64,000 nucleotides of DNA from Halopelagius longus (GTDB lineage: Archaea > Halobacteriota > Halobacteria > Halobacteriales > Haloferacaceae). The notes beneath the pieces were generated by a model. That model was not told where the DNA came from, made no database searches, and saw nothing but the letters and a program-made list of their open reading frames with translations. A program made the translations under genes and the position numbers. Location of the stretch: the NCBI RefSeq assembly GCF_900100875.1, contig NZ_FNKQ01000003.1, positions 496,001-560,000 on the forward strand, read 5' to 3'. This document shows positions 1-64,000 of this stretch, in pieces; position 1 is the first letter of the stretch; every line of letters begins with the position of its first letter.

Positions 1-27
1 GGCGAACGTTACGGGGAGGGCTCTCAT
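1..27 (-). CDS. 5' end of an unidentified gene leaving the window
   Basis: Reading leftward, an ATG at position 27 opens a frame starting MRALPVTFA that runs off the window edge. A TATA-like AT-rich stretch (TTTTTAGTAC on the minus strand, about 50-60) lies roughly 27 bases before this ATG, the usual spacing for a leaderless haloarchaeal transcript. The gene would be divergent from the regulator at 185. Nine codons are too few to suggest a function. Confidence 0.4.
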
Positions 28-184
28 ATCCCGTCGGTACAGTTTCACAGTACTAAAAACGCAGTCATTCCGCTCTCAGATAACGTAGCAGGTTCTCAGC
101 CGACCGTTCGCGGAGATATCGGCTCCCGAATCGCGTTCACCCGATGGAAAGCGTTTTGAGAGTTCCACGTCGAAACACCAGCAA

Positions 185-1417
185 ATGCGGAGTGTCGCAC
201 TTTTCACAGCCCTCCTCCTCGTGCTCTCCGGCGTCGGACCCGCCGTCGCCGCGCCGGACTCGGCGGCCGCCGCGTCCGGGGCGGACGGAGCCGCCGCCCT
301 CCGCTCGTCGGCGGACGGCGCCGTCCGGGCACAGACAGCCTCCTCGCTCGGCCAATCACCGGAGACGGTGATGCGGGTCGACCTGCGAGCGGACCAAAGC
401 GCCGAGTGGCGCGTCGAGGTCAGATACCAACTCGACGACGAGAACGAGACGCGCGCGTTCGAGCGAGTCGGCCGCCGGTACGAACGCGGCGAGTCGGACG
501 TCGGCGTCGACGCCGACCTGTTCAGGAACGTCGCCTCGCAGGCCAGCAACACGACGGGCCGGGAGATGGAGATTCGGAACGCGACGTACGACTACTCCGT
601 GAACGACGGCACCGGTACGCTCTCGATGTCGTTCGTCTGGACGAACTTCCTGAAAGAGGGCGAGGGCCAGAGCCTCCGCCTCAGCGACGTCTTCCTCGTC
701 CCGAGCGACCAGTCGGAATCGACGCCGACGTGGCTGTCGCTGATGGGCGAGAACCAGCGGATGATAATCGAACCGCCCGAGGGGTACACGACGAACACGA
801 CGAGCATCCCGGTGAAACAGCAGAACAACGCCATCATCCTCGAGGGCCCCTCCGACTTCAACAACGACGGCCGTCTCGTCGTCACGTACCGACAGACCGC
901 CCGAGAGCGCTTCGAGTGGCCCCTCTACCTCGGCGGCGGGGCCGTCGTCCTCGTCGCACTCGCACTCGGCGCGGCGGTGGTGCTCCGCGGCCGACGCGAC
1001 GACGGCACGGGCGCACCCGCCAACGCGACGGACGGGTCGCCGCCCGGCGGCGCGACGGCGGCGACGAACGGCGGCACGCCCGCGGGCGGCCCGGTACCGG
1101 CGGGCGACCCCGAGGGGAACGCCGACGCCGTCGCCGGACCGACCGAACCCGGAGGCGACGGGGACGGCGACGCCGACGAGGACGAGGTGGACGTGTCGCT
1201 CCTCTCGGACGAGGAACGCGTCGAGCACCTCCTCGAACAGAACGGCGGGCGGATGAAGCAGGCGAACATCGTCAAAGAGACCGGCTGGTCCGACGCCAAG
1301 GTGTCGCAACTGCTCTCGGCGATGGCCGACGACGGGCGCGTGACGAAACTCCGCCTCGGTCGGGAGAACCTCATCTCCCTGCCGGACGAGGACGGCCCGG
1401 ACGACGAGATAGCCTGA
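185..1417 (+). CDS. Membrane-spanning winged-helix regulator with an extracytoplasmic domain
   Basis: A 410-residue protein. Residues 1-23 form a hydrophobic signal peptide ending AVA-A. Residues about 50-240 form a polar domain with several N-glycosylation-type sites (NTT, NAT). A single membrane helix follows at about 244-266 and then an Arg-rich stop-transfer. Next comes a low-complexity Gly/Ala/Pro/Asp linker, and a winged helix-turn-helix at about 338-402 (EERVEHLLEQNGGRMKQANI). The layout puts a sensor outside and the DNA-binding domain inside. Such membrane wHTH proteins occur widely in haloarchaea, but the ligand and target genes are unknown. It is alone on its strand, so the context gives no target. 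A weak AT-rich box near 155-163 suits a leaderless start at 185. Confidence 0.8.
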   Translation: MRSVALFTALLLVLSGVGPAVAAPDSAAAASGADGAAALRSSADGAVRAQTASSLGQSPETVMRVDLRADQSAEWRVEVRYQLDDENETRAFERVGRRYERGESDVGVDADLFRNVASQASNTTGREMEIRNATYDYSVNDGTGTLSMSFVWTNFLKEGEGQSLRLSDVFLVPSDQSESTPTWLSLMGENQRMIIEPPEGYTTNTTSIPVKQQNNAIILEGPSDFNNDGRLVVTYRQTARERFEWPLYLGGGAVVLVALALGAAVVLRGRRDDGTGAPANATDGSPPGGATAATNGGTPAGGPVPAGDPEGNADAVAGPTEPGGDGDGDADEDEVDVSLLSDEERVEHLLEQNGGRMKQANIVKETGWSDAKVSQLLSAMADDGRVTKLRLGRENLISLPDEDGPDDEIA

Positions 1418-1547
1418 GCGTCGGACGCTTCCTTCTTCCGTCTTCGACCGACGGGTCGCGCCGGGAGTCGCCTCGCGGTGCGGCGATTATCGGTCGAGCG
1501 ACGCGTTGACCCGAAAGCGTTTAGCCCCACGACGAGACGAAACGATG

Positions 1548-2351
1548 ATGAAGGTTCTCGTGACCGTAAAGGAGGTCGCGGAGGTGCAGGACGACTTCGA
1601 GATAGCGGACCTCGAAGTCGATCCGCGGTATCTCGAGTACGACCTCAACGAGTGGGACGAGTACGCGGTCGAAGAGGCCGTGCAACTGAAGGAGGCGGCC
1701 GAAGCGGAGGTCGAAGTCGTCTCGGTGACCGTCGGTCCGGAGCGAAGCGAGGAGACGATTCGGATGGCGCTGGCGAAGGGCGTCGACCGCGCCGTTCGCA
1801 TCTGGGACGACGCACTCGAAGGGCGGGGCCTGATGGACGTGGCCGCGAAGGCGCGACTCCTCGGGGCCGTCGTCGAGGAGGAGGACCCCGACCTCGTACT
1901 GTCGGGTGTGCAGGCGAACGACACCGGATTCGGCGCCACGGGCGTCTACCTCGCCGAGAGCGTCGGGTTCGAGTGGGGTGCCGTCGTGAACGCCCTCGAC
2001 AAGGAGCGAGTCCTCGACGAGGGCGTCGCCGGCGTCCACCGCGAACTCGAAGGCGGCGTCGAGGAACTGTCGGAGATAGATATTCCGGCGGTGTTGACCA
2101 TCCAGACCGGTATCAACGAACCGCGGTACGCCAGCCTCCGCGGCATCCGACAGGCGCAGTCCAAGGAGATAGCGGCGCGGTCGCTCTCCGACCTCGGCTT
2201 CGACGCCTCGGCGGTCGAGAGCAGACTGACCCTCACCGACATGTACGAACCGCCGAGCGAGTCGGACGCGACGTTCTTCGAGGGCGAAGCCGGGGAGCAG
2301 GCGGCGCAACTGGCCGACGCCCTCCGCGAGAAGGGGGTGGGCGCCGAATGA
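1548..2351 (+). CDS. etfB: Electron transfer flavoprotein, beta subunit
   Basis: A 267-residue EtfB/FixA family protein beginning MKVLVTVKEVAEV. EtfB binds AMP or FAD and pairs with EtfA to accept electrons from acyl-CoA dehydrogenases and related flavoenzymes. The family's nucleotide-binding region is visible at about 120-140 (GVQANDTGFGATGVYLAE). The C-terminal recognition region around TIQTGINEPRYASLRGI is also typical. Two ATGs (1545, 1548) are in tandem; the second gives the usual N-terminus. A GCGTTTAG box at about 1517-1524 fits a leaderless transcript. It is followed by etfA after 58 bases, so the two form an operon. Confidence 0.93.
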   Translation: MKVLVTVKEVAEVQDDFEIADLEVDPRYLEYDLNEWDEYAVEEAVQLKEAAEAEVEVVSVTVGPERSEETIRMALAKGVDRAVRIWDDALEGRGLMDVAAKARLLGAVVEEEDPDLVLSGVQANDTGFGATGVYLAESVGFEWGAVVNALDKERVLDEGVAGVHRELEGGVEELSEIDIPAVLTIQTGINEPRYASLRGIRQAQSKEIAARSLSDLGFDASAVESRLTLTDMYEPPSESDATFFEGEAGEQAAQLADALREKGVGAE

Positions 2352-2409
2352 GTCCCGTCGCACGCGGTGCGCGCGACGACCCCACCGTTCTCCCCGGAGG
2401 TGAGAGCCG

Positions 2410-3366
2410 ATGAGTTCCGACGTACTCGTCGTCGCCGACCACCGCCGCGGCGGCCTGCGCGACGTGAGTTACGAGCTTCTGACGCTCGGACGGAGGTTGA
2501 CCTCGGAGACGGGCGGCGCACTCCACGTCGCCGTCATCAGCGGACAGGTGGAGGAGTTCGCCGAGGAGTTGAACTGCGAGGGCGTGGACGTCGTCCACAC
2601 GGTCGACCACGGCGAGGAGTTCAACCACGACGTGTACGTGCAGGCCGTCGAAGCCCTCTCGGCGGAACTCGACCCGCGGTTCCTCGTCATGCCGCACTCG
2701 GTGAACGGCCTCGACTACGCGCCCGCCGTGGCGAGTCGCCTCGACCTGCCCCTCGTGACGGACGCGACGGACGTGGCGTTCGACGGAACGCTCACGGTGA
2801 CGCGGGAGATGTTCGGGTCGAAAGTGGAGACGACCGTGGAGGTGGAGGACGAACGCGCGGCCGTGACCGTCCGCGGCGGCGAGTGGATACCCGCCGAAGA
2901 GCCGGGGGACGCGGAGATACGGCCGTTCGACTTCGAACCCGACGAGAGCGCAGTCAACTCCTACGTCACCGGCTACCAGGAGGTCGGCAACGGCGACGTG
3001 GACATCTCCGACGCCGACGTTCTCGTCTCCGTCGGGCGCGGCATCGAAGAGGAGGAGAACCTCGAACTCGTCGAGCGTCTGGCCGACGCACTCGGCGCGA
3101 CCCTCTCTGCGTCGCGACCCATCGTCGACAACGGGTGGCTCCCGGCGAACCGGCAGGTCGGCCAGTCCGGCAAAGTCGTCACGCCGGAGGTGTACATCGC
3201 CATCGGCATCTCCGGAGCCGTCCAGCACGTCGCCGGGATGAAAGGCTCCGACACCATCGTCGCCATCAACACCGACCCGAACGCCCCCATCTTCGACATC
3301 GCGGACTACGGCGTCGTCGGCGACCTGTTCGACGTGGTTCCGCCGCTCATCGAACAGTTCGAGTGA
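2410..3366 (+). CDS. etfA: Electron transfer flavoprotein, alpha subunit
   Basis: A 318-residue EtfA/FixB protein, the FAD-carrying partner of EtfB. The C-terminal FAD domain is clear: SGKVVTPEVYIAIGISGAVQ at about 255-275, followed by HVAGMKGSDTIVAIN and a terminal segment ending GDLFDVVPPLIEQF. The N-terminal half (about 1-190) is the acidic alpha/beta domain that packs against EtfB. No dehydrogenase is adjacent. Candidate partners in the window are the acyl-CoA dehydrogenase fragment at the right edge and the membrane oxidoreductase at 58.7 kb. Confidence 0.93.
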   Translation: MSSDVLVVADHRRGGLRDVSYELLTLGRRLTSETGGALHVAVISGQVEEFAEELNCEGVDVVHTVDHGEEFNHDVYVQAVEALSAELDPRFLVMPHSVNGLDYAPAVASRLDLPLVTDATDVAFDGTLTVTREMFGSKVETTVEVEDERAAVTVRGGEWIPAEEPGDAEIRPFDFEPDESAVNSYVTGYQEVGNGDVDISDADVLVSVGRGIEEEENLELVERLADALGATLSASRPIVDNGWLPANRQVGQSGKVVTPEVYIAIGISGAVQHVAGMKGSDTIVAINTDPNAPIFDIADYGVVGDLFDVVPPLIEQFE

Positions 3367-3406
3367 CGGCCGGGAGGTAGAAACCGGCCCGTTGGCCGCG
3401 GTGCGG

Positions 3407-3460
3407 TCTTTTTCCTCCAGGTTTTGCCGGGTGGGCGGAGCCCACCCGATAAAAAGTGGG
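3407..3460. repeat. Structured intergenic element, copy A
   Basis: Downstream of etfA lies a TCCAG-GTTTTG box, a perfect inverted repeat GGGTGGGC-GGA-GCCCACCC (3429-3447) and then AAAAAGTGGG. With the outer TTTT/AAAA pairing the stem extends further. A second copy with the same order of boxes and a different hairpin is at 37606-37662. It may act in transcript 3'-end formation or be a small dispersed repeat; the sequence alone does not decide. Confidence 0.6.
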
Positions 3461-3505
3461 TCGTAACCCGTCACGTACTTGTTTTTTGAATCCTACGGTC
3501 CGACA

Positions 3506-4348
3506 ATGGAATATCTGGAGCGTCGGGTCTCCATGGTCGAGGAACGCCTCGAATCGGTCATCGAGGCGGTGGACCCGCCGGAACTGTCGGACGAACTGGG
3601 CCACGTCGCGCTCGCGGGGGGAAAGCGCGTCCGGCCCGCGGTGACGATTCTCGCGTGCGAGGCGTGCGGCGGCGACCCCGAGGACGCGGTCGATTTCGCG
3701 GTGAGCGTCGAACTCGTCCACAACGCGTCGTTGGTCATCGACGACATCATCGACCGCTCGGACATCCGGCGCGGGACGAAGAGCGCGTGGGCCGAGTACG
3801 GCTACGGCCCGGCCATCATCGCCTCCGACGGCTTGCTGGGCGAGGCGTTCGCCCTCCTGTCGGTGAACGAACGGGCGACGCAGATAGTCGCGGAGTCGAT
3901 GGTCGAACTCGGCGAGGGCGAGGCGACGGAACTGGTCGCCCGGCCGAGGAACGAACCGGAGTACATGGAACTCGCGCGGCGGAAGACCGGAGCGCTGTTT
4001 CGCGCGGCGGCGGAACTCGGGGCCGTGGCCGCCCACGCCGACCCCTTCACCGTCGAGGCGTTCGGGGAGTACGCCGAACGCGTCGGCGTCGCGTTCCAGA
4101 TACGCGACGACGTCCTCGACGCGACGGCCGACGCCGACGAACTCGGCAAACCGACCGGACAGGACGCGGAGATGGACCGCCCCTCCTTGGTGCAGGTGAC
4201 GAACCTCACGCCGGAGGAGGCGAACCGCCGCGCGCACGACCAATCGGAGATGGCGCTCGACGCACTCGAAACGGCGGAGTTGGGGGATACGGAAGCGCTC
4301 GGCTACCTGACCGACCTCGCGGAGTTCGTCGTCGTCCGCGAGCGGTGA
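3506..4348 (+). CDS. Polyprenyl diphosphate synthase (trans-isoprenyl family)
   Basis: A 280-residue prenyltransferase that elongates allylic diphosphates with isopentenyl diphosphate, supplying chains for archaeal lipids or menaquinone. The first Asp-rich motif DDIID is at 79-83, with GGKRVRP before it at about 36-42. The second motif DDVLD is at 201-205, followed by the LGKPTGQD segment. All catalytic aspartates are present. The start chosen is the ATG giving MEYLERRV; a TTG nine codons earlier is possible but less likely. The product chain length cannot be read with confidence from the sequence. Stand-alone gene between etfA and a convergent small gene. Confidence 0.88.
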   Translation: MEYLERRVSMVEERLESVIEAVDPPELSDELGHVALAGGKRVRPAVTILACEACGGDPEDAVDFAVSVELVHNASLVIDDIIDRSDIRRGTKSAWAEYGYGPAIIASDGLLGEAFALLSVNERATQIVAESMVELGEGEATELVARPRNEPEYMELARRKTGALFRAAAELGAVAAHADPFTVEAFGEYAERVGVAFQIRDDVLDATADADELGKPTGQDAEMDRPSLVQVTNLTPEEANRRAHDQSEMALDALETAELGDTEALGYLTDLAEFVVVRER

Positions 4349-4424
4349 CGCTCTCGCTCACGGTCTCGTCGAGTAAGTAAAAAGCGGAACCGCCGCTCGG
4401 CCGTCCGAAGGCGTCGACTGCGGA

Positions 4425-4673
4425 TTACCGTCTATCGCTGAGGAAGAGTCGGTCGTCCTCTTCTCTGTCGATGTGTTCCCGGCGGAGTTCGTGGGAATCG
4501 TCGTCGTCGCTCCACCCGAGCATGTCCTTTACCTTGTCGGTCAGACCGTCGTCGTCGTCGGAACGGTCGATGGTCGCTCGGTCCTCGTTGACGTCGCGGA
4601 CTCTTCCGACGGTGTGGCCATCGGACGTAACGACTGTCTTGTCTCTGTCGTCGTCGCTGAATGGTCGGTCCAT
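4425..4673 (-). CDS. Small acidic protein, possible PRC-barrel-like fold
   Basis: An 82-residue protein starting MDRPFSDDDRDKTVV. The segment VVTSDGHTVGRVRDVNEDRATI resembles the short beta-barrel of PRC-type or similar haloarchaeal proteins. The rest is highly charged (DDDD, REHIDREEDD) and probably flexible. An in-frame upstream ATG would add 18 residues with no family-like features, so the start at 4673 is preferred. It is convergent with the prenyl synthase. The function is unknown. Confidence 0.6.
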   Translation of the reverse strand: MDRPFSDDDRDKTVVTSDGHTVGRVRDVNEDRATIDRSDDDDGLTDKVKDMLGWSDDDDSHELRREHIDREEDDRLFLSDRR

Positions 4674-4749
4674 GACATCCGTTCGTTGTCGCCATACACT
4701 CATAACCCGAGGGGCTGCAAATTCCACCTCCGTCGGTCCGCCGCGTCTC

Positions 4750-5880
4750 TCACCCGCGGGTCGGTTCGACCGCCGTCGGAAACCGCGACTCGGCGATTGC
4801 GAACACGAGGGTGCTGAGGACGCCGAGCAACGTGCCGGCGGTCAGCCCCACCGCGAGGTCCGTGAGCGTGAACGACTCCGCGCCGGGGACGCCCGACGGG
4901 AGGATGAAGCCCGAGACGGCGTAGAGGACGATGGCGATGGCGACGACGTAGAACGGCGCGTTGAGGTAGCGCCACTTGAAACGGTCCGCGAGGTACTCGT
5001 CGGTCACCTGCCCGAGACTGGAGGTGACGCCCGCGGCGGCGAACCACTGCACCGCGCCGTGGACGAGGGCCGCGAGGACGACGGGCGCGGAGGGGTCGGT
5101 GCCGACGCCCGCGCGGACGGTTTCCAAGAGGGCGACGCCGCGGAACCCGCCGACGACCATGAGGGCGGCGGCGGCGACGTACGTGATGAGCGTGACGCGC
5201 CCCTCGTAGAGGACGTCGCGCACCTGGTCGACGGTGTCGTCGACGACCGTCTCCAGCCCGAGGCCGCGGAACAGCGTGTAGAGGCCGAGGAGCGCCGAGA
5301 TGAGGCCGAGGACGGCCGCGCCCGGTACGTCGAACAGGCTGGCGATGGTGACGAACGGGTAGATGAGAAGCAGGATGCCGAGGGGCACGAGGATGGTGCC
5401 GCGCGTCTCGGGGTCCGCGAGCACCTGCTTCATCGTGTAGTAGATGGATTCGAGGTCCTGCGCCTGCCGGACGACGACGCGGCGGACGCTGTCGATGGGG
5501 ACGCGCGACCGGATGACCGGCAGGACGGACTCGTCCTGCGCGCCGTCGGTGATGACGATGGCGCGGACGTTCTCGCCCGTCGAGAGGCCCGCGAGCACGC
5601 GGTCTATCTCCTCGCCGATGGCGCGATTCGCCTTCACGTCGCTCCCTTGGGTCCCCGTGACCGCGGCGACTTCCACCTCCTCGCCCACCTCGGGGTCCGC
5701 GCCGAGGGCCTCGTACTCGTGGATACCCTGAAAGAGGACGTTCACGTCGGAGTCCTCGGGGTCTGCGGTCGCGAGCGCCACCGCGGCCTCCTCGACGACG
5801 TCTCGGCCGACGACGGGGGTGTCGAGTCCCGTCTTCCGGCCGAGGTCGTCGTCGAGGTCCACGCAGAGGACCAGTAGCAT
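4750..5880 (-). CDS. DUF373 family membrane protein
   Basis: A 376-residue archaeal DUF373 protein. The N-terminal soluble part (about 1-165) starts MLLVLCVDLDDDLGRKTGLD and carries Asp clusters and ITDGAQDE, a pattern typical of this family. The C-terminal half holds about five or six membrane helices (for example ILVPLGILLLIYPFVTIAS and LITYVAAAALMVVGGF). The role is unknown; the acidic N-terminus suggests nucleotide or metal binding, which is inference. An AAATATA box on the minus strand at 5904-5910, 24 bases before the ATG, supports a leaderless start here rather than the longer frame. Confidence 0.85.
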   Translation of the reverse strand: MLLVLCVDLDDDLGRKTGLDTPVVGRDVVEEAAVALATADPEDSDVNVLFQGIHEYEALGADPEVGEEVEVAAVTGTQGSDVKANRAIGEEIDRVLAGLSTGENVRAIVITDGAQDESVLPVIRSRVPIDSVRRVVVRQAQDLESIYYTMKQVLADPETRGTILVPLGILLLIYPFVTIASLFDVPGAAVLGLISALLGLYTLFRGLGLETVVDDTVDQVRDVLYEGRVTLITYVAAAALMVVGGFRGVALLETVRAGVGTDPSAPVVLAALVHGAVQWFAAAGVTSSLGQVTDEYLADRFKWRYLNAPFYVVAIAIVLYAVSGFILPSGVPGAESFTLTDLAVGLTAGTLLGVLSTLVFAIAESRFPTAVEPTRG

Positions 5881-6088
5881 CGTTCGGGCGTATGCCGTCG
5901 GACTATATTTGTTTTCGGGAGCGAACCGCCGCGGCGCGAATCGGACGACCGTACCGGTGCGGAGCGAGCGACGCCGCCCGAGACGCTCGGTACCGCGTCC
6001 CACACCGCCTCTCCGCGGCGTTCGGGCCGCGTTCCGTGGTCGAAGTAGCACGACTTTTGAGTCTCCGCCCGCTATCGGCTGACATCAG

Positions 6089-7084
6089 ATGATTTCCAAG
6101 GGCTGTGAGCAGTGCGCCATGGGAGGGAAGATGGTGCTCTTCGTCTACGGGTACTGCGACCAGCGCGATTGCTTCTACTGCCCGCTCGGCGAGAACCGCA
6201 AGAACGTCACGGACGTGTACGCGAACGAACGGAAAGTCGAGTCAGACGAGGACGTCATCGCCGAGGCAAAGCGGATGGAGGCGCTCGGAACGTCCATCAC
6301 GGGCGGGGAACCGCAGGAAGCGCTGGACAAGACGTGTCGCTACCTCTCGCTTCTGAAAGAGGAGTTCGGCGAGGACCACCACACGCACCTCTACACGGGA
6401 ATCACGGGCGGCCGCGAGAACATGCGCCGCCTCTCGGAGGCCGGCTTAGACGAGATTCGCTTCCACCCGCCGTACGAGATGTGGGGCGACCTCCACGGCA
6501 CCGAGTGGGAGGACATCCTCTACGTCGCGCGCGAAGAGGGTCTCACCCCGGCGTTCGAGATTCCCGGCATCCGCGCGGAACCGGAGTTCTTGGAGTTCTT
6601 AGACGAGGGCGCCGCGGAGTTCTGCAACGTCAACGAGTTCGAGATGTCCGACGGCAACTACCGTCGGATGCAAGAGCAGGGGTTCGAGTTGCAGGAGGGC
6701 CACATGTCCGCCGTCGACGGGTCGAAAGAGGAGATTCTCGGCGAGATGGGCGACCACGAGCGCGTCTACTTCTGTACCTCCGTGTTCAAAGACGCCGCCC
6801 AACACCGGAACCGTCTCAAGCGGATGGCCGAGAACATCCGTCGGGAGTTCGACGACGTGACGGACGACGGCACCCTCGTCTACGGCAAGACGTGGGCGAC
6901 GCCCGAAGAGTTCGAAGCGCTGGGCGTCCCCGAGGAGTTCTACACCGTCAAGTCGAACCACATCGAAGTCGCGTGGTGGCTCTTAGAGGAGATGGTCGAG
7001 GACGGCGACGTACAGAAGGGCGAAATCGTCGAGCAGTACCCCACCGTGGACGGCACCGTCGTCGAACGGACGCCGTTGGCGTAG
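6089..7084 (+). CDS. Radical SAM protein related to pyruvate-formate-lyase activases (COG2108-like)
   Basis: A 331-residue protein with an N-terminal cluster motif YCDQRDCFYCPL at about 22-33. The spacing is Cys-x4-Cys-x2-Cys, not the usual Cys-x3-Cys-x2-Cys. It is followed by the SAM-binding segment TSITGGEPQ at about 71-79. Two further cysteines (GCEQC, residues 6 and 9) precede the motif and could help bind a cluster. The family is widespread in archaea and uncharacterised, related to activating enzymes that make glycyl or other radicals. No candidate substrate protein is adjacent. The start ATG lies three bases after TCAG with no clear leader. Confidence 0.85.
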   Translation: MISKGCEQCAMGGKMVLFVYGYCDQRDCFYCPLGENRKNVTDVYANERKVESDEDVIAEAKRMEALGTSITGGEPQEALDKTCRYLSLLKEEFGEDHHTHLYTGITGGRENMRRLSEAGLDEIRFHPPYEMWGDLHGTEWEDILYVAREEGLTPAFEIPGIRAEPEFLEFLDEGAAEFCNVNEFEMSDGNYRRMQEQGFELQEGHMSAVDGSKEEILGEMGDHERVYFCTSVFKDAAQHRNRLKRMAENIRREFDDVTDDGTLVYGKTWATPEEFEALGVPEEFYTVKSNHIEVAWWLLEEMVEDGDVQKGEIVEQYPTVDGTVVERTPLA

Positions 7085-7450
7085 GGACGAAGGCGCTTCT
7101 CTCGGACGAAAGAACAGTCGAACGTGTGCCGAGCGTGCCCCCGCACAGAGCACGCTCGGCGCGGGCCTCACCGACGGTCCGTGGAACCCGCCGGGAGCGA
7201 GGAAACTACGGGGCTCCCGACGAGCGTTCCGTGACCGTTCCCCTCGGTCGTACCACCCTCCCTCGTGGGTGGCGTGGTAACGGTGTCTCGCCAGCGACAT
7301 AAGCGGCCGCTGTTTTTCAGTTCGCCACAGGTTCGGAGAACCGAATAGTGCGGAGAAGCGACTGTGTGAGTTCTGGGGAGGGAGGGTCGGGGCCGGTCGG
7401 ACCGACGGAGTAGGCGGGAAAACTCGAATCCGGCGGGTCTCCGACCGGCG
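7085..7450. other. Convergent intergenic region with a strong hairpin
   Basis: A 366-base gap between two genes that end towards each other. It contains a perfect 11-base inverted repeat GCCGAGCGTGC (7128-7138) and GCACGCTCGGC (7150-7160) with an 11-base loop. A weaker CCACCC/GGGTGG pair lies at about 7252-7275. No T-run follows, so it is not a classical terminator. I see no convincing gene here. A structured 3' untranslated region or a small RNA is possible. Confidence 0.45.
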
Positions 7451-8152
7451 TCACCGCCGCGTTCGCCGCCGCCCGGACTCGAACTCCGCCGACGTGAGCG
7501 CGTAGTAGACGCTCGGCGCGAGCGTCACCGCCATCGCCGCGGCGAGCCAATCGCCGAGCGGTTCGCTTCGGGCGACGCCGACGGCGACGACGGCGACGCC
7601 GAGGAGGACGCCGACGGCGACGGCGACGCGTTTCGTCCGCGCGTCGAACCGGACGCCGCGGGCCGTCCCGTAGACGGCCGCGGAGAGGCTAACGAGGAGG
7701 GCATCGGCCGCGCCGTAGGCCACGGAGTCCGCGAGGAGTCCGACGACGAGGAGGGCCACTCCCGCGCCGACGCCCGCGAGCACCGTCGTCCGCGGGTGGA
7801 GGGGGTTGACGCCCGCCTCGAAGCGGACGGCGTAGGCGACGGGCGGGAGGGCGACGAGGAGGCCGGCGAAGAGGCCGAACAGGGCGCGCGCCGGGGATGG
7901 ACCGTCGAGGAGGGACGCGGCAAACAGCGCGAGGCCGAAGCAGACGCCGACGCCGAGAATCGCACGCGGCGGCATGACCGTCGTCGGGTCGTCGTCTCGG
8001 GCGACGGCGTAGGCGACGAACGGGTACGCGACGAGCGCAGAGAGCAGCGATGAGGTGACGATTTCGTCCGCGAGGACGAGTCCGGAGACGAGCGTAGAGA
8101 GGCCGAGGAGGAGTCCGGTGACGAGCGCGAACTCGGGGACGCGACGGCTCAT
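7451..8152 (-). CDS. Haloarchaeal integral membrane protein of unknown function
   Basis: A 233-residue protein starting MSRRVPEFALVTGLLLGLST, with about seven or eight hydrophobic helices spread along the whole length (for example SLLSALVAYPFVAYAVARDD, then AILGVGVCFGLALFAASLL). The ends are Arg-rich, including a C-terminal GRRRTRR. No transporter or enzyme motif is visible. The start at 8152 avoids a much longer frame with no membrane character. It is divergent from the TRAM-domain gene 108 bases away. Confidence 0.75.
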   Translation of the reverse strand: MSRRVPEFALVTGLLLGLSTLVSGLVLADEIVTSSLLSALVAYPFVAYAVARDDDPTTVMPPRAILGVGVCFGLALFAASLLDGPSPARALFGLFAGLLVALPPVAYAVRFEAGVNPLHPRTTVLAGVGAGVALLVVGLLADSVAYGAADALLVSLSAAVYGTARGVRFDARTKRVAVAVGVLLGVAVVAVGVARSEPLGDWLAAAMAVTLAPSVYYALTSAEFESGRRRTRR

Positions 8153-8260
8153 ACCGTCGCGTCGGTTCTTCGGCGGGAAAGCCTTACGACGAGACGCGGC
8201 CGATTTCGCCGGCGGAGCGTACCCGCAAGCGTTTAGACGAGCGGTGAAGTAACTTCGGGC

Positions 8261-8725
8261 ATGTCGGAGTGTCCGCTGGCGGATGACTGTCCGAGGTATT
8301 CGGAGCGAATCAACGGCATGGGATGCCAGTACTACGGTGACCGCGGCGGCGCCGAGTGGTGCAACAACTACGAGCAGCCCATCCGCGACCTGAAAGCACA
8401 GCCCGTCAAACCCGGCGAGGAAGTCGTCGTGGACGTAGACGACATTCACGAGAGCGGCGCGGGCGTCGGCCGCACCGAGGACGGGTTCATCGTCCTCGTC
8501 GACGGCCTCCTGCCCGAGGCGCGCGCCGTCGTCCGCATCGACCGGGTGAAGTCGAACCACGCTCGCTCGAAGAAGGTCGTAGAGAAGCTCCCCCTCGAAG
8601 GCGACTTGGAGGACGAGACGGTGGGCGGCGACGACGCCGACGGAAGCGAAGACGAGTCCGAATCGAGCGACGGCCCGACCCGACCGACCGCACTCGGCAG
8701 CCGAGACAACTTCTGGGGAAGCTAA
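8261..8725 (+). CDS. TRAM-domain protein with N-terminal cysteine cluster
   Basis: A 154-residue protein. The N-terminus has several cysteines (CPLADDC, GCQYY, WCNNY) within the first 35 residues that could bind a metal. A TRAM domain covers about 52-105 (GEEVVVDVDDIHESGAGVGR to VEKLP), the small beta-barrel that binds RNA in MiaB, RumA and archaeal cold-shock-like proteins. The C-terminal third is an Asp/Glu/Ser-rich tail. It probably binds RNA; the target is unknown. A GCGTTTAG box at about 8229-8236 fits a leaderless start. Confidence 0.85.
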   Translation: MSECPLADDCPRYSERINGMGCQYYGDRGGAEWCNNYEQPIRDLKAQPVKPGEEVVVDVDDIHESGAGVGRTEDGFIVLVDGLLPEARAVVRIDRVKSNHARSKKVVEKLPLEGDLEDETVGGDDADGSEDESESSDGPTRPTALGSRDNFWGS

Positions 8726-8818
8726 CTCCCCGCCCGCATCCGCCCGACGCGGACCGCATCCAGCGACCGGACAGTCACCTTCTGCATCTTTTTTGCGCCC
8801 TCGCCGCTTACGTGAGGT

Positions 8819-9313
8819 ATGGACGACCCCGAGGGCGACGGTAACCTCGACATCGACGCGATTCTCGAAGAGGCGGGGTTCGCCCCCGACGAGAGCGTGT
8901 TGACCCGCAGGCAGGCGGAGGTGTTGGCGCTCCGCGAACGCGGCGTTCGGCAGTCCAGCATCGCAGACGTCCTCGGTACCTCGCGCGCGAACGTCTCGAG
9001 CATCGAGTCGAGCGCCCGGCGAAACGTCGAGAAGGCCCGCGAGACCATCGCGTTCGCGGAAGCGCTGACCGCGCCGGTTCAGGTCGTCGTCGAGGCGGGC
9101 GAGGACCTGTACAACGTCCCGAAGTCGGTGTACGACGCCTGCGACGAGGCGGGCGTGAAGGTGAACCACACCGCGCCGGACCTGATGAAGATAGTCGCCG
9201 ACGACGCCGGCGACGCGGTCAACGGACGCGAGGTCAAAGAGCAGTTGCTCGTCGGGGTGACGAGCGACGGGAGCGTCCGCGTCCGGCGAGCCGGCGCGGC
9301 GAACGAACGGTGA
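8819..9313 (+). CDS. Tfx-family DNA-binding protein
   Basis: A 164-residue regulator. Residues about 26-72 form a helix-turn-helix (LTRRQAEVLALRERGVRQSS, then ANVSSIESSARRNVEKA) as in the Tfx family, first described as a regulator of molybdenum formylmethanofuran dehydrogenase in a methanogen. The remaining part (about 75-155) is the conserved Tfx C-terminal domain. Since haloarchaea are not methanogens, the target here must differ and is unknown. A GAGGT sequence lies directly before the ATG. It is convergent with the nucleotidyltransferase gene. Confidence 0.85.
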   Translation: MDDPEGDGNLDIDAILEEAGFAPDESVLTRRQAEVLALRERGVRQSSIADVLGTSRANVSSIESSARRNVEKARETIAFAEALTAPVQVVVEAGEDLYNVPKSVYDACDEAGVKVNHTAPDLMKIVADDAGDAVNGREVKEQLLVGVTSDGSVRVRRAGAANER

Positions 9314-9335
9314 GCGCGCCCGGAGAACCGTCGGT

Positions 9336-10385
9336 TCAGAACTCGTCTCTGTCTTTCAGGTCGTCGACGAGCGCTCGTACCGCCTGCGCGCGGTCCTTCG
9401 GGACGACGAGGACGCGGTCGCCCCACGCGACGACGGCGAGGTCGGAGACGCCGACCAAGGAGACGTGCTTCCCGTCGGCGGCGACAACGTTGTCCTCGGC
9501 GTCGAGCGACCGAACTTCTACGTCGCCGGCGGCGACGGTGCCGTCGTCGTCCGCCGGGAGGACGCGTTCGAGTGCGTCCCACGCGCCCAAGTCGTCCCAG
9601 CGGAACTCGACCGGCACGACGACGGCGTCCGCCGTCCGTTCCATCACCGCGTAGTCGATGCTCACCGCGGGCACGCGGTCGAACGCCTCCGCCGCGGACG
9701 CCCCCTCGTCGAGGGCGTCGATCATGGGCGAAAGCGGGGAGTCGCGGGCCGCCGCGAGCAACGCCTCGGGCGTCCACGCGAAGATGCCCGCGTTCCACAG
9801 GTGGCCGGCGGCGACGTACTCGCGTGCCGTCTCGGCGTCCGGTTTCTCGTGGAAGGCGACGACGGGCGCGAACCCGTCGCGGAACTCGCCGGGTTCGAGG
9901 TAGCCGTACCCGGTGTCGGGGCGCGTCGGTTCGACGCCGAAGGTGACTAATCTCCCCGTGCGCGCGGCGACGCGCGCGCCGCGGCGTATCGCCTCGGCGA
10001 ACCCCTCGCCGACGCGGTGGTCGCTGGGGAGGACGGCGACGACGCACTCGCCGAGTCGTTCGCGGATGCGGTAGGTGGCGTACGCAAGCGCCGGGCCGGT
10101 GTCTTTGCCCGCCGGTTCGACTATCACCTCGGCGTCCGGCGCGCGTTCGCGCACCTCGTCGGCGTACCCCTCGCAGGTGGAGACGACAACCTCGTCGGCC
10201 ACCTCGCGGGCGCGGGCTATCGTCCGCGCGAGGAGCGACTCCTCGCCGAACAGCGAGAGAAACTGCTTGGGACGGTCGGACCGACTCGCGGGGTAGAGGC
10301 GCGACCCGGTGCCGCCGGCGAGAACGAGGGCGACGACGGGGCGGTCCGGATTCGAGTCCGTTTCGGGGGAGTCGTCCGCCCCCAT
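9336..10385 (-). CDS. Mannose-1-phosphate guanylyltransferase-type sugar nucleotidyltransferase
   Basis: A 349-residue protein that would join a sugar 1-phosphate with GTP to give GDP-mannose, for glycoprotein or polysaccharide synthesis. The signature LVLAGGTGSRLYP followed by SDRPKQFLSLFG is at about 19-43, as in ManC/RfbM enzymes. Further typical segments are VLPSDHRV and GYLEPGEF. No C-terminal isomerase domain is present. The ATG at 10385 overlaps the stop of the upstream gene (TGATG), so they are cotranscribed. The exact sugar cannot be settled from sequence. Confidence 0.87.
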   Translation of the reverse strand: MGADDSPETDSNPDRPVVALVLAGGTGSRLYPASRSDRPKQFLSLFGEESLLARTIARAREVADEVVVSTCEGYADEVRERAPDAEVIVEPAGKDTGPALAYATYRIRERLGECVVAVLPSDHRVGEGFAEAIRRGARVAARTGRLVTFGVEPTRPDTGYGYLEPGEFRDGFAPVVAFHEKPDAETAREYVAAGHLWNAGIFAWTPEALLAAARDSPLSPMIDALDEGASAAEAFDRVPAVSIDYAVMERTADAVVVPVEFRWDDLGAWDALERVLPADDDGTVAAGDVEVRSLDAEDNVVAADGKHVSLVGVSDLAVVAWGDRVLVVPKDRAQAVRALVDDLKDRDEF

Positions 10386-10669
10386 CACCACGTCTCCACG
10401 ACGCCGGTTCGCACGTCCTCCGCGCACCCGACGCAGTCGGGGTGCCCCGCCTCGAAGCAGTCCGGACGCCCCTCTCCGTCCACGGCGACGGCGCGGCGTT
10501 CCGCGTAGCGACGGCAGACGATTTTCGCGCGGCCCTCGTCGTCCCGCGGGAGGTCGAACCCGCCGTCGGCGTCGGTCCGCCCCTCGTCGTACTCTCGCTT
10601 CGCGCGGGCGTACTGTCGCCCGGCGGCGCGGAACTTCTCGCGGATGAACCGTTCGAGGCGGTCGTCCAT
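10385..10669 (-). CDS. Small conserved haloarchaeal protein with a C-terminal cysteine motif
   Basis: A 94-residue protein. The N-terminal half is basic and helical (RLERFIREKFRAAGRQYARA). The C-terminal part contains CFEAGHPDCVGCAEDVRTG, a Cys-x6-Cys-x2-Cys-rich segment that with the earlier VCRRYAE cysteine could bind zinc. It lies upstream of, and overlaps, the guanylyltransferase gene. A TATATG box on the minus strand at about 10695-10702 lies roughly 27 bases upstream. The function is unknown. Confidence 0.7.
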   Translation of the reverse strand: MDDRLERFIREKFRAAGRQYARAKREYDEGRTDADGGFDLPRDDEGRAKIVCRRYAERRAVAVDGEGRPDCFEAGHPDCVGCAEDVRTGVVETW

Positions 10670-10847
10670 CGGTATCGGCGGTTGGGACCCCCGAGCGTAT
10701 ATGTCCGTTGGTGACCCCCGCGAGCGCGAGAACGCGCTCCTCTAGATGCCGTCGTACGCGCGTCTGACGCCCCGTAGACGCCGATTACAGTTTCGGGACG
10801 CACGTAACCTTATTAACCATCGGGAGCCAACCTACGTACGCCTCCCA

Positions 10848-11807
10848 ATGGAAACCAAGGTGGAGGCGAGTGAAACCATGTCAGACCTGCGAACCCACGC
10901 AGCGGAGATTGCAGAGCAGTTTTCAGACCACTTAGACGTAGACGAAGACGACGTCGAGGAGCGACTGCAGAACCTCGTCGACGAGTACCGGGTGCCCGTC
11001 GACGAGGCGCGTCGCTCCGTCGTCAACAGCTACCTCGACGAGGCGGGCCTCGAACGCGACGAGCTCGGCCGCGGCGGGTCCGAGGAGACCCTGCTCGCGG
11101 ACATCGACGAGGACGAACAGTGGGTCGACGTGACCGCGAAGGTCGTCGACCTCTGGGAACCCCGAAGCGACTCCATCTCGCAGGTGGGGTTGCTGGGCGA
11201 CGAGTCGGGTACCCTCAAGTTCGTCTCGTTTACGACCTCGGAGCTTCCCGAACTCGACGAGGGGTCGGTCTACCACCTCGGTAACGTCGTCACCGACGAG
11301 TATCAGGGGAACTTCTCCGTGAAGCTCAACCGGACGACCAGCATCGAGGAACTCGACGAGGACATCGAAGTCGGCGACGACGACGTGACCGTCGAGGGCG
11401 CACTCGTGGACATCCAGTCCGGGAGCGGCCTCATCAAGCGGTGCCCCGAGGAGGGATGTACGCGCGTCCTCCAGAACGGGCGGTGCAACGAACACGGAAA
11501 CGTCGAAGGCGAGTTCGACCTCAGAATCAAGGGCGTCTTAGACGACGGCCGAGAGGTCCACGACATCATCTTCAACAAGGAGATGACCGAGGAACTCACC
11601 GGCATCAGCCTCGAAGAGGCCAAACAGATGGCGATGGACGCGTTGGACACGACCATCGTCGTCGACGAGATGCGCGACGACCTCGTCGGCGTGTACTACC
11701 GGGTGACCGGACCGACGTTCGGACGGTACGTGCTCGCAGACGAGACCGAACGCCTGACCGGACCGGCGGACGCCGAATCGGTCCTCATCAAAGCGAGGTC
11801 GATATAA
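10848..11807 (+). CDS. rpa3: Replication protein A, single-OB plus zinc-finger type (RPA3-like)
   Basis: A 319-residue single-strand DNA-binding protein. An N-terminal acidic helical region is followed by an OB fold at about 95-185 (DVTAKVVDLWEPRSDSISQV). A second OB-like region is interrupted by a zinc finger with CPEEGCTRVLQNGRCNEHG at about 205-223. The order and the downstream partner match the Haloferax rpa3-rpap3 operon. Two starts are possible: 10848, about 30 bases after the TTATTAA box at 10810, or 10878 (MSDLRTHAAEI), which has GGAGG 11 bases before it. The stop codon is immediately followed by the ATG of the partner gene. Confidence 0.88.
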   Translation: METKVEASETMSDLRTHAAEIAEQFSDHLDVDEDDVEERLQNLVDEYRVPVDEARRSVVNSYLDEAGLERDELGRGGSEETLLADIDEDEQWVDVTAKVVDLWEPRSDSISQVGLLGDESGTLKFVSFTTSELPELDEGSVYHLGNVVTDEYQGNFSVKLNRTTSIEELDEDIEVGDDDVTVEGALVDIQSGSGLIKRCPEEGCTRVLQNGRCNEHGNVEGEFDLRIKGVLDDGREVHDIIFNKEMTEELTGISLEEAKQMAMDALDTTIVVDEMRDDLVGVYYRVTGPTFGRYVLADETERLTGPADAESVLIKARSI

Positions 11808-12488
11808 ATGAGTTCCAACGAAGTTCCCTCCCGAGAAGTCGCTCGGCGCGTGTTCGCCGAGGAGTTCAACGATTCGAGTTTCACGTTCAAAGAGTCCGAC
11901 GACGAACGCGCCCCCGTCTACCTGCTTCTCCCCTCCGGGGAGAAGGCGAACCGCGTGTTCCTCGTCGGGACGCTGACGGAGAAAGAGGACGTCGGCGAGG
12001 ACAACGAGTACTGGCGGGGCCGCATCGTCGACCCCACCGGGACGTTCTTCGTCTACGCCGGGCAGTACCAGCCCGAGGCCGCGAGCGCGCTTCGCGACCT
12101 CGAACCGCCCGCGTACGTCTCCGTCGTCGGCAAGCCGCGGACGTACGAGACCGACGACGGAAGCGTGAACGTCTCCGTCCGCCCCGAGTCCATCTCCGTG
12201 GTTGACGCGGCGACGCGCGACCGGTGGGTAGTCGAGACGGCCGAGCGAACGCTCGAACGCATCGAGACGTTCGACGAGGAAGGCAACGAGTACGCGCGGA
12301 TGGCCCGCGAGGAGTACGACCTGCCGACCGACCGCTACAAGCAGGCGGCCGTCTCCGCGCTCGAAAGTCTCGAAGAGACCGACGGCGACGAACTCGCCGA
12401 CGACGCGGGGACCGACGCAGACGCGGCGTCCGAGTCCGAATCGGAGTCAGACCTCGAACCCGAGTCGGACGCCGAAGCGGAACTGTAA
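11808..12488 (+). CDS. rpap3: RPA-associated protein
   Basis: A 226-residue protein of the archaeal RPA-associated family (COG3390). Residues about 25-145 form an OB-like domain (RAPVYLLLPSGEKANRVFLV, WRGRIVDPTGTFFVYAGQY). Helices follow (ERTLERIETFDEEGNEYARM) and then a strongly acidic Ser/Asp/Glu tail. In Haloferax, RPA and its associated protein act together and both are needed for function of the pair. The ATG directly abuts the stop codon of the upstream gene, so translation is coupled. Confidence 0.87.
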   Translation: MSSNEVPSREVARRVFAEEFNDSSFTFKESDDERAPVYLLLPSGEKANRVFLVGTLTEKEDVGEDNEYWRGRIVDPTGTFFVYAGQYQPEAASALRDLEPPAYVSVVGKPRTYETDDGSVNVSVRPESISVVDAATRDRWVVETAERTLERIETFDEEGNEYARMAREEYDLPTDRYKQAAVSALESLEETDGDELADDAGTDADAASESESESDLEPESDAEAEL

Positions 12489-12611
12489 GGCTCCCCGCCC
12501 CGCGGGCGCACATCCCTTCGACGCTTTTTCGACGTTCTTTCGCGTCTCCGACGGAATATCCGCTCGTCTGACAAAGCATTAAGTACGTTGAAGCGACAAT
12601 CTCGGCACACC

Positions 12612-13025
12612 ATGGGCAACAAGAACAAGACGATCTCGTTCCGCGTCAACGAGGACGCGTTCGAGACGCTCAGGGAAATCGCCGAGGAGCGGGACATCTC
12701 TCTTTCCGCCGTCTTCCGTGACTACGTGGATACGCTCGTTGCCCACGACGGTCAGGTGCAGGTGGTTCCCGAACACGAACTCGAAGAGATGCAGAGCGGC
12801 GACGACGAGGAGTCGTTCCCCCCGACGGTGGAGGTGCCGAAGAGCTTCATCCGCGAGCACGAACGCCTCGAACTGGAAGCCGACCACCTGCGGGAGCAAC
12901 TCGAAGAGCACAAGCGCTACGTGAACTACCTGCGCGAGCAACTCGAAGACGACGAGGAGGAGGTCATCCAACTCGAAGACTTAGACGCCGGCGAGACGGA
13001 CGAACCGTCGTTCCGCCTCGGCTAA
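12612..13025 (+). CDS. Ribbon-helix-helix protein with coiled-coil tail (CdrL-like candidate)
   Basis: A 137-residue protein beginning MGNKNKTISFRVNEDAFETL. Residues 1-50 match a ribbon-helix-helix DNA-binding fold (beta strand KTISFRV, then two helices). Residues about 80-125 have heptad-like leucines (LEADHLREQLEEHKRYVNYL), suggesting a coiled coil. Its plan resembles the long RHH regulator CdrL of haloarchaeal cell division; this is a suggestion from architecture, not a confirmed match. An ATTAAGTA box lies about 27-34 bases before the ATG. A slightly longer frame exists but adds nothing conserved. Confidence 0.75.
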   Translation: MGNKNKTISFRVNEDAFETLREIAEERDISLSAVFRDYVDTLVAHDGQVQVVPEHELEEMQSGDDEESFPPTVEVPKSFIREHERLELEADHLREQLEEHKRYVNYLREQLEDDEEEVIQLEDLDAGETDEPSFRLG

Positions 13026-13073
13026 CGTCCGGAACCGACGACGCGGCCACCCGACGACGCCGGAACGAGAGAC

Positions 13074-13529
13074 TTAGCCCGACAGCGCCTTTTTGGCTTC
13101 GTGCGCCTTCCGTTCCATCTCTTCGTTTCCTTCGACGCTCGCGAGCGTTTCGACCGCTTCGAGCCGTCGGACCGCGCTGTCGAGGAAGGAGAGCACGTCG
13201 CCGGGGTAGGCGTACAGCATGTAGTCGTCGCTCATCACGTCCACGATGGCGTCCGGGGGGAGACCCTGCGCGCGGAGTTCGAGCAGGTACTTGATGAACT
13301 GACGCTCGGGGTAGCCCGTGTACAGGTCGTCGGGGTCCTCCGGGTCGAGGAAGTCCTCCGCGAAGTCGAGTAGCCTGTCGCGCGTCGCGCCGTCGAGCTT
13401 CGAGAGGCCCTCGCCGGAGTAGAGCACGTCCATCGTCGCTCCCTTGAACGCCCCTTTCGGGATGTTCACGTCGAGTTGCGACGATATCTGCCGGTGGTTC
13501 TTGAGGTATATCTTGTCCGTGATGGCCAC
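13074..13529 (-). CDS. Conserved haloarchaeal protein, unknown
   Basis: A 151-residue soluble protein beginning with a GTG start (MAITDKIYLKNHRQISSQLD). It is rich in helices and contains ERQFIKYLLELRAQGLPPDA followed by DVMSDDYMLYAYPGDVLSF. It has no cysteine, no membrane segment and no motif I recognise. It is convergent with the ribbon-helix-helix gene and divergent from the Lrp/RCK_C regulator 185 bases away. The base composition is like its neighbours. Confidence 0.7.
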   Translation of the reverse strand: MAITDKIYLKNHRQISSQLDVNIPKGAFKGATMDVLYSGEGLSKLDGATRDRLLDFAEDFLDPEDPDDLYTGYPERQFIKYLLELRAQGLPPDAIVDVMSDDYMLYAYPGDVLSFLDSAVRRLEAVETLASVEGNEEMERKAHEAKKALSG

Positions 13530-13714
13530 GGTTGGGGAGACGTAGGGCGTTGGCGGCCAAAAGCGTCCCGATGGGGCGTGCGACCGGCGAAGTCGCGCCC
13601 TCGAACTCCGGGGCCGCCCTCGTCCGAGATGCGGCGCTCGAATCGGACGGTCGTAGGGTTCGACCGGCGCGCAATCCTACAGCGTTTATCACCCACCGAC
13701 GCGGAGTGAAACGC

Positions 13715-14458
13715 ATGGTCGACCGCCTCGACGAAGTCGACAAGCGAATCCTCTATCACCTCGTTCGCGACGCTCGGAACACGTCCGCGCCGATGATCGC
13801 AGACGAGGTGAACGTCTCCGCCGGGACGATTCGGAACCGAATCAAACAACTGGAGACCGACGGGGTGCTCCGGGGGTATCACGCGCACATCGACTACGGG
13901 CACGCGGAGGGCCGACTGACGAACCTCCTCGTCGGGACGGCGAGCATCGACGAGCGGGAACGACTCGCGAGGCAGATAGCCGAAGTCCCGGGCGTCGTCA
14001 ACGTCCGGCAGCTCATGTGCGGGACCGGGAACATCCACGTGACGACCGTCGGCGAGGACGCACAGGAACTGTCCCGCGTCACTCGGGACGTCTCGGAGAT
14101 GGGACTCGACATCGAGGACGAACACCTCCTCCAACACGAGGAACACCGCCCGTACCACGCGTTCGGCCCGGAGGGGCGGCGCGACGCCCAGTCCATCGCC
14201 GACTTCATGTCGCTGTCCGGCGGGGCGGAGGTGGTCGAGGTGAGCGTCGCACCGGACGCCAAAATCGACGGCATGACGCTCAGCGAGGCGAACGAGCGGG
14301 GACTCATCGCCTCGGAGGTGCTCGTCGTCTCCGTGGAACGCGACGAGCGCATTCTCACCCCGAAGGGGAACACCGAAATCCGCGCCGACGACCTCGTGAC
14401 GCTCTTCGCGCGCGGCGGCCTCTCGGAGGAGACGGTCGGCGCGTTCAGCGGCGACTAA
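13715..14458 (+). CDS. Lrp/AsnC regulator fused to a TrkA C-terminal (RCK_C) domain
   Basis: A 247-residue protein. Residues 1-60 form an Lrp-type helix-turn-helix (LDEVDKRILYHLVRDARNTS, then SAGTIRNRIKQLE). Residues about 62-140 are the Lrp ligand/oligomer domain. Residues about 172-242 form an RCK_C domain (VSVAPDAKIDGMTLSEANER to TPKGNTEIRADDLVTLFAR), the ligand-binding module of TrkA. Its stop codon overlaps the end of the facing trk operon, making potassium transport a plausible target, by inference. A GCGTTTATC box at about 13682-13690 precedes the ATG at leaderless spacing. Confidence 0.88.
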   Translation: MVDRLDEVDKRILYHLVRDARNTSAPMIADEVNVSAGTIRNRIKQLETDGVLRGYHAHIDYGHAEGRLTNLLVGTASIDERERLARQIAEVPGVVNVRQLMCGTGNIHVTTVGEDAQELSRVTRDVSEMGLDIEDEHLLQHEEHRPYHAFGPEGRRDAQSIADFMSLSGGAEVVEVSVAPDAKIDGMTLSEANERGLIASEVLVVSVERDERILTPKGNTEIRADDLVTLFARGGLSEETVGAFSGD

Positions 14459-14667
14459 CCGCTCTCGTCTCCGCTCGCTTTGTGGAGCGTGTAGCCCACG
14501 AAGACGGCGATGTACCCGGCGGCGATGACCGTCGTGACCTCCCTCCGACCGACGAGGGCGAGCGCACAGAGGAGAATCGGCCCCGCGAGGAGCAACCCGT
14601 CGAACACCCTATCGTCGGCACCCGCTTCGAGCACCGGACCGAGGACGGGCGCGTCGTCGATACTCAT
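14455..14667 (-). CDS. Small two-helix membrane protein of the trk operon
   Basis: A 70-residue protein (MSIDDAPVLGPVLEAGADDR at the N-terminus). Two hydrophobic helices follow: LLLAGPILLCALALVG and VTTVIAAGYIAVFVGYTL. Its ATG overlaps the trkH stop by four bases, so it is the last gene of trkA-trkH-orf. It may be a small accessory subunit of the transporter, by position only. Its 3' end overlaps the stop of the convergent Lrp/RCK_C gene by three bases. Confidence 0.7.
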   Translation of the reverse strand: MSIDDAPVLGPVLEAGADDRVFDGLLLAGPILLCALALVGRREVTTVIAAGYIAVFVGYTLHKASGDESG

Positions 14668-16211
14668 CGGTAGGCACCTCCCCGTTCGAGGAGCGCTTTG
14701 AGGAGGACGAGAACCGGGATTATCTCCAGTCGCCCGATCCACATGTTGAACAGGAACATCACCTTCGCCGCCGTCGGCATCGACGCGCCGGTGATGCCGG
14801 AGGAGAGGCCGACGTTCCCCTGGGCGGACGCGACTTCGAAGACGACGTTCTCGAGCGTGAACTCGCCCGCCGGAAGGACCGTGAGGAGGACGAAGATACC
14901 GACGGCGAGGAAGACGACCCAGAGGAACGCGATGATGGCCGCCTCCTCGAACTCCCGCGTCGCTTCCTGTTCGGTGAGTCGCCGGTCGTTGAGCTCGAAG
15001 TACCGGACCGCCGCGTCGGGGTAGAACGCGTCGCCGATTCTGAACGCGGTCCCCTTCACCAACGTCAGCGCCCGAACGAGTTTGATGCCGCCGACGGTCG
15101 ACCCGGCGGCCGCGCCGACGACCATCCCGAGCGACACCGTCAACTGCGCCTCGGGCGACCACCTCGTCCCGAGCGACTCGGCCGTCTGGAACCCCGTACA
15201 CGACGCCGCCGAGACGAACTGAAAGAGGCCGTAGCGAACCGCCTCGAACGGCGACCCGTACGTTCCGTTGAAGAGCAACATCGACACCAGCGCGAGGGTA
15301 CCCAGTCCGAAGAACCCGAACACCCACCGCGTCTGCATGTCCGAATAGAGGTTCTTCAGGTCGCCGCGGAGCATCAGGTAGTGAACCGGGAACGCGATGC
15401 TCCCGAGAATCATCACGGGGACGAGCGCGAAGTCGATGACCGCGCTGTCGTACGTGGCGATGCTGTCGTCCGTTATCGAGAACCCGCCCGTCGCGAGTCC
15501 GGTCATGGCGTGGTTGATAGCGTCCCAAAGCGGCATCCCGGCCAACCAGAGGACGAATATCGAGACGAACGTGAAGAGGAGGAATATCCACCAGATGGTC
15601 CGGACCGTCGAGACGATGCTCGGGTGAATCTTCTCGGACCGCGCCTCCGACTCGTACAGGGTGAGCGACCCGCTTCCGGGCCGCGAGAGGATGGCCGTCG
15701 TGAGGACGATGACGCCCACGCCGCCGACCCACTCGATGAACGACCGCCACCACTGCAGCGTCGCCGGAAGCGCGCTCTCGTCGTCGGTCATCGTCAGGCC
15801 CGTGCCCGTGAACCCGCTCATCGACTCGAAGAACGCGTTTATCGGGTTCCGGAACGCGTCGATGGTGCTCGCCGCGCGGCCCGTCATCTCGGGCGCGCCC
15901 ACGAACGCGGGGTCGAGGTGAATCGTCCACGCGACGAGGAGGAACGGCAGCGACCCGAACAGTGCGACGAAGAACCACCCGGAGGCGGCGATCATCATCC
16001 CGTGCAGTTTCCCCGGGTTGGGCGCGTCGGAGAAGTACCTCGCGAGGGCGACTCCGAGGAGGAACGGAATCGCCCCGGCGACGAGAAGCGACGGGACGGC
16101 CCAGAACTCCCCCCATACGAGAGGGACGGCTACCGACACCAACATCATGACTGCGAGTGCCTGTAGCATCCGTCCGACGTCTCGTGCGACCGTTCGGGCG
16201 GCGGTCGTCAT
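14664..16211 (-). CDS. trkH: Potassium uptake protein, TrkH family
   Basis: A 515-residue integral membrane protein with about ten or more helices and four pore-loop repeats. Pore motifs with the selectivity glycines are visible: SMSGFTGTGLTM at about 130-141, NHAMTGLATGGFSITDDS at about 235-252, SAASCTGFQTAE at about 340-351, and AQGNVGLSSGITG near 466-478. It moves K+ into the cell, the main osmolyte of haloarchaea that use a salt-in strategy. It overlaps trkA by four bases (ATGA). Confidence 0.93.
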   Translation of the reverse strand: MTTAARTVARDVGRMLQALAVMMLVSVAVPLVWGEFWAVPSLLVAGAIPFLLGVALARYFSDAPNPGKLHGMMIAASGWFFVALFGSLPFLLVAWTIHLDPAFVGAPEMTGRAASTIDAFRNPINAFFESMSGFTGTGLTMTDDESALPATLQWWRSFIEWVGGVGVIVLTTAILSRPGSGSLTLYESEARSEKIHPSIVSTVRTIWWIFLLFTFVSIFVLWLAGMPLWDAINHAMTGLATGGFSITDDSIATYDSAVIDFALVPVMILGSIAFPVHYLMLRGDLKNLYSDMQTRWVFGFFGLGTLALVSMLLFNGTYGSPFEAVRYGLFQFVSAASCTGFQTAESLGTRWSPEAQLTVSLGMVVGAAAGSTVGGIKLVRALTLVKGTAFRIGDAFYPDAAVRYFELNDRRLTEQEATREFEEAAIIAFLWVVFLAVGIFVLLTVLPAGEFTLENVVFEVASAQGNVGLSSGITGASMPTAAKVMFLFNMWIGRLEIIPVLVLLKALLERGGAYR

Positions 16212-16927
16212 CGGTCGTCGGTCTGCCGGTTCCGTCTGGCGGCCCCCGCGTGGTCCTCGTAGTGCCCGAAGATGTCGGTGACGTCGGGCGTCGCCCCCCG
16301 TCCGGAGTAGACGGTCAGGAGGTCACCCTCGCGCATCTCCGTGCTCCCCCGCGGCGTTATCGGACCGTCCGCCTCGCTTCGTTCGATCGCGACGACGAGT
16401 ATATCGTCGGGGAGGAGTCCCGCGTCCGCCGCCTCGTCGAGTCGCTTCCCCGCGACCGGCGCGGACTCCGCGACACGGATTTCGAACACTTCCGCCTCCT
16501 CGCCGACGCGCATGTAGTCGACGATGGAGGGGCGTTTCACCGCGTAGTAGAGGTACTCGGCGATGAGGCGTTGGGGGTTCTCCATCGTGTTCACGCCGAT
16601 CTGCTCGAAGAGCGGCATGTGTTCGTGGTTGTGGACGACCGAAACCACGTCGGGAATCTCCAACTCCTTCGCGAGGAGCGAGATCATCACGTTCGTGGCG
16701 TCCTCGTCGGTCGTCGAGATTATCGCGTCCGCCCGCCGAGCACCGGCGTCTAAGAGCGTGTCTTTGACCGTCGCGTCGTCGTTGAGAACGAGGCAGTCGA
16801 ACTCGCCCGCGATGGCCTCCGCCTTCGCACCGTCTTTCTCGATTACGACCACCTCGTTCCCCGACGTAGTGGCGATATCTATGAGGGGTGTTCCGATGTT
16901 CCCTCCGCCGACGACGATGATATACAT
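16208..16927 (-). CDS. trkA: Trk potassium uptake regulator, TrkA (RCK_N-RCK_C)
   Basis: A 239-residue cytoplasmic gating subunit. The Rossmann NAD-binding fold opens with MYIIVVGGGNIGTPLIDIA, a GxGxxG-type loop, and an acidic residue ends the second strand (VVVIEKD). Residues about 150-220 form the RCK_C domain (VFEIRVAESAPVAGKRLDEA and TPRGSTEMREGDLLTVYSG). It is the first gene of the operon. Two palindromes in the 128-base upstream region may control it. Confidence 0.93.
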   Translation of the reverse strand: MYIIVVGGGNIGTPLIDIATTSGNEVVVIEKDGAKAEAIAGEFDCLVLNDDATVKDTLLDAGARRADAIISTTDEDATNVMISLLAKELEIPDVVSVVHNHEHMPLFEQIGVNTMENPQRLIAEYLYYAVKRPSIVDYMRVGEEAEVFEIRVAESAPVAGKRLDEAADAGLLPDDILVVAIERSEADGPITPRGSTEMREGDLLTVYSGRGATPDVTDIFGHYEDHAGAARRNRQTDDR

Positions 16928-16960
16928 GGAGGGCCATTATCGAACCCACATTGAAAGCGT

Positions 16961-16978
16961 ATCGATTTGTGCATCGAT
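16961..16978. promoter_or_regulatory. Inverted repeat upstream of trkA
   Basis: ATCGAT-TTGTGC-ATCGAT lies 34 bases before the trkA start. It sits over or next to a TAATTTATCG stretch on the minus strand that could be the TATA box. It is a candidate operator; the binding protein is unknown. Confidence 0.4.
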
Positions 16979-16988
16979 AAATTAGAGC

Positions 16989-17004
16989 CGCACATAATTG
17001 TGCG
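16989..17004. promoter_or_regulatory. Palindrome between trkA and the divergent gene at 17056
   Basis: CGCACA-TAAT-TGTGCG is a perfect 6-base-arm palindrome centred 69 bases before the trkA ATG and 60 bases before the divergent ATG at 17056. It could be shared by both promoters. Together with the repeat at 16961 it makes this the most regulatory-looking short intergenic region of the left third. Confidence 0.4.
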
Positions 17005-17055
17005 ACGAGAAGAACCATAGGAGACGTTAAGTATGAGGATACCATCCGGAGCAAC

Positions 17056-17412
17056 ATGGGAGACGAGTCCGGAGTGCGGGACGATTGGTCCCTTCCAGAT
17101 GGCCTCGTGGCGGAACTCGAAGGCCTCCAACTACACCAACTTCGGGAGGTGGTCCACTACGCACAAGGCCGGATACGGGAGTTACAAGCGCCGCTTTCGG
17201 ACAAGATAGAGGCCGCACCCGGAGAGGAGATTCTCGCTACCGAAGAGCGACCGGAGTACACCGAGGTGATAAAGAGCGAACCGTGCGGCGAGGAGTGTTC
17301 GGACTGCCCCCACGGACCCTACTTGTACCACGTGTACGAGGAGGTCAAACCGGACGGGCGCACCTCGCTTCACTGGGTGTTCCTCGGCCGAGTGTTCAGT
17401 CGGCACGACTAG
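17056..17412 (+). CDS. Small haloarchaeal protein with a cysteine motif (DUF6788-like C-terminus)
   Basis: A 118-residue soluble protein. A helical N-terminal part (LQLHQLREVVHYAQGRIREL) is followed by CGEECSDCPHGPYLYHVYEE at about 77-96 and then GRTSLHWVFLG. The GPY...W..LG pattern resembles small DUF6788-type domains often found in archaeal and mobile-element proteins. The three cysteines may bind zinc. It is divergent from trkA and shares its palindrome-bearing upstream region. The function is unknown. Confidence 0.65.
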   Translation: MGDESGVRDDWSLPDGLVAELEGLQLHQLREVVHYAQGRIRELQAPLSDKIEAAPGEEILATEERPEYTEVIKSEPCGEECSDCPHGPYLYHVYEEVKPDGRTSLHWVFLGRVFSRHD

Positions 17413-17569
17413 GACTCGGTCCGCGAGAGGACGTTCGGTCGTATCGCGAATCGGTACGAACTCGACGGGAAACGCCCTCCTTCCGTCCGAAACCGAGTGT
17501 GCGACCGGCAAACACGCCGACGCGGAGTCGTAACGTATTTGAATCGCACCGGGCTATCCGTAGGTGCGT

Positions 17570-17643
17570 GTCCGGGTTAGGGTAGTGGACTATCCTTCAG
17601 CCTTGTGGAGGCTGAGACGCGGGTTCAATTCTCGCACCCGGAC
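17570..17643 (+). tRNA. tRNA-His (GTG)
   Basis: The acceptor stem TCCGGGT (17571-17577) pairs with ACCCGGA (17636-17642). An extra G at 17570 faces C at 17643, the G-1:C73 feature specific to tRNA-His. The anticodon stem CAGCC/GGCTG encloses TTGTGGA with anticodon GTG. The T loop is TTCAATT. No intron and no encoded CCA. Partial copies of its 3' third occur 130 and 240 bases downstream. Confidence 0.93.
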
Positions 17644-17730
17644 CTTCTCTCCGAGCGTTACTCCCTACGAGCGTTCGCTCCGTCAGGAGCGACGCGAGTA
17701 GACGACGTACGCGACGGAGAAGTCGTACGA

Positions 17731-17791
17731 GAGAATTGAATCAGGGAGCGAACGCAGTGAGCGACCGGGGTTCAATTCTCGCGCCCGGACC
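17731..17791. repeat. Palindromic copy of the tRNA-His 3' part, copy 1
   Basis: GGGTTCAATTCTCGCGCCCG and the following GACC repeat the T arm and 3' acceptor of the tRNA-His with one change. The T-loop part is mirrored: GAGAATTGAA (17731-17740) is the exact reverse complement of TTCAATTCTC (17771-17780). The 30 bases between contain GGAGCGAACGCAGTGAGCGA. The element could be a remnant of integration at the tRNA or a structured RNA tail. Confidence 0.65.
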
Positions 17792-17836
17792 GTTTCCGAC
17801 GAACGAGGTGAGGAGTGAAAAGTCCGGACGGAGAGA

Positions 17837-17897
17837 TTGAACCACGCGAGACGAGCGAAACGAGTCTCGCACCGGGTTCAGTTCCCGCACCCGAACG
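17837..17897. repeat. Palindromic copy of the tRNA-His 3' part, copy 2
   Basis: TTGAACC (17837-17843) mirrors GGTTCA (17875-17880), with an inner pair CGAGAC/GTCTCG around GAGCGAAACGA. The right arm GGGTTCAGTTCCCGCACCCG is a more diverged copy of the tRNA-His T arm and acceptor. It has the same plan as copy 1 at lower identity, so it is probably older. Confidence 0.55.
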
Positions 17898-17937
17898 ACC
17901 GCGGCGAAAAGAACTGCACCGCCGACGGCGACCCGCC

Positions 17938-18396
17938 TCAGTCTATCTCTATCTCTATCGCGTCGGCGTCCTCGTCGCCCTCGCCGCCCGGGGGTTCCGC
18001 GAGGTCCTCTAACGCCATCTTGAGGTTCCACTGGTTCGCCTTCCAGACGGAGTCGAAGATGCTCCCGAGGATGGGAACCGACCCGCCCACGGCGTCGATG
18101 GTGATGGTGGCGAGCATCTTCAGAAGCGTCGTGAAGGAGACGCCCAAGCGGGCGGATTCGAGGACGATGTACAGCGAGAACCCCGCGCTGACCACGTCGC
18201 CGGCGACGGGGAGAGCGCCGAGGACGGGGTCGATACCGATGCGGAAGTCCGTGCCCGGAACGGGAATCGAGTCGTCGAAGAGGCGCGCGACCGTCCGCAT
18301 CCGGCGGATGGCGGACTCGTCCACCGTCGGCGGCAGTTCGCCCTCGAAGTCGATGTCGAACTCTGAGCGGAAGTCTCGTGTCGAGGAGTCGTCCAT
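17938..18396 (-). CDS. DUF4112 family membrane-associated protein
   Basis: A 152-residue protein. The core at about 35-135 is typical of DUF4112: RTVARLFDDSIPVPGTDFRI, then IDPVLGALPVAGDVVSAGFSL and VGGSVPILGSIFDSVWKANQ. Two hydrophobic stretches suggest membrane association. The C-terminus is acidic (DEDADAIEIEID). The biochemical role of this widespread bacterial and archaeal family is unknown. It ends about 40 bases from the second tRNA-derived palindrome. Confidence 0.85.
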   Translation of the reverse strand: MDDSSTRDFRSEFDIDFEGELPPTVDESAIRRMRTVARLFDDSIPVPGTDFRIGIDPVLGALPVAGDVVSAGFSLYIVLESARLGVSFTTLLKMLATITIDAVGGSVPILGSIFDSVWKANQWNLKMALEDLAEPPGGEGDEDADAIEIEID

Positions 18397-18575
18397 ACCA
18401 CTCCTTGTGTCCGAATGTAGATAAACACGACGGCGACGAAGACGGCGTGAGAGCCCTCGACGCTCCCGTCTATAGCGATATACCGTGTTTACATATCATG
18501 CAAGAGTCCTATTTTGGATGCGGCGGTGGCGGCCGCCGGAGACGGAGTTAACCGTCCGCGGTTCCAGCCGAACGC

Positions 18576-19322
18576 ATGGACGTTGCGGTTCTCACCGTGG
18601 GTAACGAACTCCTCGCGGGAGACATCGAAAACACGAACGCGACGTGGTTAGCCAAGGAACTGTCGAGTCGAGGCGCGGAGGTGGGTCGCATCCTCGTCGT
18701 CCCCGACGAGGAGTCCGTCATCGCGGAGACGGTTCGGGAGTGGTCGGCGGCGTTCGACGCCGTCCTCGTCACCGGGGGACTCGGCGGGACAGTCGACGAC
18801 GTGACGATGGAGGGCGTCGCCGCCGGGTTGGACCGCGAACTCGCGGTCGACCCCGTCGCGAAGGCGGACGTCGAAGCGACGATAGCGAGCATCCTCGAAC
18901 GGCGGCCGGACATCGACTTCGAGTTGAAACCCGAGTGGTACGCGTCGATGCCGGCGGGCGCGACGCCGATACCGAACCCCGAGGGTCTCGCGCCGGGGTG
19001 CGTCGCGGAGAACGTGTACGTCCTCCCCGGAATCCCCGAGGAGATGCGGGCGGTGTTCGGGAACGTCGCCGACGAGTTCGGCGGCGACGTGGCGACGCGG
19101 ACGCTGTACACCCCGGAACCGGAGGGGGCGGCCGCCGAACCCCTCGCGACGGTCGGCGACCGATTCGGCGTCCGCGTCGGCTGTTATCCGAGCAGGGCCG
19201 GACACCGAACGCGTATCAAACTCACCGCGAACGACGAGGAGACGCTCTCGGAGGCGGCGTCGTGGCTGATTGCCAACGCCGGCATCGAGATAACGGAGGA
19301 GACCGAGGAGAGAGCGGAGTAG
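18576..19322 (+). CDS. CinA-type molybdopterin-binding domain protein
   Basis: A 248-residue protein with the MoCF (MoaB/MogA-like) fold at about 1-170. Typical segments are LTVGNELLAGDIENTNATWL, VTGGLGGTVDDVTMEGVA and PGCVAENVYVLPGIPEEMRA. The family includes the N-terminal domain of CinA, whose bacterial members act in pyridine nucleotide repair. The deamidase C-terminal domain of full-length CinA is absent. Residues about 175-245 resemble the small KH-like domain that follows in such proteins. The substrate in haloarchaea is not established. Confidence 0.85.
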   Translation: MDVAVLTVGNELLAGDIENTNATWLAKELSSRGAEVGRILVVPDEESVIAETVREWSAAFDAVLVTGGLGGTVDDVTMEGVAAGLDRELAVDPVAKADVEATIASILERRPDIDFELKPEWYASMPAGATPIPNPEGLAPGCVAENVYVLPGIPEEMRAVFGNVADEFGGDVATRTLYTPEPEGAAAEPLATVGDRFGVRVGCYPSRAGHRTRIKLTANDEETLSEAASWLIANAGIEITEETEERAE

Positions 19323-19340
19323 CGACCGAGGGCGGGCGAA

Positions 19341-20516
19341 TCAGCGCGCTTCGACCACGTCGGTCGGGTCGCGCGACCGGATGCTCGGGAGCGACCCCCG
19401 CGATTGGATGATGTTGAACGCGGTGACGAGGTCCGACCGGGAGATGAGGCCGACGAGTTCGCCCTCGTCGTTCACGACGGGGAGGCGGCCGACGTCGCGT
19501 TCCTGCATGGTTCCGATGGCGTCCATCGCGTCCGCGTCGGGACTGATGGTCTGGAGGTCGTTCGACATCACGTCCTCGACGCGGTAGGCGTCGCGTTCGA
19601 CTTCGTTGACCGTGCGCGCGTCGTTGAGCGTCACCATGCCGACGAGGCGGCCGTTTCGCATCACCGGATAGCCCGTGTGCCGTTCGGTGAACATCCGGTC
19701 CATCAGTTCCGCGACGCTGGCGCGTTCGTCGATGGTGTCGAGTCGTTCGCGGGGCGTCATGATGTCGCGGACGGCGACGTCCTGGAACGCCGCCTTCATC
19801 ACGGTCTGTTGCGCCTCCGAGGAGGCGCCGATGTAGATGAAGAACGCGAGGGCGACCAGAAACAGGTTCGAGAACAGGCCGACGATGCCGAGAACGAACG
19901 CGAACACCTTGCCGACTTCCGCTGCAATCTGCGTGGCTCTGGCGTGCGGGCGCGTCCGGGCCAGGAGGGCGCGGAGGACGCGTCCGCCGTCCATCGGAAA
20001 GCCCGGGAGCATGTTGAACACCGCGAGTAGGACGTTCGTCAACGCGAGGTAGCCGAGGACGAACCGCGCCGACGGAATCGCGTCGGGGACGCCGAGGAAG
20101 GCGGCGTACGAGGCGACGCCGAGAAGGACGCTCACTATCGGTCCGGCGACGGCGATAGCGAGTTCCTGCTTCCAGTCCTCGGGCATCTCCGCGAAACTGG
20201 CGACGCCGCCGAACAACCAGAGCGTGATGGAGTCAATCTCGTAGCCGTAGTGCATCGCGACGAGCGAGTGGCCGAACTCGTGGAGGAGGACGCAGGCGAA
20301 AAGCCCCAACGCCGCCGCCGTGCCGAGAATCCACGGCGTCGTCCCGGCGGTGAGTCCGGCGGCGTCGATACCAACCCCGAACACCCCGTTTATCGCCCCG
20401 ACGAGCTGCTCCACGTCCGACCCGATGAGCCACGCGAAAAGCGGGAGGACGAGGAGGAACGTGACGTCGAGTTTGATGGGGATGCCGAACACGCTCCCGA
20501 TCCGGATTCCACGCAT
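19341..20516 (-). CDS. Site-2 protease family metalloprotease with CBS domains
   Basis: A 391-residue intramembrane zinc protease. The catalytic motif HEFGHSLVAMHYG is at about 79-91 within a membrane helix, and NMLPGFPMDGGRVLRALLA (about 160-178) supplies the third zinc ligand Asp. Two CBS domains occupy about 265-385 (DIMTPRERLDTIDERASVAE and DVMSNDLQTISPDADAMDAI), which may sense adenine nucleotides. Such proteases cut transmembrane regulators; the substrate here is unknown. The start MRGIRIGSVFGIPIKLDVTF is characteristic, so longer frames are rejected. Confidence 0.92.
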   Translation of the reverse strand: MRGIRIGSVFGIPIKLDVTFLLVLPLFAWLIGSDVEQLVGAINGVFGVGIDAAGLTAGTTPWILGTAAALGLFACVLLHEFGHSLVAMHYGYEIDSITLWLFGGVASFAEMPEDWKQELAIAVAGPIVSVLLGVASYAAFLGVPDAIPSARFVLGYLALTNVLLAVFNMLPGFPMDGGRVLRALLARTRPHARATQIAAEVGKVFAFVLGIVGLFSNLFLVALAFFIYIGASSEAQQTVMKAAFQDVAVRDIMTPRERLDTIDERASVAELMDRMFTERHTGYPVMRNGRLVGMVTLNDARTVNEVERDAYRVEDVMSNDLQTISPDADAMDAIGTMQERDVGRLPVVNDEGELVGLISRSDLVTAFNIIQSRGSLPSIRSRDPTDVVEAR

Positions 20517-20637
20517 ACCCGGATGTAGTCGCGGACGCCTCTTAAGTCCAGTCGCGCAACAGGTCGCTTCCGCTGTCCGTCGAGCATCTCGGTCGCCGGT
20601 GGTAACGCTTAGGCCGCCGGTGCGAGAACGACGAGGT

Positions 20638-21048
20638 ATGAGCGACGCAGACTCGACGCCCGACGCCGACGGCACGTCGGACGCCGACCCGGTCGTGAAG
20701 CGAGCCTCCGAGGTGACCTACGAGGAGGTGGACGCCGCCGAGGGGATGTCGAAGGGCGTCTTGCTGGACGACTCCGACGGCGCGCCGAACTTCGCCGTGC
20801 GACGGTTCGTCCTCGAACCCGGCGCGTCCGTCCCGAAGCACACGAACGAGGTGGAACACGAACAGTACGTCCTCTCCGGGCGGTACACCGTCGGCATCGA
20901 GGGCGAGGAGTACGAGGTGGCGGCGGGCGACTCGCTTCTCATCCCGTCGGGCGCGGTGCACTGGTACCGAAACGACGCCGAGGAGGAGGGGTCGTTCCTC
21001 TGTGCGGTGCCGAACGGAGACGACAGCATCGAACTCGTCGAGGAGTGA
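20638..21048 (+). CDS. Cupin-domain protein
   Basis: A 136-residue protein with an acidic N-terminal tail and a single cupin barrel at about 45-130. Metal-ligand motifs are visible: PKHTNEVEHEQYVLSGRYTV (two His and a Glu) and PSGAVHWYRN (His). It may be a small dioxygenase, isomerase or storage-type cupin; the substrate cannot be inferred. It is divergent from the site-2 protease. A second cupin of different sequence is at 62681. Confidence 0.85.
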   Translation: MSDADSTPDADGTSDADPVVKRASEVTYEEVDAAEGMSKGVLLDDSDGAPNFAVRRFVLEPGASVPKHTNEVEHEQYVLSGRYTVGIEGEEYEVAAGDSLLIPSGAVHWYRNDAEEEGSFLCAVPNGDDSIELVEE

Positions 21049-21150
21049 CCGCGTTCGCGTCTTGGCGCGAGCGTCCGTCGTTTGGGTCGAGGTAACACAC
21101 GTCGATAGATAGACGAATCGCTGAAATACCCCGTCCACGTACGACGAATC

Positions 21151-23211
21151 GTGTCTCAACAGGTCGGACGCGTCGACACGCTGTTTCTCCACCAGACCGG
21201 CGAGAACTACCTCGTCGTCGTCGAACGCGACGGAGAACGCGTGTTCCGCGCCGTGCTCGAACTGAAGGAGACGAACGCCGGTCCCCGACCCGCGAAGTTC
21301 CGCGTCAAGCGCGGGTCCAGCGACGACCCCCGGGACCCGAGTCAGTTCGTCGAACTCGCCCGTCGAGCGTCCCGCATCCGCATCTCCCAGCAGACGGCAC
21401 CCAGCGCCCGCGAGGAGTTGAAGGAGATGCTCGACGGCTACCAGTTGGAGGCGGTGGCGGTCAGGACGTGCCGATACTGCGCCTCGAGCGGTCGCTACTC
21501 GCCCATCACCGAGGAGACGGCAATCAAGGCCGACCGCGACCACATCTGTCCGGACTGCGCGAAGCGCGAACTCGAACGCGAACTCGACTTCTCCGGGGCG
21601 GGGTCGCTCACCGGCGCGGCGCAGGACCGCCTCGAAGACCTCCTCTTGGAGACGAAGGACTTAGACCGCATCGAGAACCTGCTGAAGGGCGGGTTAGACC
21701 CCGACCTGACGCGCTTCGACACTGTGAGTGCGACGACGGACGACATCGACTTGGTGTCGACGTCCACGCTCGACCTGCACCCGAAACTCCAGAACCTCAC
21801 CGAGGACCGCTTCGACACCCTGCTGCCGGTGCAGTCGCTCTCCGTCGACAACGGCCTCTTCGAGGGCCGCGACCAACTCGTCGTGAGTGCGACGGCGACG
21901 GGGAAGACGCTCGTCGGCGAACTCGCGGGGATAGACAGGGCGCTGAAGGGCGAGGGGAAACTGCTCTTTCTCGTCCCCCTCGTCGCCCTCGCGAACCAGA
22001 AGCACGAGGACTTCGAGGACCGGTACGGCGACCTCGTGGACGTGACCATCCGCGTCGGGGCCTCCCGCATCAACGACGACGGCAACCGCTTCGACCCCGG
22101 CGCGGACGTCATCGTCGGCACCTACGAGGGCATCGACCACGCCCTCCGGACGGGCAAGGACCTCGGCGACATCGGCACCGTCGTCATCGACGAGGTGCAC
22201 ACGCTGAAAGAGGGCGAACGCGGTCACCGCCTCGACGGGATGATATCCCGGCTCAAATACTACTGCGAGAACCGCGCGAAACGCCGCGACAGTTACGGCG
22301 GCGCGCAGTGGGTGTATCTCTCCGCGACGGTCGGGAACCCGGAGGTGTTGGCCCGGAGCCTCGAAGCGACGCTCATCGAGTTCGAGGAGCGTCCGGTGCC
22401 GATAGAGCGGCACGTCACGTTCGCCGACGGCAGGGAGAAGCCCGAGATAGCGGACAAACTCGTCAAGCGTGAGTTCGACACGAAGTCCTCGAAGGGCTAC
22501 CGCGGCCAGACCATCATCTTCACCAACTCCCGGCGGCGGTGCCACGAAATCTCCAGAAAACTGCAGTACTCCTCCGCGCCGTACCACGCCGGCCTCGACT
22601 ACGGCCAGCGGAAGCGAGTCGAACGCCAGTTCGGCGATCAGGACTTGGCGGCCGTCGTCACGACGGCGGCACTCGCCGCCGGTGTGGACTTCCCCGCCTC
22701 GCAGGTGGTGTTCGACTCGCTGGCGATGGGCATCGAGTGGCTCTCCGTCCAGGAGTTCGAGCAGATGCTCGGCCGGGCCGGCCGCCCCGACTACCACGAC
22801 AAGGGGAAGGTGTACGTCCTCGTCGAACCGGACTGCGTCTACCACAACACGATGGAGATGACCGAAGACGAGGTGGCGTTCAAACTGCTGAAAGGCGAGA
22901 TGGAGGACGTGATGACCGTCTACGACGAGTCCGCCGCCGCCGAGGAGACGCTTGCGAACATCATCGTCGCCGGGAAGCGAGCCAAACGACTCAACGACCG
23001 GATGCTCGGCGACGTGCCGACGAAACACGCCGTCGGCAAACTGCTGGAGTGGGACTTCATCGACGGTTTCGAACCGACGCCGTTGGGGCGGGCGGTGGCC
23101 CGGCACTTCCTCTCGCCGACGGACGCGTTCCGCATCCTCGACAACATCCGAAACGGCGTCGAACCGTACGACATCGTCGCCGACATGGAACTGGCCGACG
23201 AGGAGCGGTAA
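21151..23211 (+). CDS. DEAD/DEAH-box helicase of the haloarchaeal DUF5814 type
   Basis: A 686-residue superfamily 2 helicase with a GTG start. The N-terminal domain (about 1-130) is the haloarchaeal DUF5814-like region. It is followed by a zinc finger (CRYCASSGRY then CPDCAKRE) at about 107-138. The motor has Walker A SATATGKTL at about 245-253, DEVH at about 347-350, the SAT motif (VYLSATVGN) and motif VI LGRAGRPDY. The C-terminal helical part resembles Hel308-type helicases. Probably acts in DNA repair or replication-fork processing; the exact substrate is unknown. Confidence 0.9.
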   Translation: MSQQVGRVDTLFLHQTGENYLVVVERDGERVFRAVLELKETNAGPRPAKFRVKRGSSDDPRDPSQFVELARRASRIRISQQTAPSAREELKEMLDGYQLEAVAVRTCRYCASSGRYSPITEETAIKADRDHICPDCAKRELERELDFSGAGSLTGAAQDRLEDLLLETKDLDRIENLLKGGLDPDLTRFDTVSATTDDIDLVSTSTLDLHPKLQNLTEDRFDTLLPVQSLSVDNGLFEGRDQLVVSATATGKTLVGELAGIDRALKGEGKLLFLVPLVALANQKHEDFEDRYGDLVDVTIRVGASRINDDGNRFDPGADVIVGTYEGIDHALRTGKDLGDIGTVVIDEVHTLKEGERGHRLDGMISRLKYYCENRAKRRDSYGGAQWVYLSATVGNPEVLARSLEATLIEFEERPVPIERHVTFADGREKPEIADKLVKREFDTKSSKGYRGQTIIFTNSRRRCHEISRKLQYSSAPYHAGLDYGQRKRVERQFGDQDLAAVVTTAALAAGVDFPASQVVFDSLAMGIEWLSVQEFEQMLGRAGRPDYHDKGKVYVLVEPDCVYHNTMEMTEDEVAFKLLKGEMEDVMTVYDESAAAEETLANIIVAGKRAKRLNDRMLGDVPTKHAVGKLLEWDFIDGFEPTPLGRAVARHFLSPTDAFRILDNIRNGVEPYDIVADMELADEER

Positions 23212-23276
23212 GCGCCGACGACTAGCCGGCGAGAGACGCGGACTCCCGATGATTTTTCAGCGGACGGTGCGTCCCT

Positions 23277-25133
23277 GTGCGCGTGGTCTCGATAGCTCCG
23301 GGCGTTCTGGTCGTCTTCGCCGTCGTCGTCGTCGCTCTGGTGTTGTTCGTGACGGAGCCCGTCCCCGTCGACATCACCGCCATCGGGGTGATGATGGCGC
23401 TGATGCTCGTGCAACCGTTCTCGCAGGTGCTCGTCGGGAGCGTCCTCGCGGAACCCATCGTCTTCTTCGAGGACTACCCGGCGGACGCCCTATCGGGCTT
23501 TTCGAGCACCGCGACGCTGACCGTCCTCGCCATGTTCGTCCTGAGCGACGGCGTCCAGCGGACGGGCGTCATCCAACTCGTCAGCGCGAAGATATCCCCG
23601 TTCACCGAGGATAGCCTCTTCCGGCAGTTGGGCGCGACCATCGGCGTCGTGGGACCGATATCCGGATTCATCAACAACACCGCCGCCGTCGCCATCCTGC
23701 TTCCGATGGTGACCGACCTCGCGGAACGCGGCGGCACGTCGCCGTCGAAACTGCTGCTTCCGCTCTCCTACGCCTCGATGTTCGGCGGGATGCTCACGCT
23801 CATCGGCACCTCGACGAACATCCTCGCCTCCGAACTGTCGGGTCGCCTCATCGGGCGGACGTTCACGATGTTCGAGTTCACCGCCCTCGGCGCACTCGTC
23901 TCCGTCGTCGGCGCGGCGTACCTGCTGACGATCGGGCAGTGGCTCACACCCGAGCGAATCAAGCCCCGAGCGGACCTGACCGAGGAGTTCGAGATGGCGG
24001 AGTACCTCACCGAAGTCGTCGTCCGCGAGGACTCGCCGCTGGTCGGCCAACAGGTCCAGCGCGCCCTCGTGGAGACGGAGTTCGACGTGGACCTCATCCA
24101 ACTCATCCGCGAGGGCGAGGTGTTCCTCGAACCCCTCGGCCCGAAGGAGATACACGCGGGCGACGTGTTCGCCCTCCGGACGGACCGCGACACGCTCATC
24201 GAACTACTGGACGTCGAAGGGTTGGACCTCGTCCCCAACGTCACCGTAGACGAAGAGGAACTCGAAGCGGGCGAGGAGGGACAGAACCTCGTGGAAGTCG
24301 TCGTCGCGCCGGGGTCGTTCCTCGTCGGCGAATCGCTCGTCTCCGCGGGGTTCCGTCAGCGCTACGACGCCACCGTCCTCGCCCTCCGTCGGGGCGGGGA
24401 GACTATCCACCGGCGGATGGACAACATCCCCCTCCGCGTCGGCGACACCCTCCTCGTGCAGGCGACGACGAACAGCATCGAACGCCTCGACGTGAACCGG
24501 AACTTCATCGTCGCTCAAGAGATAGAGCGCAGCGACTACCGCGAGGAGAAGATACCCGTCGCGGTGGGCATCGTCGCCGCCGTCGTCGCCGTCGCCGCCC
24601 TCGATATCCTCCCCATCGTCGTCTCCGCACTCGCCGGGGCACTCGCGATGATAGCGACGCGGTGTCTGCGCCCCACCGAACTGTACGACGCCGTCCAGTG
24701 GGACATCGTGTTCCTCCTGGCGGGCGTCATCCCCCTCGGCATCGCCATGGAGACGTCCGGCGCGGCGGCGCTTCTCGCGGAGTTCGTCGTTCGGACGGGC
24801 GACGTGCTCCCGATGATAGGCGTGCTGGCGGTGTTCTACCTCGTCACCGCCCTGTTGACGAACCTCATCTCGAACAACGCCAGCGTCGTCCTCATGATAC
24901 CCGTCGCCGTCGAGGCGGCGCAGACGCTCGGGTCGAACGCATTCTCCTTCATCCTCGCGGTGACGTTCGCCGCCTCGACGGCGTTCATGACGCCCGTCGG
25001 CTACCAGACGAACCTCTTCGTCTACGGCCCCGGCGGCTACCGCTTCACCGACTACCTCCGCGTCGGCGGCCCGTTACAGCTCATCTTCGCCGTCGTCACG
25101 ACGGCCGGTATCGCCGCATTCTGGGGGCTGTGA
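23277..25133 (+). CDS. SLC13-family anion permease with two RCK_C domains
   Basis: A 618-residue transporter. Two hydrophobic halves (about 1-215 and 415-618) contain the paired membrane-embedded motifs of divalent-anion:sodium symporters, such as FINNTAAVAILLPMV and LISNNASVVLMIPVA. Between them lie two TrkA-C domains (about 232-310 and 330-410, for example DSPLVGQQVQRALVETEFDV). Proteins of this plan carry sulfate or dicarboxylates. The RCK_C domains probably bind a regulatory ligand. The GTG at 23277 gives a hydrophobic N-terminus directly; a second GTG lies two codons later. Confidence 0.88.
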   Translation: MRVVSIAPGVLVVFAVVVVALVLFVTEPVPVDITAIGVMMALMLVQPFSQVLVGSVLAEPIVFFEDYPADALSGFSSTATLTVLAMFVLSDGVQRTGVIQLVSAKISPFTEDSLFRQLGATIGVVGPISGFINNTAAVAILLPMVTDLAERGGTSPSKLLLPLSYASMFGGMLTLIGTSTNILASELSGRLIGRTFTMFEFTALGALVSVVGAAYLLTIGQWLTPERIKPRADLTEEFEMAEYLTEVVVREDSPLVGQQVQRALVETEFDVDLIQLIREGEVFLEPLGPKEIHAGDVFALRTDRDTLIELLDVEGLDLVPNVTVDEEELEAGEEGQNLVEVVVAPGSFLVGESLVSAGFRQRYDATVLALRRGGETIHRRMDNIPLRVGDTLLVQATTNSIERLDVNRNFIVAQEIERSDYREEKIPVAVGIVAAVVAVAALDILPIVVSALAGALAMIATRCLRPTELYDAVQWDIVFLLAGVIPLGIAMETSGAAALLAEFVVRTGDVLPMIGVLAVFYLVTALLTNLISNNASVVLMIPVAVEAAQTLGSNAFSFILAVTFAASTAFMTPVGYQTNLFVYGPGGYRFTDYLRVGGPLQLIFAVVTTAGIAAFWGL

Positions 25134-25199
25134 CAGCGTCTCTCGTCCGATTCGGGCGAACGAAACGCTTTACACCGGGACGGACAGAAGGGTGTACGA

Positions 25200-25272
25200 G
25201 GGACCGTGGGTTAGCCTGGTATACTTCGGGCCTTGGGTGCCCGTGACCCCGGTTCAAATCCGGGCGGTCCCA
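25200..25272 (+). tRNA. tRNA-Pro (TGG)
   Basis: The acceptor stem GGGACCG (25200-25206) pairs with CGGTCCC (25265-25271), with discriminator A at 25272. The anticodon stem CGGGC/GCCCG encloses CTTGGGT, giving anticodon TGG. The T arm is CCCCGGTTCAAATCCGGG. No intron and no encoded CCA. A 17-base exact copy of the T arm and acceptor start lies 107 bases downstream inside a palindrome. Confidence 0.94.
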
Positions 25273-25321
25273 CTCTTGTGCGAGGAACGGACGTGAGGAG
25301 CCAGAAACGAACAGCGGCCGG

Positions 25322-25374
25322 TTTGAACCAGCGAGCAAATCTCCGATTTGCGAGTGAGGTTCAAATCCGGGCGG
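25322..25374. repeat. Palindromic copy of the tRNA-Pro T arm
   Basis: GGTTCAAATCCGGGCGG (25358-25374) is identical to 25251-25267 of the tRNA-Pro. Its T-loop part is mirrored by TTTGAACC (25322-25329). An inner perfect pair GCAAATC-TCC-GATTTGC (25335-25351) lies between them. The plan is the same as for the elements after tRNA-His, with a different sequence taken from a different tRNA. Confidence 0.65.
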
Positions 25375-25556
25375 CCACCATCTCCCAAAGCAAACAGAGG
25401 ACACGAGAGACCAAATCGCAGTCTCTCGGGCTCCCTCCGGTATTCCGAATCGCGCCAGGTATTATCTATATACTGAAATAATGTTCGGCCCGCACGTACA
25501 TAGAGAACCCAAAACGGCCGTAATCCATTCATAGGGTGACGCTAGAGAAACAATCC

Positions 25557-26351
25557 ATGATTGATAGGTTCGCGCGCTTGGCGACCATTCTCGGCGTCCA
25601 CCCCCTCGCGGCGCGGGGGTACGGACTCGCCAAGGGCGTAGAGTACCGCCTCCACGGCGGGACGTACCCCGTCGAAGTCGGCGGCGCCGCAGCGGAGTTC
25701 CACATCCCGACGCGAAACGAGTTCTCCGACTTCGATACGCTCGAAGAACGGCCGGTTCTCGAAGCACTCCTCGGCGAACTCCGCTCGGACGACGTGTTCT
25801 ACGACGTGGGCGCGAACGTGGGGTTGTACGCGTGTCTGGCCGCCGACGTGGTCGAACCCCCCGTCTTCGCCTTCGAACCCCACCCCGAGAACGCCGACCG
25901 GTTGGCGCAGAACGTCGCCACTAACGGCGCGAACGTCTCGCTGTACCGGTGCGCACTCGCCGGCGAGGAGGGGGCGGCCGAGTTGGCACTCGCGTTGGAC
26001 GAGGTGGGCTCTGCGGGGCACAGTCTCGTCGGCACGCCCGGAAAGTCCGGGTACGGACGAGTCGAAGTGCGGCGGCGACGCGGCGACGAACTCGTCGAGT
26101 CGGAGGGACTGCCGAAACCGACGGCGCTGAAAATCGACGTGGAGGGGGCGGAACTCGAGGTTCTCGACGGATTGGCGGAGACGCTTTCGCGCCCCTCGTG
26201 CCGCCTCGTCTACTGCGAAGTCCACCCCGAACACCTCCGGATGGCCGGGTCGTCGGTGGCCGACGTTCGGAACAGATTGGAGGCGTTCGGGTTCGCCGTC
26301 GAAGACCGATCGATTCGGTCCGAGCAACCGTTCCTCCGGGCCGAGAAGTGA
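25557..26351 (+). CDS. FkbM-family methyltransferase
   Basis: A 264-residue SAM-dependent methyltransferase. Motif I is DDVFYDVGANVGLYACLAAD at about 80-99, followed by FAFEPHPENADRLAQN, typical of FkbM. A later segment ALKIDVEGAELEVLDGLAE is also diagnostic. FkbM enzymes methylate hydroxyls of sugars, polyketides or glycans; in haloarchaea they often serve surface glycan synthesis, but no glycosyltransferase is adjacent here. The ATG at 25557 is preferred over a GTG seven codons earlier, because an AT-rich TTCATAG stretch sits about 27 bases before it. Confidence 0.85.
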   Translation: MIDRFARLATILGVHPLAARGYGLAKGVEYRLHGGTYPVEVGGAAAEFHIPTRNEFSDFDTLEERPVLEALLGELRSDDVFYDVGANVGLYACLAADVVEPPVFAFEPHPENADRLAQNVATNGANVSLYRCALAGEEGAAELALALDEVGSAGHSLVGTPGKSGYGRVEVRRRRGDELVESEGLPKPTALKIDVEGAELEVLDGLAETLSRPSCRLVYCEVHPEHLRMAGSSVADVRNRLEAFGFAVEDRSIRSEQPFLRAEK

Positions 26352-26391
26352 CGGCCGTACGTTCATAACCCATCGCGGGGCCACACCCCGC

Positions 26392-27066
26392 GTGTCACCC
26401 GAGTCGATTCCGTTCTCTCACCTCGCCCGCGCGGCGTACTGCCCCCGACAACTGTACTACGCCGAGAAGTACGACGACCACGAACCGCCCGCCGAAGTCG
26501 AAGCGGTCCGGGAACTCGCGTTCCGGTACCGCGAACTCCGCGAGGCGCGCGCGGACGAACTCGACGCTCTCCCCGTCGACGCCTCGCCCGCCTCCTACCG
26601 CGAGAATCTGGAGACGCTGGCCGCCCGCGACGACTGGGCGGAACTCGCCGACCCGACGACGCGGGACGCGTTCCTCTCGGGGCGGGACTGCCACGGCGTC
26701 GCACACAAACTCCTCGACGTCGGGGACGGCCCGCCGGTACCGACCGTCGTCTCGCCGGGGACGCCGCCGGAGAACGGCGTCTGGACGCCCCAACGCGTCC
26801 GCGCGGTGGCGGCGGCGAAGGCGCTTGCGTGGGAGCGGGAGCGGGAGATTCCGCGCGCACTCGTGGAGTACCCCGCCCACGGCGTCGTGCGGACGGTTCG
26901 GCTCACGACCCGAAACAAGGGCGCGTACCGCCGAACGCTGTGGACCGTCCGTTCGACCGAAGGGGTCCCCTCGCGCGTGGAGAACAGAGAGAAGTGCCGC
27001 GAGTGCGCGTACCGAACCCGGTGCGGAACGAAGACCCGGTCGCTGAAGACGATGCTGGGGTTGTGA
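26392..27066 (+). CDS. Solitary Cas4-like / Dna2-like PD-(D/E)XK protein
   Basis: A 224-residue protein with a GTG start. It has the cysteine frame of Cas4: one near the N-terminus (AAYCPRQLYY, about 17) and three at the C-terminus (CRECAYRTRC, about 203-212), which in Cas4 hold a 4Fe-4S cluster. The nuclease core is less clear: a His in GRDCHGVAHKLL is present. The usual E-x-K strand reads LVEYPAHGVV, with Pro where Lys is expected, and no clear VD segment is seen. Nuclease activity is therefore doubtful. No cas genes or repeats are nearby. Confidence 0.72.
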   Translation: MSPESIPFSHLARAAYCPRQLYYAEKYDDHEPPAEVEAVRELAFRYRELREARADELDALPVDASPASYRENLETLAARDDWAELADPTTRDAFLSGRDCHGVAHKLLDVGDGPPVPTVVSPGTPPENGVWTPQRVRAVAAAKALAWEREREIPRALVEYPAHGVVRTVRLTTRNKGAYRRTLWTVRSTEGVPSRVENREKCRECAYRTRCGTKTRSLKTMLGL

Positions 27067-27075
27067 ACCGTCTCG

Positions 27076-27729
27076 CTACTCCCGTTCGTCCTCGTGGTCG
27101 GCCAGCCACGCCTCCACCTCGTCGGCTAACGCGGCGCGTCGGTGGACGACGCCCCGTCCGGGGTCGACGACGGTGCTCGGGAGTCGTTCGTCCTCGCCTT
27201 CGTCGGGGGCGAGTTCGCCGATATCTACGATTGCGGCGACGGCCGCCCGCAGTTCGTCGGCCAACTGGTCGGGGTGGGTGACGCTCGGTTCGCCGCTTAC
27301 GTTCGCACTCGTCGCCGTCACCGGCGTCGGCGCGGCGCGGGAAAGGAGTTCGAGGGCGACGGCGTGGTCCGGGACGCGGACGCCGACCCGGTCGCCGCCC
27401 GCCGTGAGTTCGTCCGGCAGTTCGTCGCCGCGTTCGACCACGACGGTGACGGGGCCGGGGAGGAACTCGCGCATGAATCGCTCCTCGAACGGCGTCGCAG
27501 AGACGTATCTCAGCGCCGCATCGACGTCCGGGACGGCCATCGAGAGCGGTTTCTCGCGCGGGCGGTCCTTCGCCTCGAAGGCGCGTTCGACCGCCTCGGC
27601 GTCCGTCGCGTCCGCGCCGAGGCCGTACACCGTCTCCGTCGGGTAGACGACGAGTCCCCCGTCGCGGACGGCGGCGGCGGCGGCGTCGAGTTCATCGTCG
27701 GTAGCCGTGGTGTCGTCCGTAGGCGGCAT
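27076..27729 (-). CDS. sua5: L-threonylcarbamoyladenylate synthase (Sua5/YrdC family)
   Basis: A 217-residue YrdC-domain protein making threonylcarbamoyl-AMP from Thr, bicarbonate and ATP, the first step of the t6A37 tRNA modification. Typical segments are GGLVVYPTETVYGLGADATD at about 24-43, the basic K.R....PL motif in KDRPREKPLSMAV, and the terminal-pocket motif TATSANVSGEPS at about 146-157. It lacks the extra C-terminal Sua5 domain, so it is the short form. Convergent with the Cas4-like gene, with 9 bases between them. Confidence 0.92.
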   Translation of the reverse strand: MPPTDDTTATDDELDAAAAAVRDGGLVVYPTETVYGLGADATDAEAVERAFEAKDRPREKPLSMAVPDVDAALRYVSATPFEERFMREFLPGPVTVVVERGDELPDELTAGGDRVGVRVPDHAVALELLSRAAPTPVTATSANVSGEPSVTHPDQLADELRAAVAAIVDIGELAPDEGEDERLPSTVVDPGRGVVHRRAALADEVEAWLADHEDERE

Positions 27730-27776
27730 GGTCGTCCGAGAGGTGGCGGCGGGCGAGAAAAAGCGTGCCGAAGCGG

Positions 27777-28286
27777 TCAGGCGTGTTCGGCGACGGCGTC
27801 TTCGAGTTCGTCGTAGTCGGGGAAGTCCGGCCACTCCGCGGCGATCCACTTGTACTGCACCGTTCGCTCTTCGTCCACGACGAACGCCGCGGGGCGGTGT
27901 TCGGTGACGCCGGCCATCCCGTCTAAGTCGTTCTCGATGCCCCACTTCGCGGCGACGTCGGCGTTGGGGTCCGAGAAGAGGCGCGCGTCCACGTCGCGTT
28001 GCTCTAAGAACGTCTTGTGCTCGTACGGCGAGGAGATGGAGACGCCGACGGTGGTCAACTGTTCGGGGACCCCCCTGTCGCGGAGTTCGTTCCAGACGTA
28101 CGTCGAGGGGAACGCGCCGTCGGCGGGGTGGAACACGAGGAGGACCGGTCCCTCCTCCGTCAGTTCGGACAGCGACGCGTCCTGCCAGTACTCGTCGTTG
28201 ACTAACGGGCGCGTGAAGTCCGGCGCGTCCTCGCCGACGGCGGGGGCGTCCGGTTCGGGAAGTTCGACCACCTCGAAGTCGGGCAT
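27777..28286 (-). CDS. Redoxin-fold protein without cysteine
   Basis: A 169-residue AhpC/TSA-like protein with a thioredoxin fold: VGEDAPDFTRPLVNDEYWQD, then PVLLVFHPADGAFPSTYVWN and PAAFVVDEERTVQYKWIA. Where peroxiredoxins carry the peroxidatic Cys, the sequence reads DGAFPSTY, and the whole protein contains no cysteine. It cannot be a cysteine peroxidase. It overlaps the upstream glutaredoxin-like gene by the ATGA arrangement, so the two are cotranscribed and may work together, perhaps in binding rather than catalysis. Confidence 0.85.
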   Translation of the reverse strand: MPDFEVVELPEPDAPAVGEDAPDFTRPLVNDEYWQDASLSELTEEGPVLLVFHPADGAFPSTYVWNELRDRGVPEQLTTVGVSISSPYEHKTFLEQRDVDARLFSDPNADVAAKWGIENDLDGMAGVTEHRPAAFVVDEERTVQYKWIAAEWPDFPDYDELEDAVAEHA

Positions 28287-28555
28287 CAGGCCGCACCCCC
28301 GTCGCCGTACGTCTTTTCGAGGTACTCGACGATGTTCGCCGACTCCGACATCGTGACGCCGGTGTTCTCGTCGATTATCGCGGGGACGGTGCGCTTGCCC
28401 GAGATGCGCTTGACCGCGTTGCGGTCCGAGTGCATCGGTTCGACGAACCGAGACTCGTACGGAAGGTCGAGTTCCTGCAGGACCCGAACTACCCGCTCGC
28501 AGTAGGGGCACGCCTGCAGGCGATACAGCGTTATCGCCGGGTTGTCGCCTGCCAT
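28286..28555 (-). CDS. Glutaredoxin / GST N-terminal domain protein
   Basis: An 89-residue thioredoxin-fold protein: ITLYRLQACPYCERVVRVLQ places a CPYC redox motif at about 16-19. TVPAIIDENTGVTMSESANI carries the cis-Pro and the Glu-Ser pair typical of the glutathione S-transferase N-terminal domain. It may use gamma-glutamylcysteine, the main thiol of haloarchaea, by inference. It is the first gene of a two-gene operon with the cysteine-free redoxin. Confidence 0.87.
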   Translation of the reverse strand: MAGDNPAITLYRLQACPYCERVVRVLQELDLPYESRFVEPMHSDRNAVKRISGKRTVPAIIDENTGVTMSESANIVEYLEKTYGDGGAA

Positions 28556-28701
28556 GGTCGCGTGTACGGACGACGCGTCCCTAAGACCTTCGCTCGCGGG
28601 AATCCGCGCCGCGAGCGGCGGTACCCGCCAAAATCGTACGTTCGTGGACTCAAACCGAGGGTAAACCTTAATTCCGGGGCCGGACAAGGGAACGTAGTTG
28701 C

Positions 28702-30144
28702 ATGGGTTTGCCGCCGCTATACACATACACCGCCGCCGGGACTACGGTTCCGGGCGGTGCGAGTACGCCCGACGCCCACTCTTTCGTCGGGACCGCATCG
28801 GCTACAGCATCGGTGCTCCAATCGGTGCTGCAGTCAGCCCCCATCAACGATACGACCGTCACCGTCGCCGGGGCGGTCGTCATCGTGATACTCATCGGGT
28901 TTTCCGGGTTCTTCTCCTCTTCGGAGATAGCGATGTTCTCGCTGGCGAAGCACCGCATCGATTCGCTGGTGGAGGAGGAACTACCCGGCGCGAAGACGGT
29001 GCAGAGTCTCAAGTCTAACCCGCACCGACTGCTCGTCACCATCCTCGTCGGGAACAACATCGTCAACATCGCCATGTCCTCCATCGCGACGGCGCTAGTC
29101 GGTATCTACTTCGACGCCGGCACCGCGGTTCTCCTCTCGACGTTCGGCATCACGACGCTCGTGTTGCTGTTCGGCGAGAGCGCCCCCAAATCCTACGCGG
29201 TCGAGAACACCGAATCGTGGGCCCTCCGAATCGCCCGCCCCCTGAAGTACTGCGAGTACGTCCTCCTCCCCCTCGTCGTCTTCTTCGACTACCTCACCCG
29301 CGCGATAAACAAGGTGACCGGCGGTCGGTCGTCCATCGAGACGTCGTACATCACCCGCGACGAGATACAGGGCCTCATCGAGACGGGCGAACGCGAGGGG
29401 GTCATAGAGGAGGAGGAACGCGAGATGCTCGACCGCATCTTCCGCTTTAACTCCACCATCGCCAAGGAGGTGATGACGCCGCGTCTCGACATGAACGCCG
29501 TCTCGAAGGACGCGACCATCGACGAGGCCATCGAGACGTGCGTGCAGGCGGACCACGAACGGGTCCCCGTCTACGACGGTAACCTCGACAACATCATCGG
29601 CATCGTCAACATCCGCGACATGGTCCGCGAGAAGTTCTACGGCGAGGGCGGGGGCGAACTCGCGGACATCGTCCAACCGACGCTCCACGTCCCCGAGTCG
29701 AAGAACGTCGACGAACTGCTGACGGAGATTCAGGACAACCGGATGCAGATGGTCATCGTCATCGACGAGTTCGGGACCACCGAGGGCCTCATCACCCTCG
29801 AAGACATGGTCGAGGAGATCGTCGGCGACATCCTCGAAGGCGACGAGGAGGAGCCGTTCGAGTTCCTCGACGACCGGACGACGCTGGTCCGCGGCGAGGT
29901 CAACATCGACGAGGTCAACGAGGTGCTCGAACTCGACCTGCCGGAGGGCGAGGAGTTCGAGACGCTGGCGGGCTTCATCTTCAACCGCGCGGGCCGTCTG
30001 GTCGAGGAGGGCGAGGAGATCGAGTACGACGACGTCACCATCCGCATCGAGCAGGTGGACAACACCCGCATCATGAAGGCTCGAATCACCAAATCGGAGA
30101 CGCCGCCGGAGGACGAACAGCAGGAGTTAGAGAGCGAACCGTAG
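28702..30144 (+). CDS. CNNM/CorC-type membrane protein with CBS domains
   Basis: A 480-residue protein. An N-terminal transmembrane DUF21 domain spans about 45-235 (GFSGFFSSSEIAMFSLAKHR is the typical start). Two CBS domains follow at about 255-375 (VMTPRLDMNAVSKDATIDEA, FGTTEGLITLEDMVEEIVGD), and a C-terminal CorC/HlyC domain at about 395-465. Relatives are linked to magnesium or other cation efflux, although old annotations call them hemolysins. The 50 residues before DUF21 are polar and unusual. An AACCTTAATT box near 28663-28672 precedes the start. Confidence 0.88.
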   Translation: MGLPPLYTYTAAGTTVPGGASTPDAHSFVGTASATASVLQSVLQSAPINDTTVTVAGAVVIVILIGFSGFFSSSEIAMFSLAKHRIDSLVEEELPGAKTVQSLKSNPHRLLVTILVGNNIVNIAMSSIATALVGIYFDAGTAVLLSTFGITTLVLLFGESAPKSYAVENTESWALRIARPLKYCEYVLLPLVVFFDYLTRAINKVTGGRSSIETSYITRDEIQGLIETGEREGVIEEEEREMLDRIFRFNSTIAKEVMTPRLDMNAVSKDATIDEAIETCVQADHERVPVYDGNLDNIIGIVNIRDMVREKFYGEGGGELADIVQPTLHVPESKNVDELLTEIQDNRMQMVIVIDEFGTTEGLITLEDMVEEIVGDILEGDEEEPFEFLDDRTTLVRGEVNIDEVNEVLELDLPEGEEFETLAGFIFNRAGRLVEEGEEIEYDDVTIRIEQVDNTRIMKARITKSETPPEDEQQELESEP

Positions 30145-30166
30145 CGTCGGCGTTCGAGCGTCTCTT

Positions 30167-31360
30167 TTAGAGGACCGAACTGACGGCGAGGAACACGCCG
30201 TAACTGAGCGCGAACGCGAGGGCGAGCGACCCGACCCACGCCAGAACCGTCTTCAGCATCTTGTCCCGACTGACCCCGCTCCCGCCGGCGGCGTAGCCGC
30301 TTCCGATGATGGCGCTGACGATTATCTCGTTGAACGAGACGGGGACGCCGAGCGCGACGGCGGCTTGAGCGATTGCGAAGGAGGGGATCATCGCCGCGAT
30401 GGAGCGGCGCGGGCCGAGCGAGGAGTAGTCCTGCGCGAGCGCCTTTATCATCCGCGGCGCGCCGGTCCACGACCCCGCGAGGAGCCCGAGTCCGCCGCCG
30501 GCGAGGACGACGACGAGCGGAATCGTCACCGCGTCCAAGAGGGGGACGAGCGGTCCGATGGCGAGGCCGACCTGACTCCCGCCGGCGGAGAACGCGACGA
30601 GGCCGCCGAGAAAGAGGAGGAAGTGGCGCTGACCCGCGGCCGGTTCCCGCATGTCGAGCGAGACGACGGCCGCGGTGAGGAGCGCGAACAGCAGGGCGAT
30701 TCCGACCGTCCCGAGGTCGATTCCGGCGACGGTGACGGTCGGGAGGAAACTCGCGGCGTACCCCGCAAGCGACATCCCGCCGGCGTCCGCCGGGCCGAGG
30801 AGCGCAAAGCGGATGTTGGCGACGAGGAAGCCGACGATGCCCGCCAGCACGGGGACGGCGACCCGTTCTGACACCGACTCGCTCCGGAGGAGGCGGGCGG
30901 TGGCGTAGGCGGTGCCACCGCCGACGAACGGGGTCAGCACCCAGAGGCTCACGATGACCTGATACTTCTCCCACGCGGGCGCGCCCCCGTTGGCCAACCC
31001 GACGCCGACGACTGCGCCGGTGACGGTGAACGCCGTCGCGATGGGGTAGCCGGTGAAGACGCCGACGGCGACGAGTGCCGCCGCGGTGGCGAGTGCGACT
31101 ATCGAGGCGGTGGCGGTGAGGACCGACCCGACGACGAGTTCGTTCCCGACGGCCTGCGTGACGTTCGCGCCCTGCAACACCGCACCAGCGAACCCGAGGA
31201 GGCCGACGACGAACCCGGCGCGCATGATGGAGATGGCGTTCGCGCCGACGGCGGGCGCGAAGGGGGTGGAGCCGGACGACCCGGCTCCGATGGCCCACGC
31301 CATGAACAGACTCGCGAGCGAGGCGACGACGAGCGTCAGGAGAACTCCTGTAGCCACCAT
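30167..31360 (-). CDS. Inorganic phosphate transporter, PiT family
   Basis: A 397-residue membrane protein with about ten helices in two halves. The N-terminal repeat has AVGANAISIMRAGFVVGLLG and the C-terminal repeat FNEIIVSAIIGSGYAAGGSG, the paired signature regions of PiT/PHO4 carriers. It would import phosphate with a cation. It lies nine bases after a 59-residue membrane protein on the same strand and is divergent from a membrane-anchored winged-helix protein. Confidence 0.88.
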   Translation of the reverse strand: MVATGVLLTLVVASLASLFMAWAIGAGSSGSTPFAPAVGANAISIMRAGFVVGLLGFAGAVLQGANVTQAVGNELVVGSVLTATASIVALATAAALVAVGVFTGYPIATAFTVTGAVVGVGLANGGAPAWEKYQVIVSLWVLTPFVGGGTAYATARLLRSESVSERVAVPVLAGIVGFLVANIRFALLGPADAGGMSLAGYAASFLPTVTVAGIDLGTVGIALLFALLTAAVVSLDMREPAAGQRHFLLFLGGLVAFSAGGSQVGLAIGPLVPLLDAVTIPLVVVLAGGGLGLLAGSWTGAPRMIKALAQDYSSLGPRRSIAAMIPSFAIAQAAVALGVPVSFNEIIVSAIIGSGYAAGGSGVSRDKMLKTVLAWVGSLALAFALSYGVFLAVSSVL

Positions 31361-31369
31361 GGCGGCGGG

Positions 31370-31549
31370 CTACTTCCCCCGGTATCCCTCGTCGAAGCCG
31401 TCGCGGAGGCCGGTCAGCGTCCGGCGAACGAAGAGGTACATGAAGAAGACGAAGGCGAGAAGCACCACGACCAGTCCGACGAGGACGGGGTTCCCCGCGA
31501 CGAAGTCGAGGAACCCATCGACGAGACTCTGTAGCGGACGGGCGAACAT
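31370..31549 (-). CDS. Small single-helix membrane protein upstream of PiT
   Basis: A 59-residue protein starting MFARPLQSLVDGFLDFVAGN, with one long hydrophobic helix (VLVGLVVVLLAFVFFMYLFV) and a basic C-terminus (RRTLTGLRDGFDEGYRGK). Its stop is nine bases from the PiT start, so it is probably the first gene of that operon and perhaps an accessory subunit, by position only. Confidence 0.65.
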   Translation of the reverse strand: MFARPLQSLVDGFLDFVAGNPVLVGLVVVLLAFVFFMYLFVRRTLTGLRDGFDEGYRGK

Positions 31550-31656
31550 GGCCGGGGCTTTCCGGGGGAGAGGTATAGCCGTTTCGCCGCGGCGACGACG
31601 ACGCCGCCACCGAAAGAGAGAAGAGTAATAACACCCGAGAGGAACGAACGTTCCAG

Positions 31657-32652
31657 ATGGCGGATATTCTCCCCTCCCGACCTGACCCGCCGGACGACGA
31701 CGACAAGGAGCCTCGCGTGGTGGGGATAGACAGCGAGGGCGTCGAGGACCTCCTCTCGGCCATCTCGTCGGACACCGCGCGGTCGATTCTGGCCGAACTC
31801 CACGAGCGACCGGCGACGCCCTCCGAGGTTGCCGACCGGACGGACACGTCGATTCAGAACGCCCAGTACCACCTCGGACGACTGAACGACACCGGTCTCG
31901 TCGAGGAGTCCGGGACGGCCTACTCCGAGAAGGGCCGGGAGATGACCGTCTACGCGCCCGCCGACCGCGCCCTCGTCGTCGTGGCCGGACAGGAGGACGA
32001 CACCTCGGGACTGCAGACGGCGCTGTCGCAACTACTCGGCGGCCTCGGCGTCGTCGCACTCGGGAGCGTCGTCGTGGACCGACTCGCGCGGCGCGGCGGC
32101 CCCGCCTTCTCCGTCGGGATGGGGAGTAGCGGCGGCGCGGGCGGCGAATCGGGAGGCGGCACGGGCGGCGACGGGAGCGCCCAGACGGACCTCACCGGAC
32201 AGAGCGTCGAGACGAACGCGACGACCGAAGGTGCCCGGACGACGGCGGGTGGCGGAGACACCCCCGCGCCGTCGGAAGGCGCGGAGACGGCCGCCGACGC
32301 GCCCACGCGGACGCCGACGGACGCGCCGTCCGACGGCGGATTCCGCATCGCGGAGGTGACGGAGACGCCCGAGGAGACGGCGACGGAGGCGGCTCGAACG
32401 GTGCGAGAGACGGCGGAGGCGACCCGACAACCGACGGAAGCCGCCTCGACGCGGACGCCCGCGCCCGAGGAGACGGTAACGGAAGCGGCGACCGAGGCGG
32501 CGCAGGCCGCCACGGATGCGGCGACCGGGTCCGGCGACCCGGTGGCGACGCTCGGGGCGGCCGTCGCGTCGCTGTCGCCCGGCGAACTGTTCCTCCTCGG
32601 CGGGTTGGTGACCGTCGTCGCCGTCGGCGCGTACTGGTGGATTCGGAAGTGA
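31657..32652 (+). CDS. Winged-helix regulator anchored by a C-terminal membrane helix
   Basis: A 331-residue protein. Residues about 25-110 form an ArsR-like winged helix (ARSILAELHERPATPSEVAD, then QNAQYHLGRLNDTGLVEESG). A weakly hydrophobic stretch follows at about 120-140. Then comes a long Gly/Ala/Thr/Glu-rich low-complexity linker (about 150-300), and a final membrane helix GELFLLGGLVTVVAVGAYWW close to the C-terminus. The DNA-binding end is therefore cytoplasmic and tethered. It is divergent from the PiT operon, which is its most likely target, by inference. Confidence 0.8.
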   Translation: MADILPSRPDPPDDDDKEPRVVGIDSEGVEDLLSAISSDTARSILAELHERPATPSEVADRTDTSIQNAQYHLGRLNDTGLVEESGTAYSEKGREMTVYAPADRALVVVAGQEDDTSGLQTALSQLLGGLGVVALGSVVVDRLARRGGPAFSVGMGSSGGAGGESGGGTGGDGSAQTDLTGQSVETNATTEGARTTAGGGDTPAPSEGAETAADAPTRTPTDAPSDGGFRIAEVTETPEETATEAARTVRETAEATRQPTEAASTRTPAPEETVTEAATEAAQAATDAATGSGDPVATLGAAVASLSPGELFLLGGLVTVVAVGAYWWIRK

Positions 32653-33108
32653 GACGCGCTCCGGGCACTTTTCGGCCGTAGAGCGGTGACGGCGGCGCAC
32701 CGCGCACCTTTAGCTAAAACGGATGTTTCACTTTACGGAGCCTATATCGTACCGCGGACAGTACGTCGAATCGCAGGTCACACCGCACTTCGGCCCTCCA
32801 CCGTACCCGAACCGTGCCGAGACCGTCCCCCCCGTTCGGTCTCGTCTGACTCGAATCGCCGGATTCGAACCGTCGTCCCCACGGCGGACCGCACGCCGGT
32901 TTCCCCCTACCGGCGACGCGGGCGCGGACCCACCCCCCGTGCCCCACCGCGCCCGCACCGTCCGTCGGCGACGCGACACCGTCCCCCCATCCGTCGTCGC
33001 GTCGTCGGGACGACTCGTGCGACCTGTACCCTGTCTCCCCGCGGCCCTCCCCCGGGCCGCGCGTGCCCTGCCCCACGGCACGTTTTCCGTTCTGCGAGCG
33101 TTCGTCTC
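32653..33108. other. 456-base noncoding region with strand-skewed composition
   Basis: Gap between two genes that end towards each other. It is extremely C-rich on the plus strand (runs such as CCGTCCCCCCCG and CCACCCCCCGTG), unlike the neighbouring genes. Two TATA-like stretches occur near the left end: the palindrome TTTAGCTAAA (32711-32720) and CCTATATCG (about 32748-32756). Open frames here have no coding character. A G-rich structured RNA on the minus strand, or decayed DNA, is possible. Confidence 0.4.
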
Positions 33109-33630
33109 TCACTCCCCAGTCGGCGGTATCGTGAACGTCTCGAACGCGTCGCCGTCGGGTTCGACGAGGCGGCCGCGGACGCCCCCGTCCGGCAAGGCTT
33201 CGAGTTCCGCGTGCGCCGCCCGGTGGCCCCGCGGTTGGGCGTGACTCCCCGGATTGAGAAGCGTCACCTCGCCCGTGGCGTCGAACGTCGGTCGGTGACT
33301 GTGTCCGAAGAGAACCACGTCCGCGCCGCGTTCCCGCCCGAACAGCGATAGCGCCGTCGGACCGCCGCGGCGGGTGTGGGTCATCGCGAACGTGAGGCCG
33401 CCGTAGACGAACGTCCGGGCCTCCGGGAGGCGTTCGCGGATGCCGGCGTCGTCGTTGTTACCGAAGACGCCGAAGAAGCGGTCCGACTCCGCGACGAACT
33501 CGTCGAGGACCGACTCGCGCATGAAGTCGCCGGCGTGGGCGACGACATCGGCCTCTCGGACGGCGTCTGACGTGCGGCCGGAGAGGCGGTGCGAGTCAGT
33601 GCTGTGCGTATCGGAGACGACGACGAGCAT
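33109..33630 (-). CDS. Metallophosphoesterase, YfcE/MJ0936 type
   Basis: A 173-residue calcineurin-like phosphoesterase. Metal ligands are visible in order: SDTHS at 6-10 (Asp, His), HAGDF at about 32-36 (Asp), GNNDD at about 57-61 (Asn), THTRRGG at about 83-89 (His), and GHSHRPTF at about 108-115 (two His). Relatives hydrolyse phosphodiesters in vitro; the natural substrate is unknown. It is divergent from the cation efflux gene 86 bases away. Confidence 0.9.
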   Translation of the reverse strand: MLVVVSDTHSTDSHRLSGRTSDAVREADVVAHAGDFMRESVLDEFVAESDRFFGVFGNNDDAGIRERLPEARTFVYGGLTFAMTHTRRGGPTALSLFGRERGADVVLFGHSHRPTFDATGEVTLLNPGSHAQPRGHRAAHAELEALPDGGVRGRLVEPDGDAFETFTIPPTGE

Positions 33631-33716
33631 CGAACCGAGATACGGGAGCGAGGTTGAGGTATCTTCCGACCCGCGGCGGCGAAAACCCTCTTACCGCAGA
33701 CGGGAGTGGTGTGAAT

Positions 33717-34658
33717 ATGGCAGAGAGTAAAGGCGTCGTGATAGCCGCGCTCATCGCCAACGGAGCCATCGCGGTGTTGAAGTTCGGCGGCTTTCTCCTC
33801 ACCAGCAGTCCGTCGATGCTGTCGGAGACGTACCACTCCATCTCCGACACCGGGAATCAGGTGTTCCTCCTCGTCGGCATCCGGTACAGTGAACGGGAGG
33901 CCGACAGGGAGCACCCCTTCGGCTACGGGAAAGCGCAGTTCTTCTACTCGTTTCTCGTCTCCGTTCTCCTCTTCGGCATCGCCGGGTGGGAGTCGCTGAA
34001 ACACGGCTACGACGCCGTCGTCCACGGCGGGCACGCCCTCGGCGGCACCGTCTCCGCCCTCGGGGCGACGTTCCCGGCGTGGTACGTCAACGTCGCCGTC
34101 CTCCTCGGCGCGATCGGATTCGAGACGTACGCTTTCAAGAAGGCGTTCGCCGAACTCAAACGGCAGATACGGGAGTACGAGTGGAACGGCATCTACGACG
34201 CGTTCAAGAAGACCAGCGACGTGACGACGCTGACCGCGTTCACGGAGGACGCCGTCGCCCTCGGCGGGGCGATAATCGCACTCGTCGGCATCGCCCTCAC
34301 GGAACTGACCGGCAACCACATCTTCGACGCGATGGGCGCGGTGTTCATCGGCGTCCTCCTGATGGGGTTCGCCGTCGCGTTGGCGTTGGAGAACAAGCGC
34401 CTCATCCTCGGAGAGAGTCTCCCGGCGGACGTGGAGACCGACCTCCGGCGAATCGTCACCGACCACCCCGGCGTCGTCGACCTGGACGCGTTCAGCACCG
34501 TCTTCGTCGGGCCGCAGGACATCCTCGTCACCGCCGACGTGAGCTTCGACGCGGAACTCGACACCGGCGACTTAGAGGACGACATCGCGGAGATAGAGCG
34601 GAGGTTGAAGGACGCCGACGGCCGCGTCAACCACGTCTTCCTCGAACCGGAGCGGTAG
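33717..34658 (+). CDS. Cation diffusion facilitator family transporter
   Basis: A 313-residue CDF protein that exports divalent metal (zinc, cobalt, iron or manganese) in exchange for protons. Helix 2 carries SMLSETYHSISDTGNQ, where the usual H/D-x3-D reads H-x3-D, and helix 5 carries TAFTEDAVALGGAII with the E-D pair. The loop DREHPFGYGKAQFFYS is diagnostic. The C-terminal cytoplasmic ferredoxin-like domain is at about 230-310. The ATG giving MAESKGVV is preferred over an earlier frame start. Metal specificity is not settled by the sequence. Confidence 0.88.
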   Translation: MAESKGVVIAALIANGAIAVLKFGGFLLTSSPSMLSETYHSISDTGNQVFLLVGIRYSEREADREHPFGYGKAQFFYSFLVSVLLFGIAGWESLKHGYDAVVHGGHALGGTVSALGATFPAWYVNVAVLLGAIGFETYAFKKAFAELKRQIREYEWNGIYDAFKKTSDVTTLTAFTEDAVALGGAIIALVGIALTELTGNHIFDAMGAVFIGVLLMGFAVALALENKRLILGESLPADVETDLRRIVTDHPGVVDLDAFSTVFVGPQDILVTADVSFDAELDTGDLEDDIAEIERRLKDADGRVNHVFLEPER

Positions 34659-34673
34659 CGGTCGAACGCCGAC

Positions 34674-35708
34674 TCAGACCGCGACGTCTTCGACCGCCCC
34701 TCGAACCCGGTCTATCGCCGCTTCGATATCCTCGCCGCTCACGTCGAGGTTCGTACAGAAGCGCGTCAGATACTCGCCGTGTGCGCCGCCGAGGACGCCC
34801 CGGTCCTCGCAGGCGGCGACGAACTCCTCGGCGGTCACGCCGGCGTCTTCGGTCGAAACTTGGACGATGTTGGTGTCCGGCGTCGGGGCAGACAACCCAT
34901 CGATTCCGTCGAGTCCGTCGGCGAGGCGGCGGGCGTTCTCGTGGTCCTCGGCGAGTCGCTCGACGTTGTCGAGTGCGAGGATGCCCGGCGCGGCGATTAT
35001 CCCGGCCTGCCGCATCCCGCCGCCGAACAACTTTCTGACGCGGCGCGCCGCCGCGACGAACTCCTCGCCGCCGGCGAGAATCGACCCGACGGGCGCGCCG
35101 AGACCCTTCGAGAGGCAGAACATCACCGAATCGACCTCGCGGACCATCCGTTCGGGGTCGGCGTCGAGGGCGACGCACGCGTTGAACAGGCGCGCGCCGT
35201 CGAGGTGGACCGGGACGCCGAGTTCGTTGGCCGCCTCCGCCGCGGCGTCGATATCTTCGGGCGGGACGGCGACGCCGCCGCGGGCGTTGTGCGTGTTTTC
35301 GAGGGAGAGAAGCCCCGTTCCCGGCCGGTGGAGGCTCTCCTCGACGTACCCCTCGCGCACCTGTTCGGGCGTCGGCACGGCTCGCTCGCCCGCATCGAAC
35401 GTGCGGACCTGCAGGTCCGACAGTTGCGCGAGGCCGCCGAGTTCCCAGCGGTAGACGTGCGACTCTCGCTCGACGAGAATCTCGTCGCCGCGGTCGGTGT
35501 GGACGCGCGCGGCGATCTGGTTCCCCATCGTGCCGGAGGGAACGTAGAGGGCGTCCTCGGTGCCGACCGCGTCGGCGGCGCGCGATTCGAGTTCGTTCAC
35601 GGTCGGGTCGTCGCCGTACACGTCGTCGCCGACGGACGCGTCGCGGGCCGCCTCCCGCATCTCGTCGCTCGGGCGCGTCACCGTGTCGCTTCGTAGGTCG
35701 ACGGGCAT
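34674..35708 (-). CDS. Threonine aldolase-type PLP enzyme (beta-eliminating lyase family)
   Basis: A 344-residue PLP-dependent enzyme that would split threonine to glycine and acetaldehyde. The N-terminus DLRSDTVTRPSDEMREAARD is the family signature. Others are VGDDVYGDDPTV, LYVPSGTMGNQIAA, LENTHNARGGVAV and PVHLDGARLFNACVAL (Asp binding the pyridine nitrogen). The Schiff-base lysine is in SKGLGAPVGSIL. A full-length chain with no gaps. It converges with the cation efflux gene. Confidence 0.92.
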   Translation of the reverse strand: MPVDLRSDTVTRPSDEMREAARDASVGDDVYGDDPTVNELESRAADAVGTEDALYVPSGTMGNQIAARVHTDRGDEILVERESHVYRWELGGLAQLSDLQVRTFDAGERAVPTPEQVREGYVEESLHRPGTGLLSLENTHNARGGVAVPPEDIDAAAEAANELGVPVHLDGARLFNACVALDADPERMVREVDSVMFCLSKGLGAPVGSILAGGEEFVAAARRVRKLFGGGMRQAGIIAAPGILALDNVERLAEDHENARRLADGLDGIDGLSAPTPDTNIVQVSTEDAGVTAEEFVAACEDRGVLGGAHGEYLTRFCTNLDVSGEDIEAAIDRVRGAVEDVAV

Positions 35709-35799
35709 GGCTCACCATTCGAACGGGCGAAGAAATAGCCGGTGGTCCGGCGGTCACCGGGGGAAGGCCGCCGGAGCGTGCGGGGTCGAAGCGCCCCCC

Positions 35800-36336
35800 T
35801 CAACCGAGGACGTACTTCGCGGCGCGCGTCTTCCCGAGGCCGGTCCGTTCGAGGAGTGCGTCCACGCCGAGGACGCGCCCCGCGCCGAGGACGCCGAGGG
35901 TCACGAACAGCAGTAACCCCATCAGGTCGCCGTTGACGAGGCCGTGGGCCCAGTCGGCGTTCCCGAGGTAGAAGAACACCATCAGGACGCCCCCGAAGAA
36001 CGCCGCGAGACGCACGAGTGCGCCCACGACGAGTCCGAGACCGATGAGCACCTCTCCCAGAGGTATCATGAAGTTCGTAAACTCCAAGAGCCACGGCGTC
36101 TGGGCGACCCAGACGAAGAAGCCGTGGAGGGGGCTCCCCGCGGTGCCGTTAGCGAGCCACCCCGCGGCGTCGAACGGTTCCGCCGCGGTGAGTTTGCCCA
36201 CGCCCGCGTGGAGGAACCAGTACCCCACGACGACGCGGAGCACCGCCGTCCAGTACCCCGCCAGCGTCCCCTTCAACTCGAAGTCGAGGGCGTTCGAGAG
36301 GTCGGTGCGGGCCTGAGTGAGTTGAGTAGTTTGCAT
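35800..36336 (-). CDS. DoxX-family membrane protein
   Basis: A 178-residue protein with four hydrophobic helices, typical of DoxX/quinol oxidase-associated subunits: AVLRVVVGYWFLHAGVGKLT, LGEVLIGLGLVVGALVRLAA, AFFGGVLMVFFYLGNADWAH and GLLLFVTLGVLGAGRVLGVD. The family ranges from thiosulfate:quinone oxidoreductase subunits to uncharacterised membrane proteins, so no activity can be assigned. Unlike most genes here it has a short leader with a good ribosome-binding site and a TTATAA box at 36379-36384. Confidence 0.83.
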   Translation of the reverse strand: MQTTQLTQARTDLSNALDFELKGTLAGYWTAVLRVVVGYWFLHAGVGKLTAAEPFDAAGWLANGTAGSPLHGFFVWVAQTPWLLEFTNFMIPLGEVLIGLGLVVGALVRLAAFFGGVLMVFFYLGNADWAHGLVNGDLMGLLLFVTLGVLGAGRVLGVDALLERTGLGKTRAAKYVLG

Positions 36337-36342
36337 CGTCTG

Positions 36343-36349
36343 TCACCTC
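36343..36349 (-). promoter_or_regulatory. Shine-Dalgarno site of the DoxX gene
   Basis: GAGGTGA on the minus strand, six bases before the ATG at 36336, matches the 3' end of haloarchaeal 16S rRNA. With the TATA box at 36379-36384 it predicts a leader of about 15-20 bases, in contrast to the leaderless starts common in this window. Confidence 0.65.
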
Positions 36350-36512
36350 TTACATCTACACCTCGGGCCGGAGAGAGGTTATAAGGGGGTCGTGATTCCC
36401 AACATTTCAGAAACGGGGAAAGAACGCGGGACGGGATCCGCCACGGAGAGACGCTCCGACGGCGGCGCAGTAGTGCGAAAGGGGTTTGAACGCGACGAGA
36501 GTGAGAGAGGAC

Positions 36513-37595
36513 ATGGACCCGCGCATACGCGAACACGCACAGACCATCGCGGACCACTCCGCGGACATCCAGTCCGGCGACGACGTGGTGATAAGCGCCC
36601 CCGCCGTCGCGGAGGAACTCGTCGTCGCCCTCCACGAGGCGTGCGCCGAACGCGGGGCGAACCCCGTCTACCTCAACAGCAGTTCCCGCGCCACCCGCGC
36701 GTTCCTGAAGAACCGCGAGGCGGAGTTCGAGACGCCGGAGCACTTGCTCTCCCTCTACGAGGAGATGGACGTCTTCGTCGCCGTCCGCGGGGACGTGAAC
36801 GCGACGGAGCAGTCGGACGTAGACCCGGAGACGAACGCCGCGTACCGGCGGGCGATGCAACCCGCCCTCGAGGAACGACTGTCGAAGCGGTGGTGTCTCA
36901 CGCAGTTCCCCGCGTCCGGAAGCGCGCAGTTGGCGGGCATGAGCACCGACGCCTACCAGAACTTCGTCTGGGACGCCGTCAGCCTCGATTGGGACGCCCA
37001 ACGAGAGCACCAAGCCCAGATGGTCGACATCCTCGACGACGCCGACGAGGTGCGCATCAGATCCGGCGAGGAGACGGACGTGACGATGAGCGTCGCGGGT
37101 AACTCGACGCTCAACGACTACGGCGAGAAGAACCTACCCGGCGGCGAGGTGTTCACCGCGCCCGTCAAGGAGTCCGTCGAGGGCGAAGTCCACTTCGACA
37201 TGCCCCTCTACCGGCAGGGCCGGGAGATAGAGGACGTCCGCGTCCGGTTCGAGGACGGCCGCGTCGAGTCGTACAGCGCCGCGCGCAACGAGGAGGTTCT
37301 CGACGGCGTCTTCGAAACCGACGAAGGGGCGCGCTACCTCGGCGAACTCGGCATCGGGATGAACCGCGCCATCGACCGGTTCACGTACAACATGCTGTTC
37401 GACGAGAAGATGGGCGACACCGTCCACATGGCCGTCGGTTCGGCGTACGCCGAGTGCGTCGGCGAGGAGAACGAACTCAACGAGAGCGCCGAACACGTCG
37501 ATATGATAGTGGACATGTCCGAAGACTCCGTCATCGAGGTGGACGGTGAAGTCGTCCAACGCGACGGCACGTTCGTTTTCGAAGACGGCTTCTGA
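36513..37595 (+). CDS. Aminopeptidase, M29 family
   Basis: A 360-residue metallopeptidase of the thermophilic aminopeptidase T/AmpS type, removing N-terminal residues with two metal ions. The metal-site region is in the C-terminal half: NLPGGEVFTAPVKESVEGEV at about 208-227 (Glu), GARYLGELGIGMNRAI (Glu), FDEKMGDTVHMAVGSAYAEC (His) and AEHVDMIVDM (His, Asp). All expected ligand positions appear filled. The start chosen is the ATG giving MDPRIREHAQ, nine codons inside a slightly longer frame. Confidence 0.88.
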   Translation: MDPRIREHAQTIADHSADIQSGDDVVISAPAVAEELVVALHEACAERGANPVYLNSSSRATRAFLKNREAEFETPEHLLSLYEEMDVFVAVRGDVNATEQSDVDPETNAAYRRAMQPALEERLSKRWCLTQFPASGSAQLAGMSTDAYQNFVWDAVSLDWDAQREHQAQMVDILDDADEVRIRSGEETDVTMSVAGNSTLNDYGEKNLPGGEVFTAPVKESVEGEVHFDMPLYRQGREIEDVRVRFEDGRVESYSAARNEEVLDGVFETDEGARYLGELGIGMNRAIDRFTYNMLFDEKMGDTVHMAVGSAYAECVGEENELNESAEHVDMIVDMSEDSVIEVDGEVVQRDGTFVFEDGF

Positions 37596-37605
37596 GGGCG
37601 GGAGC

Positions 37606-37662
37606 GATCTTTTGGTCCAGATTTTGCGGGCGCGAACGGAGTGAGTGCCCGGAAAAGGTGGG
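37606..37662. repeat. Structured intergenic element, copy B
   Basis: It has the same order of boxes as copy A at 3407: TCCAG-ATTTTG, then an imperfect hairpin GGGCGC/GTGCCC around GAACGGAGTGA, then AAAAGGTGGG. It begins ten bases after the aminopeptidase stop codon, as copy A follows etfA. Outer boxes are conserved and the hairpin sequence differs, suggesting selection on structure or on the flanks. Confidence 0.6.
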
Positions 37663-37810
37663 AGCGAACGCCGCCTCTAAAGATCATATAACGAACAGGA
37701 CCGTCCGAAGAAACCGGGAATCAGACGGTATACCCCGTAGAGAACGCCCTTCTACGGATAATTGAACGGTCCAAACAATTTATGCCTATGTATCAGAAAA
37801 GCGGACCCAC

Positions 37811-37963
37811 ATGCCGAAGGTGAACTGCACAGAGTGCGGAAGGGACGTGGGGATGCACGAGTTAGAAGCGAAGACCGTAACCCAACGGGACGGGTTCGAC
37901 ACGCGTTATCGGTGTCCGTACTGTCGGACGGACATGGAGGACGTCACCGAGCGTCTGGTGTAG
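37811..37963 (+). CDS. Small zinc-ribbon protein
   Basis: A 50-residue protein starting MPKVNCTECGRDVGMHELEA, with a second pair in YRCPYCRTDME. The four cysteines (6, 9, 35, 38) are spaced as a zinc ribbon. A strong TATA-like box CAATTTATG (about 37775-37783) lies about 28 bases before the ATG, fitting a leaderless transcript. Small one-domain zinc proteins are numerous in haloarchaea and mostly uncharacterised. It stands alone between the aminopeptidase and lrp. Confidence 0.8.
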   Translation: MPKVNCTECGRDVGMHELEAKTVTQRDGFDTRYRCPYCRTDMEDVTERLV

Positions 37964-38030
37964 TCGGCCCGACCGGCCCCGCCGGTCCCGACCGCAGTTT
38001 CTCCGCAGAAGAACGCCGAGAGCCGAGGCG

Positions 38031-38498
38031 TTAGGCTTGGTCTCGGTCGAGGTCGAGGTCGAACTGTTCGTTCTCCACGACGGCGTTGAGGACGACGCTC
38101 GTGTTCGACTCGCGGATGTCCACGTCGGTCAGCAGTTCCTTTATCTGGCGGTTCATCCCGTCCGTGTCGCGGAACTTCCCGACAGCGATGACGTCGTAGT
38201 CGCCCGTGACCTCGTACACCGATATCATCTGCTTTTGGTCTTCGAGTCGGTCGGTGATGTCGGGAAGCGCGCTCCCCTCGACTTTGAGTTGGATGACGGC
38301 GGTGACGTCGTAACCGAGTGCGTCGTAGTTCACCCGCGGGGTGTACCCCTCGATGACCCCCTCGTCCTCCAAGTCGCGGAGGTGATTGGAGACGGTCGTC
38401 ACCGAGACGTCCAACTCCTCGGCGAGACTCCGAAGACTGGCGCGTCCGTCGCCGAGTAATGCGTTGATGAGTTTCGCGTCGAGGTTTTCGTACGTCAT
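38031..38498 (-). CDS. lrp: Lrp/AsnC-family transcriptional regulator next to glnA
   Basis: A 155-residue Lrp protein. The helix-turn-helix is at about 4-60 ([40 protein letters not shown]). The RAM ligand and oligomerisation domain is at about 65-145 ([20 protein letters not shown]). It is divergent from glnA with a 127-base shared upstream region. In Halobacterium the Lrp encoded beside glnA regulates glutamine synthetase, so the same role is likely here. Confidence 0.9.
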
Positions 38499-38586
38499 TA
38501 CACCTACCCACTCGTTCGGGGCATTAGAATTTTACGAATATCCAATTCTATAGCGAGGACGGGGGATTTGCGGTAAGCGATAACGT

Positions 38587-38593
38587 CTTTATA
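38587..38593 (+). promoter_or_regulatory. TATA box of glnA
   Basis: CTTTATA, about 33-39 bases before the glnA ATG at 38626. It predicts a short leader of roughly 10 bases. A TTTTACGAATATCC stretch further left (about 38530-38543) is AT-rich and could belong to the divergent lrp promoter. Confidence 0.6.
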
Positions 38594-38625
38594 CGGGAAG
38601 TGCACGACTCAGAGTGTCCAGGAAC

Positions 38626-40005
38626 ATGACGGACGAAAACACGACCAATCACGAGGTAGCAACCGACGGCGGGTTGAGTTCGGCGGCCCAGGACGTCATC
38701 GACGAGATAGAGGAGAACGACGTCGACTTCCTTCGCCTCCAGTTTACCGACATCCTCGGCACGGTGAAGAACGTCGCCGTCCCGGCCACGCAGGCCGAGA
38801 AGGCGTTCACCGAGGGAATCTACTTCGACGGTTCGAGCATCGAAGGCTTCGTTCGCATTCAGGAGTCCGACATGCGTCTGAAGCCCGACCCCGAGACGTT
38901 CGCCATCCTCCCGTGGCGCGACGGCCGTTCGGCGCGTCTCATCTGCGACGTCATCAACACGTCCACGGGCGAACCGTTCGAGGGTGACCCGCGGTACGTC
39001 CTCAAGCAGGCCATCGCGCGCGCCGAGGAGATGGGCTACGAGATAAACGCCGCGCCCGAACCAGAGTTCTTCCTGTTCGAGGAGGACGAAGAGGGCCGCG
39101 CGACGACGAATACGAACGACGCCGGCGGCTACTTCGACCTCGCGCCGAAGGACCTCGCCTCCGACGTCCGCCGCGACATCATCTACGGGCTGGAGAGCAT
39201 GGGCTTCGAGATAGAGGCCAGCCACCACGAAGTCGCGGAGGGGCAACACGAGATCAACTTCGAGTACGACGACGCCCTCACGACGGCCGACAACGTCGGG
39301 ACGTTCCGAACCGTCGTCCGCGCCATCGCCGCCCAACACGACCTGCACGCGACGTTCATGCCCAAGCCCATCGCCCGCATCAACGGGTCCGGCATGCACA
39401 CGCACCTCTCTCTGTTCACCGAGGACGGCGAGAACGCGTTCCACGACGGCGACGACGAGTTCGACCTCTCGGAGACGGCAAAGCAGTTCCTCGCGGGCAT
39501 CCTCGAACACGCGCCCGCCATCACCGCCGTCTCGAACCCGACGGTGAACTCCTACAAGCGCCTCGTCCCCGGATACGAGGCGCCGGTGTACGTCGCGTGG
39601 TCCGACCGCAACCGCTCTGCGCTCATCCGCAAGCCGGCCGCGCGCGTTCCGGCCGCCAGCCGCATCGAGGCTCGCTTCCCCGACCCGTCCTGTAATCCCT
39701 ACCTCGCGTTCGCCGCCCTCATCCACGCCGGACTCGACGGCATCGAGAAGGGCCTCGACTGCCCCGACCCGGTCCGCGAGAACATCTACGAGTTCGACGA
39801 GAAGAAGCGCGAGGAGTACGGCATCGAGACGCTCCCGTCGAACCTCGGCGAGGCCGTCGAGGCTCTCGAAGGAGACGAAGTCGTCCAAAGCGCTCTCGGC
39901 GAGCACATCTACGAGAAGTTCGTCGAAGCGAAGTCCCAAGAGCACGACGAGTTCCGCGTCGACGTCTCCCAGTGGGAACTCGACCGCTACCTCGAGAAGT
40001 TCTGA
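38626..40005 (+). CDS. glnA: Glutamine synthetase, type I
   Basis: A 459-residue GlnA making glutamine from glutamate, ammonia and ATP, the core of nitrogen assimilation. Signatures are [20 protein letters not shown] (about 64-83), [13 protein letters not shown] with the metal Glu, [20 protein letters not shown] (about 247-266) with ATP-site His, and the Arg-rich site [14 protein letters not shown]. The adenylylation region ([20 protein letters not shown]) lacks the enterobacterial adenylylated Tyr. Control is probably by the divergent lrp. Length is normal for the archaeal type. Confidence 0.95.
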
Positions 40006-40077
40006 GGGCCGCCGCCGACACCGACTCTCTTTCTCTCTTCGCCCGCGCCGACAGCGACGCGCTCGGAACTCCCGAAC

Positions 40078-41010
40078 TTAGCGGCGGCGTATCGACGACG
40101 CCGCGAACGGGAGCGCGAGGAGGCCAGCGCCGCCGACCGCGCCCGCGGCGACGACGAGGACGGCGACGGTGGATAGCTCCGCGACGACGACCATCGCCCC
40201 GAGGAGTACCGGGAGTCCGACGCCGCCGACGGCCGCCGACGCCGCCGAGCGGTCGAGTTCGGCCGCGTTCGCGCGGTGGCCGAGGTAGTGCCACGTCGCC
40301 GCCGCACCCGCCGCCGTCCCGACGCCGAGGAGCAGTTCGCTCTCCGAGGGGGCGACGACGAGGGCGGCGGCGACGAGCACGAAAGCGGCGGCGAAGGCGG
40401 CGGTCACCTGCGCCCGCGTCGGGTCGAGAACCGGCGCGGCGGGCGACTCCCCCCGGTCCGACAGGCGGGACATCGCCGCGAGGAAGGCGACGCCGACGGC
40501 GACGCCGGCGGCCACGTCCGCGACGTAGTGGACGCCGAGGACGACGCGGGAGGCGGCGACGAGCAGAATCACCGCGCCCGCGACGGAGAGGCGGCGACGC
40601 CGAGTGCCGACGCGGACGAGGAGCGCGATGCCGCCCCAGAAGACGGTCGCCCCGAGGGCGTGACCGCTGGGAAAGCCGAACCCCTCTTCGGCGGCGAGGG
40701 GCGGGCGGGGGAGCGCAAAGAGGTGTTTCAGGCCGAGCGTGAGGCCGAGCGCACCGAGTCCGAGTGCGAGCGCGAACGCCGCGCTCCGACGGGGGAGACC
40801 CGAGCGCTCGCCGGCGACGTACGCGAACGTCACGGCCGCGAGGCAGAGCCACGCGTCGCCGAGGTGCGTCACGAGGCCGAAGGCGGAGACGACGAACTCC
40901 GGGAGGGAACGCGCCGCCGCCAGTTCGCCGATTCCGCGCGCGGCGGCGGGGAGTCCGCCGACGGGGAGCGACGCGCCGGGGGCGGTGCGGGCGGGGATGG
41001 TCAGAGGCAC
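40078..41010 (-). CDS. PAP2-family membrane phosphatase
   Basis: A 310-residue membrane protein with a GTG start and a TATATG box on the minus strand at about 41034-41040. The three acid phosphatase motifs are present: KHLFALPRP (Lys-x6-Arg-Pro), FPSGHALGA and SRVVLGVHYVADV (Arg-x5-His-x3-Asp). It probably removes phosphate from a lipid phosphate such as a polyprenyl diphosphate at the membrane. The C-terminal third has extra helices (AAFAAAFVLVAAALVVAPSE) beyond the usual six. Confidence 0.87.
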   Translation of the reverse strand: MPLTIPARTAPGASLPVGGLPAAARGIGELAAARSLPEFVVSAFGLVTHLGDAWLCLAAVTFAYVAGERSGLPRRSAAFALALGLGALGLTLGLKHLFALPRPPLAAEEGFGFPSGHALGATVFWGGIALLVRVGTRRRRLSVAGAVILLVAASRVVLGVHYVADVAAGVAVGVAFLAAMSRLSDRGESPAAPVLDPTRAQVTAAFAAAFVLVAAALVVAPSESELLLGVGTAAGAAATWHYLGHRANAAELDRSAASAAVGGVGLPVLLGAMVVVAELSTVAVLVVAAGAVGGAGLLALPFAASSIRRR

Positions 41011-41120
41011 GTCCGTCCGGTGGCGGGCCGAGAGACATATACGTCCCGGAGGCGGGCGAACGGGCGGCGAGAACGAGCGTCGGTCGGCGGTACGAGCGTC
41101 GGGGCGCGGCGTCGGTGCGG

Positions 41121-42446
41121 TCAGGCGCGTTTGTCGCGGACCCAATCGACGAGGCGTCCGGGGAAGCCGACGGCGTTCAGACCGACGCCGAAGATGACGA
41201 ACAGGACGTACAGACCGAGCGTCGAGAGGTAGATGATGAGCATGGCGACGACCGAGAGCAGGTCGTCCTGCAGGAAGGCGAAGGCCGCGATGGTCGTCAC
41301 CGTCCCGTAGAGGAGGACGAGATACGGACCCCACCCGCGGGCTTTGCTACGCCGCATCCGGCTTCTGACGTAGCGTTTCAGTTCCGATTCGAGTTCGGGC
41401 TTCTCGACGGTTCGAGCGTCGACGTCGTCCTCGAACCCGTCGAGGTCCGCGCGAAGCTCCTCGATTTCCCGTTCGAGTTGCTCGATGTCGGGCGCCCCGC
41501 GCGGGCTCACGTCGGCCCCACTGTCACCCTCGGTGGCGTCTGCGCGTACGTCGTCGTCCACACTCATCGTTCTGTCACCACGTCGAACGCTATCGTGTTG
41601 TACTTGCCGGTCGATACCGGTTCGGTCGCTCGGTTTTCCGTCTGTCGTGACTTTCCCCGCGAGGACGGCGTTTATCACCGCGCCGAACAGCACGAGGATG
41701 CCCGAGAAGTAGAACCACGTCATCAGAAGCAGGATGGCACCGAGCGCTCCGGCGACGGACGACCCGGCGACGGACGCGTAGAGACCGAACCCGACGCCGA
41801 GGGCAGACCACCCGACGGCGGCGAAGACGGTTCCCGGAAGCGCCTGCCGCGGCGTGAGGCCGACGTCGGGGAACACGTAGTACAGCGGGAAGAACGCCAC
41901 GCAGAGGAGTCCGAGCAGGAGGAGCGGACTCAACAGGTCGAGGACGGGCACGTCGAGTGCGGCGATGACCGCCGTGGCGGCGGCGACGCCGAGCGTTCCG
42001 AGTCCGATGGCGACGAGGGCGATGCTTCCGTCCCGCAGTTGGTCCGCGATGCTCCCGGCGCTGGACCCGTAGATGCGCGAGAAAGCGATGTCGAGGCCGC
42101 GGAACAGTTTCAGCGCGCCCCACGTGGTGATGCCGAGACTCACGACCGAGAGCGCGCTCTGTCCGGTCGGGTCGCCCAGTGCCTGCGTGACCACCTGCGA
42201 CCCCGAGGGGAGGAGATACTCGCCCGCGAGTTCCTGTACGACCGTCTGGAGTTCGTCGCCGCCGACGTACGCCGCGACGACGACACCCAGCGTCAGAAGC
42301 GGGATGAGAGAGACGAGCGTGTAGTAGGAGATACTCGCCGCGAGAAACGTCACCTCGCGCTCTTGGACGGTTTCGAACACCGACCGTACCAGCGGGACTT
42401 GATTTCGAATTCGAACGCTCACGGGCGTAGTTGACCCGAGAGTCAC
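41121..42446 (-). CDS. YihY/BrkB-family membrane protein with a cytoplasmic coiled coil
   Basis: A 441-residue protein. The N-terminal about 275 residues contain the six-helix YihY/BrkB domain (REVTFLAASISYYTLVSLIP; TWGALKLFRGLDIAFSRIYG; LLLLMTWFYFSGILVLFGAV). A charged region follows with a predicted coiled coil (DIEQLEREIEELRADLDGFE), and then two more helices near the C-terminus. The family was once called ribonuclease BN, which is wrong for it; its true role is unknown. The GTG at 42446 is used; a GTG eight codons later is equally possible. Confidence 0.83.
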   Translation of the reverse strand: MTLGSTTPVSVRIRNQVPLVRSVFETVQEREVTFLAASISYYTLVSLIPLLTLGVVVAAYVGGDELQTVVQELAGEYLLPSGSQVVTQALGDPTGQSALSVVSLGITTWGALKLFRGLDIAFSRIYGSSAGSIADQLRDGSIALVAIGLGTLGVAAATAVIAALDVPVLDLLSPLLLLGLLCVAFFPLYYVFPDVGLTPRQALPGTVFAAVGWSALGVGFGLYASVAGSSVAGALGAILLLMTWFYFSGILVLFGAVINAVLAGKVTTDGKPSDRTGIDRQVQHDSVRRGDRTMSVDDDVRADATEGDSGADVSPRGAPDIEQLEREIEELRADLDGFEDDVDARTVEKPELESELKRYVRSRMRRSKARGWGPYLVLLYGTVTTIAAFAFLQDDLLSVVAMLIIYLSTLGLYVLFVIFGVGLNAVGFPGRLVDWVRDKRA

Positions 42447-42504
42447 AAGAGTGTGCGTCCCGCCGACAGGAATCGGGAAGCCCTCGCAGTCGGGGACGGG
42501 TCGG

Positions 42505-43620
42505 CTACTCCGCCGTCGCCTCGCGCATCTCGGCTATCGAGGCGTCGGTCTTGAACGCCGTCCCGGAGTAGTGCGCACGCGTCGCCTCGAACCCCGCCTC
42601 GCGCAGTTGATCGATGAACTCGTCCATGGCGCTCGCGGACCGTCCCCACTGCTTGCAGAGGCGGTGTTGGTCGTAGTGCGTGGGCCGGTCGAGTTCGCCG
42701 GCGACGGTTTCGAGCATCTCTTTCGCTCGGCGTTCGGTCCCCATCTCCTCGGTCACGTGTCCGCGCACCTCGCGGGCGAACTCGGGGTCGCAGATCGGTC
42801 CGAGCCATATCGGTCCGGCGACGAGGAGGCGACTGCTCCCGCAGACGGCGCACTCCTCCGGGGGGTGCGCGACGAGGCCGAACTCGTGGTCGCGGGCGAG
42901 GCAGTCCTCGCAGTGGTAGACGTGGCCGAGGTTCTCTATCGCCTCGTCGGCTTTCGTCGCCCGCGAGTCGAGTTCGAGGTACGTTCGGGCGTAGTGGCGA
43001 GTCACGTGCGAGAGAATCGGCACCGCCGCCTTGTCGTACCGCGCCGCGGTGCGAACCATCGCCGACAGGAGGACCCGAAGGCCCATCTCGGAGTGGTAGT
43101 CGGTGTTCTGCGGGAGGGTGGAGTACTTCCGGATACCGCTCTTCTGGTGTGCGCCGCAGAGGGGCGCGGTGTCCGTCGCGGTGACGCAGACCAGATCGCG
43201 AGTGTTGGCGAACGCCGCGTCGGCGAAGGGGACGGGCGTGCCGAACGGGTCCAAGTCCACCACGTCGAAGACGGAGTCGTGCATGAGTGCGTTGGCGTCG
43301 CGGTGGACCGCCTCGCCGGGCAGGTCGTTTCGCTCGAAGTTGCGCCGCGCGAGTTCGACCGCCTCCTCCTCGACGTCGGCGCAGGTGACGTCGAACCCCG
43401 CCGCCGCCGCGCGGACGCCGCGGATTCCGCTGGCGGCCATCGCGTCGAGGTACGTCTCGGCGCGGGGGTCTCGCTCTCTGTACGCCCGGAGCACCGCGAC
43501 GGTCACGTCGCGGTTGAGTTCCTGCGTCGGGTTGTAGAAGACGTCGTCGCCGGCCCCTTCGGACGCGCCGTCTCGGGCGCCGGGAACCTCGACCGCTATC
43601 TCTCCCTCGCGAACGTCCAT
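42505..43620 (-). CDS. trm1: tRNA (guanine26-N2)-dimethyltransferase, Trm1
   Basis: A 371-residue SAM-dependent enzyme dimethylating G26 of tRNA (and G10-region guanines in some species). The core contains [20 protein letters not shown] (SAM motif I) at about 57-76, the catalytic-type motif VDLDPFGTP at about 123-131, and [13 protein letters not shown] zinc-binding part with [10 protein letters not shown] and CAVCGSSRL follows at about 240-275. The C-terminal Trm1-specific domain includes [20 protein letters not shown]. Divergent from the SWIM gene. Confidence 0.94.
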
Positions 43621-43744
43621 ACAGTGACGGCCGCGCCGCGCGGCGAAAAAGGGACTGATGACGAGTGGGGCCGCCGAGCGGAGTTCGGCGGGGCGCGAGG
43701 ACCGCATCGGTGCCGTTTTGTCCCGCAGTGGCCAAGTGCCGGTC

Positions 43745-44296
43745 GTGAGAACGGTGGCCGACGACCACGACTCCGAGGGGGACGAGGAGCCCGAACGGAG
43801 GACCGAACCGAACGGGGGCGAGGTGGCCGACGCGTCCGACTCGGTGACAGACCCGGCCGACAGCGACGGCGACGGGCGGGACTCGTCCGGCGGGGAGGCG
43901 TCGTCCGGCGACGCCGACGACGAGTTCGTCGTCCCCACGGACGCGGAACTCGAACGGGAGGCGGACTGGCGGGCGGAACTGGCCGACGCCGGCCGACTGA
44001 CCGCCTCTGCGGTCGATACGCTCGTTACCCTCCACGGCGCGCGCGGGAGTCGCGCCATCGAGGCCGTCTCCGAGAAGCGAGTGAAGCGCTACCGCGACTT
44101 CACCGTCGTCGTCGGCTACGAGGACGAGTACGTCGTCGAGGACGGGGGCTGCACCTGCAAGGACAGTTCGTACAACCTCGACACCGAGGACCCGAACCAG
44201 CGCTGTTGGCACGTCCTCGCGGCCGCCGTCGCCGAGCGAATCGGCGAAATCGACCACCACGACATGTGGTACTCCGACGTGCGCGAGTTCCTGTAA
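43745..44296 (+). CDS. SWIM zinc-finger protein
   Basis: About 183 residues. The N-terminal half is a disordered acidic region ([20 protein letters not shown] and similar). The C-terminal half ends in a SWIM finger: [11 protein letters not shown] then [10 protein letters not shown], i.e. Cys-x-Cys and Cys-x-His ligands, at about 137-163. SWIM domains bind DNA or protein and occur with recombination and replication factors. The start is uncertain: GTG codons at 43745 and 43754 or an ATG at 43658 are all in frame; the acidic character begins at 43745. Confidence 0.78.
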
Positions 44297-44386
44297 CGCC
44301 GATTCGACGCCCTCACTCGACCGCCCCACGAATCCGTCGGTCACTCCGGTATACTTTCGTCGCTACTTCTCGAACCTGCGAGCGAG

Positions 44387-45298
44387 ATGCCAACCATCGA
44401 CGAGAAGCGCGTCTACACCGACAACACCGGCACGGAGACGGTGTTCGTCGCCACGAGCGTCGGCGTCGTCTCGGTGTCGGTGTCGGACGACTTGGTGGGC
44501 GGATTCGGCGTCGCACACCGCTGTTCGGCCCGCGACGTGGCCGTCGAACGCGGGACGGCCGACCCGACAGTCGCCGTCGCCGCCGAGGACGACGTGTTCG
44601 CGGCACCGGCGGCCGACGTGGACCCGGAGTCGCCGGAGGCGGCGACGTTCGAGGCGACGGGGTTCGGTCCCGCCTCGGCCGTCGGGTTCGACGGGTCGAC
44701 GCTCCTCGCCGCCGACGGGGACGGACGCGTCGCGCGGTACGAGGCGGTAGACGGGGACACAGAGGGAGACGGCGGGGGTATCGGCGACGGGAAGTGGACG
44801 ACGGTCGGAACGGTCGGGGCGGTTCGCGCCCTCGACGGCGACTTGGCGGCCGCGGCGGACGGCGTCCACCGAGTGACCGACGACGGACTCACCCCGGCGG
44901 GACTCGACGACGCGCGCGACGTGGTCGTCGGCGCTGACGCCGCCGTCGCGCCCCTCGCGGCGACCGGGACCGGCCTGTTCAAACTCGGAAACGGCTGGAT
45001 GGAGGAACTGACGGGGGCGTTCGACGCGGTGGCGGCGTCCGCGGACGGCCGCCGGCACGCCGTCTCCGAGGGCGACCTGTTCGCCCGCGGGGACGACGGC
45101 GAGTGGGCCGCCGTGCCGATTCCGGTCGAAGAGAGCGTCGTCGCCGTCGCCCACGGCGTCGCCACGACGTACGCCGTCACCGACGCGGGCACGTTCCTCG
45201 TCAGGGCGGACCGGAGCGAGGAGGGCGAGCGGCCGGACCCGTCGTGGCGACACCAAGTGCTCGGCCTGCGCGACGTCGGCGGCGTCGCCGTCGCCTGA
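44387..45298 (+). CDS. HVO_0234-type beta-propeller protein
   Basis: A 303-residue protein built of short repeats with alternating strands, such as TVFVATSVGVVSVSVSDDLV, STLLAADGDGRVARYEAVDG and GDLAAAADGVHRVTDDGL, consistent with a beta-propeller. It matches the haloarchaeal HVO_0234 family by my recollection of that family's sequence. No catalytic motif is seen. It is followed by the PRPP synthetase gene after 130 bases, the same neighbour order as I recall for Haloferax. A GGTATACTTT box precedes it. Confidence 0.75.
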   Translation: MPTIDEKRVYTDNTGTETVFVATSVGVVSVSVSDDLVGGFGVAHRCSARDVAVERGTADPTVAVAAEDDVFAAPAADVDPESPEAATFEATGFGPASAVGFDGSTLLAADGDGRVARYEAVDGDTEGDGGGIGDGKWTTVGTVGAVRALDGDLAAAADGVHRVTDDGLTPAGLDDARDVVVGADAAVAPLAATGTGLFKLGNGWMEELTGAFDAVAASADGRRHAVSEGDLFARGDDGEWAAVPIPVEESVVAVAHGVATTYAVTDAGTFLVRADRSEEGERPDPSWRHQVLGLRDVGGVAVA

Positions 45299-45428
45299 CC
45301 GCCTCCGGCGTCCCGCCGAACCCCGTTCGGTCGCGCCGGGCGGGAGAACGTCGTGACGACCCGTCGCGGCGGCGGAGCGACCGCGACGAGACGAAAACGG
45401 GTTTAACGCGCGGCGAAGATGCTCGCAC

Positions 45429-46301
45429 ATGATCGTACCCGGCGCATCTTCGCAAGGGTTGGCGGCGGCACTCGCGGCGGAACTGGGCGAACCGCTTTCG
45501 GCGGCGACGTACGACCGCTTCCCGGACGGCGAGACGTTGGCCGCCGTCCCGGAGTTCGAGGGCGGCGACCGGGCCGTCGTCGTCGCGACCACCGACTCGA
45601 ACGACGCGTGGGTCGAACTGCTCCAACTGCAGGACGCCGTCCGCGAGGCGGGCGCGTCGGAAGTCGTCACCGTCCTCCCGTACATGGGCTACGCCCGGCA
45701 GGACGAAGCCTTCGAGGACGGCCACCCCGTCTCCGCCCGCGCGATGGCGCGGGCCGTCTCGACCACCGCCGACCGCGTCGTCCTCGTGAACCCCCACGAG
45801 GAGAGAATCGCGGACTTCTTCGACGTCCACGTGACCGTCGTCGACGCCGCCACCTGCCTCGCCGACCCCCTCCCCGACGACTTGGACGACCCCCTCTTTC
45901 TGTCGCCCGACGCCGGCGCCGTCGAACTCGCGGCCGCCGTCCGCGACGCCTACGGGCGCGGCGAGACGGACTACTTCGAGAAGGTCCGCCACTCCGGGAC
46001 GGACGTGGAAATCACGCCGAGCGACGCCGACGCCGCCGACCGCGACGTGGTCATCGCCGACGACATAATCGCCACCGGATCGACGATGAGTCAGGCCGTC
46101 GGCCACTTAGACGAGGGCGGAGCGAACCGCGTCTTCGCGGCCTGCGTCCACGCCCTTCTGGTCAGGAACGCGCGGACGAAACTGGAACGCGCCGGGGTCG
46201 AACGCGTGTTCGGCACCGACACCGTCGAACGCGACGTCAGCGCGGTCAGCGTCGCGCCGTTCGTCGCCGCCGCCGTCGATTCGGTCGCCGTCGGCGAGTG
46301 A
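45429..46301 (+). CDS. prs: Ribose-phosphate pyrophosphokinase
   Basis: A 290-residue PRPP synthetase, making phosphoribosyl pyrophosphate from ribose 5-phosphate and ATP for nucleotide, histidine and tryptophan synthesis. Signatures are RFPDGETLAAVPEF at about 32-45 and VLPYMGYARQDEAFEDGHPV at about 82-101 (ATP-binding loop). The PRPP loop VVIADDIIATGSTMSQAV is at about 206-223. It is slightly shorter than bacterial enzymes, as usual in archaea. A GGGTTTAACG box at about 45399-45408 gives leaderless spacing to the ATG. Confidence 0.94.
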   Translation: MIVPGASSQGLAAALAAELGEPLSAATYDRFPDGETLAAVPEFEGGDRAVVVATTDSNDAWVELLQLQDAVREAGASEVVTVLPYMGYARQDEAFEDGHPVSARAMARAVSTTADRVVLVNPHEERIADFFDVHVTVVDAATCLADPLPDDLDDPLFLSPDAGAVELAAAVRDAYGRGETDYFEKVRHSGTDVEITPSDADAADRDVVIADDIIATGSTMSQAVGHLDEGGANRVFAACVHALLVRNARTKLERAGVERVFGTDTVERDVSAVSVAPFVAAAVDSVAVGE

Positions 46302-46379
46302 GCGTCTCGCACGTCGCCGAGTCACATCCCGTTCGGCGATTGGAAACGCTCATGTGGAACGGACGGGGAGTCGTTCGGT

Positions 46380-46607
46380 ATGGGACAGTACGGTTCACTC
46401 GACTACCCCCGCATGACCAAGCTCGGTGTCGCCCTCGGACTCAGCCTGTTCGCCGTCGGTGCGGCGGGGAACATGGTCGTCCCCGCCCTCTTCGGTCCGC
46501 TTCCGGGATGGGAGCAGACCCTCCTGTTCGACGCGGAAGCCGTCGGCGTCGCGCTCACCCTCCTGTCGCCGTTCGTCTTCGGCATCGCCCTCCCCCTCGT
46601 GGAGTGA
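46380..46607 (+). CDS. Small two-helix membrane protein
   Basis: A 75-residue protein starting MGQYGSLDYPRMTKLGVALG. Two hydrophobic helices are visible: LGVALGLSLFAVGAAGNMVV and VGVALTLLSPFVFGIALPLV. It ends four bases before the GTG of the uracil-DNA glycosylase gene, so the two are probably cotranscribed. The function is unknown and no motif points to a link with repair. Confidence 0.7.
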   Translation: MGQYGSLDYPRMTKLGVALGLSLFAVGAAGNMVVPALFGPLPGWEQTLLFDAEAVGVALTLLSPFVFGIALPLVE

Positions 46608-46611
46608 CGCG

Positions 46612-47241
46612 GTGAGCGACGACGACTCGCTGTTTCCCGACGCCGACTCCCGGTTCGTCGTCGAGTCGGACTGTCGGCGGTGTCCGGCGCTTGCGGAGTG
46701 CCGCAACCGCATCTCGTGGGGCAACGGGTCCCGCGACGCCGACGTGTTCGTCGTCGGGGAAGCGCCCGGCGCGGGCGAACCCGACGCCGACCTGTGGCGC
46801 GGCGGCAACCACACCGGGTTGGCCTACACCACCCGCCACTCCGGTCGGCGCGTCCGCCGACTGCTGGCCGACGCGGGGCACCCCGACGCCTACTACACGA
46901 ACGCCGTGAAGTGCTTCCCCCGCGCCGAGGACGGCGAGACGAACCGCGAACCGACCGCCGAGGAGCGTGCGAACTGCCGCGCGTACCTCGAAACCGAACT
47001 CGAACGCGTCGAACCGGAGGTGGTCATCGCCACCGGAAAACACGCGACGAAGACGATGCTCGCGTTCGACGGGGCGTCGCTCGACGGCTTCGTCGATTCG
47101 GTCCTCGAACCGGTCGAACTCGACGCCGTCGGCGTCACCCTCCTGCCGATACTCCACCCCTCCTATCAGGACGTGTGGATATCTCGGTTGGGCTACTCGC
47201 CGGCGGAGTACGAGGCGGCGATACGCGAGCGGTTGCCCTGA
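46612..47241 (+). CDS. Uracil-DNA glycosylase, Fe-S type (family 4/5-like)
   Basis: A 209-residue glycosylase removing uracil from DNA, with a GTG start. Cluster cysteines are CRRCPALAECR near 21-31 and, later, KCFP and NCRAYLE. Motif A reads VVGEAPGAGEPDADLWRGG (about 45-63) and motif B region LPILHPSYQDVWISRLGY (about 180-197). The sequence at motif A has GAGE where family 4 enzymes have another spacing, so family 4 versus 5 is left open. It follows a small membrane protein and precedes a HIT-family gene. Confidence 0.88.
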   Translation: MSDDDSLFPDADSRFVVESDCRRCPALAECRNRISWGNGSRDADVFVVGEAPGAGEPDADLWRGGNHTGLAYTTRHSGRRVRRLLADAGHPDAYYTNAVKCFPRAEDGETNREPTAEERANCRAYLETELERVEPEVVIATGKHATKTMLAFDGASLDGFVDSVLEPVELDAVGVTLLPILHPSYQDVWISRLGYSPAEYEAAIRERLP

Positions 47242-47324
47242 GAACCGGCCGACCGAGCGACTTCGGAGTCGAAGCGCCCGACGGCACCCGAACGTTCTTT
47301 GAGCGTCCGAGCGACGACCCGCAC

Positions 47325-47756
47325 ATGAGCGACGACGAGACCATCTTCGAGAAGATAGTCGCCCGAGAGATACCCGCCCGTATCGTCTACGAGACGGACT
47401 CGGTGCTGGCGTTCCTCGACGCGAACCCGTTGGCTCCGGGCCACACCCTCGTCGTCCCGAAGGAGGCGTACGAACGCGTCGGCGAGATGCCCGACGACGT
47501 GGCGTCGGAGGTGTTCGCCGCGGTGCACGAACTGACGCCGAAGGTGGAGGACGCCGCGGACGCCGACGCGGTGACCGTCGGCGTCAACGACGGCGAGGCC
47601 GCCGGACAGGAAGTCCCGCACGTCCACGTCCACCTCGTTCCCCGGTTCGACGGCGACGGCGGCGGGCCGATACACGCCGTCACGGGCGAACGCCCGGACC
47701 TCTCCGAGGAGGAACTAGACGCCATCGCCGACGAGATATCCGACGCCGAAGCCTGA
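47325..47756 (+). CDS. HIT-family nucleotide hydrolase
   Basis: A 143-residue histidine triad protein. The active site HVHVHLVPRF at about 103-112 gives the H-x-H-x-H motif. The N-terminal segment ETIFEKIVAREIPARIVYET, the LDANPLAPGHTLVVPK stretch and the substrate loop GVNDGEAAGQEVPH are all typical. HIT proteins hydrolyse AMP-linked or dinucleoside polyphosphate substrates. It lies 83 bases downstream of the glycosylase on the same strand. Confidence 0.93.
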   Translation: MSDDETIFEKIVAREIPARIVYETDSVLAFLDANPLAPGHTLVVPKEAYERVGEMPDDVASEVFAAVHELTPKVEDAADADAVTVGVNDGEAAGQEVPHVHVHLVPRFDGDGGGPIHAVTGERPDLSEEELDAIADEISDAEA

Positions 47757-47911
47757 ACGACCGACGCGTCGCTTTCGACTCTCGAACGCACTCGACCCCC
47801 GATACACTCGCCCCCGACGCTCCCGTCCCTTCTCGTCGCGGAGTTTCAACCGGTTGACTTGACCGTCCGCCGACCGGTGGTTTAAATCGGAAGCCCGGAC
47901 CACGGCGGAGT

Positions 47912-48670
47912 ATGTCGAACGACGACGAACCCTCGGCGGTCGCTCTCGTCGGGACCACCGGCGGAGCGGGGACGACGCGGTGTGCGGTCGAGACGGCGGC
48001 GGCCCTCGCGGCCGACGGCCGAGACGTCACGGTTCTCGACGCCGCTTTCGCCACGCAAGGACTCGCAGACCACGTCGCCGGGGCGTTGGACCCCGACCTG
48101 ACCGCGCTTCTGACCGACGAGGCGGACGCACCCCTCGCGGAGGGTCTCGTCGAACTCGAAGTCGACGCGCCGGGCACCGTCGCGTGTTGCCCCGCGGACG
48201 CCCCCTTCGAACGACTCGCGCGGGCGAAGTCCGCAGACGCCGCGAGGCGGTTCGAGGCCCGAATCGAAGAGGCCGCGGAGGCGTACGACCACGTGGTCGT
48301 GGACGTACCGCCCGTCGCGGCGAATCAGGCCGTCGCCGCCGTCGACGCCTGCGACCGGGTGTGTCTCGTCGCCCCGGGGACGACGCGGGGCGCCGACGCC
48401 GTCCAACGGATGCGCGGCCGACTCACCGACCTCGGGGCGGAGACCGACCTCGTCGTCTCGACGCGCGGCGAACTCCGAACCGCGGACGCGTCCGTCCCCG
48501 AGAGCGACGCGACCGAACCCGCCGACTGTCCGTCCTGCCTCGGCGGCGACGACGACTCGTTCGTCGCCGGCGTCGGCCGCCTCGCCGCCGCGGCGTTCGA
48601 GACGGAGTTAGACGACGCCGTCGCGGGCGACGGACTCCTCGAGAGCGTCGGTCGGTACGTGCGACGGTAA
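47912..48670 (+). CDS. MinD/ParA-like protein with a degenerate P-loop
   Basis: A 252-residue protein with the overall plan of SIMIBI ParA/MinD ATPases: a first strand with loop VALVGTTGGAGTTRCAVETA at about 10-29, VTVLDAAFATQGLADHVAGA, and DHVVVDVPPVAANQAVAAVD. Both lysines of the deviant Walker A motif (KGGxGKT) are replaced (TGGAGTT), so ATP hydrolysis is doubtful. It may be a regulatory relative. It shares a side of the tfb gene with an intact MinD-like gene at 50.5 kb on the opposite strand. A GGTTTAAATC box precedes the ATG. Confidence 0.8.
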   Translation: MSNDDEPSAVALVGTTGGAGTTRCAVETAAALAADGRDVTVLDAAFATQGLADHVAGALDPDLTALLTDEADAPLAEGLVELEVDAPGTVACCPADAPFERLARAKSADAARRFEARIEEAAEAYDHVVVDVPPVAANQAVAAVDACDRVCLVAPGTTRGADAVQRMRGRLTDLGAETDLVVSTRGELRTADASVPESDATEPADCPSCLGGDDDSFVAGVGRLAAAAFETELDDAVAGDGLLESVGRYVRR

Positions 48671-48720
48671 TTCCGGACGGGCCGAGCGACAATCGGTCGA
48701 GAGCGAAGAAGAAGCGTCTC

Positions 48721-49242
48721 TCAGAACATCTCGTCGGAGGCGCTCATCGTCTCCGCGAGGGCCTCGCGTTTCTCCACGAGTGCGTCGCCCGAGAGCGGTG
48801 CCGCCGCGTCGCGCCGCGTCGCCTCGGCGAGTTCCGTCACCGGGTCGTGCGTCTCGACGTAGGCCGCGAGTGCGAACTCCGCCTCGTCGGCGCCGGAGAG
48901 TTCCAACGCGTCCGCGCGGGAGAGTTCGCCCGCGAGCCAATCGCGGAGCACCTGCCGCGCCATCGGCGCCAACGGCGTGACGCCCTCCACGCCGCACCGG
49001 TGGAGCACCTTCGCGGCGGTGACGGACGCGACGGACGCCGCCCGCCCGGCGTCGCCGACGCTGTCTCCCTCGCCGTACCGTTCGAGGACGGTCAGCGCCG
49101 CCTCCGGCGTGCAGGGGAGTTTCTCGGCGTGCGCGCGGAGGCGCGCCGCCACGTCCACCTCCGTGTCGTCTACGGTCGCCACGCCGCGTTCGACCTGCTC
49201 GGTCGTCACTTCGAGACCCGCGGCGATGTCCGACAGTCCCAT
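48721..49242 (-). CDS. Conserved haloarchaeal protein, possible DNA-binding
   Basis: A 173-residue, mainly helical protein starting MGLSDIAAGLEVTTEQVERG, a segment that resembles a short helix-turn-helix. Further helices include ARLRAHAEKLPCTPEAALTV and AASVASVTAAKVLHRCGVEG. The GTTTAACC box at about 49268-49275 on the minus strand lies about 27 bases from the ATG at 49242, favouring this start over the ATG at 49257. It is divergent from tfb and shares a region with a long palindrome. The function is unknown. Confidence 0.65.
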   Translation of the reverse strand: MGLSDIAAGLEVTTEQVERGVATVDDTEVDVAARLRAHAEKLPCTPEAALTVLERYGEGDSVGDAGRAASVASVTAAKVLHRCGVEGVTPLAPMARQVLRDWLAGELSRADALELSGADEAEFALAAYVETHDPVTELAEATRRDAAAPLSGDALVEKREALAETMSASDEMF

Positions 49243-49307
49243 TGCGGCGACGTACATTATCGTTCGGTTAAACGTTTTCGCGTGAGAATCAGGAGAGATA
49301 TCCGAAG

Positions 49308-49326
49308 CGTACCGGTAACCGGTACG
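49308..49326. promoter_or_regulatory. 19-base palindrome between two divergent promoters
   Basis: CGTACCGGT-A-ACCGGTACG is symmetric with nine-base arms around a single central base. It lies between the TATA-like boxes of the 48721 gene and of tfb, about 45 bases upstream of the latter's TATA box. It is a good operator candidate. Confidence 0.5.
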
Positions 49327-49370
49327 TTCCTTCGGCGGGATAGGGGCCGAACCCGGCCGTCCGTCCCGTC

Positions 49371-49378
49371 TTTAAATA
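49371..49378 (+). promoter_or_regulatory. TATA box of tfb
   Basis: TTTAAATA, 28-35 bases before the ATG at 49406, the clearest consensus archaeal TATA box in the window. It predicts a leaderless or nearly leaderless transcript. Confidence 0.75.
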
Positions 49379-49405
49379 CCCTATCGGGACCAAGTTTCAG
49401 ATGTG

Positions 49406-50389
49406 ATGAGCAAGGCACACTCGACGCAGACGGAGTCCGCGCAGGCAGACCAGACGCAGACGGACGAGACGCAGGCCGGCGACGCGGCCCGAACCGAGGA
49501 CGAGAGCGAACGGGCGCGGGACGGGGAGGCCCGGACGTGTCCCGAGTGCGGCGGCCGACTGCGCGCCGAGGACGGGGAGACGGTCTGTGCGGGGTGCGGC
49601 CTCGTCGTCTCGGAGTACCGCATCGACCACGGCCCCGAGTGGCGGTCGTTCGCGGACGACGACCGGAACCCCAAGCGCACCGGCGCGCCGTTGACCCGGT
49701 CGCGCCACGACAAGGGTCTCTCGACGGAAATCGGTCGCTCGACCCGCGTGAAGGGCCGGAAGCGTCGCCGCCTCGCACGGATGCGACGCCAGCACAACCG
49801 GGCGCGCATCTCCACGAAGCGCGAGCGGAATCAGGTGTACGCGTTCACGGAGATTCGCCGCCTGACGGGCGCGCTCTCCTTACCGGACCGCATCCGCGAC
49901 CACGCGTGTTCGCTGTTCACGTCGGCGCAGAACGAGGACCTCCTTCGCGGCCGGTCGCTGGAAGGCTTCGCCGCCGCCTGCGTCTACGCCGCCTGCCGCG
50001 TCGCCGGCGTCTCCCGGACCACCGACGAGGTGACCGAGGCGGCGAAGGCGACGGCCGACGAGCAGTCGGCGGCGTACGACGCGCTGAACCGCGAACTCGG
50101 CCTGCCCGTCGGCCCCATCGACCCCGCGGAGTACATCCCCCGGTTCGCCAGCGAACTCGACCTCTCCGGCGAGGTGGAACGCCGCGCCCGCGAGTACGCC
50201 GCGGAGGCGTCCGAGCGCGGTCTGTCGGTGGGTCGGAACCCGAGCGGCGTCGCGGCGGCGTGTCTCTACACCGCCGCGCGGGACGCGGACGCCGACCTGA
50301 CGCAGACCGAGGCGGCCGACGTGGCGGGTGTCACGCCGGTGACGCTCCGGAGCACCTACACCGACCTCCGCGACGACGGCGACGAGTAA
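49406..50389 (+). CDS. tfb: Transcription initiation factor IIB (TFB)
   Basis: A 327-residue general transcription factor that recruits RNA polymerase to TBP-bound promoters. A Gln/Thr/Glu-rich N-terminal tail (about 1-42) precedes the zinc ribbon CPECGGRLRAEDGETVCAGC at about 45-64. The B-reader region RTGAPLTRSRHDKGLSTEIG follows. Two cyclin-like repeats are at about 130-225 and 230-325, and the second ends with a helix-turn-helix ADVAGVTPVTLRSTYTDLRD. Haloarchaea carry several TFBs; which paralogue this is cannot be told here. Confidence 0.95.
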   Translation: MSKAHSTQTESAQADQTQTDETQAGDAARTEDESERARDGEARTCPECGGRLRAEDGETVCAGCGLVVSEYRIDHGPEWRSFADDDRNPKRTGAPLTRSRHDKGLSTEIGRSTRVKGRKRRRLARMRRQHNRARISTKRERNQVYAFTEIRRLTGALSLPDRIRDHACSLFTSAQNEDLLRGRSLEGFAAACVYAACRVAGVSRTTDEVTEAAKATADEQSAAYDALNRELGLPVGPIDPAEYIPRFASELDLSGEVERRAREYAAEASERGLSVGRNPSGVAAACLYTAARDADADLTQTEAADVAGVTPVTLRSTYTDLRDDGDE

Positions 50390-50512
50390 TCCGACGAGGA
50401 GATTCGACGCGCGTACGACTACCGACGCGACGATTCGCGACCGCCGATTGACGACCGACGGACGAATGCGGACTGTTCTTCGCCGACGCGAGAAAGAGAG
50501 CGACGCGACCGT

Positions 50513-51181
50513 TCAGACGCGCCGACACCGAGCGACGGCCGCGGCCAGTTCTTCGACGGCGCGCCCGGCGCGACTCGACGGCGCGCACCGCGTCACCGGA
50601 CGGCACTCGGCGACGGACCGCCCGACTCGGGGGTCGGCGGGGACGACCACCGCCGGCGCGCCGAGAACCTCCTCGAACGCCTCCGTCGGCGGGTCCGCCA
50701 CCGCACGGTTCACCGCGACGGCGACGAGGCCGGCGTCGAGTTCGCGCGCGAGTTCCCGCGTGCGGACGGCGTCGGCGAGTGCGTACGACCGCGGCGACGC
50801 GACGACGACGCAGGCGTCCGCGACGGCGAGAGGGACGCCCGCGTCGGCTTTCATCCCCGCGGGGCAGTCGACCACCACGTCCCCGTACGCGCGTTCGACG
50901 GCGCGGAGGGCGTCGTCGAGGCGGGTCACGTCGGCGGCCCGCGCGCCCGCGAGGGAGCGTCCGCACGGGAGAATCGTGACGGGGCCGACGCCGTCTCTGA
51001 CCGCCTCGATAGGGTCGGCGCGCCCCGCGAGCACGTCGTGGAGGTCCGGGCCGGGACCGGTCGGCAGGTCGGCCATCCCCAAGTCGGCGTCCACCACCGC
51101 GGCGTCGAGTGCCGCGCCGAGTTCGAACGCCAGCGTGGACTTGCCGACGCCGCCCTTCCCGCCGGTGACGGCGAGAATCAC
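50513..51181 (-). CDS. MinD/ParA-family ATPase
   Basis: A 222-residue SIMIBI ATPase with a GTG start. An intact deviant Walker A, GGKGGVGKSTLAFEL, lies at about 7-21. Switch and Walker B regions DADLGMADLPTGP and DVVVDCPAGMKADAG follow. The C-terminus (EELAAAVARCRRV) is not an obvious membrane-targeting helix. It is the last gene of the mcm operon, overlapping the previous gene by four bases (GTGA). Relatives position DNA or membrane complexes; a link to replication or chromosome partition is suggested by context only. Confidence 0.88.
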   Translation of the reverse strand: MILAVTGGKGGVGKSTLAFELGAALDAAVVDADLGMADLPTGPGPDLHDVLAGRADPIEAVRDGVGPVTILPCGRSLAGARAADVTRLDDALRAVERAYGDVVVDCPAGMKADAGVPLAVADACVVVASPRSYALADAVRTRELARELDAGLVAVAVNRAVADPPTEAFEEVLGAPAVVVPADPRVGRSVAECRPVTRCAPSSRAGRAVEELAAAVARCRRV

Positions 51182-52065
51182 GCCACCCTCCCGACGCTCT
51201 CGACGACCGGTTCTGCGTCGGCGTCGGCCGCCCTGTCGGCGAGTCGTTCCGCACTCGCGGCGAACGCCCGAAGCGCCTCCTCGTCTGTCGCGACGCGGTC
51301 GGGGAGCGACGAGACGCCCTCGTACCCGCCGCTCTCTTCGAGAACCTCGGCGGCCTCCGCGGCGGAGGCGTCGCTCAACCGTTCGGCGCGGGCGACGCGC
51401 GTTCGAACCTCGGCCAACCACGAAGCGACCGGGGTCGGTAGGCCCGTCGCGGCGGCGGCGGCGGCGGCGGACGGCGAACGCGGAGTAGCGGCCGATTCGG
51501 TCGCGGGGTCGTCGGTGCCGCGTTCGGCGTCGCCGCCGGGAGCGGTTTCGATATCGCCGTCGGAACTGCACCGAGCGTCGATGTCCTCCGGTGCGAACTT
51601 CGACTCGCTCTCGGGAGTTTCGTCTGCGGCGTCGTCCACGTCGTCGGCGTCGCCGCCGTCCTCGTACCGTCCCGCGGTCGCATCGTCGTCGGGTCCGGGC
51701 ACGGCGTCCGCCGGCGGGCGGGCGCGGCCCAGCGACCGAACGGCGTCGGCGACGGAGTCGCCCGATTCGTCGGCGTCGTCGGCGCGTCCGAGCGATTCGA
51801 CGGCGACGGGCGCGGAGTCGTCGTGTTCGTCGGTCTCGACGGGACAGGCGTAGCCGACGGCGACGCTCCCCTCGGCGGGGACGACGCCCTCGTACCCCTC
51901 CTCGTCCCATCCCGACTCCGGAACGCCCTCGCGGCGCGGCGGACAGACGGGGCCGTCGAGGCGGTTTCGGACCCGGACGCGGCGCGCGACGGGCGCGTCG
52001 TTGCGAACGCGGACGGTGACGAGCGTCGCCCCCGCGGCGGATTCGACGGAGCAATCGTGGTTCAC
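51178..52065 (-). CDS. Haloarchaeal protein with Ig-like N-terminus and acidic linker
   Basis: A 295-residue protein. The N-terminal about 75 residues look like a small beta-sandwich (AGATLVTVRVRNDAPVARRV, VPAEGSVAVGYACPVE). A long Asp/Glu/Ala/Ser-rich linker follows at about 78-205. The C-terminal part is helical (WLAEVRTRVARAERLSDASA, LRAFAASAERLADRAADADA). It overlaps the MinD-like gene by four bases, and appears to be its dedicated partner, by position. I do not recognise a characterised family. Confidence 0.7.
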   Translation of the reverse strand: MNHDCSVESAAGATLVTVRVRNDAPVARRVRVRNRLDGPVCPPRREGVPESGWDEEGYEGVVPAEGSVAVGYACPVETDEHDDSAPVAVESLGRADDADESGDSVADAVRSLGRARPPADAVPGPDDDATAGRYEDGGDADDVDDAADETPESESKFAPEDIDARCSSDGDIETAPGGDAERGTDDPATESAATPRSPSAAAAAAATGLPTPVASWLAEVRTRVARAERLSDASAAEAAEVLEESGGYEGVSSLPDRVATDEEALRAFAASAERLADRAADADAEPVVESVGRVA

Positions 52066-52095
52066 GGGGTGGTTGGCCGCTTCATCCGGGATAAA

Positions 52096-52894
52096 TCACC
52101 GGACGAGAACGGGCGCGCGGAGGAAGTCGGAGGCGGGGCGGGGGCCGTCGAACGCGGCGGCGACGGCGGGCGAGACGACCACCGGAGCGCGGACGTCCGC
52201 GAGGCGCGCGACGGCGAGTGCCGCCGCCACCGCGGGGCCGTCGTAGTCGCCCGGTTCCTCGCCCGCGGCGGCGGCGAACGCGTCCGGGACGGCGGCGACG
52301 GCGGCGGCGAACTCCTCGTAGACGGACTCCGCCAGCGACCGCCGGACGGAGCGTTCGAGGTTCCCCACCCTGTCTTCGAGTCGCAGTCGCTCCTCTCTCC
52401 GGTCCCTCGCCTCGCGGGCCTCCGATTCGAGGAGTTCGAGGCGCTGGCGGGCGGCGACGCGGTCGGTGGCGACTTCCGAGAGTCGGGTCATCGTCTCCGA
52501 GAGTTCCGCCTCCGCCTCGGCGACTGCCTCTGCGGCGTCCCCGTCGCCGGCGTCGTCGCGTTCGCGGTGGGCGGAGAGACGCCCCCGGAGCGTCGCCACT
52601 CGCTCTCTCAGACGCTCCGTCTCCTCGCCCGCCTCGGCGGCGCGGCGGCGGGCCGCCTCCACGTCCGCGGGCGACGGCGGCCGAACCGAGGCCAGTTTCG
52701 CTCGGGCGGCGGCGAGTTCGTCGGCGTCCGGGGCGTCGCGGCCGCGAGTCCGCGCGAGTGCCGCGAGCGCACCCCGCCGGTCGAACGCCGCGCGCGTCCC
52801 GCAGGTCGATTACGCGTCCCGAGAGCGTCTCGCCGGAGGGGAGGAGGACGCGCGGCGCGTCGGGGTCGCTCGATACGGGTCGCTCGGCGGTCAC
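52096..52894 (-). pseudogene. Frameshifted coiled-coil gene of the mcm operon
   Basis: The N-terminal part (GTG at 52894, MTAERPVSSDPDAPRVLLPS, then GETLSGRVIDLRDAR) and a C-terminal part (AAFDRRGALAALARTRG to APVLVR, stop at 52096) are in different frames. They meet in the GC-alternating run at about 52786-52798; one extra GC pair there would join them as DARAAFDRR. The second part has a long heptad-like coiled coil (AGEETERLRERVATLRGRLS) and an Ala-rich globular end. The overlap with the upstream gene (GTGA) is intact. Recent inactivation, sequencing error or slippage are all possible. Confidence 0.7.
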
Positions 52895-53229
52895 AGGTCG
52901 CGGGTTCGCATCGCCGCCGAGTCGGGGTGGTCGGTGCCGGCGGCGAACTTGTCGTACGGCGTGCTCTTGGCCTCTCGGGACTCGTACGCCGCGGCGGCCT
53001 CGCGAACCTCGTCGGGGACAGCGGCGAACTCGTTGAACGGTTCGGTCCGTTCGACCTGCACGTCGCGGCCGTGCTTCTCGCGGAGGCGGCAGGCGAGGAA
53101 CGCGCCGAACTCCGTCTCCTCGAACAGGGCGGCGCGTCCGAACCGGCGGACGACCACGTCCTCGTGCGTTCGACAGGCGTTTCGAAGCGTCTCGCGGGCG
53201 TTCCGAGCGTAAGTCACGACCAACAACAC
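52891..53229 (-). CDS. Conserved haloarchaeal protein of the mcm operon
   Basis: A 112-residue protein starting MLLVVTYARNARETLRNACR. Its N-terminal alpha/beta part continues with VVVRRFGRAALFEETEFGAF, and it contains two cysteines (RNACRTHEDV, FLACRLREKHG) and a polar C-terminus (YESREAKSTPYDKFAAGTDH). No known motif. It starts 83 bases after the 53313 gene ends and overlaps the frameshifted gene by four bases. Confidence 0.72.
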   Translation of the reverse strand: MLLVVTYARNARETLRNACRTHEDVVVRRFGRAALFEETEFGAFLACRLREKHGRDVQVERTEPFNEFAAVPDEVREAAAAYESREAKSTPYDKFAAGTDHPDSAAMRTRDL

Positions 53230-53312
53230 GGCTACCGTGAAAGTATCGTCGGCTGAGAAAAATCCCCCGAAGCCGCGGCGTCGGTGACTGAAGCGGCGGC
53301 GCGGGCGGGCGG

Positions 53313-53597
53313 TTACAACGGGTCCACGTCGAACTCGAGCGTTCCGGGCTCCTCGTCCAACAGGTCGTGGACGCGTTCGCGGGCGTCGGACTCGCTCTCT
53401 GCGACGACGACGAGTCCGTGCGCGCGGCCCTCGCCCGTCGCTTGGTACGGTCGCACCCCGTCCTCGCCCTCGAAGTCCGTCGCGTACGTCCGGAGGACGG
53501 TCACGACGCGCTGTTCGGTCGCCGCGAGGTCGGAGTCGCCCGACTCGAAGTCGCGGAGTGCCTCCTCGACGTTCCGGAGGGCGGAGATGCGGTCCAT
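53313..53597 (-). CDS. Conserved haloarchaeal protein immediately downstream of mcm
   Basis: A 94-residue acidic protein. The N-terminus is helical (MDRISALRNVEEALRDFESG). The C-terminal half looks like a small alpha/beta domain (GRAHGLVVVAESESDARERV). Its ATG lies one base beyond the mcm stop codon, so it is translated with the helicase. The tight coupling makes it a candidate partner of MCM, by inference only. Confidence 0.75.
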   Translation of the reverse strand: MDRISALRNVEEALRDFESGDSDLAATEQRVVTVLRTYATDFEGEDGVRPYQATGEGRAHGLVVVAESESDARERVHDLLDEEPGTLEFDVDPL

Positions 53598-53598
53598 C

Positions 53599-55713
53599 TT
53601 ACGTCGTCCGCAGGTGGTTCGTCCGCGGTTCGTACACCTCGCCCTTCCGGCGGAGGCTCTCTATCTCCTGTTCGGCCTTGCTCTCCGAGAGGTCGAGTTC
53701 CTCCTCGGCGCGTTGGAGGACTTCCTCGACGGGCGCGCCCTCCTCGTACTCCTCTTCGATGTCGCTGATGAGGGCCTTGAGGTTCTTGATGCGGTCCCGC
53801 TGGTTCTTCGAGGTGCCCGTCTCCACGATGTCGGCGTCGAACTCGCCCGTCTCGGGGTCCATCCCGATGTCGCGCAGGCAGGACTCGACGATGGAGGTGA
53901 CGCGCTCTGCGTCCTCCCGGGTCACCGTATCGGAGAGGCGGAGGCGCGCCGACGCCTCCGCGAGGCGGACGAGGGCTTCGAGTTTCCGGGCCGTCACCGG
54001 CACCGGGGCGTCCTCGTCGGCGCCCTTCGCGCGGAAGTTCACGTAGAAGTCGCGGATGACCTCCTTCGCCTCCTCGGTCATCGTCGGGAAGCAGGTGCGC
54101 TTCGCGTACGCGATGTACTTCCGCAGGAGTTCCGCCTCGATGTCGGGGGCGACTTCCTGCGTGACGCTGTTTACCTCGTCTTCGGTGAACTCGGAGTTGG
54201 TGATGCTCGTCCGTTGGGTGTGGAGTTCGCCCGCGTAGTTCGTGTTGATGATGTGCTCTGCGAGTTCGGCGTCGGACTCGGGGTCCGGGTCGTCCGTGAC
54301 CGTGAAGATGAGGTCGAACCGGGAGATGAGCGCCGGTTCGAGGTCTATCTGCTCGCCGATGGACTCGTACTGGTCGAAGCGGCCGTACTTGGGGTTCGCC
54401 GCGCCGAGGAGCGAACACCGCGACTTCAGCGTCGCGTTGATGCCGGCCTTCGAGACCGAAATCTGCTGCTGTTCGAGGGCCTCGTGCATCGCCGACCGGT
54501 CCTCGGGGCGCATCTTGTCGAGTTCGTCCACCGCGGCGATACCCTTGTCCGCGAGGACGAGGGCACCCGCTTCGAGCGTCCACTGTTGGCCGTCGCCGAA
54601 GTCGTCGCGGACGGCGGCGGCGGTCAGACCCGCAGAGGAGGAACCCTTCCCCGACGTGTACACCGACCGCGGCGCGATGTTCCGGATGTACTGGAGCATC
54701 TGGGACTTCCCCGTACCGGGGTCACCGATGAGGAGCATGTGCAGGTCGCCGCGGATGCGCGACCCGTCCGGGAGATGCTTCGTAACGCCCGAGAACAACT
54801 GGAGGATCATCGCGAGTTTCTCCTCCTCGTAGCCGTAGATGGACGGCGCGACGGACGCGACCATCTTGTCGTAGATGTCGTCGTGGTTCGACAGTTCGAC
54901 GATTTCGGCCACGTCCTCCTCGGAGATGTCCATGTCCTCGAACTCCTCGTCCTCTATCTCGACGGCGACGCCGTCCATGTAGAGGTCGAAGATGGGCGTC
55001 TTCTCCTGATTCGAGGTCTGCTGTTCGATGTGGAGGACGCCCGTGACGGTGACGTGGTCGCCCGCGGTCACCTTCCCAGTCACGTCGTCCTCGATGTCGA
55101 TGTCGATGCTCTGCGGCGTCTCGCCGCCCCGCAGGCCCTCGGGGCTCTCTTGGACGCGGAGTTTCTGGGAGTCGATGAACTCCGATTGGTCGAAGTTGAC
55201 GTGGAACGGACCCTGTCGCTCACAGCCCTGACACTCGTGCGGTTCCTGGAATCCGCTGTCGGTCTGCGGGATGTACGTCATCGTCCCGCAGCGTTGGCAC
55301 TCGAACGCCGCCTCCGTGATCTTCGGGCGGACGTCCGTCGCCTTCCGGACGATGCCCTGCACAGCGACCATCCGACCGATGTGGTCGTCGTGGACGCGGA
55401 TGTTCCGGATGTCGACCGTGTCGGGGAGGTTCCGGAGGCGGACGTGCGCCTGTCCGAGTTTGACGTCCGCCGGGAGGTCGTACAGCCTGAGTCCCTCCTC
55501 GGCGTACTCCCGTATCTGGTCGGGCTTCTTCCGGAAGTCCTCCGCGAGGTCCGGGTCGAACGAGTACAGGTCGTCGTAATCGACGTAGAGCGAACGCTGT
55601 TCGGTGGGGTACTTCTGGGCGAGTTTCCCTATCTCGTCCCTGTAGTACTTCCGGTAGAACTGTATGAACCGGTCGGTGAGGTCTGTGTTCGGGTCCTGCG
55701 GGGCCTGCGCCAT
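53599..55713 (-). CDS. mcm: Replicative DNA helicase MCM
   Basis: A 704-residue MCM, the hexameric 3'-5' replicative helicase. The N-terminal domain contains the zinc finger CQRCGTMTY ... ECQGCERQG at about 134-165 and OB folds to about 270. The AAA+ motor has Walker A GDPGTGKSQ at about 328-336, Walker B AAVDELDKM near 394-402, sensor 1 GAANPKYGRF, and arginine finger SRFDLIF near 461. A winged helix ends the chain. No intein is present, unlike many haloarchaeal MCMs. A CTTATTCG box at about 55740-55747 precedes the ATG. Confidence 0.96.
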   Translation of the reverse strand: MAQAPQDPNTDLTDRFIQFYRKYYRDEIGKLAQKYPTEQRSLYVDYDDLYSFDPDLAEDFRKKPDQIREYAEEGLRLYDLPADVKLGQAHVRLRNLPDTVDIRNIRVHDDHIGRMVAVQGIVRKATDVRPKITEAAFECQRCGTMTYIPQTDSGFQEPHECQGCERQGPFHVNFDQSEFIDSQKLRVQESPEGLRGGETPQSIDIDIEDDVTGKVTAGDHVTVTGVLHIEQQTSNQEKTPIFDLYMDGVAVEIEDEEFEDMDISEEDVAEIVELSNHDDIYDKMVASVAPSIYGYEEEKLAMILQLFSGVTKHLPDGSRIRGDLHMLLIGDPGTGKSQMLQYIRNIAPRSVYTSGKGSSSAGLTAAAVRDDFGDGQQWTLEAGALVLADKGIAAVDELDKMRPEDRSAMHEALEQQQISVSKAGINATLKSRCSLLGAANPKYGRFDQYESIGEQIDLEPALISRFDLIFTVTDDPDPESDAELAEHIINTNYAGELHTQRTSITNSEFTEDEVNSVTQEVAPDIEAELLRKYIAYAKRTCFPTMTEEAKEVIRDFYVNFRAKGADEDAPVPVTARKLEALVRLAEASARLRLSDTVTREDAERVTSIVESCLRDIGMDPETGEFDADIVETGTSKNQRDRIKNLKALISDIEEEYEEGAPVEEVLQRAEEELDLSESKAEQEIESLRRKGEVYEPRTNHLRTT

Positions 55714-55879
55714 CGACGGAACCTACGTCCTGCATCGAATAAGAGTCTTCGCCACGCGCGCGACCCCTCCCCCATCGGGAGAGTCCACGCGGGAGTTCGG
55801 GCGCGCGCCGACGGGCGGAACGAACGACCGAGACGGACGAGTGATCGACCGAGACGGGGGAGAGAACGGCCGAGACGGC

Positions 55880-56341
55880 TCAAAAGGAGACGTTCGTCTC
55901 GATGTCCTCGGTGGCCTCGCGGAGTTCGTCGTGGTGGGCGTCTAAATCGAGGCGCGACGAGAGGTCGGCGTCGGTGAGGAGTTCCTCGAACTCGTCGCGG
56001 AAGCGGTGGTTCGCGCGCGTCGCCTCCGCCGCCGCCTCGACGACGCGCCGGTAGCGTGCGACCGTCTCCGCGTCGGCGTCCAACTCCGCGGCGATGTCGT
56101 CGTCGTCAGCCCCCTCGTAGAAGCCGAAGACGACCTGAACGAGGTCGGCGTCGCTCAGACCGCTCTCGAACTCGTAGCGGTCGGCCATCCGGGAGACGAG
56201 TTCGCCGACCCGTTCGGTCACCCGCCGGTCGTCGCCGTCGTCCACCAACGACCCGGGGCCCTCCTCCTGCGATTCGGTCACGGTGTCCGAACCCGTGGCG
56301 TCGATGAAGATGTCTCGGAGTTTGGCCGTCTTCTCGTCCAT
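55880..56341 (-). CDS. Conserved haloarchaeal protein (conditioned medium-induced protein 4-like)
   Basis: A 153-residue acidic protein starting MDEKTAKLRDIFIDATGSDT, followed by VTESQEEGPGSLVDD. The middle (about 45-110) is helical: RVGELVSRMADRYEFESGLS, LVQVVFGFYEGADDDDIAAE, VARYRRVVEAAAEATRANH. From memory it resembles the haloarchaeal protein annotated as conditioned medium-induced protein 4; this is not verified. Its function is unknown. It is upstream of mcm on the same strand with a 166-base gap and is divergent from bioY. Confidence 0.65.
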   Translation of the reverse strand: MDEKTAKLRDIFIDATGSDTVTESQEEGPGSLVDDGDDRRVTERVGELVSRMADRYEFESGLSDADLVQVVFGFYEGADDDDIAAELDADAETVARYRRVVEAAAEATRANHRFRDEFEELLTDADLSSRLDLDAHHDELREATEDIETNVSF

Positions 56342-56491
56342 AGGTAGATATCTCAGGGCGTGACGCACGAAAAACTTACTGGAGCGTCGCGTCCAAACAG
56401 CGGACTGTCAGCCGAATCCCCGCCCGGCGACGGCAGCCGGCCGGTATCGTCAACCGAACGATTCATTGTAGTTTACGAGACACGGCGATAC

Positions 56492-57076
56492 ATGGCGACA
56501 GAAACGGAGTCGGTCGAACTCGTCGGCGACGAGTCGGCGCGGAACATCGCGCGCGCGGTGCTCTTCGCAGCCGTGACGAGTGCGACCGCACCCGTCGATC
56601 TGGTCCACCCTCTCGTACCGAACGTCCCGATAACGCTCCAGACGCTGTGGGTCTTCCTCGCGGGCGTCGTCCTCGGCCCCCTGTGGGCTGGCGTCTCGTT
56701 CGTCCTCTACGCGGTGGGCGGGGCGATCGGCCTCCCGGTGTTCGCCGGCGGGTCGAGCGGTCTCGGCGTCATCCTCGGCCCGACCGGCGGGTTCATCGTC
56801 AGCTACCCCGTCGCCGCCTCCGTGGTGGGCCTCGTCGCGCACGGCACCGGCAACCTCTCCGCGCCGGGCGACATCCCCCTCCCGCGCGTCGTCGCGGCGA
56901 TGGTCGCCGGGTCGGCGGTCATCTACGCCATCGGTACCGTCGGCTTCTCCGTCGTGCAGGGCATCGGCCTGCTGGCCGCCGTCTCCGCCGTCGTCGTCCC
57001 GTTCCTCCCCGTCGCGGCCGTGAAGATAGCCGTCGCCGCGGCGGTGACACGAAGCGACGCCATCGTCGCGCGGTGA
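56492..57076 (+). CDS. bioY: Biotin ECF transporter S component, BioY
   Basis: A 194-residue integral membrane protein with six helices, capturing biotin for the ECF transporter. Typical segments are NVPITLQTLWVFLAGVVLGP at about 47-66, FAGGSSGLGVILGPTGGFIV at about 86-105 and PYP-like SYPVAASVVG. It leads bioY-bioM-bioN, with 18 bases to the ATPase gene. No biotin synthesis genes adjoin, so the cell may rely on uptake. Confidence 0.93.
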   Translation: MATETESVELVGDESARNIARAVLFAAVTSATAPVDLVHPLVPNVPITLQTLWVFLAGVVLGPLWAGVSFVLYAVGGAIGLPVFAGGSSGLGVILGPTGGFIVSYPVAASVVGLVAHGTGNLSAPGDIPLPRVVAAMVAGSAVIYAIGTVGFSVVQGIGLLAAVSAVVVPFLPVAAVKIAVAAAVTRSDAIVAR

Positions 57077-57094
57077 CGCGGTGAGGCGAGTCCG

Positions 57095-57895
57095 ATGATC
57101 GCCGTCCGCAATCTGACCCACCGCTACGGCGACGCGACGGCCGTCGACGACGTGAGCCTGACCGTCGAAGACGGGTCGTTCGTCCTGCTCGCGGGGGCGA
57201 ACGGGTCCGGGAAGACGACGCTGGTCCGTCACTTCAACGGCCTCCTCTCGCCGGACGAGGGGACCGTCGAGGTGAACGGCCGCCCCGTCGCGGAGGACTT
57301 GGTGGCCGCCCGAACCGCCGTCGGGATGGTGTTTCAGGACCCCCGCGACGGGTTCGTCGCTTCGACGGTGCGGGCGGACGTGGCGTTCGGCCCCGAGAAC
57401 CTCGGCCTCGACAGGGCGGAGATACGTCGACGCGTCGAGTCGGCGTTGGAGGCCGTCCGCATGGCCGACCGGGGCGACGCCCGCATCGAGGAACTGTCCG
57501 GCGGCGAACGCGAACGCGTCGCCATCGCGGGCGCGTTGGCGATGGAACCGGACCACCTCGTGTTGGACGAACCGTTCACCGGCCTCGACTGGCCCGCGCG
57601 GACGGCCGTCCTCGACAGACTACAACACCTCCGCGACTCGGGCACCGGCGTCGTCGTCGTCACCCACGACCTGCGGGACGTGTCGGCACTCGCAGATCGG
57701 ACGGTGGTGATGTCCGACGGCCGAGTCGAACTCGACGCGACGGACCCCTCCCCCGACCGCCTGCGGGAACTCGGCGTGCGTCCGCCGCCCGAAACCGAAT
57801 CGGAGTCGGAGACGGCACGGGAGTCGAGGACGACGAGTGAGTCGGAGACGGCGACGGACGACGCGCCGGGCCGACGCGCGAACGAGCGACGATGA
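57095..57895 (+). CDS. bioM: Biotin ECF transporter ATPase, BioM
   Basis: A 266-residue ABC ATPase energising the BioYMN transporter. Walker A GANGSGKTTLVRHF at about 34-47, Q-loop MVFQDPRDG near 77-85, signature LSGGERERVAIAGALAMEPD near 136-155, and Walker B HLVLDEPFTGLDWPAR follow, then the switch His in VVVTHDLRD. A C-terminal Ser/Glu/Thr-rich tail (ETESESETARESRTTSESET) of about 45 residues is extra for the family. It overlaps bioN by four bases. Confidence 0.93.
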   Translation: MIAVRNLTHRYGDATAVDDVSLTVEDGSFVLLAGANGSGKTTLVRHFNGLLSPDEGTVEVNGRPVAEDLVAARTAVGMVFQDPRDGFVASTVRADVAFGPENLGLDRAEIRRRVESALEAVRMADRGDARIEELSGGERERVAIAGALAMEPDHLVLDEPFTGLDWPARTAVLDRLQHLRDSGTGVVVVTHDLRDVSALADRTVVMSDGRVELDATDPSPDRLRELGVRPPPETESESETARESRTTSESETATDDAPGRRANERR

Positions 57896-58596
57896 TATCG
57901 TACGCGCCCGGCGACTCCCCGGCCCACCGACTCGACCCGCGGACGAAACTCGGCTTTCAGGCGGCGTTCGCACTCGCGGCGTTCGCGCACACGACGCCAC
58001 GCGGACTCGCCGTCCTGACCGTCGTCGCCCTCGGCGTCCTCGCGGCGTCGCGGACGCCCCTCCTCGGGACGGTGCGGGCGTACCGGGCGTTTCTCCCCTT
58101 CCTCGTCGCCGGTCCTCTCTTGGCGGCGGTGACGCTCCGACCCCCTTACGTCGTCCCCGAGGCGGCCGTCTACCCGGCGCTTTCGAGTTACCGCGTCGTC
58201 CTCGTCCTCCTCGTGAGCACCGCGTACATTCGGACGACGCCGGTGCGGGACTCCCGGGCGGCCATCCAACGCGTCGTCCCCGGGCGCGTCGGCGTCCTCC
58301 TCGGGGCGGGCGTGGGGTTCGTCCTCCGCTTTCTCCCCCTCCTGAAGCGCGATCTGACGACGATTCGCTCGGCGATGGACGCGCGACTCGGCGACCGGCG
58401 CGGACTCTACGAACGGATACGCCTCATCGCGGAGACGGGCCTCCGACGCCTGTTCCTCCGGTCGGACCGGTTCGCCCTCGCGCTACAGGCCCGGTGTTTC
58501 GCGTGGAACCCGACGCTCCCGGAACTCTCCTTCTCGCGGGCGGACGTCGCCGGCCTCGCGGCGACGGCGGCGCTAGTCGCCGCGGCGTTCGTCTAA
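57892..58596 (+). CDS. bioN: ECF transporter transmembrane subunit, BioN
   Basis: A 234-residue EcfT-type subunit joining BioY to BioM. N-terminal SPAHRLDPRTKLGFQAAFAL is the family start. The coupling helices carry the Ala-Arg-Gly-like motifs, here AMDARLGDRR (about 161-170) and LQARCFAWNP (about 198-207). About five membrane helices. Last gene of the biotin operon, overlapping bioM by ATGA. Confidence 0.92.
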   Translation: MISYAPGDSPAHRLDPRTKLGFQAAFALAAFAHTTPRGLAVLTVVALGVLAASRTPLLGTVRAYRAFLPFLVAGPLLAAVTLRPPYVVPEAAVYPALSSYRVVLVLLVSTAYIRTTPVRDSRAAIQRVVPGRVGVLLGAGVGFVLRFLPLLKRDLTTIRSAMDARLGDRRGLYERIRLIAETGLRRLFLRSDRFALALQARCFAWNPTLPELSFSRADVAGLAATAALVAAAFV

Positions 58597-58686
58597 CCGG
58601 CGGACGATGGCGACGACGCCCCGGCCTCTCGGATAAACGGGTCGGTGGTGGCAAGATTTAATCCGGCGCTTCCCGCCTTATCGAAC

Positions 58687-60816
58687 ATGACACTCCTGCA
58701 GGCGGAACCGACCCGAGAGACGTTCTGGACCGTCGGGCCGGTCGGCGAGGCGCTTTTCTACGGCCTCGCGGCGATGGCTATCTTGGTCTTCTGCTACGGC
58801 GTCTACGACCGGTTCGCGCGGTACGCCCGCGGCGGGGCGGACCCCTTCGATAGACTCGACGACCTGCCCGGGCGAGTCGTCCGCGCGTCTCGGGTCGCCC
58901 TCTCGAACGAGGGCCAGTTCGACCGGGACATCTTCGCCGGGGTGATGCACGCGTTCATCCTCTGGGGCTTCCTGACCCTCCTCATCGGGACGACCATCCT
59001 GATGGTCGATATGGACATCTACCGGCGACTGACGGGCACCTCCTTCTTCCGCGGCGACTTCTACCTCTCGTACTCGTTCGTGATGGACGCCCTCGGGTTC
59101 CTGTTCGTCGTCGGCGTCGGCATGGCAATCTACCGGCGGTACGTCGTCCGCCAAGAGCGACTGTGGGGGAAACACACCGGCTTCGAGGACGACATCTTCG
59201 TCTGGACGCTGTTCGTCCTCGGCGTCGGCGGGTACGTCATCGAGGGCCTCCGCATCGTCGGCACGGAGTTCCCCGAGTGGGAGACGGTGTCGTTCGTCGG
59301 CTACTTCGTCGCCCTCGTCTTCGACGCCGCGGGGGTGACGCCCGAACTCGCGGCGACCCTCTACTGGGTGGGGTGGTGGTCCCACGCCCTCGTCGCCCTC
59401 GGGTTCGTCGCGTTCCTCCCGTACGCGAAACCGTTCCACATGATTTCCTCGTTCGCCAACGTCGTCGCCAGAGACGAGAAGGCGGGGAAGCGACTGCCGG
59501 GCGTCCCCGAGGACGCCGCGCCCGACGAGATAGGCTACACCGGAATCGAGGACCTCTCGTGGAAGCAACTGCTCGACACCGACGCCTGCACCAAGTGTGG
59601 CCGGTGTTCGTCGGTCTGCCCCGCAAAGGAGGCGGGACGCCCCCTCGACCCGCGCGACGTGATTCTCGACCTGAAATCCTACCGCGAGAGCCTCGACGCC
59701 GGTGAGACGGAACCGATGGACATCGTCGCGGACGGCGGCACCTCCGTCATCGACGCCGAGACGATGGAGTCGTGCGTGGCCTGCATGGCCTGCATGGACT
59801 CCTGTCCGGTCGATATCGAACACCTCAGTCACTTCACGGAGATGAACCGCCGCCTCACCGAGACGGGCCAGATGCAGGAACCCGTCCAAGAGGCGATGAT
59901 GAACGTCTTCCAGAACGGCAACGCGTTCGGCGACCCCGCGCGCAAGCGACCGGCGTGGACCGAGGAACTGGACTTCGAGGTGCCCGACGCCCGCGAGGAG
60001 TCCGTCGAGTTCCTCTGGTACGTCGGCGACTACCCCTCCTACGACGAACGGAACCGCCGCGTCGCGCGTTCGCTGGCCCGCCTGTTCGAACTCGCGGGCG
60101 TCTCCTACGGCATCCTCTACGAGGACGAACAGAACGACGGCAACGACGTTCGGCGCGTCGGCGAGGAGGGTCTCTACGAGATGCTCGTCGAGGACAACGC
60201 CGCCGCGTTCGCGGAGTGCGACTTCGAGAAGGTGGTCTGTACCGACCCCCACTCGTACAACACGTTCGAGAACGAGTACCCCGAGATGGCCCCCGACTTC
60301 GACTACCCCGTCTACCACTACACGCAGGTGGTCGAATCGCTGGTCGAGGAGGGCCGCCTCGGACTCGACGGGACGGAACTCGACTACGACGTGACGTACC
60401 ACGACCCCTGCCACCTCGGGCGGTTCAACGACGAGTACGACGCGCCGCGGGAACTCGTCCGGGCGACGGGCGCGCGGTTGGCGGAGATGCCGCGGAACCG
60501 CGAGGACTCGTTCTGTTGCGGCGGCGGCGGGGGCGGCCTCTGGATGGACCACGACGAGACCAAAAAACCGAGCGAGGAACGACTCCGGGAAGCCCTCGAA
60601 GACACCGCGGCCGGGAGCGCAGTCGAGAAGTTCGTCGTCGCCTGTCCGATGTGCGGCACGATGTACGAGGACGGCCGCAAGACCGGCGACTTCGAGGACG
60701 ACATCGAGATTATCGACGTGGCGGAACTCCTCGTGGAAGCGTTGGAGTCGAAACGGGGGGCCGCGGTGGCCGAAGCCGAGAGCGACGACGACGCGACGCC
60801 CGCGGCGTCGGACTGA
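58687..60816 (+). CDS. Membrane Fe-S oxidoreductase (HdrD-like; FadF/EMO type)
   Basis: A 709-residue protein. The N-terminal about 265 residues form a cytochrome b-type NarI-like membrane domain with several helices and histidines (GVMHAFILWGFLTLLIGTTI, WWSHALVALGFVAFLPYAKP). Two 4Fe-4S motifs follow: CTKCGRCSSVCPAKEAG at about 302-318 and CVACMACMDSCPVDIEH near 364-380. The C-terminal part has HdrD-type CCG domains (CTDPHSYNTF, DPCHLGRF, FCCGGGGGGLWM, ACPMC). This layout matches Bacillus FadF and the ETF:menaquinone oxidoreductase EMO, so transfer from EtfBA to menaquinone is likely. A GATTTAATCC box precedes the ATG. Confidence 0.9.
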   Translation: MTLLQAEPTRETFWTVGPVGEALFYGLAAMAILVFCYGVYDRFARYARGGADPFDRLDDLPGRVVRASRVALSNEGQFDRDIFAGVMHAFILWGFLTLLIGTTILMVDMDIYRRLTGTSFFRGDFYLSYSFVMDALGFLFVVGVGMAIYRRYVVRQERLWGKHTGFEDDIFVWTLFVLGVGGYVIEGLRIVGTEFPEWETVSFVGYFVALVFDAAGVTPELAATLYWVGWWSHALVALGFVAFLPYAKPFHMISSFANVVARDEKAGKRLPGVPEDAAPDEIGYTGIEDLSWKQLLDTDACTKCGRCSSVCPAKEAGRPLDPRDVILDLKSYRESLDAGETEPMDIVADGGTSVIDAETMESCVACMACMDSCPVDIEHLSHFTEMNRRLTETGQMQEPVQEAMMNVFQNGNAFGDPARKRPAWTEELDFEVPDAREESVEFLWYVGDYPSYDERNRRVARSLARLFELAGVSYGILYEDEQNDGNDVRRVGEEGLYEMLVEDNAAAFAECDFEKVVCTDPHSYNTFENEYPEMAPDFDYPVYHYTQVVESLVEEGRLGLDGTELDYDVTYHDPCHLGRFNDEYDAPRELVRATGARLAEMPRNREDSFCCGGGGGGLWMDHDETKKPSEERLREALEDTAAGSAVEKFVVACPMCGTMYEDGRKTGDFEDDIEIIDVAELLVEALESKRGAAVAEAESDDDATPAASD

Positions 60817-60871
60817 CGCCGCAACGCCGAACTGACGCGGCGACGCCGCAACGACCCGCCGCGGAACCGAC

Positions 60872-61195
60872 TCAGGACTCCGCGTCTTCGCCGTCTCCCG
60901 CTTCTTCCTCGTGTCGCCGCCGCAGTTGGTCTACGAGGTTCAGATGCATGAGGTGGAGATGCATCCCGATGCCGAACAGGAGGAGCCCCATCCCGACGAA
61001 GATGAGAGGGAGGAGGACGGCGTCGACTGCGCTCGGTACGCTGTCGAGGTTGTACGGGAGTTTGCCGACGACGGCGAGGAGGAAGGCGACGAGGATGACG
61101 CCGAACCCGGCTCTGACGAACCGGGAGTACCGCCCCAGTTGGTCGATTCGGTCCTCGATTTCGCCGGTCGTGAGCGAATTTCGGTCGTCTGTCAT
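60872..61195 (-). CDS. Small haloarchaeal membrane protein
   Basis: A 107-residue protein starting MTDDRNSLTTGEIEDRIDQL, with two membrane helices (FVRAGFGVILVAFLLAVVGK; VLLPLIFVGMGLLLFGIGMH). The second runs into HLHLMHLNLVDQLRRRHEEE and an acidic tail. Several His lie at the membrane edge. It is convergent with the oxidoreductase, 55 bases from its end; a functional link is unproven. Confidence 0.7.
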   Translation of the reverse strand: MTDDRNSLTTGEIEDRIDQLGRYSRFVRAGFGVILVAFLLAVVGKLPYNLDSVPSAVDAVLLPLIFVGMGLLLFGIGMHLHLMHLNLVDQLRRRHEEEAGDGEDAES

Positions 61196-61318
61196 GGTGA
61201 GAGGTGGCCGCGGAACCGCGCGTCTCGGAGCGAACCGGCCCGCGCCCGTCCCGCGGTTGTCGTCCGGGCGGACCGGTGGCTAGTGGAGGGATAAAACGGA
61301 GGAGGAGCGGAGAGGGCC

Positions 61319-61771
61319 TCAGTTCATCGGGTACTCTTTCTGGAACCCGCGGAACTCCGTGCGGTGGGCCTCCTCGTCGGCGAGGATGGTGACCGCGAGG
61401 TCCTCCGTCACGGGGTCGTCCGCCTCGCGCGCGGCGTTTACGAGCGACCGGTACGTCTCGATGGCGTCCTCCTCCGCGGTGAGGACGCCCTCGATGACCG
61501 AGACGACGTCCGTGCTGTCCTCCGGCGGTTGGAGGTCCATCTGGCTCGCTTCGAACTCGGCGGACCCCGGCGGTTTCGCGTCGAGTTGTTTCAGGCGGTT
61601 CCCCAACATCTCGGCGTGGTTGAGTTCCTCTTGGATGTCCTCCTGAAGCGACTCTTTGACCTCCTCCGCGTGGACGCCGTCGAGGACGATGGAGTTGGTC
61701 AAGTAGTTCATCACCGTCTCCAGTTCGTCCAGATACGCCTCTTCGAGTATAGACGTGATTTGGTCTGCCAT
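61319..61771 (-). CDS. Ferritin-like di-iron protein
   Basis: A 150-residue four-helix-bundle protein. Helix 1 has SILEEAYLDELETVMNYLTN, helix 2 VKESLQEDIQEELNHAEMLG (E-x2-H), helix 3 VIEGVLTAEEDAIETYRSLV, and helix 4 TILADEEAHRTEFRGFQKEY (E-x2-H), giving the usual di-iron ligands. It may store iron or detoxify oxygen species, or be a rubrerythrin-type enzyme without the rubredoxin part. It lies on the same strand as the VOC and ferredoxin genes. Confidence 0.87.
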   Translation of the reverse strand: MADQITSILEEAYLDELETVMNYLTNSIVLDGVHAEEVKESLQEDIQEELNHAEMLGNRLKQLDAKPPGSAEFEASQMDLQPPEDSTDVVSVIEGVLTAEEDAIETYRSLVNAAREADDPVTEDLAVTILADEEAHRTEFRGFQKEYPMN

Positions 61772-61833
61772 CTCGCAGAGATGTTGGCCCGCCGAGAACT
61801 AATAACTACCCGCCGAAGGGCGTATTTCGGCTC

Positions 61834-62205
61834 TCAGTCCAGAAATCCGACTAGTTCGACTGCGTAGCCGTCGGGGTCCTCGACGAACGCGGCGCGGGCG
61901 TTCGCCTCCTCGATGGTCATCGGTTCGTGGACGACGGGACAGTCCGTCTCCTCGACGACGCGTTCGAACTCGGCGTCCACGTCCTCGACTTCGACGGCGA
62001 CGTGGTCCACGCCCGAGGGGTCAACCGACTCGTCGCTCTCGGGGTCGTACTTGAACTGCAGTTCCATGCCGTCGTCGCCGCCGACGTACACGTTGCGGAC
62101 GCCGTCGAGGGTGAACTCGTGGGCGTACTCCAGTCCGAGCGTCTCGTAGAAATCGAGCGTCGCGTCCACGTCCGACACGTCCAGCGCCGTATGGATGAGT
62201 CGCAT
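61834..62205 (-). CDS. VOC-family (glyoxalase I-like) protein
   Basis: A 123-residue protein with the paired beta-alpha-beta modules of the vicinal oxygen chelate fold. Likely ligands are His5 in MRLIHTALDVSD, Glu in MELQFKYDP, His in GVDHVAVEVED, and Glu in DGYAVELVGFLD, as in glyoxalase I. It may act as lactoylglutathione lyase with another thiol or as an unrelated VOC enzyme. Start and length are normal. On the same strand as the ferritin-like and ferredoxin genes. Confidence 0.86.
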   Translation of the reverse strand: MRLIHTALDVSDVDATLDFYETLGLEYAHEFTLDGVRNVYVGGDDGMELQFKYDPESDESVDPSGVDHVAVEVEDVDAEFERVVEETDCPVVHEPMTIEEANARAAFVEDPDGYAVELVGFLD

Positions 62206-62242
62206 GGCGGCACCACGGCCGGACCCGTGAAATATCGGTCGG

Positions 62243-62668
<426 letters not shown>

Positions 62669-62680
62669 TCAGAGGACGCC

Positions 62681-63181
62681 ATGCCGCGCGTCAACGAGTC
62701 CGACGTGGAGTGGTCGGAGAAAGAGCACGGAGAGACGACGTTCAGACGGAAACAACTCGGCGTCGCCGCCGACGCGGAACGCCTCGGCGCGAGTCTGTAC
62801 GAACTCCCGCCGGGGGCGGCGTCGTGGCCGTACCACTACCACACCGGCAACGAGGAGGCGGTGTACGTCCTCTCGGGGACGGGCGTCCTCCGGACGCCGG
62901 AGGGCGAATCCCCCGTCGAACCGGGCGACTTCGCCGTCTTCCCCGACGACGAGTCCGGCGCGCACCGCCTGCGCAACGACGGCGAGGAACCGCTTCGCTA
63001 CCTCGCCGTCTCGACGATGCGCGACCCGGACGTGACCGTCTACCCCGACTCGGAGAAGGTGGGCGTGTTCGCCGGGTCGCCGCCCGGCGGGCGGGAGGAA
63101 CGGACCGTCTCCGGCTACTTCCGGCGCGAGGACGCGGTGGACTACTGGCTCGGCGAGGAGGAGTCGGAACGCGACGAGTGA
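62681..63181 (+). CDS. Cupin-domain protein
   Basis: A 166-residue protein. The cupin barrel (about 40-115) has YELPPGAASWPYHYHTGNEE with two His and a Glu, VYVLSGTGVLRTPEGESPVE, and DDESGAHRLRNDGEEPLRY with the last His. The C-terminal part (about 120-166) is extra and ends in a helical EEESERDE tail. The substrate is not known. Unrelated in context to the cupin at 20638. Confidence 0.87.
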   Translation: MPRVNESDVEWSEKEHGETTFRRKQLGVAADAERLGASLYELPPGAASWPYHYHTGNEEAVYVLSGTGVLRTPEGESPVEPGDFAVFPDDESGAHRLRNDGEEPLRYLAVSTMRDPDVTVYPDSEKVGVFAGSPPGGREERTVSGYFRREDAVDYWLGEEESERDE

Positions 63182-63224
63182 AAAGAGGCGGGACGACCCG
63201 GTCGCCCCGCCGGAAGCGGGGCGG

Positions 63225-63515
63225 TCACGCGAGGGCGGTCTGGACGCTATCGAGCACGTCTCGCGCCGGACTCCGGTCCCGCGGCGGTACGCTCCCGTCG
63301 ATGTACGACCGGAGCACCGAAGTCAGGTACTCCAGTTGCTCGCAGTCGAAGTCCTTCCCCTCTTCGAGGCGGAAGAGGAGGGTGAGCGCTCGTTCGGCGT
63401 CGTTCCCTTCGTCGAGTTCTCGTTCCACGGTGTCGAGGAGCGCGGTGTGCAGGACCCACGCCTCCTCGCGGTTCAAATCGAGCGTCGTCGGGCAGTCGTG
63501 TGCCGGAGCGGTCAT
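63225..63515 (-). CDS. Small conserved haloarchaeal protein
   Basis: A 96-residue, mainly helical protein (LNREEAWVLHTALLDTVERE, ALTLLFRLEEGKDFDCEQLE). It has two cysteines (HDCPTT, FDCEQL) that do not form a metal motif. Its 3' end converges with the cupin gene. No function is known. Its upstream region leads into the 122-base tandem repeat. Confidence 0.7.
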   Translation of the reverse strand: MTAPAHDCPTTLDLNREEAWVLHTALLDTVERELDEGNDAERALTLLFRLEEGKDFDCEQLEYLTSVLRSYIDGSVPPRDRSPARDVLDSVQTALA

Positions 63516-63663
63516 TGTCTTACTCCGAGCGAAACTACATCCCGGACGGTATAAAGGTGTGTTTGGCATTAGCATACTGCGCACACTAGCGGCAGTGGAT
63601 GCGGTTCGCGAGTTCGCGCCGTCTCTCGGCGCGCGAGGCGGTGAACCGCGTCCGCGCTTCCGG

Positions 63664-63907
63664 TCTCTCTCACGGCCACCGCACCGGTTCGCGTAAACGG
63701 CGTCGCTCGAAGGCCGCGATGCCCGTCGCTGACCGCGATTCCACCGTATCGAGCGACCGGAGTCACTCGAAGGCCGCAATCCCGGTCTTTCTCACGGCCA
63801 CCGCACCGGTTCGAGTAAACGGAGTTACTCGAAGGCCGCGATGCCGGTTGCTAACTGGAATTCCACCGTGTCGAGTAAACGGAGTTACTCGAAGGCCGCG
63901 ATGCCCG
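63664..63907. repeat. 122-base tandem duplication built from the end of the adjacent gene
   Basis: Two consecutive copies of about 122 bases. Each contains two variants of a 60-62-base subunit with the core CTCGAAGGCCGC, at 63706, 63766, 63828 and 63888. The core is the last codons of the acyl-CoA dehydrogenase on the minus strand, and the last copy is the real gene end. The spacers alternate: CACGGCCACCGCACCGGTTC (63671 and 63793) and ATTCCACCGT (63738 and 63860), each pair 122 bases apart. Confidence 0.75.
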
Positions 63908-64000
63908 TGAGATCCTCCCCCAACACGAGCGTGTGGATGTCGTGGGTGCCCTCGTACGTGTACACCGTCTCGACGTTCGCCAGATGTCGCATCGGCGAGT
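63885..64000 (-). CDS. 3' end of an acyl-CoA dehydrogenase gene
   Basis: Only the last 37 codons are present; the gene begins beyond the right edge. The sequence [20 protein letters not shown] followed by [14 protein letters not shown] is characteristic of the C-terminal helical domain of acyl-CoA dehydrogenases, especially of the glutaryl-CoA type. The Glu of YEGT is the expected catalytic base. The enzyme would pass electrons to EtfBA. Degenerate copies of its last codons are tandemly repeated downstream of its stop. Confidence 0.85.

Follow-up and report, generated by a model that had tools for sequence, protein, structure and literature searches.

Non-coding palindromic cassettes, stacked in tandem and in a single orientation at the 3' ends of tRNA genes, make up a family that extends across the haloarchaea, as judged from comparative sequence analysis, with most tRNA genes preceding one to three of them. 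tRNA genes are favored landing sites of archaeal mobile elements and are usually treated as plain genes with short trailers, and we found no description of such tRNA-tail cassettes in the literature searched (open-licence papers). The analysis started from a stretch of 64,000 nucleotides of the Halopelagius longus genome (3.87 Mb, 8 contigs), namely positions 496001-560000 of contig 3, hereafter the window, in which a sequence-only reading had pointed to two palindromes following tRNA-His.

tRNA-His (GTG), identified with ARAGORN and Rfam at 17571..17644 on the forward strand, ends in a segment, here denoted A, that runs from the GGTTC of the T-loop to the 3' end (17622-17644), and is followed by two units on the same strand. 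Each unit consists, in this order, of a spacer hairpin, an inverted copy (A'), a cap, and a direct copy (A'') of the tRNA end. Unit 1 (17645..17791, 147 bp, cap type X) contains a forward-strand spacer (17645..17730) that starts with the T-rich TTCTCT and folds into a hairpin (DNA fold z -2.3), an inverted T-loop/T-stem copy on the reverse strand (17731..17742, GAGAATTGAATC), the forward-strand type X cap (17743..17768, AGGGAGCGAACGCAGTGAGCGACCGG), the core of which is common to 15 tRNA kinds, and a forward-strand A'' spanning the T-loop to the acceptor end (17769..17791). Unit 2 (17792..17897, 106 bp, cap type Z) contains a reverse-strand A' (17833..17843, GAGATTGAACC), preceded by GTCCGG (17822-17827), which complements the acceptor end CCGGAC, as well as an inner hairpin that folds (GCGAGAC ... 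GTCTCGC, 17846..17870, forward strand) and a more diverged forward-strand A'' (17875..17897).

The two copies of the tRNA-His 3' end on which the sequence-only reading was built are real (17763-17796, 85% over 34 nt, and 17869-17902, 71%), the nearer one matching at 23/24 positions over GGGTTC...GGACC, close to the 24/25 claimed; from GTTC to the 3' end, identity to tRNA-His is 21/22 for the unit 1 copy and 18/22 for the unit 2 copy. An inverted copy of the T-loop had also been described 30 nt ahead of each direct copy, and this arrangement is present in unit 1, where the arm GAGAATTGAA (17731-17740) pairs with TTCAATTCTC (17771-17780) with 30 nt between them, whereas unit 2 has a less perfect arm at the corresponding place. 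CAGGGAGCGAACGCAGTGAGCGACCGG and ACGCGAGACGAGCGAAACGAGTCTCGCACCG, which form the middles of the two units, are of the GAGCGA type. Hairpins with GNA triloops and tandem G.A pairs are very stable, and the cap centers of all units (e.g., window 17743-17768) read C-GNA-G flanked by CGAA/TGAG, which would suit such triloops and G.A pairs. A degenerate second tRNA gene was rejected as an explanation because the copies start at GGTTC and the upstream half is absent, and a primer-binding site of a retroelement, which would complement the 3' end of the tRNA, was rejected because inspection of the sequence showed no CCA copy in the arms.

The second tRNA of the window, tRNA-Pro (TGG; 25200..25273, forward strand), has a unit of its own, with the palindrome at 25318..25379 on the same strand (A' CCGGTTTGAACC, 25318-25329; A'' GGTTCAAATCCGGGCGGCCACC, 25358-25379). 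Searching the H. longus genome with the tRNA-His region recovered 13 other places, mostly through the element part, and inspection revealed the same architecture at Val-TAC (three units), Arg-CCT, Gly, Asp, Ser, Lys, Met, Tyr, Phe, Trp, and other tRNA genes. About 30 of the 45 tRNA genes of this genome carry arrays, counting three that were displaced by mobile elements. In H. longus and its sister species G122 taken together, copies of the tRNA 3' segment (at least 72% match, within 900 nt) occur at 41 of 77 tRNA loci, compared with 0/77 in shuffled controls, and the type X core pattern has 20 matches in the H. longus genome and none for the reversed control. The units do not appear to be a general feature of stable RNAs: the 3' flank of the SRP RNA gene, the one such gene examined, contains no such unit.

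Beyond this genome, the palindrome GATTYGAA-N14..40-TTCRAATC was detected in 277 of the 292 genomes of the class, a count that includes matches inside the tRNA-Ser-CGA gene itself, most of which are removed by a stricter pattern. The latter, which ends in GGTTCRAATC, is present in 56 of the 60 listed class genomes, at least one of them solely via the tRNA-Ser-CGA gene, and in 2/236 other genomes of the phylum. Of 30 loci fetched across the class, most contain a sense-oriented tRNA 3' end ~30-65 nt ahead of the palindrome, and in Salinibaculum sp. KK48 (NZ_CP129992.1) three of the four palindromes are located behind a tRNA. At least one copy was found at 152 of 239 tRNA loci; these counts include related species, which are not independent, and unit detection criteria differ between counts. 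A neighboring-gene search for related loci yielded four relatives, with tRNA-His beside the gene in none of them. In viral contigs, the type X pattern has no match, and a viral origin was rejected on this ground.

Chance palindromes, or low-complexity GAGCGA sequence, could be envisaged given that the window is rich in ordinary inverted repeats (65 compared with 24-34 in shuffled sequence). However, the reversed pattern matches in 0/292 genomes and the palindromes are confined to the class and to tRNA 3' ends, so that the reversed-pattern controls and shuffles reduce this explanation to a negligible probability. The exact unit 1 palindrome occurs once in the window and in 0/100 shuffles. An equal density of palindromes away from tRNA genes, which the sequence-only reading had named as the mark of random occurrence, is not what the genome displays: each of the eight strict palindromes follows a tRNA or, where a mobile element has inserted into the tRNA, the att site of that element.

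The direct copy of a tRNA 3' end downstream of the gene is a typical feature of the att sites that tyrosine integrases use in tRNA genes (reviewed in PMC8371274), and the units might thus be insertion scars, that is, att duplications in which the mirrored arm arose by chance or as part of attP. The three arrays displaced from their tRNA by integrated mobile elements, at Leu-TAG, Arg-CCG, and Glu-TTC, make this explanation highly improbable. The tRNA-Leu-TAG element (~10.4 kb, contig 2 ~68863-79345) encodes a tyrosine-integrase-like ORF beside the tRNA and generated an att copy of ~65 bp, with three palindromic units located beyond attR. tRNA-Arg-CCG is separated from its unit array by a stretch of ~28 kb (contig 1 ~40600-68600), probably an integrated element, the far end of which carries a short att-like copy (CCCGTCGGGTCCG), and tRNA-Glu-TTC is separated from its unit by ~11.5 kb (contig 1 ~999611-1011340). 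The att copies of all three elements lack the mirrored arm. Because the arrays lie beyond attR, the units appear to be older than the elements, and the combination of att copies without a mirrored arm and units beyond them indicates that the units are not integrase scars. The earlier argument that att duplication explains the direct copy and leaves the mirrored arm unexplained is thus borne out by three genuine att copies from the same genome. Furthermore, the units bound no integrase gene, and the element that encodes the integrase-like ORF is located at another site, with an att copy of a different kind. Altogether, the units differ from att sites in the mirrored arm, the conserved cap, the lack of an integrase, and the position beyond genuine att copies.

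Among 30 genomes of the family, the number of units behind tRNA-His ranges from 0 to 3, and cap types X, Y, Z, and W succeed one another in differing orders: a single genus has X-Y-Y, Y-X, and X, and another has W-Y-W; in G122 and in the genome designated G009, two tandem Z copies, identical or nearly so, are present. Register-shifted homology, in which what follows the tRNA, or one of the copies, at one locus equals what follows a different copy at the other, was detected for 60 same-tRNA locus pairs, including recently duplicated tRNA loci within one genome, and begins at the tRNA 3' end. The sequence that follows the unit 1 A'' in the window directly follows tRNA-His in G122 (88% over 100 nt). 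These comparisons show that the units, which are non-coding and mostly 100-160 bp in length (median 117 bp), have been gained or lost as wholes, in register with the tRNA 3' end. The final A'' of an array is the most decayed (0.894 vs 0.966), as expected if new units enter beside the tRNA. Nested insertions and a tRNA-derived small element, both offered as possibilities by the sequence-only reading, come close to this picture of modular units that are stacked in tandem and gained or lost as wholes; a transcript-processing structure, the third of its suggestions, is conceivable.

Spacers and caps recur at different tRNAs, as in the case of Asp and Ser-GGA (83-98% over 43-116 nt) or Arg-CCT and Val-TAC (84% over 83 nt); for some caps, the sharing even extends across families. 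The nearest cap at a different tRNA belongs to the same genome in 9.3 of 24 cases, compared with 3.9 expected. Caps are better conserved than spacers, in a comparison that is biased by sorting according to cap type. The arms, in contrast, follow the local tRNA. The variable T-loop base is tracked three ways, in the tRNA, A'', and A', in 138 of 154 units (A/A/T in 76 and G/G/C in 62), and also within a single isoacceptor (His 20/20, Met 9/10). T-stem complementarity reaches 339/616 positions, ~9 SD above the 249+-9.5 obtained by permutation (maximum 279), with a mean z of 4.9 when one unit per isoacceptor is used; the matching weakens toward the acceptor. Where A'' departs from the tRNA, A' follows A'' slightly in excess (19 vs 14, in the less alignment-biased count). 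In the Glu-TTC unit, the T-loop position is occupied by G in A'' and by C in A', in contrast to the A of the tRNA itself, implying that both arms of the unit changed together. In the frame GAAYCACG ... CATCGGG, inner stems that are fully different are nevertheless paired (CGAGAC/GTCTCG, CAGACC/GGTCTG, AAATCC/GGATTT, and CAAACG/CGTTTG). Taken together, these patterns show that caps and spacers are common to different tRNAs, whereas both arms follow the tRNA at hand.

As to how the units form and stay matched, we tentatively prefer homology-anchored copying at the conserved T-loop, by template switching, slippage, or recombination, an account to which we assign slightly less than an even chance. 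The anchor would be the nearly invariant T-loop sequence GGTTCRA(A/T)TC, and the copying would take place during replication or repair. A strand leaving a tRNA would take up the trailer and cap from a neighboring or ectopic unit and then re-anneal at the T-loop of its own tRNA, so that the new direct copy would automatically match that tRNA, while the old flank would move behind the new copy. Template switching across the palindrome, selection, or the two combined might then bring the inverted arm into agreement with the local sequence, and later loss or duplication of units could result from slippage between the 20-25 bp direct copies. Such anchored copying would account for the host-matched direct copy, the borrowed spacers and caps, the gain and loss in register, and the matched inverted arm. 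Tandem inversion duplications (parent - inverted - parent), which are known from bacteria, likewise have the A - A' - A'' order, arms derived from the parent, and hairpins at both junctions, but the units are far smaller and recurrent, and their junction caps are conserved and shared between tRNAs rather than local. The making and repair of hairpin arms by template switching is known (PMC8794818), and in quasi-palindrome or template-switch mutations inverted arms are also copied or corrected from a nearby template, whereas the units recur at most tRNAs of a whole class and share their caps (PMC8794818; PMC7202029). Pure mutation would require no selection, yet the class-wide persistence and the compensated inner stems point to a possible contribution of selection. 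These features speak against copying as the sole account, as do the better conservation of caps and the small margin by which A' follows A''.

Alternatively, the units could be mini-cassettes mobilized in trans by a site-specific recombinase recognizing the T-loop and the folded A'-cap-A'', such that the tRNA tail would be akin to an attachment site and the array to a gene-free integron cassette array. The cassette-like changes of order, the insertion beside the tRNA, the precise unit borders, and the similar caps in different families are all consistent with this possibility, and integron arrays with folded attC indeed consist of tandem cassettes that end in an imperfect palindrome with a variable cap, vary in order and number, and receive new units beside an anchor. 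However, crossover within the tRNA would import the acceptor end of the donor, so that both arms would have to be rewritten if transfer from one tRNA to another were to leave the tRNAs intact; the units have no linked recombinase gene; and type X is without a match in viral contigs. Furthermore, unlike integron cassettes, the units are gene-free (median 117 bp), the anchor is a tRNA, and the arms follow each tRNA. We consider a recombinase-driven origin unlikely.

A selected role at the RNA level, with the units serving as back-up terminators or as hairpins for 3'-end processing that gene conversion with the tRNA would renew, appears rather unlikely as the full explanation of the units, although several observations speak for it. 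The final A'' is followed by a T-run in 43% of cases, against a background of 5.7%, and T-runs follow the tRNA as well as the final copy; paired inner stems change together; and neither species has a unit at tRNA-Asn, which is followed by tRNA-Met after 110 nt. In Haloferax volcanii, T-stretch terminators with hairpins upstream of 503 sites have been reported (PMC7237163), and, like the units, these haloarchaeal hairpins adjoin T-runs downstream of genes, but we found no report of terminators with arms copied from the upstream gene. Conversely, a terminator needs no arm copied from the tRNA, T-runs behind the final copy fit both a terminator and the displaced original flank of the tRNA, and units are absent from many tRNAs and from orthologs in the sister species. 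Over the whole arm, G.T and A.C mismatches are equally frequent (28 vs 29), which gives no support to a strongly selected sense-RNA stem, while in the T-loop core G.T mildly exceeds A.C (67/730 vs 49/964), in favor of a role at the RNA level. If the units are of use to the cell, back-up termination would be the likeliest function.

The two tRNA-His palindromes, as DNA, do not fold unusually well compared with shuffled sequences (z -1.4 and -0.9). In a long RNA fold of the whole tRNA-His locus, the tRNA T-arm pairs with A', and competition of A' for the T-arm is therefore predicted to be possible. It is also conceivable, but in our estimation improbable, that haloarchaea run an active system, driven by an enzyme or by replication, which would write and reshuffle host-matched palindromic cassettes at tRNA 3' ends using the universal T-loop as the docking sequence, possibly for termination or DNA handling at tRNA genes.

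Short, non-coding, palindromic repeats of haloarchaea have been described in Haloquadratum as small mobile repeats, PATEs, and MITEs, from which the units are set apart by that description, the former having fixed ends and dispersed sites and the latter being bound to tRNAs with host-matched arms (PMC3119063). More generally, dispersed palindromic repeats (REP, MITE, PATE) have fixed ends irrespective of the site, a property that the units lack because their arms follow the local tRNA. Class-wide, fast-changing repeats matched to each tRNA would offer a clear example from nature of palindromes formed on a template and of repeats evolving in concert in archaea, and the many loci could serve as natural replicates in which template switching is weighed against recombinase action or selection. 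In addition, the units can mislead the annotation of tRNA fragments and att sites.

Several further observations concern related structures. A further type of unit is found behind Ala-GGC, Gly-TCC, Gly-CCC, and Arg-TCT; its inverted arm is a copy of the acceptor/T-stem end, with a GGGACTCC-like sequence in place of the T-loop. A tRNA-Met-like unit is located on the opposite strand 2.7 kb from tRNA-Met (contig 3 ~298750-298830), a placement that simple insertion does not explain. tRNA-Asp and tRNA-Arg-GCG occur as tandem duplicates that include their downstream sequence, indicating that a tRNA can be copied together with its unit. Finally, GAGCGA-type caps occur also away from tRNAs, as at window 37605-37670, where a hairpin with a GCGAACGGAGTGAGT loop, flanked by TTTT/AAAA, lies at the border of a protein gene and is possibly a gene-end hairpin.
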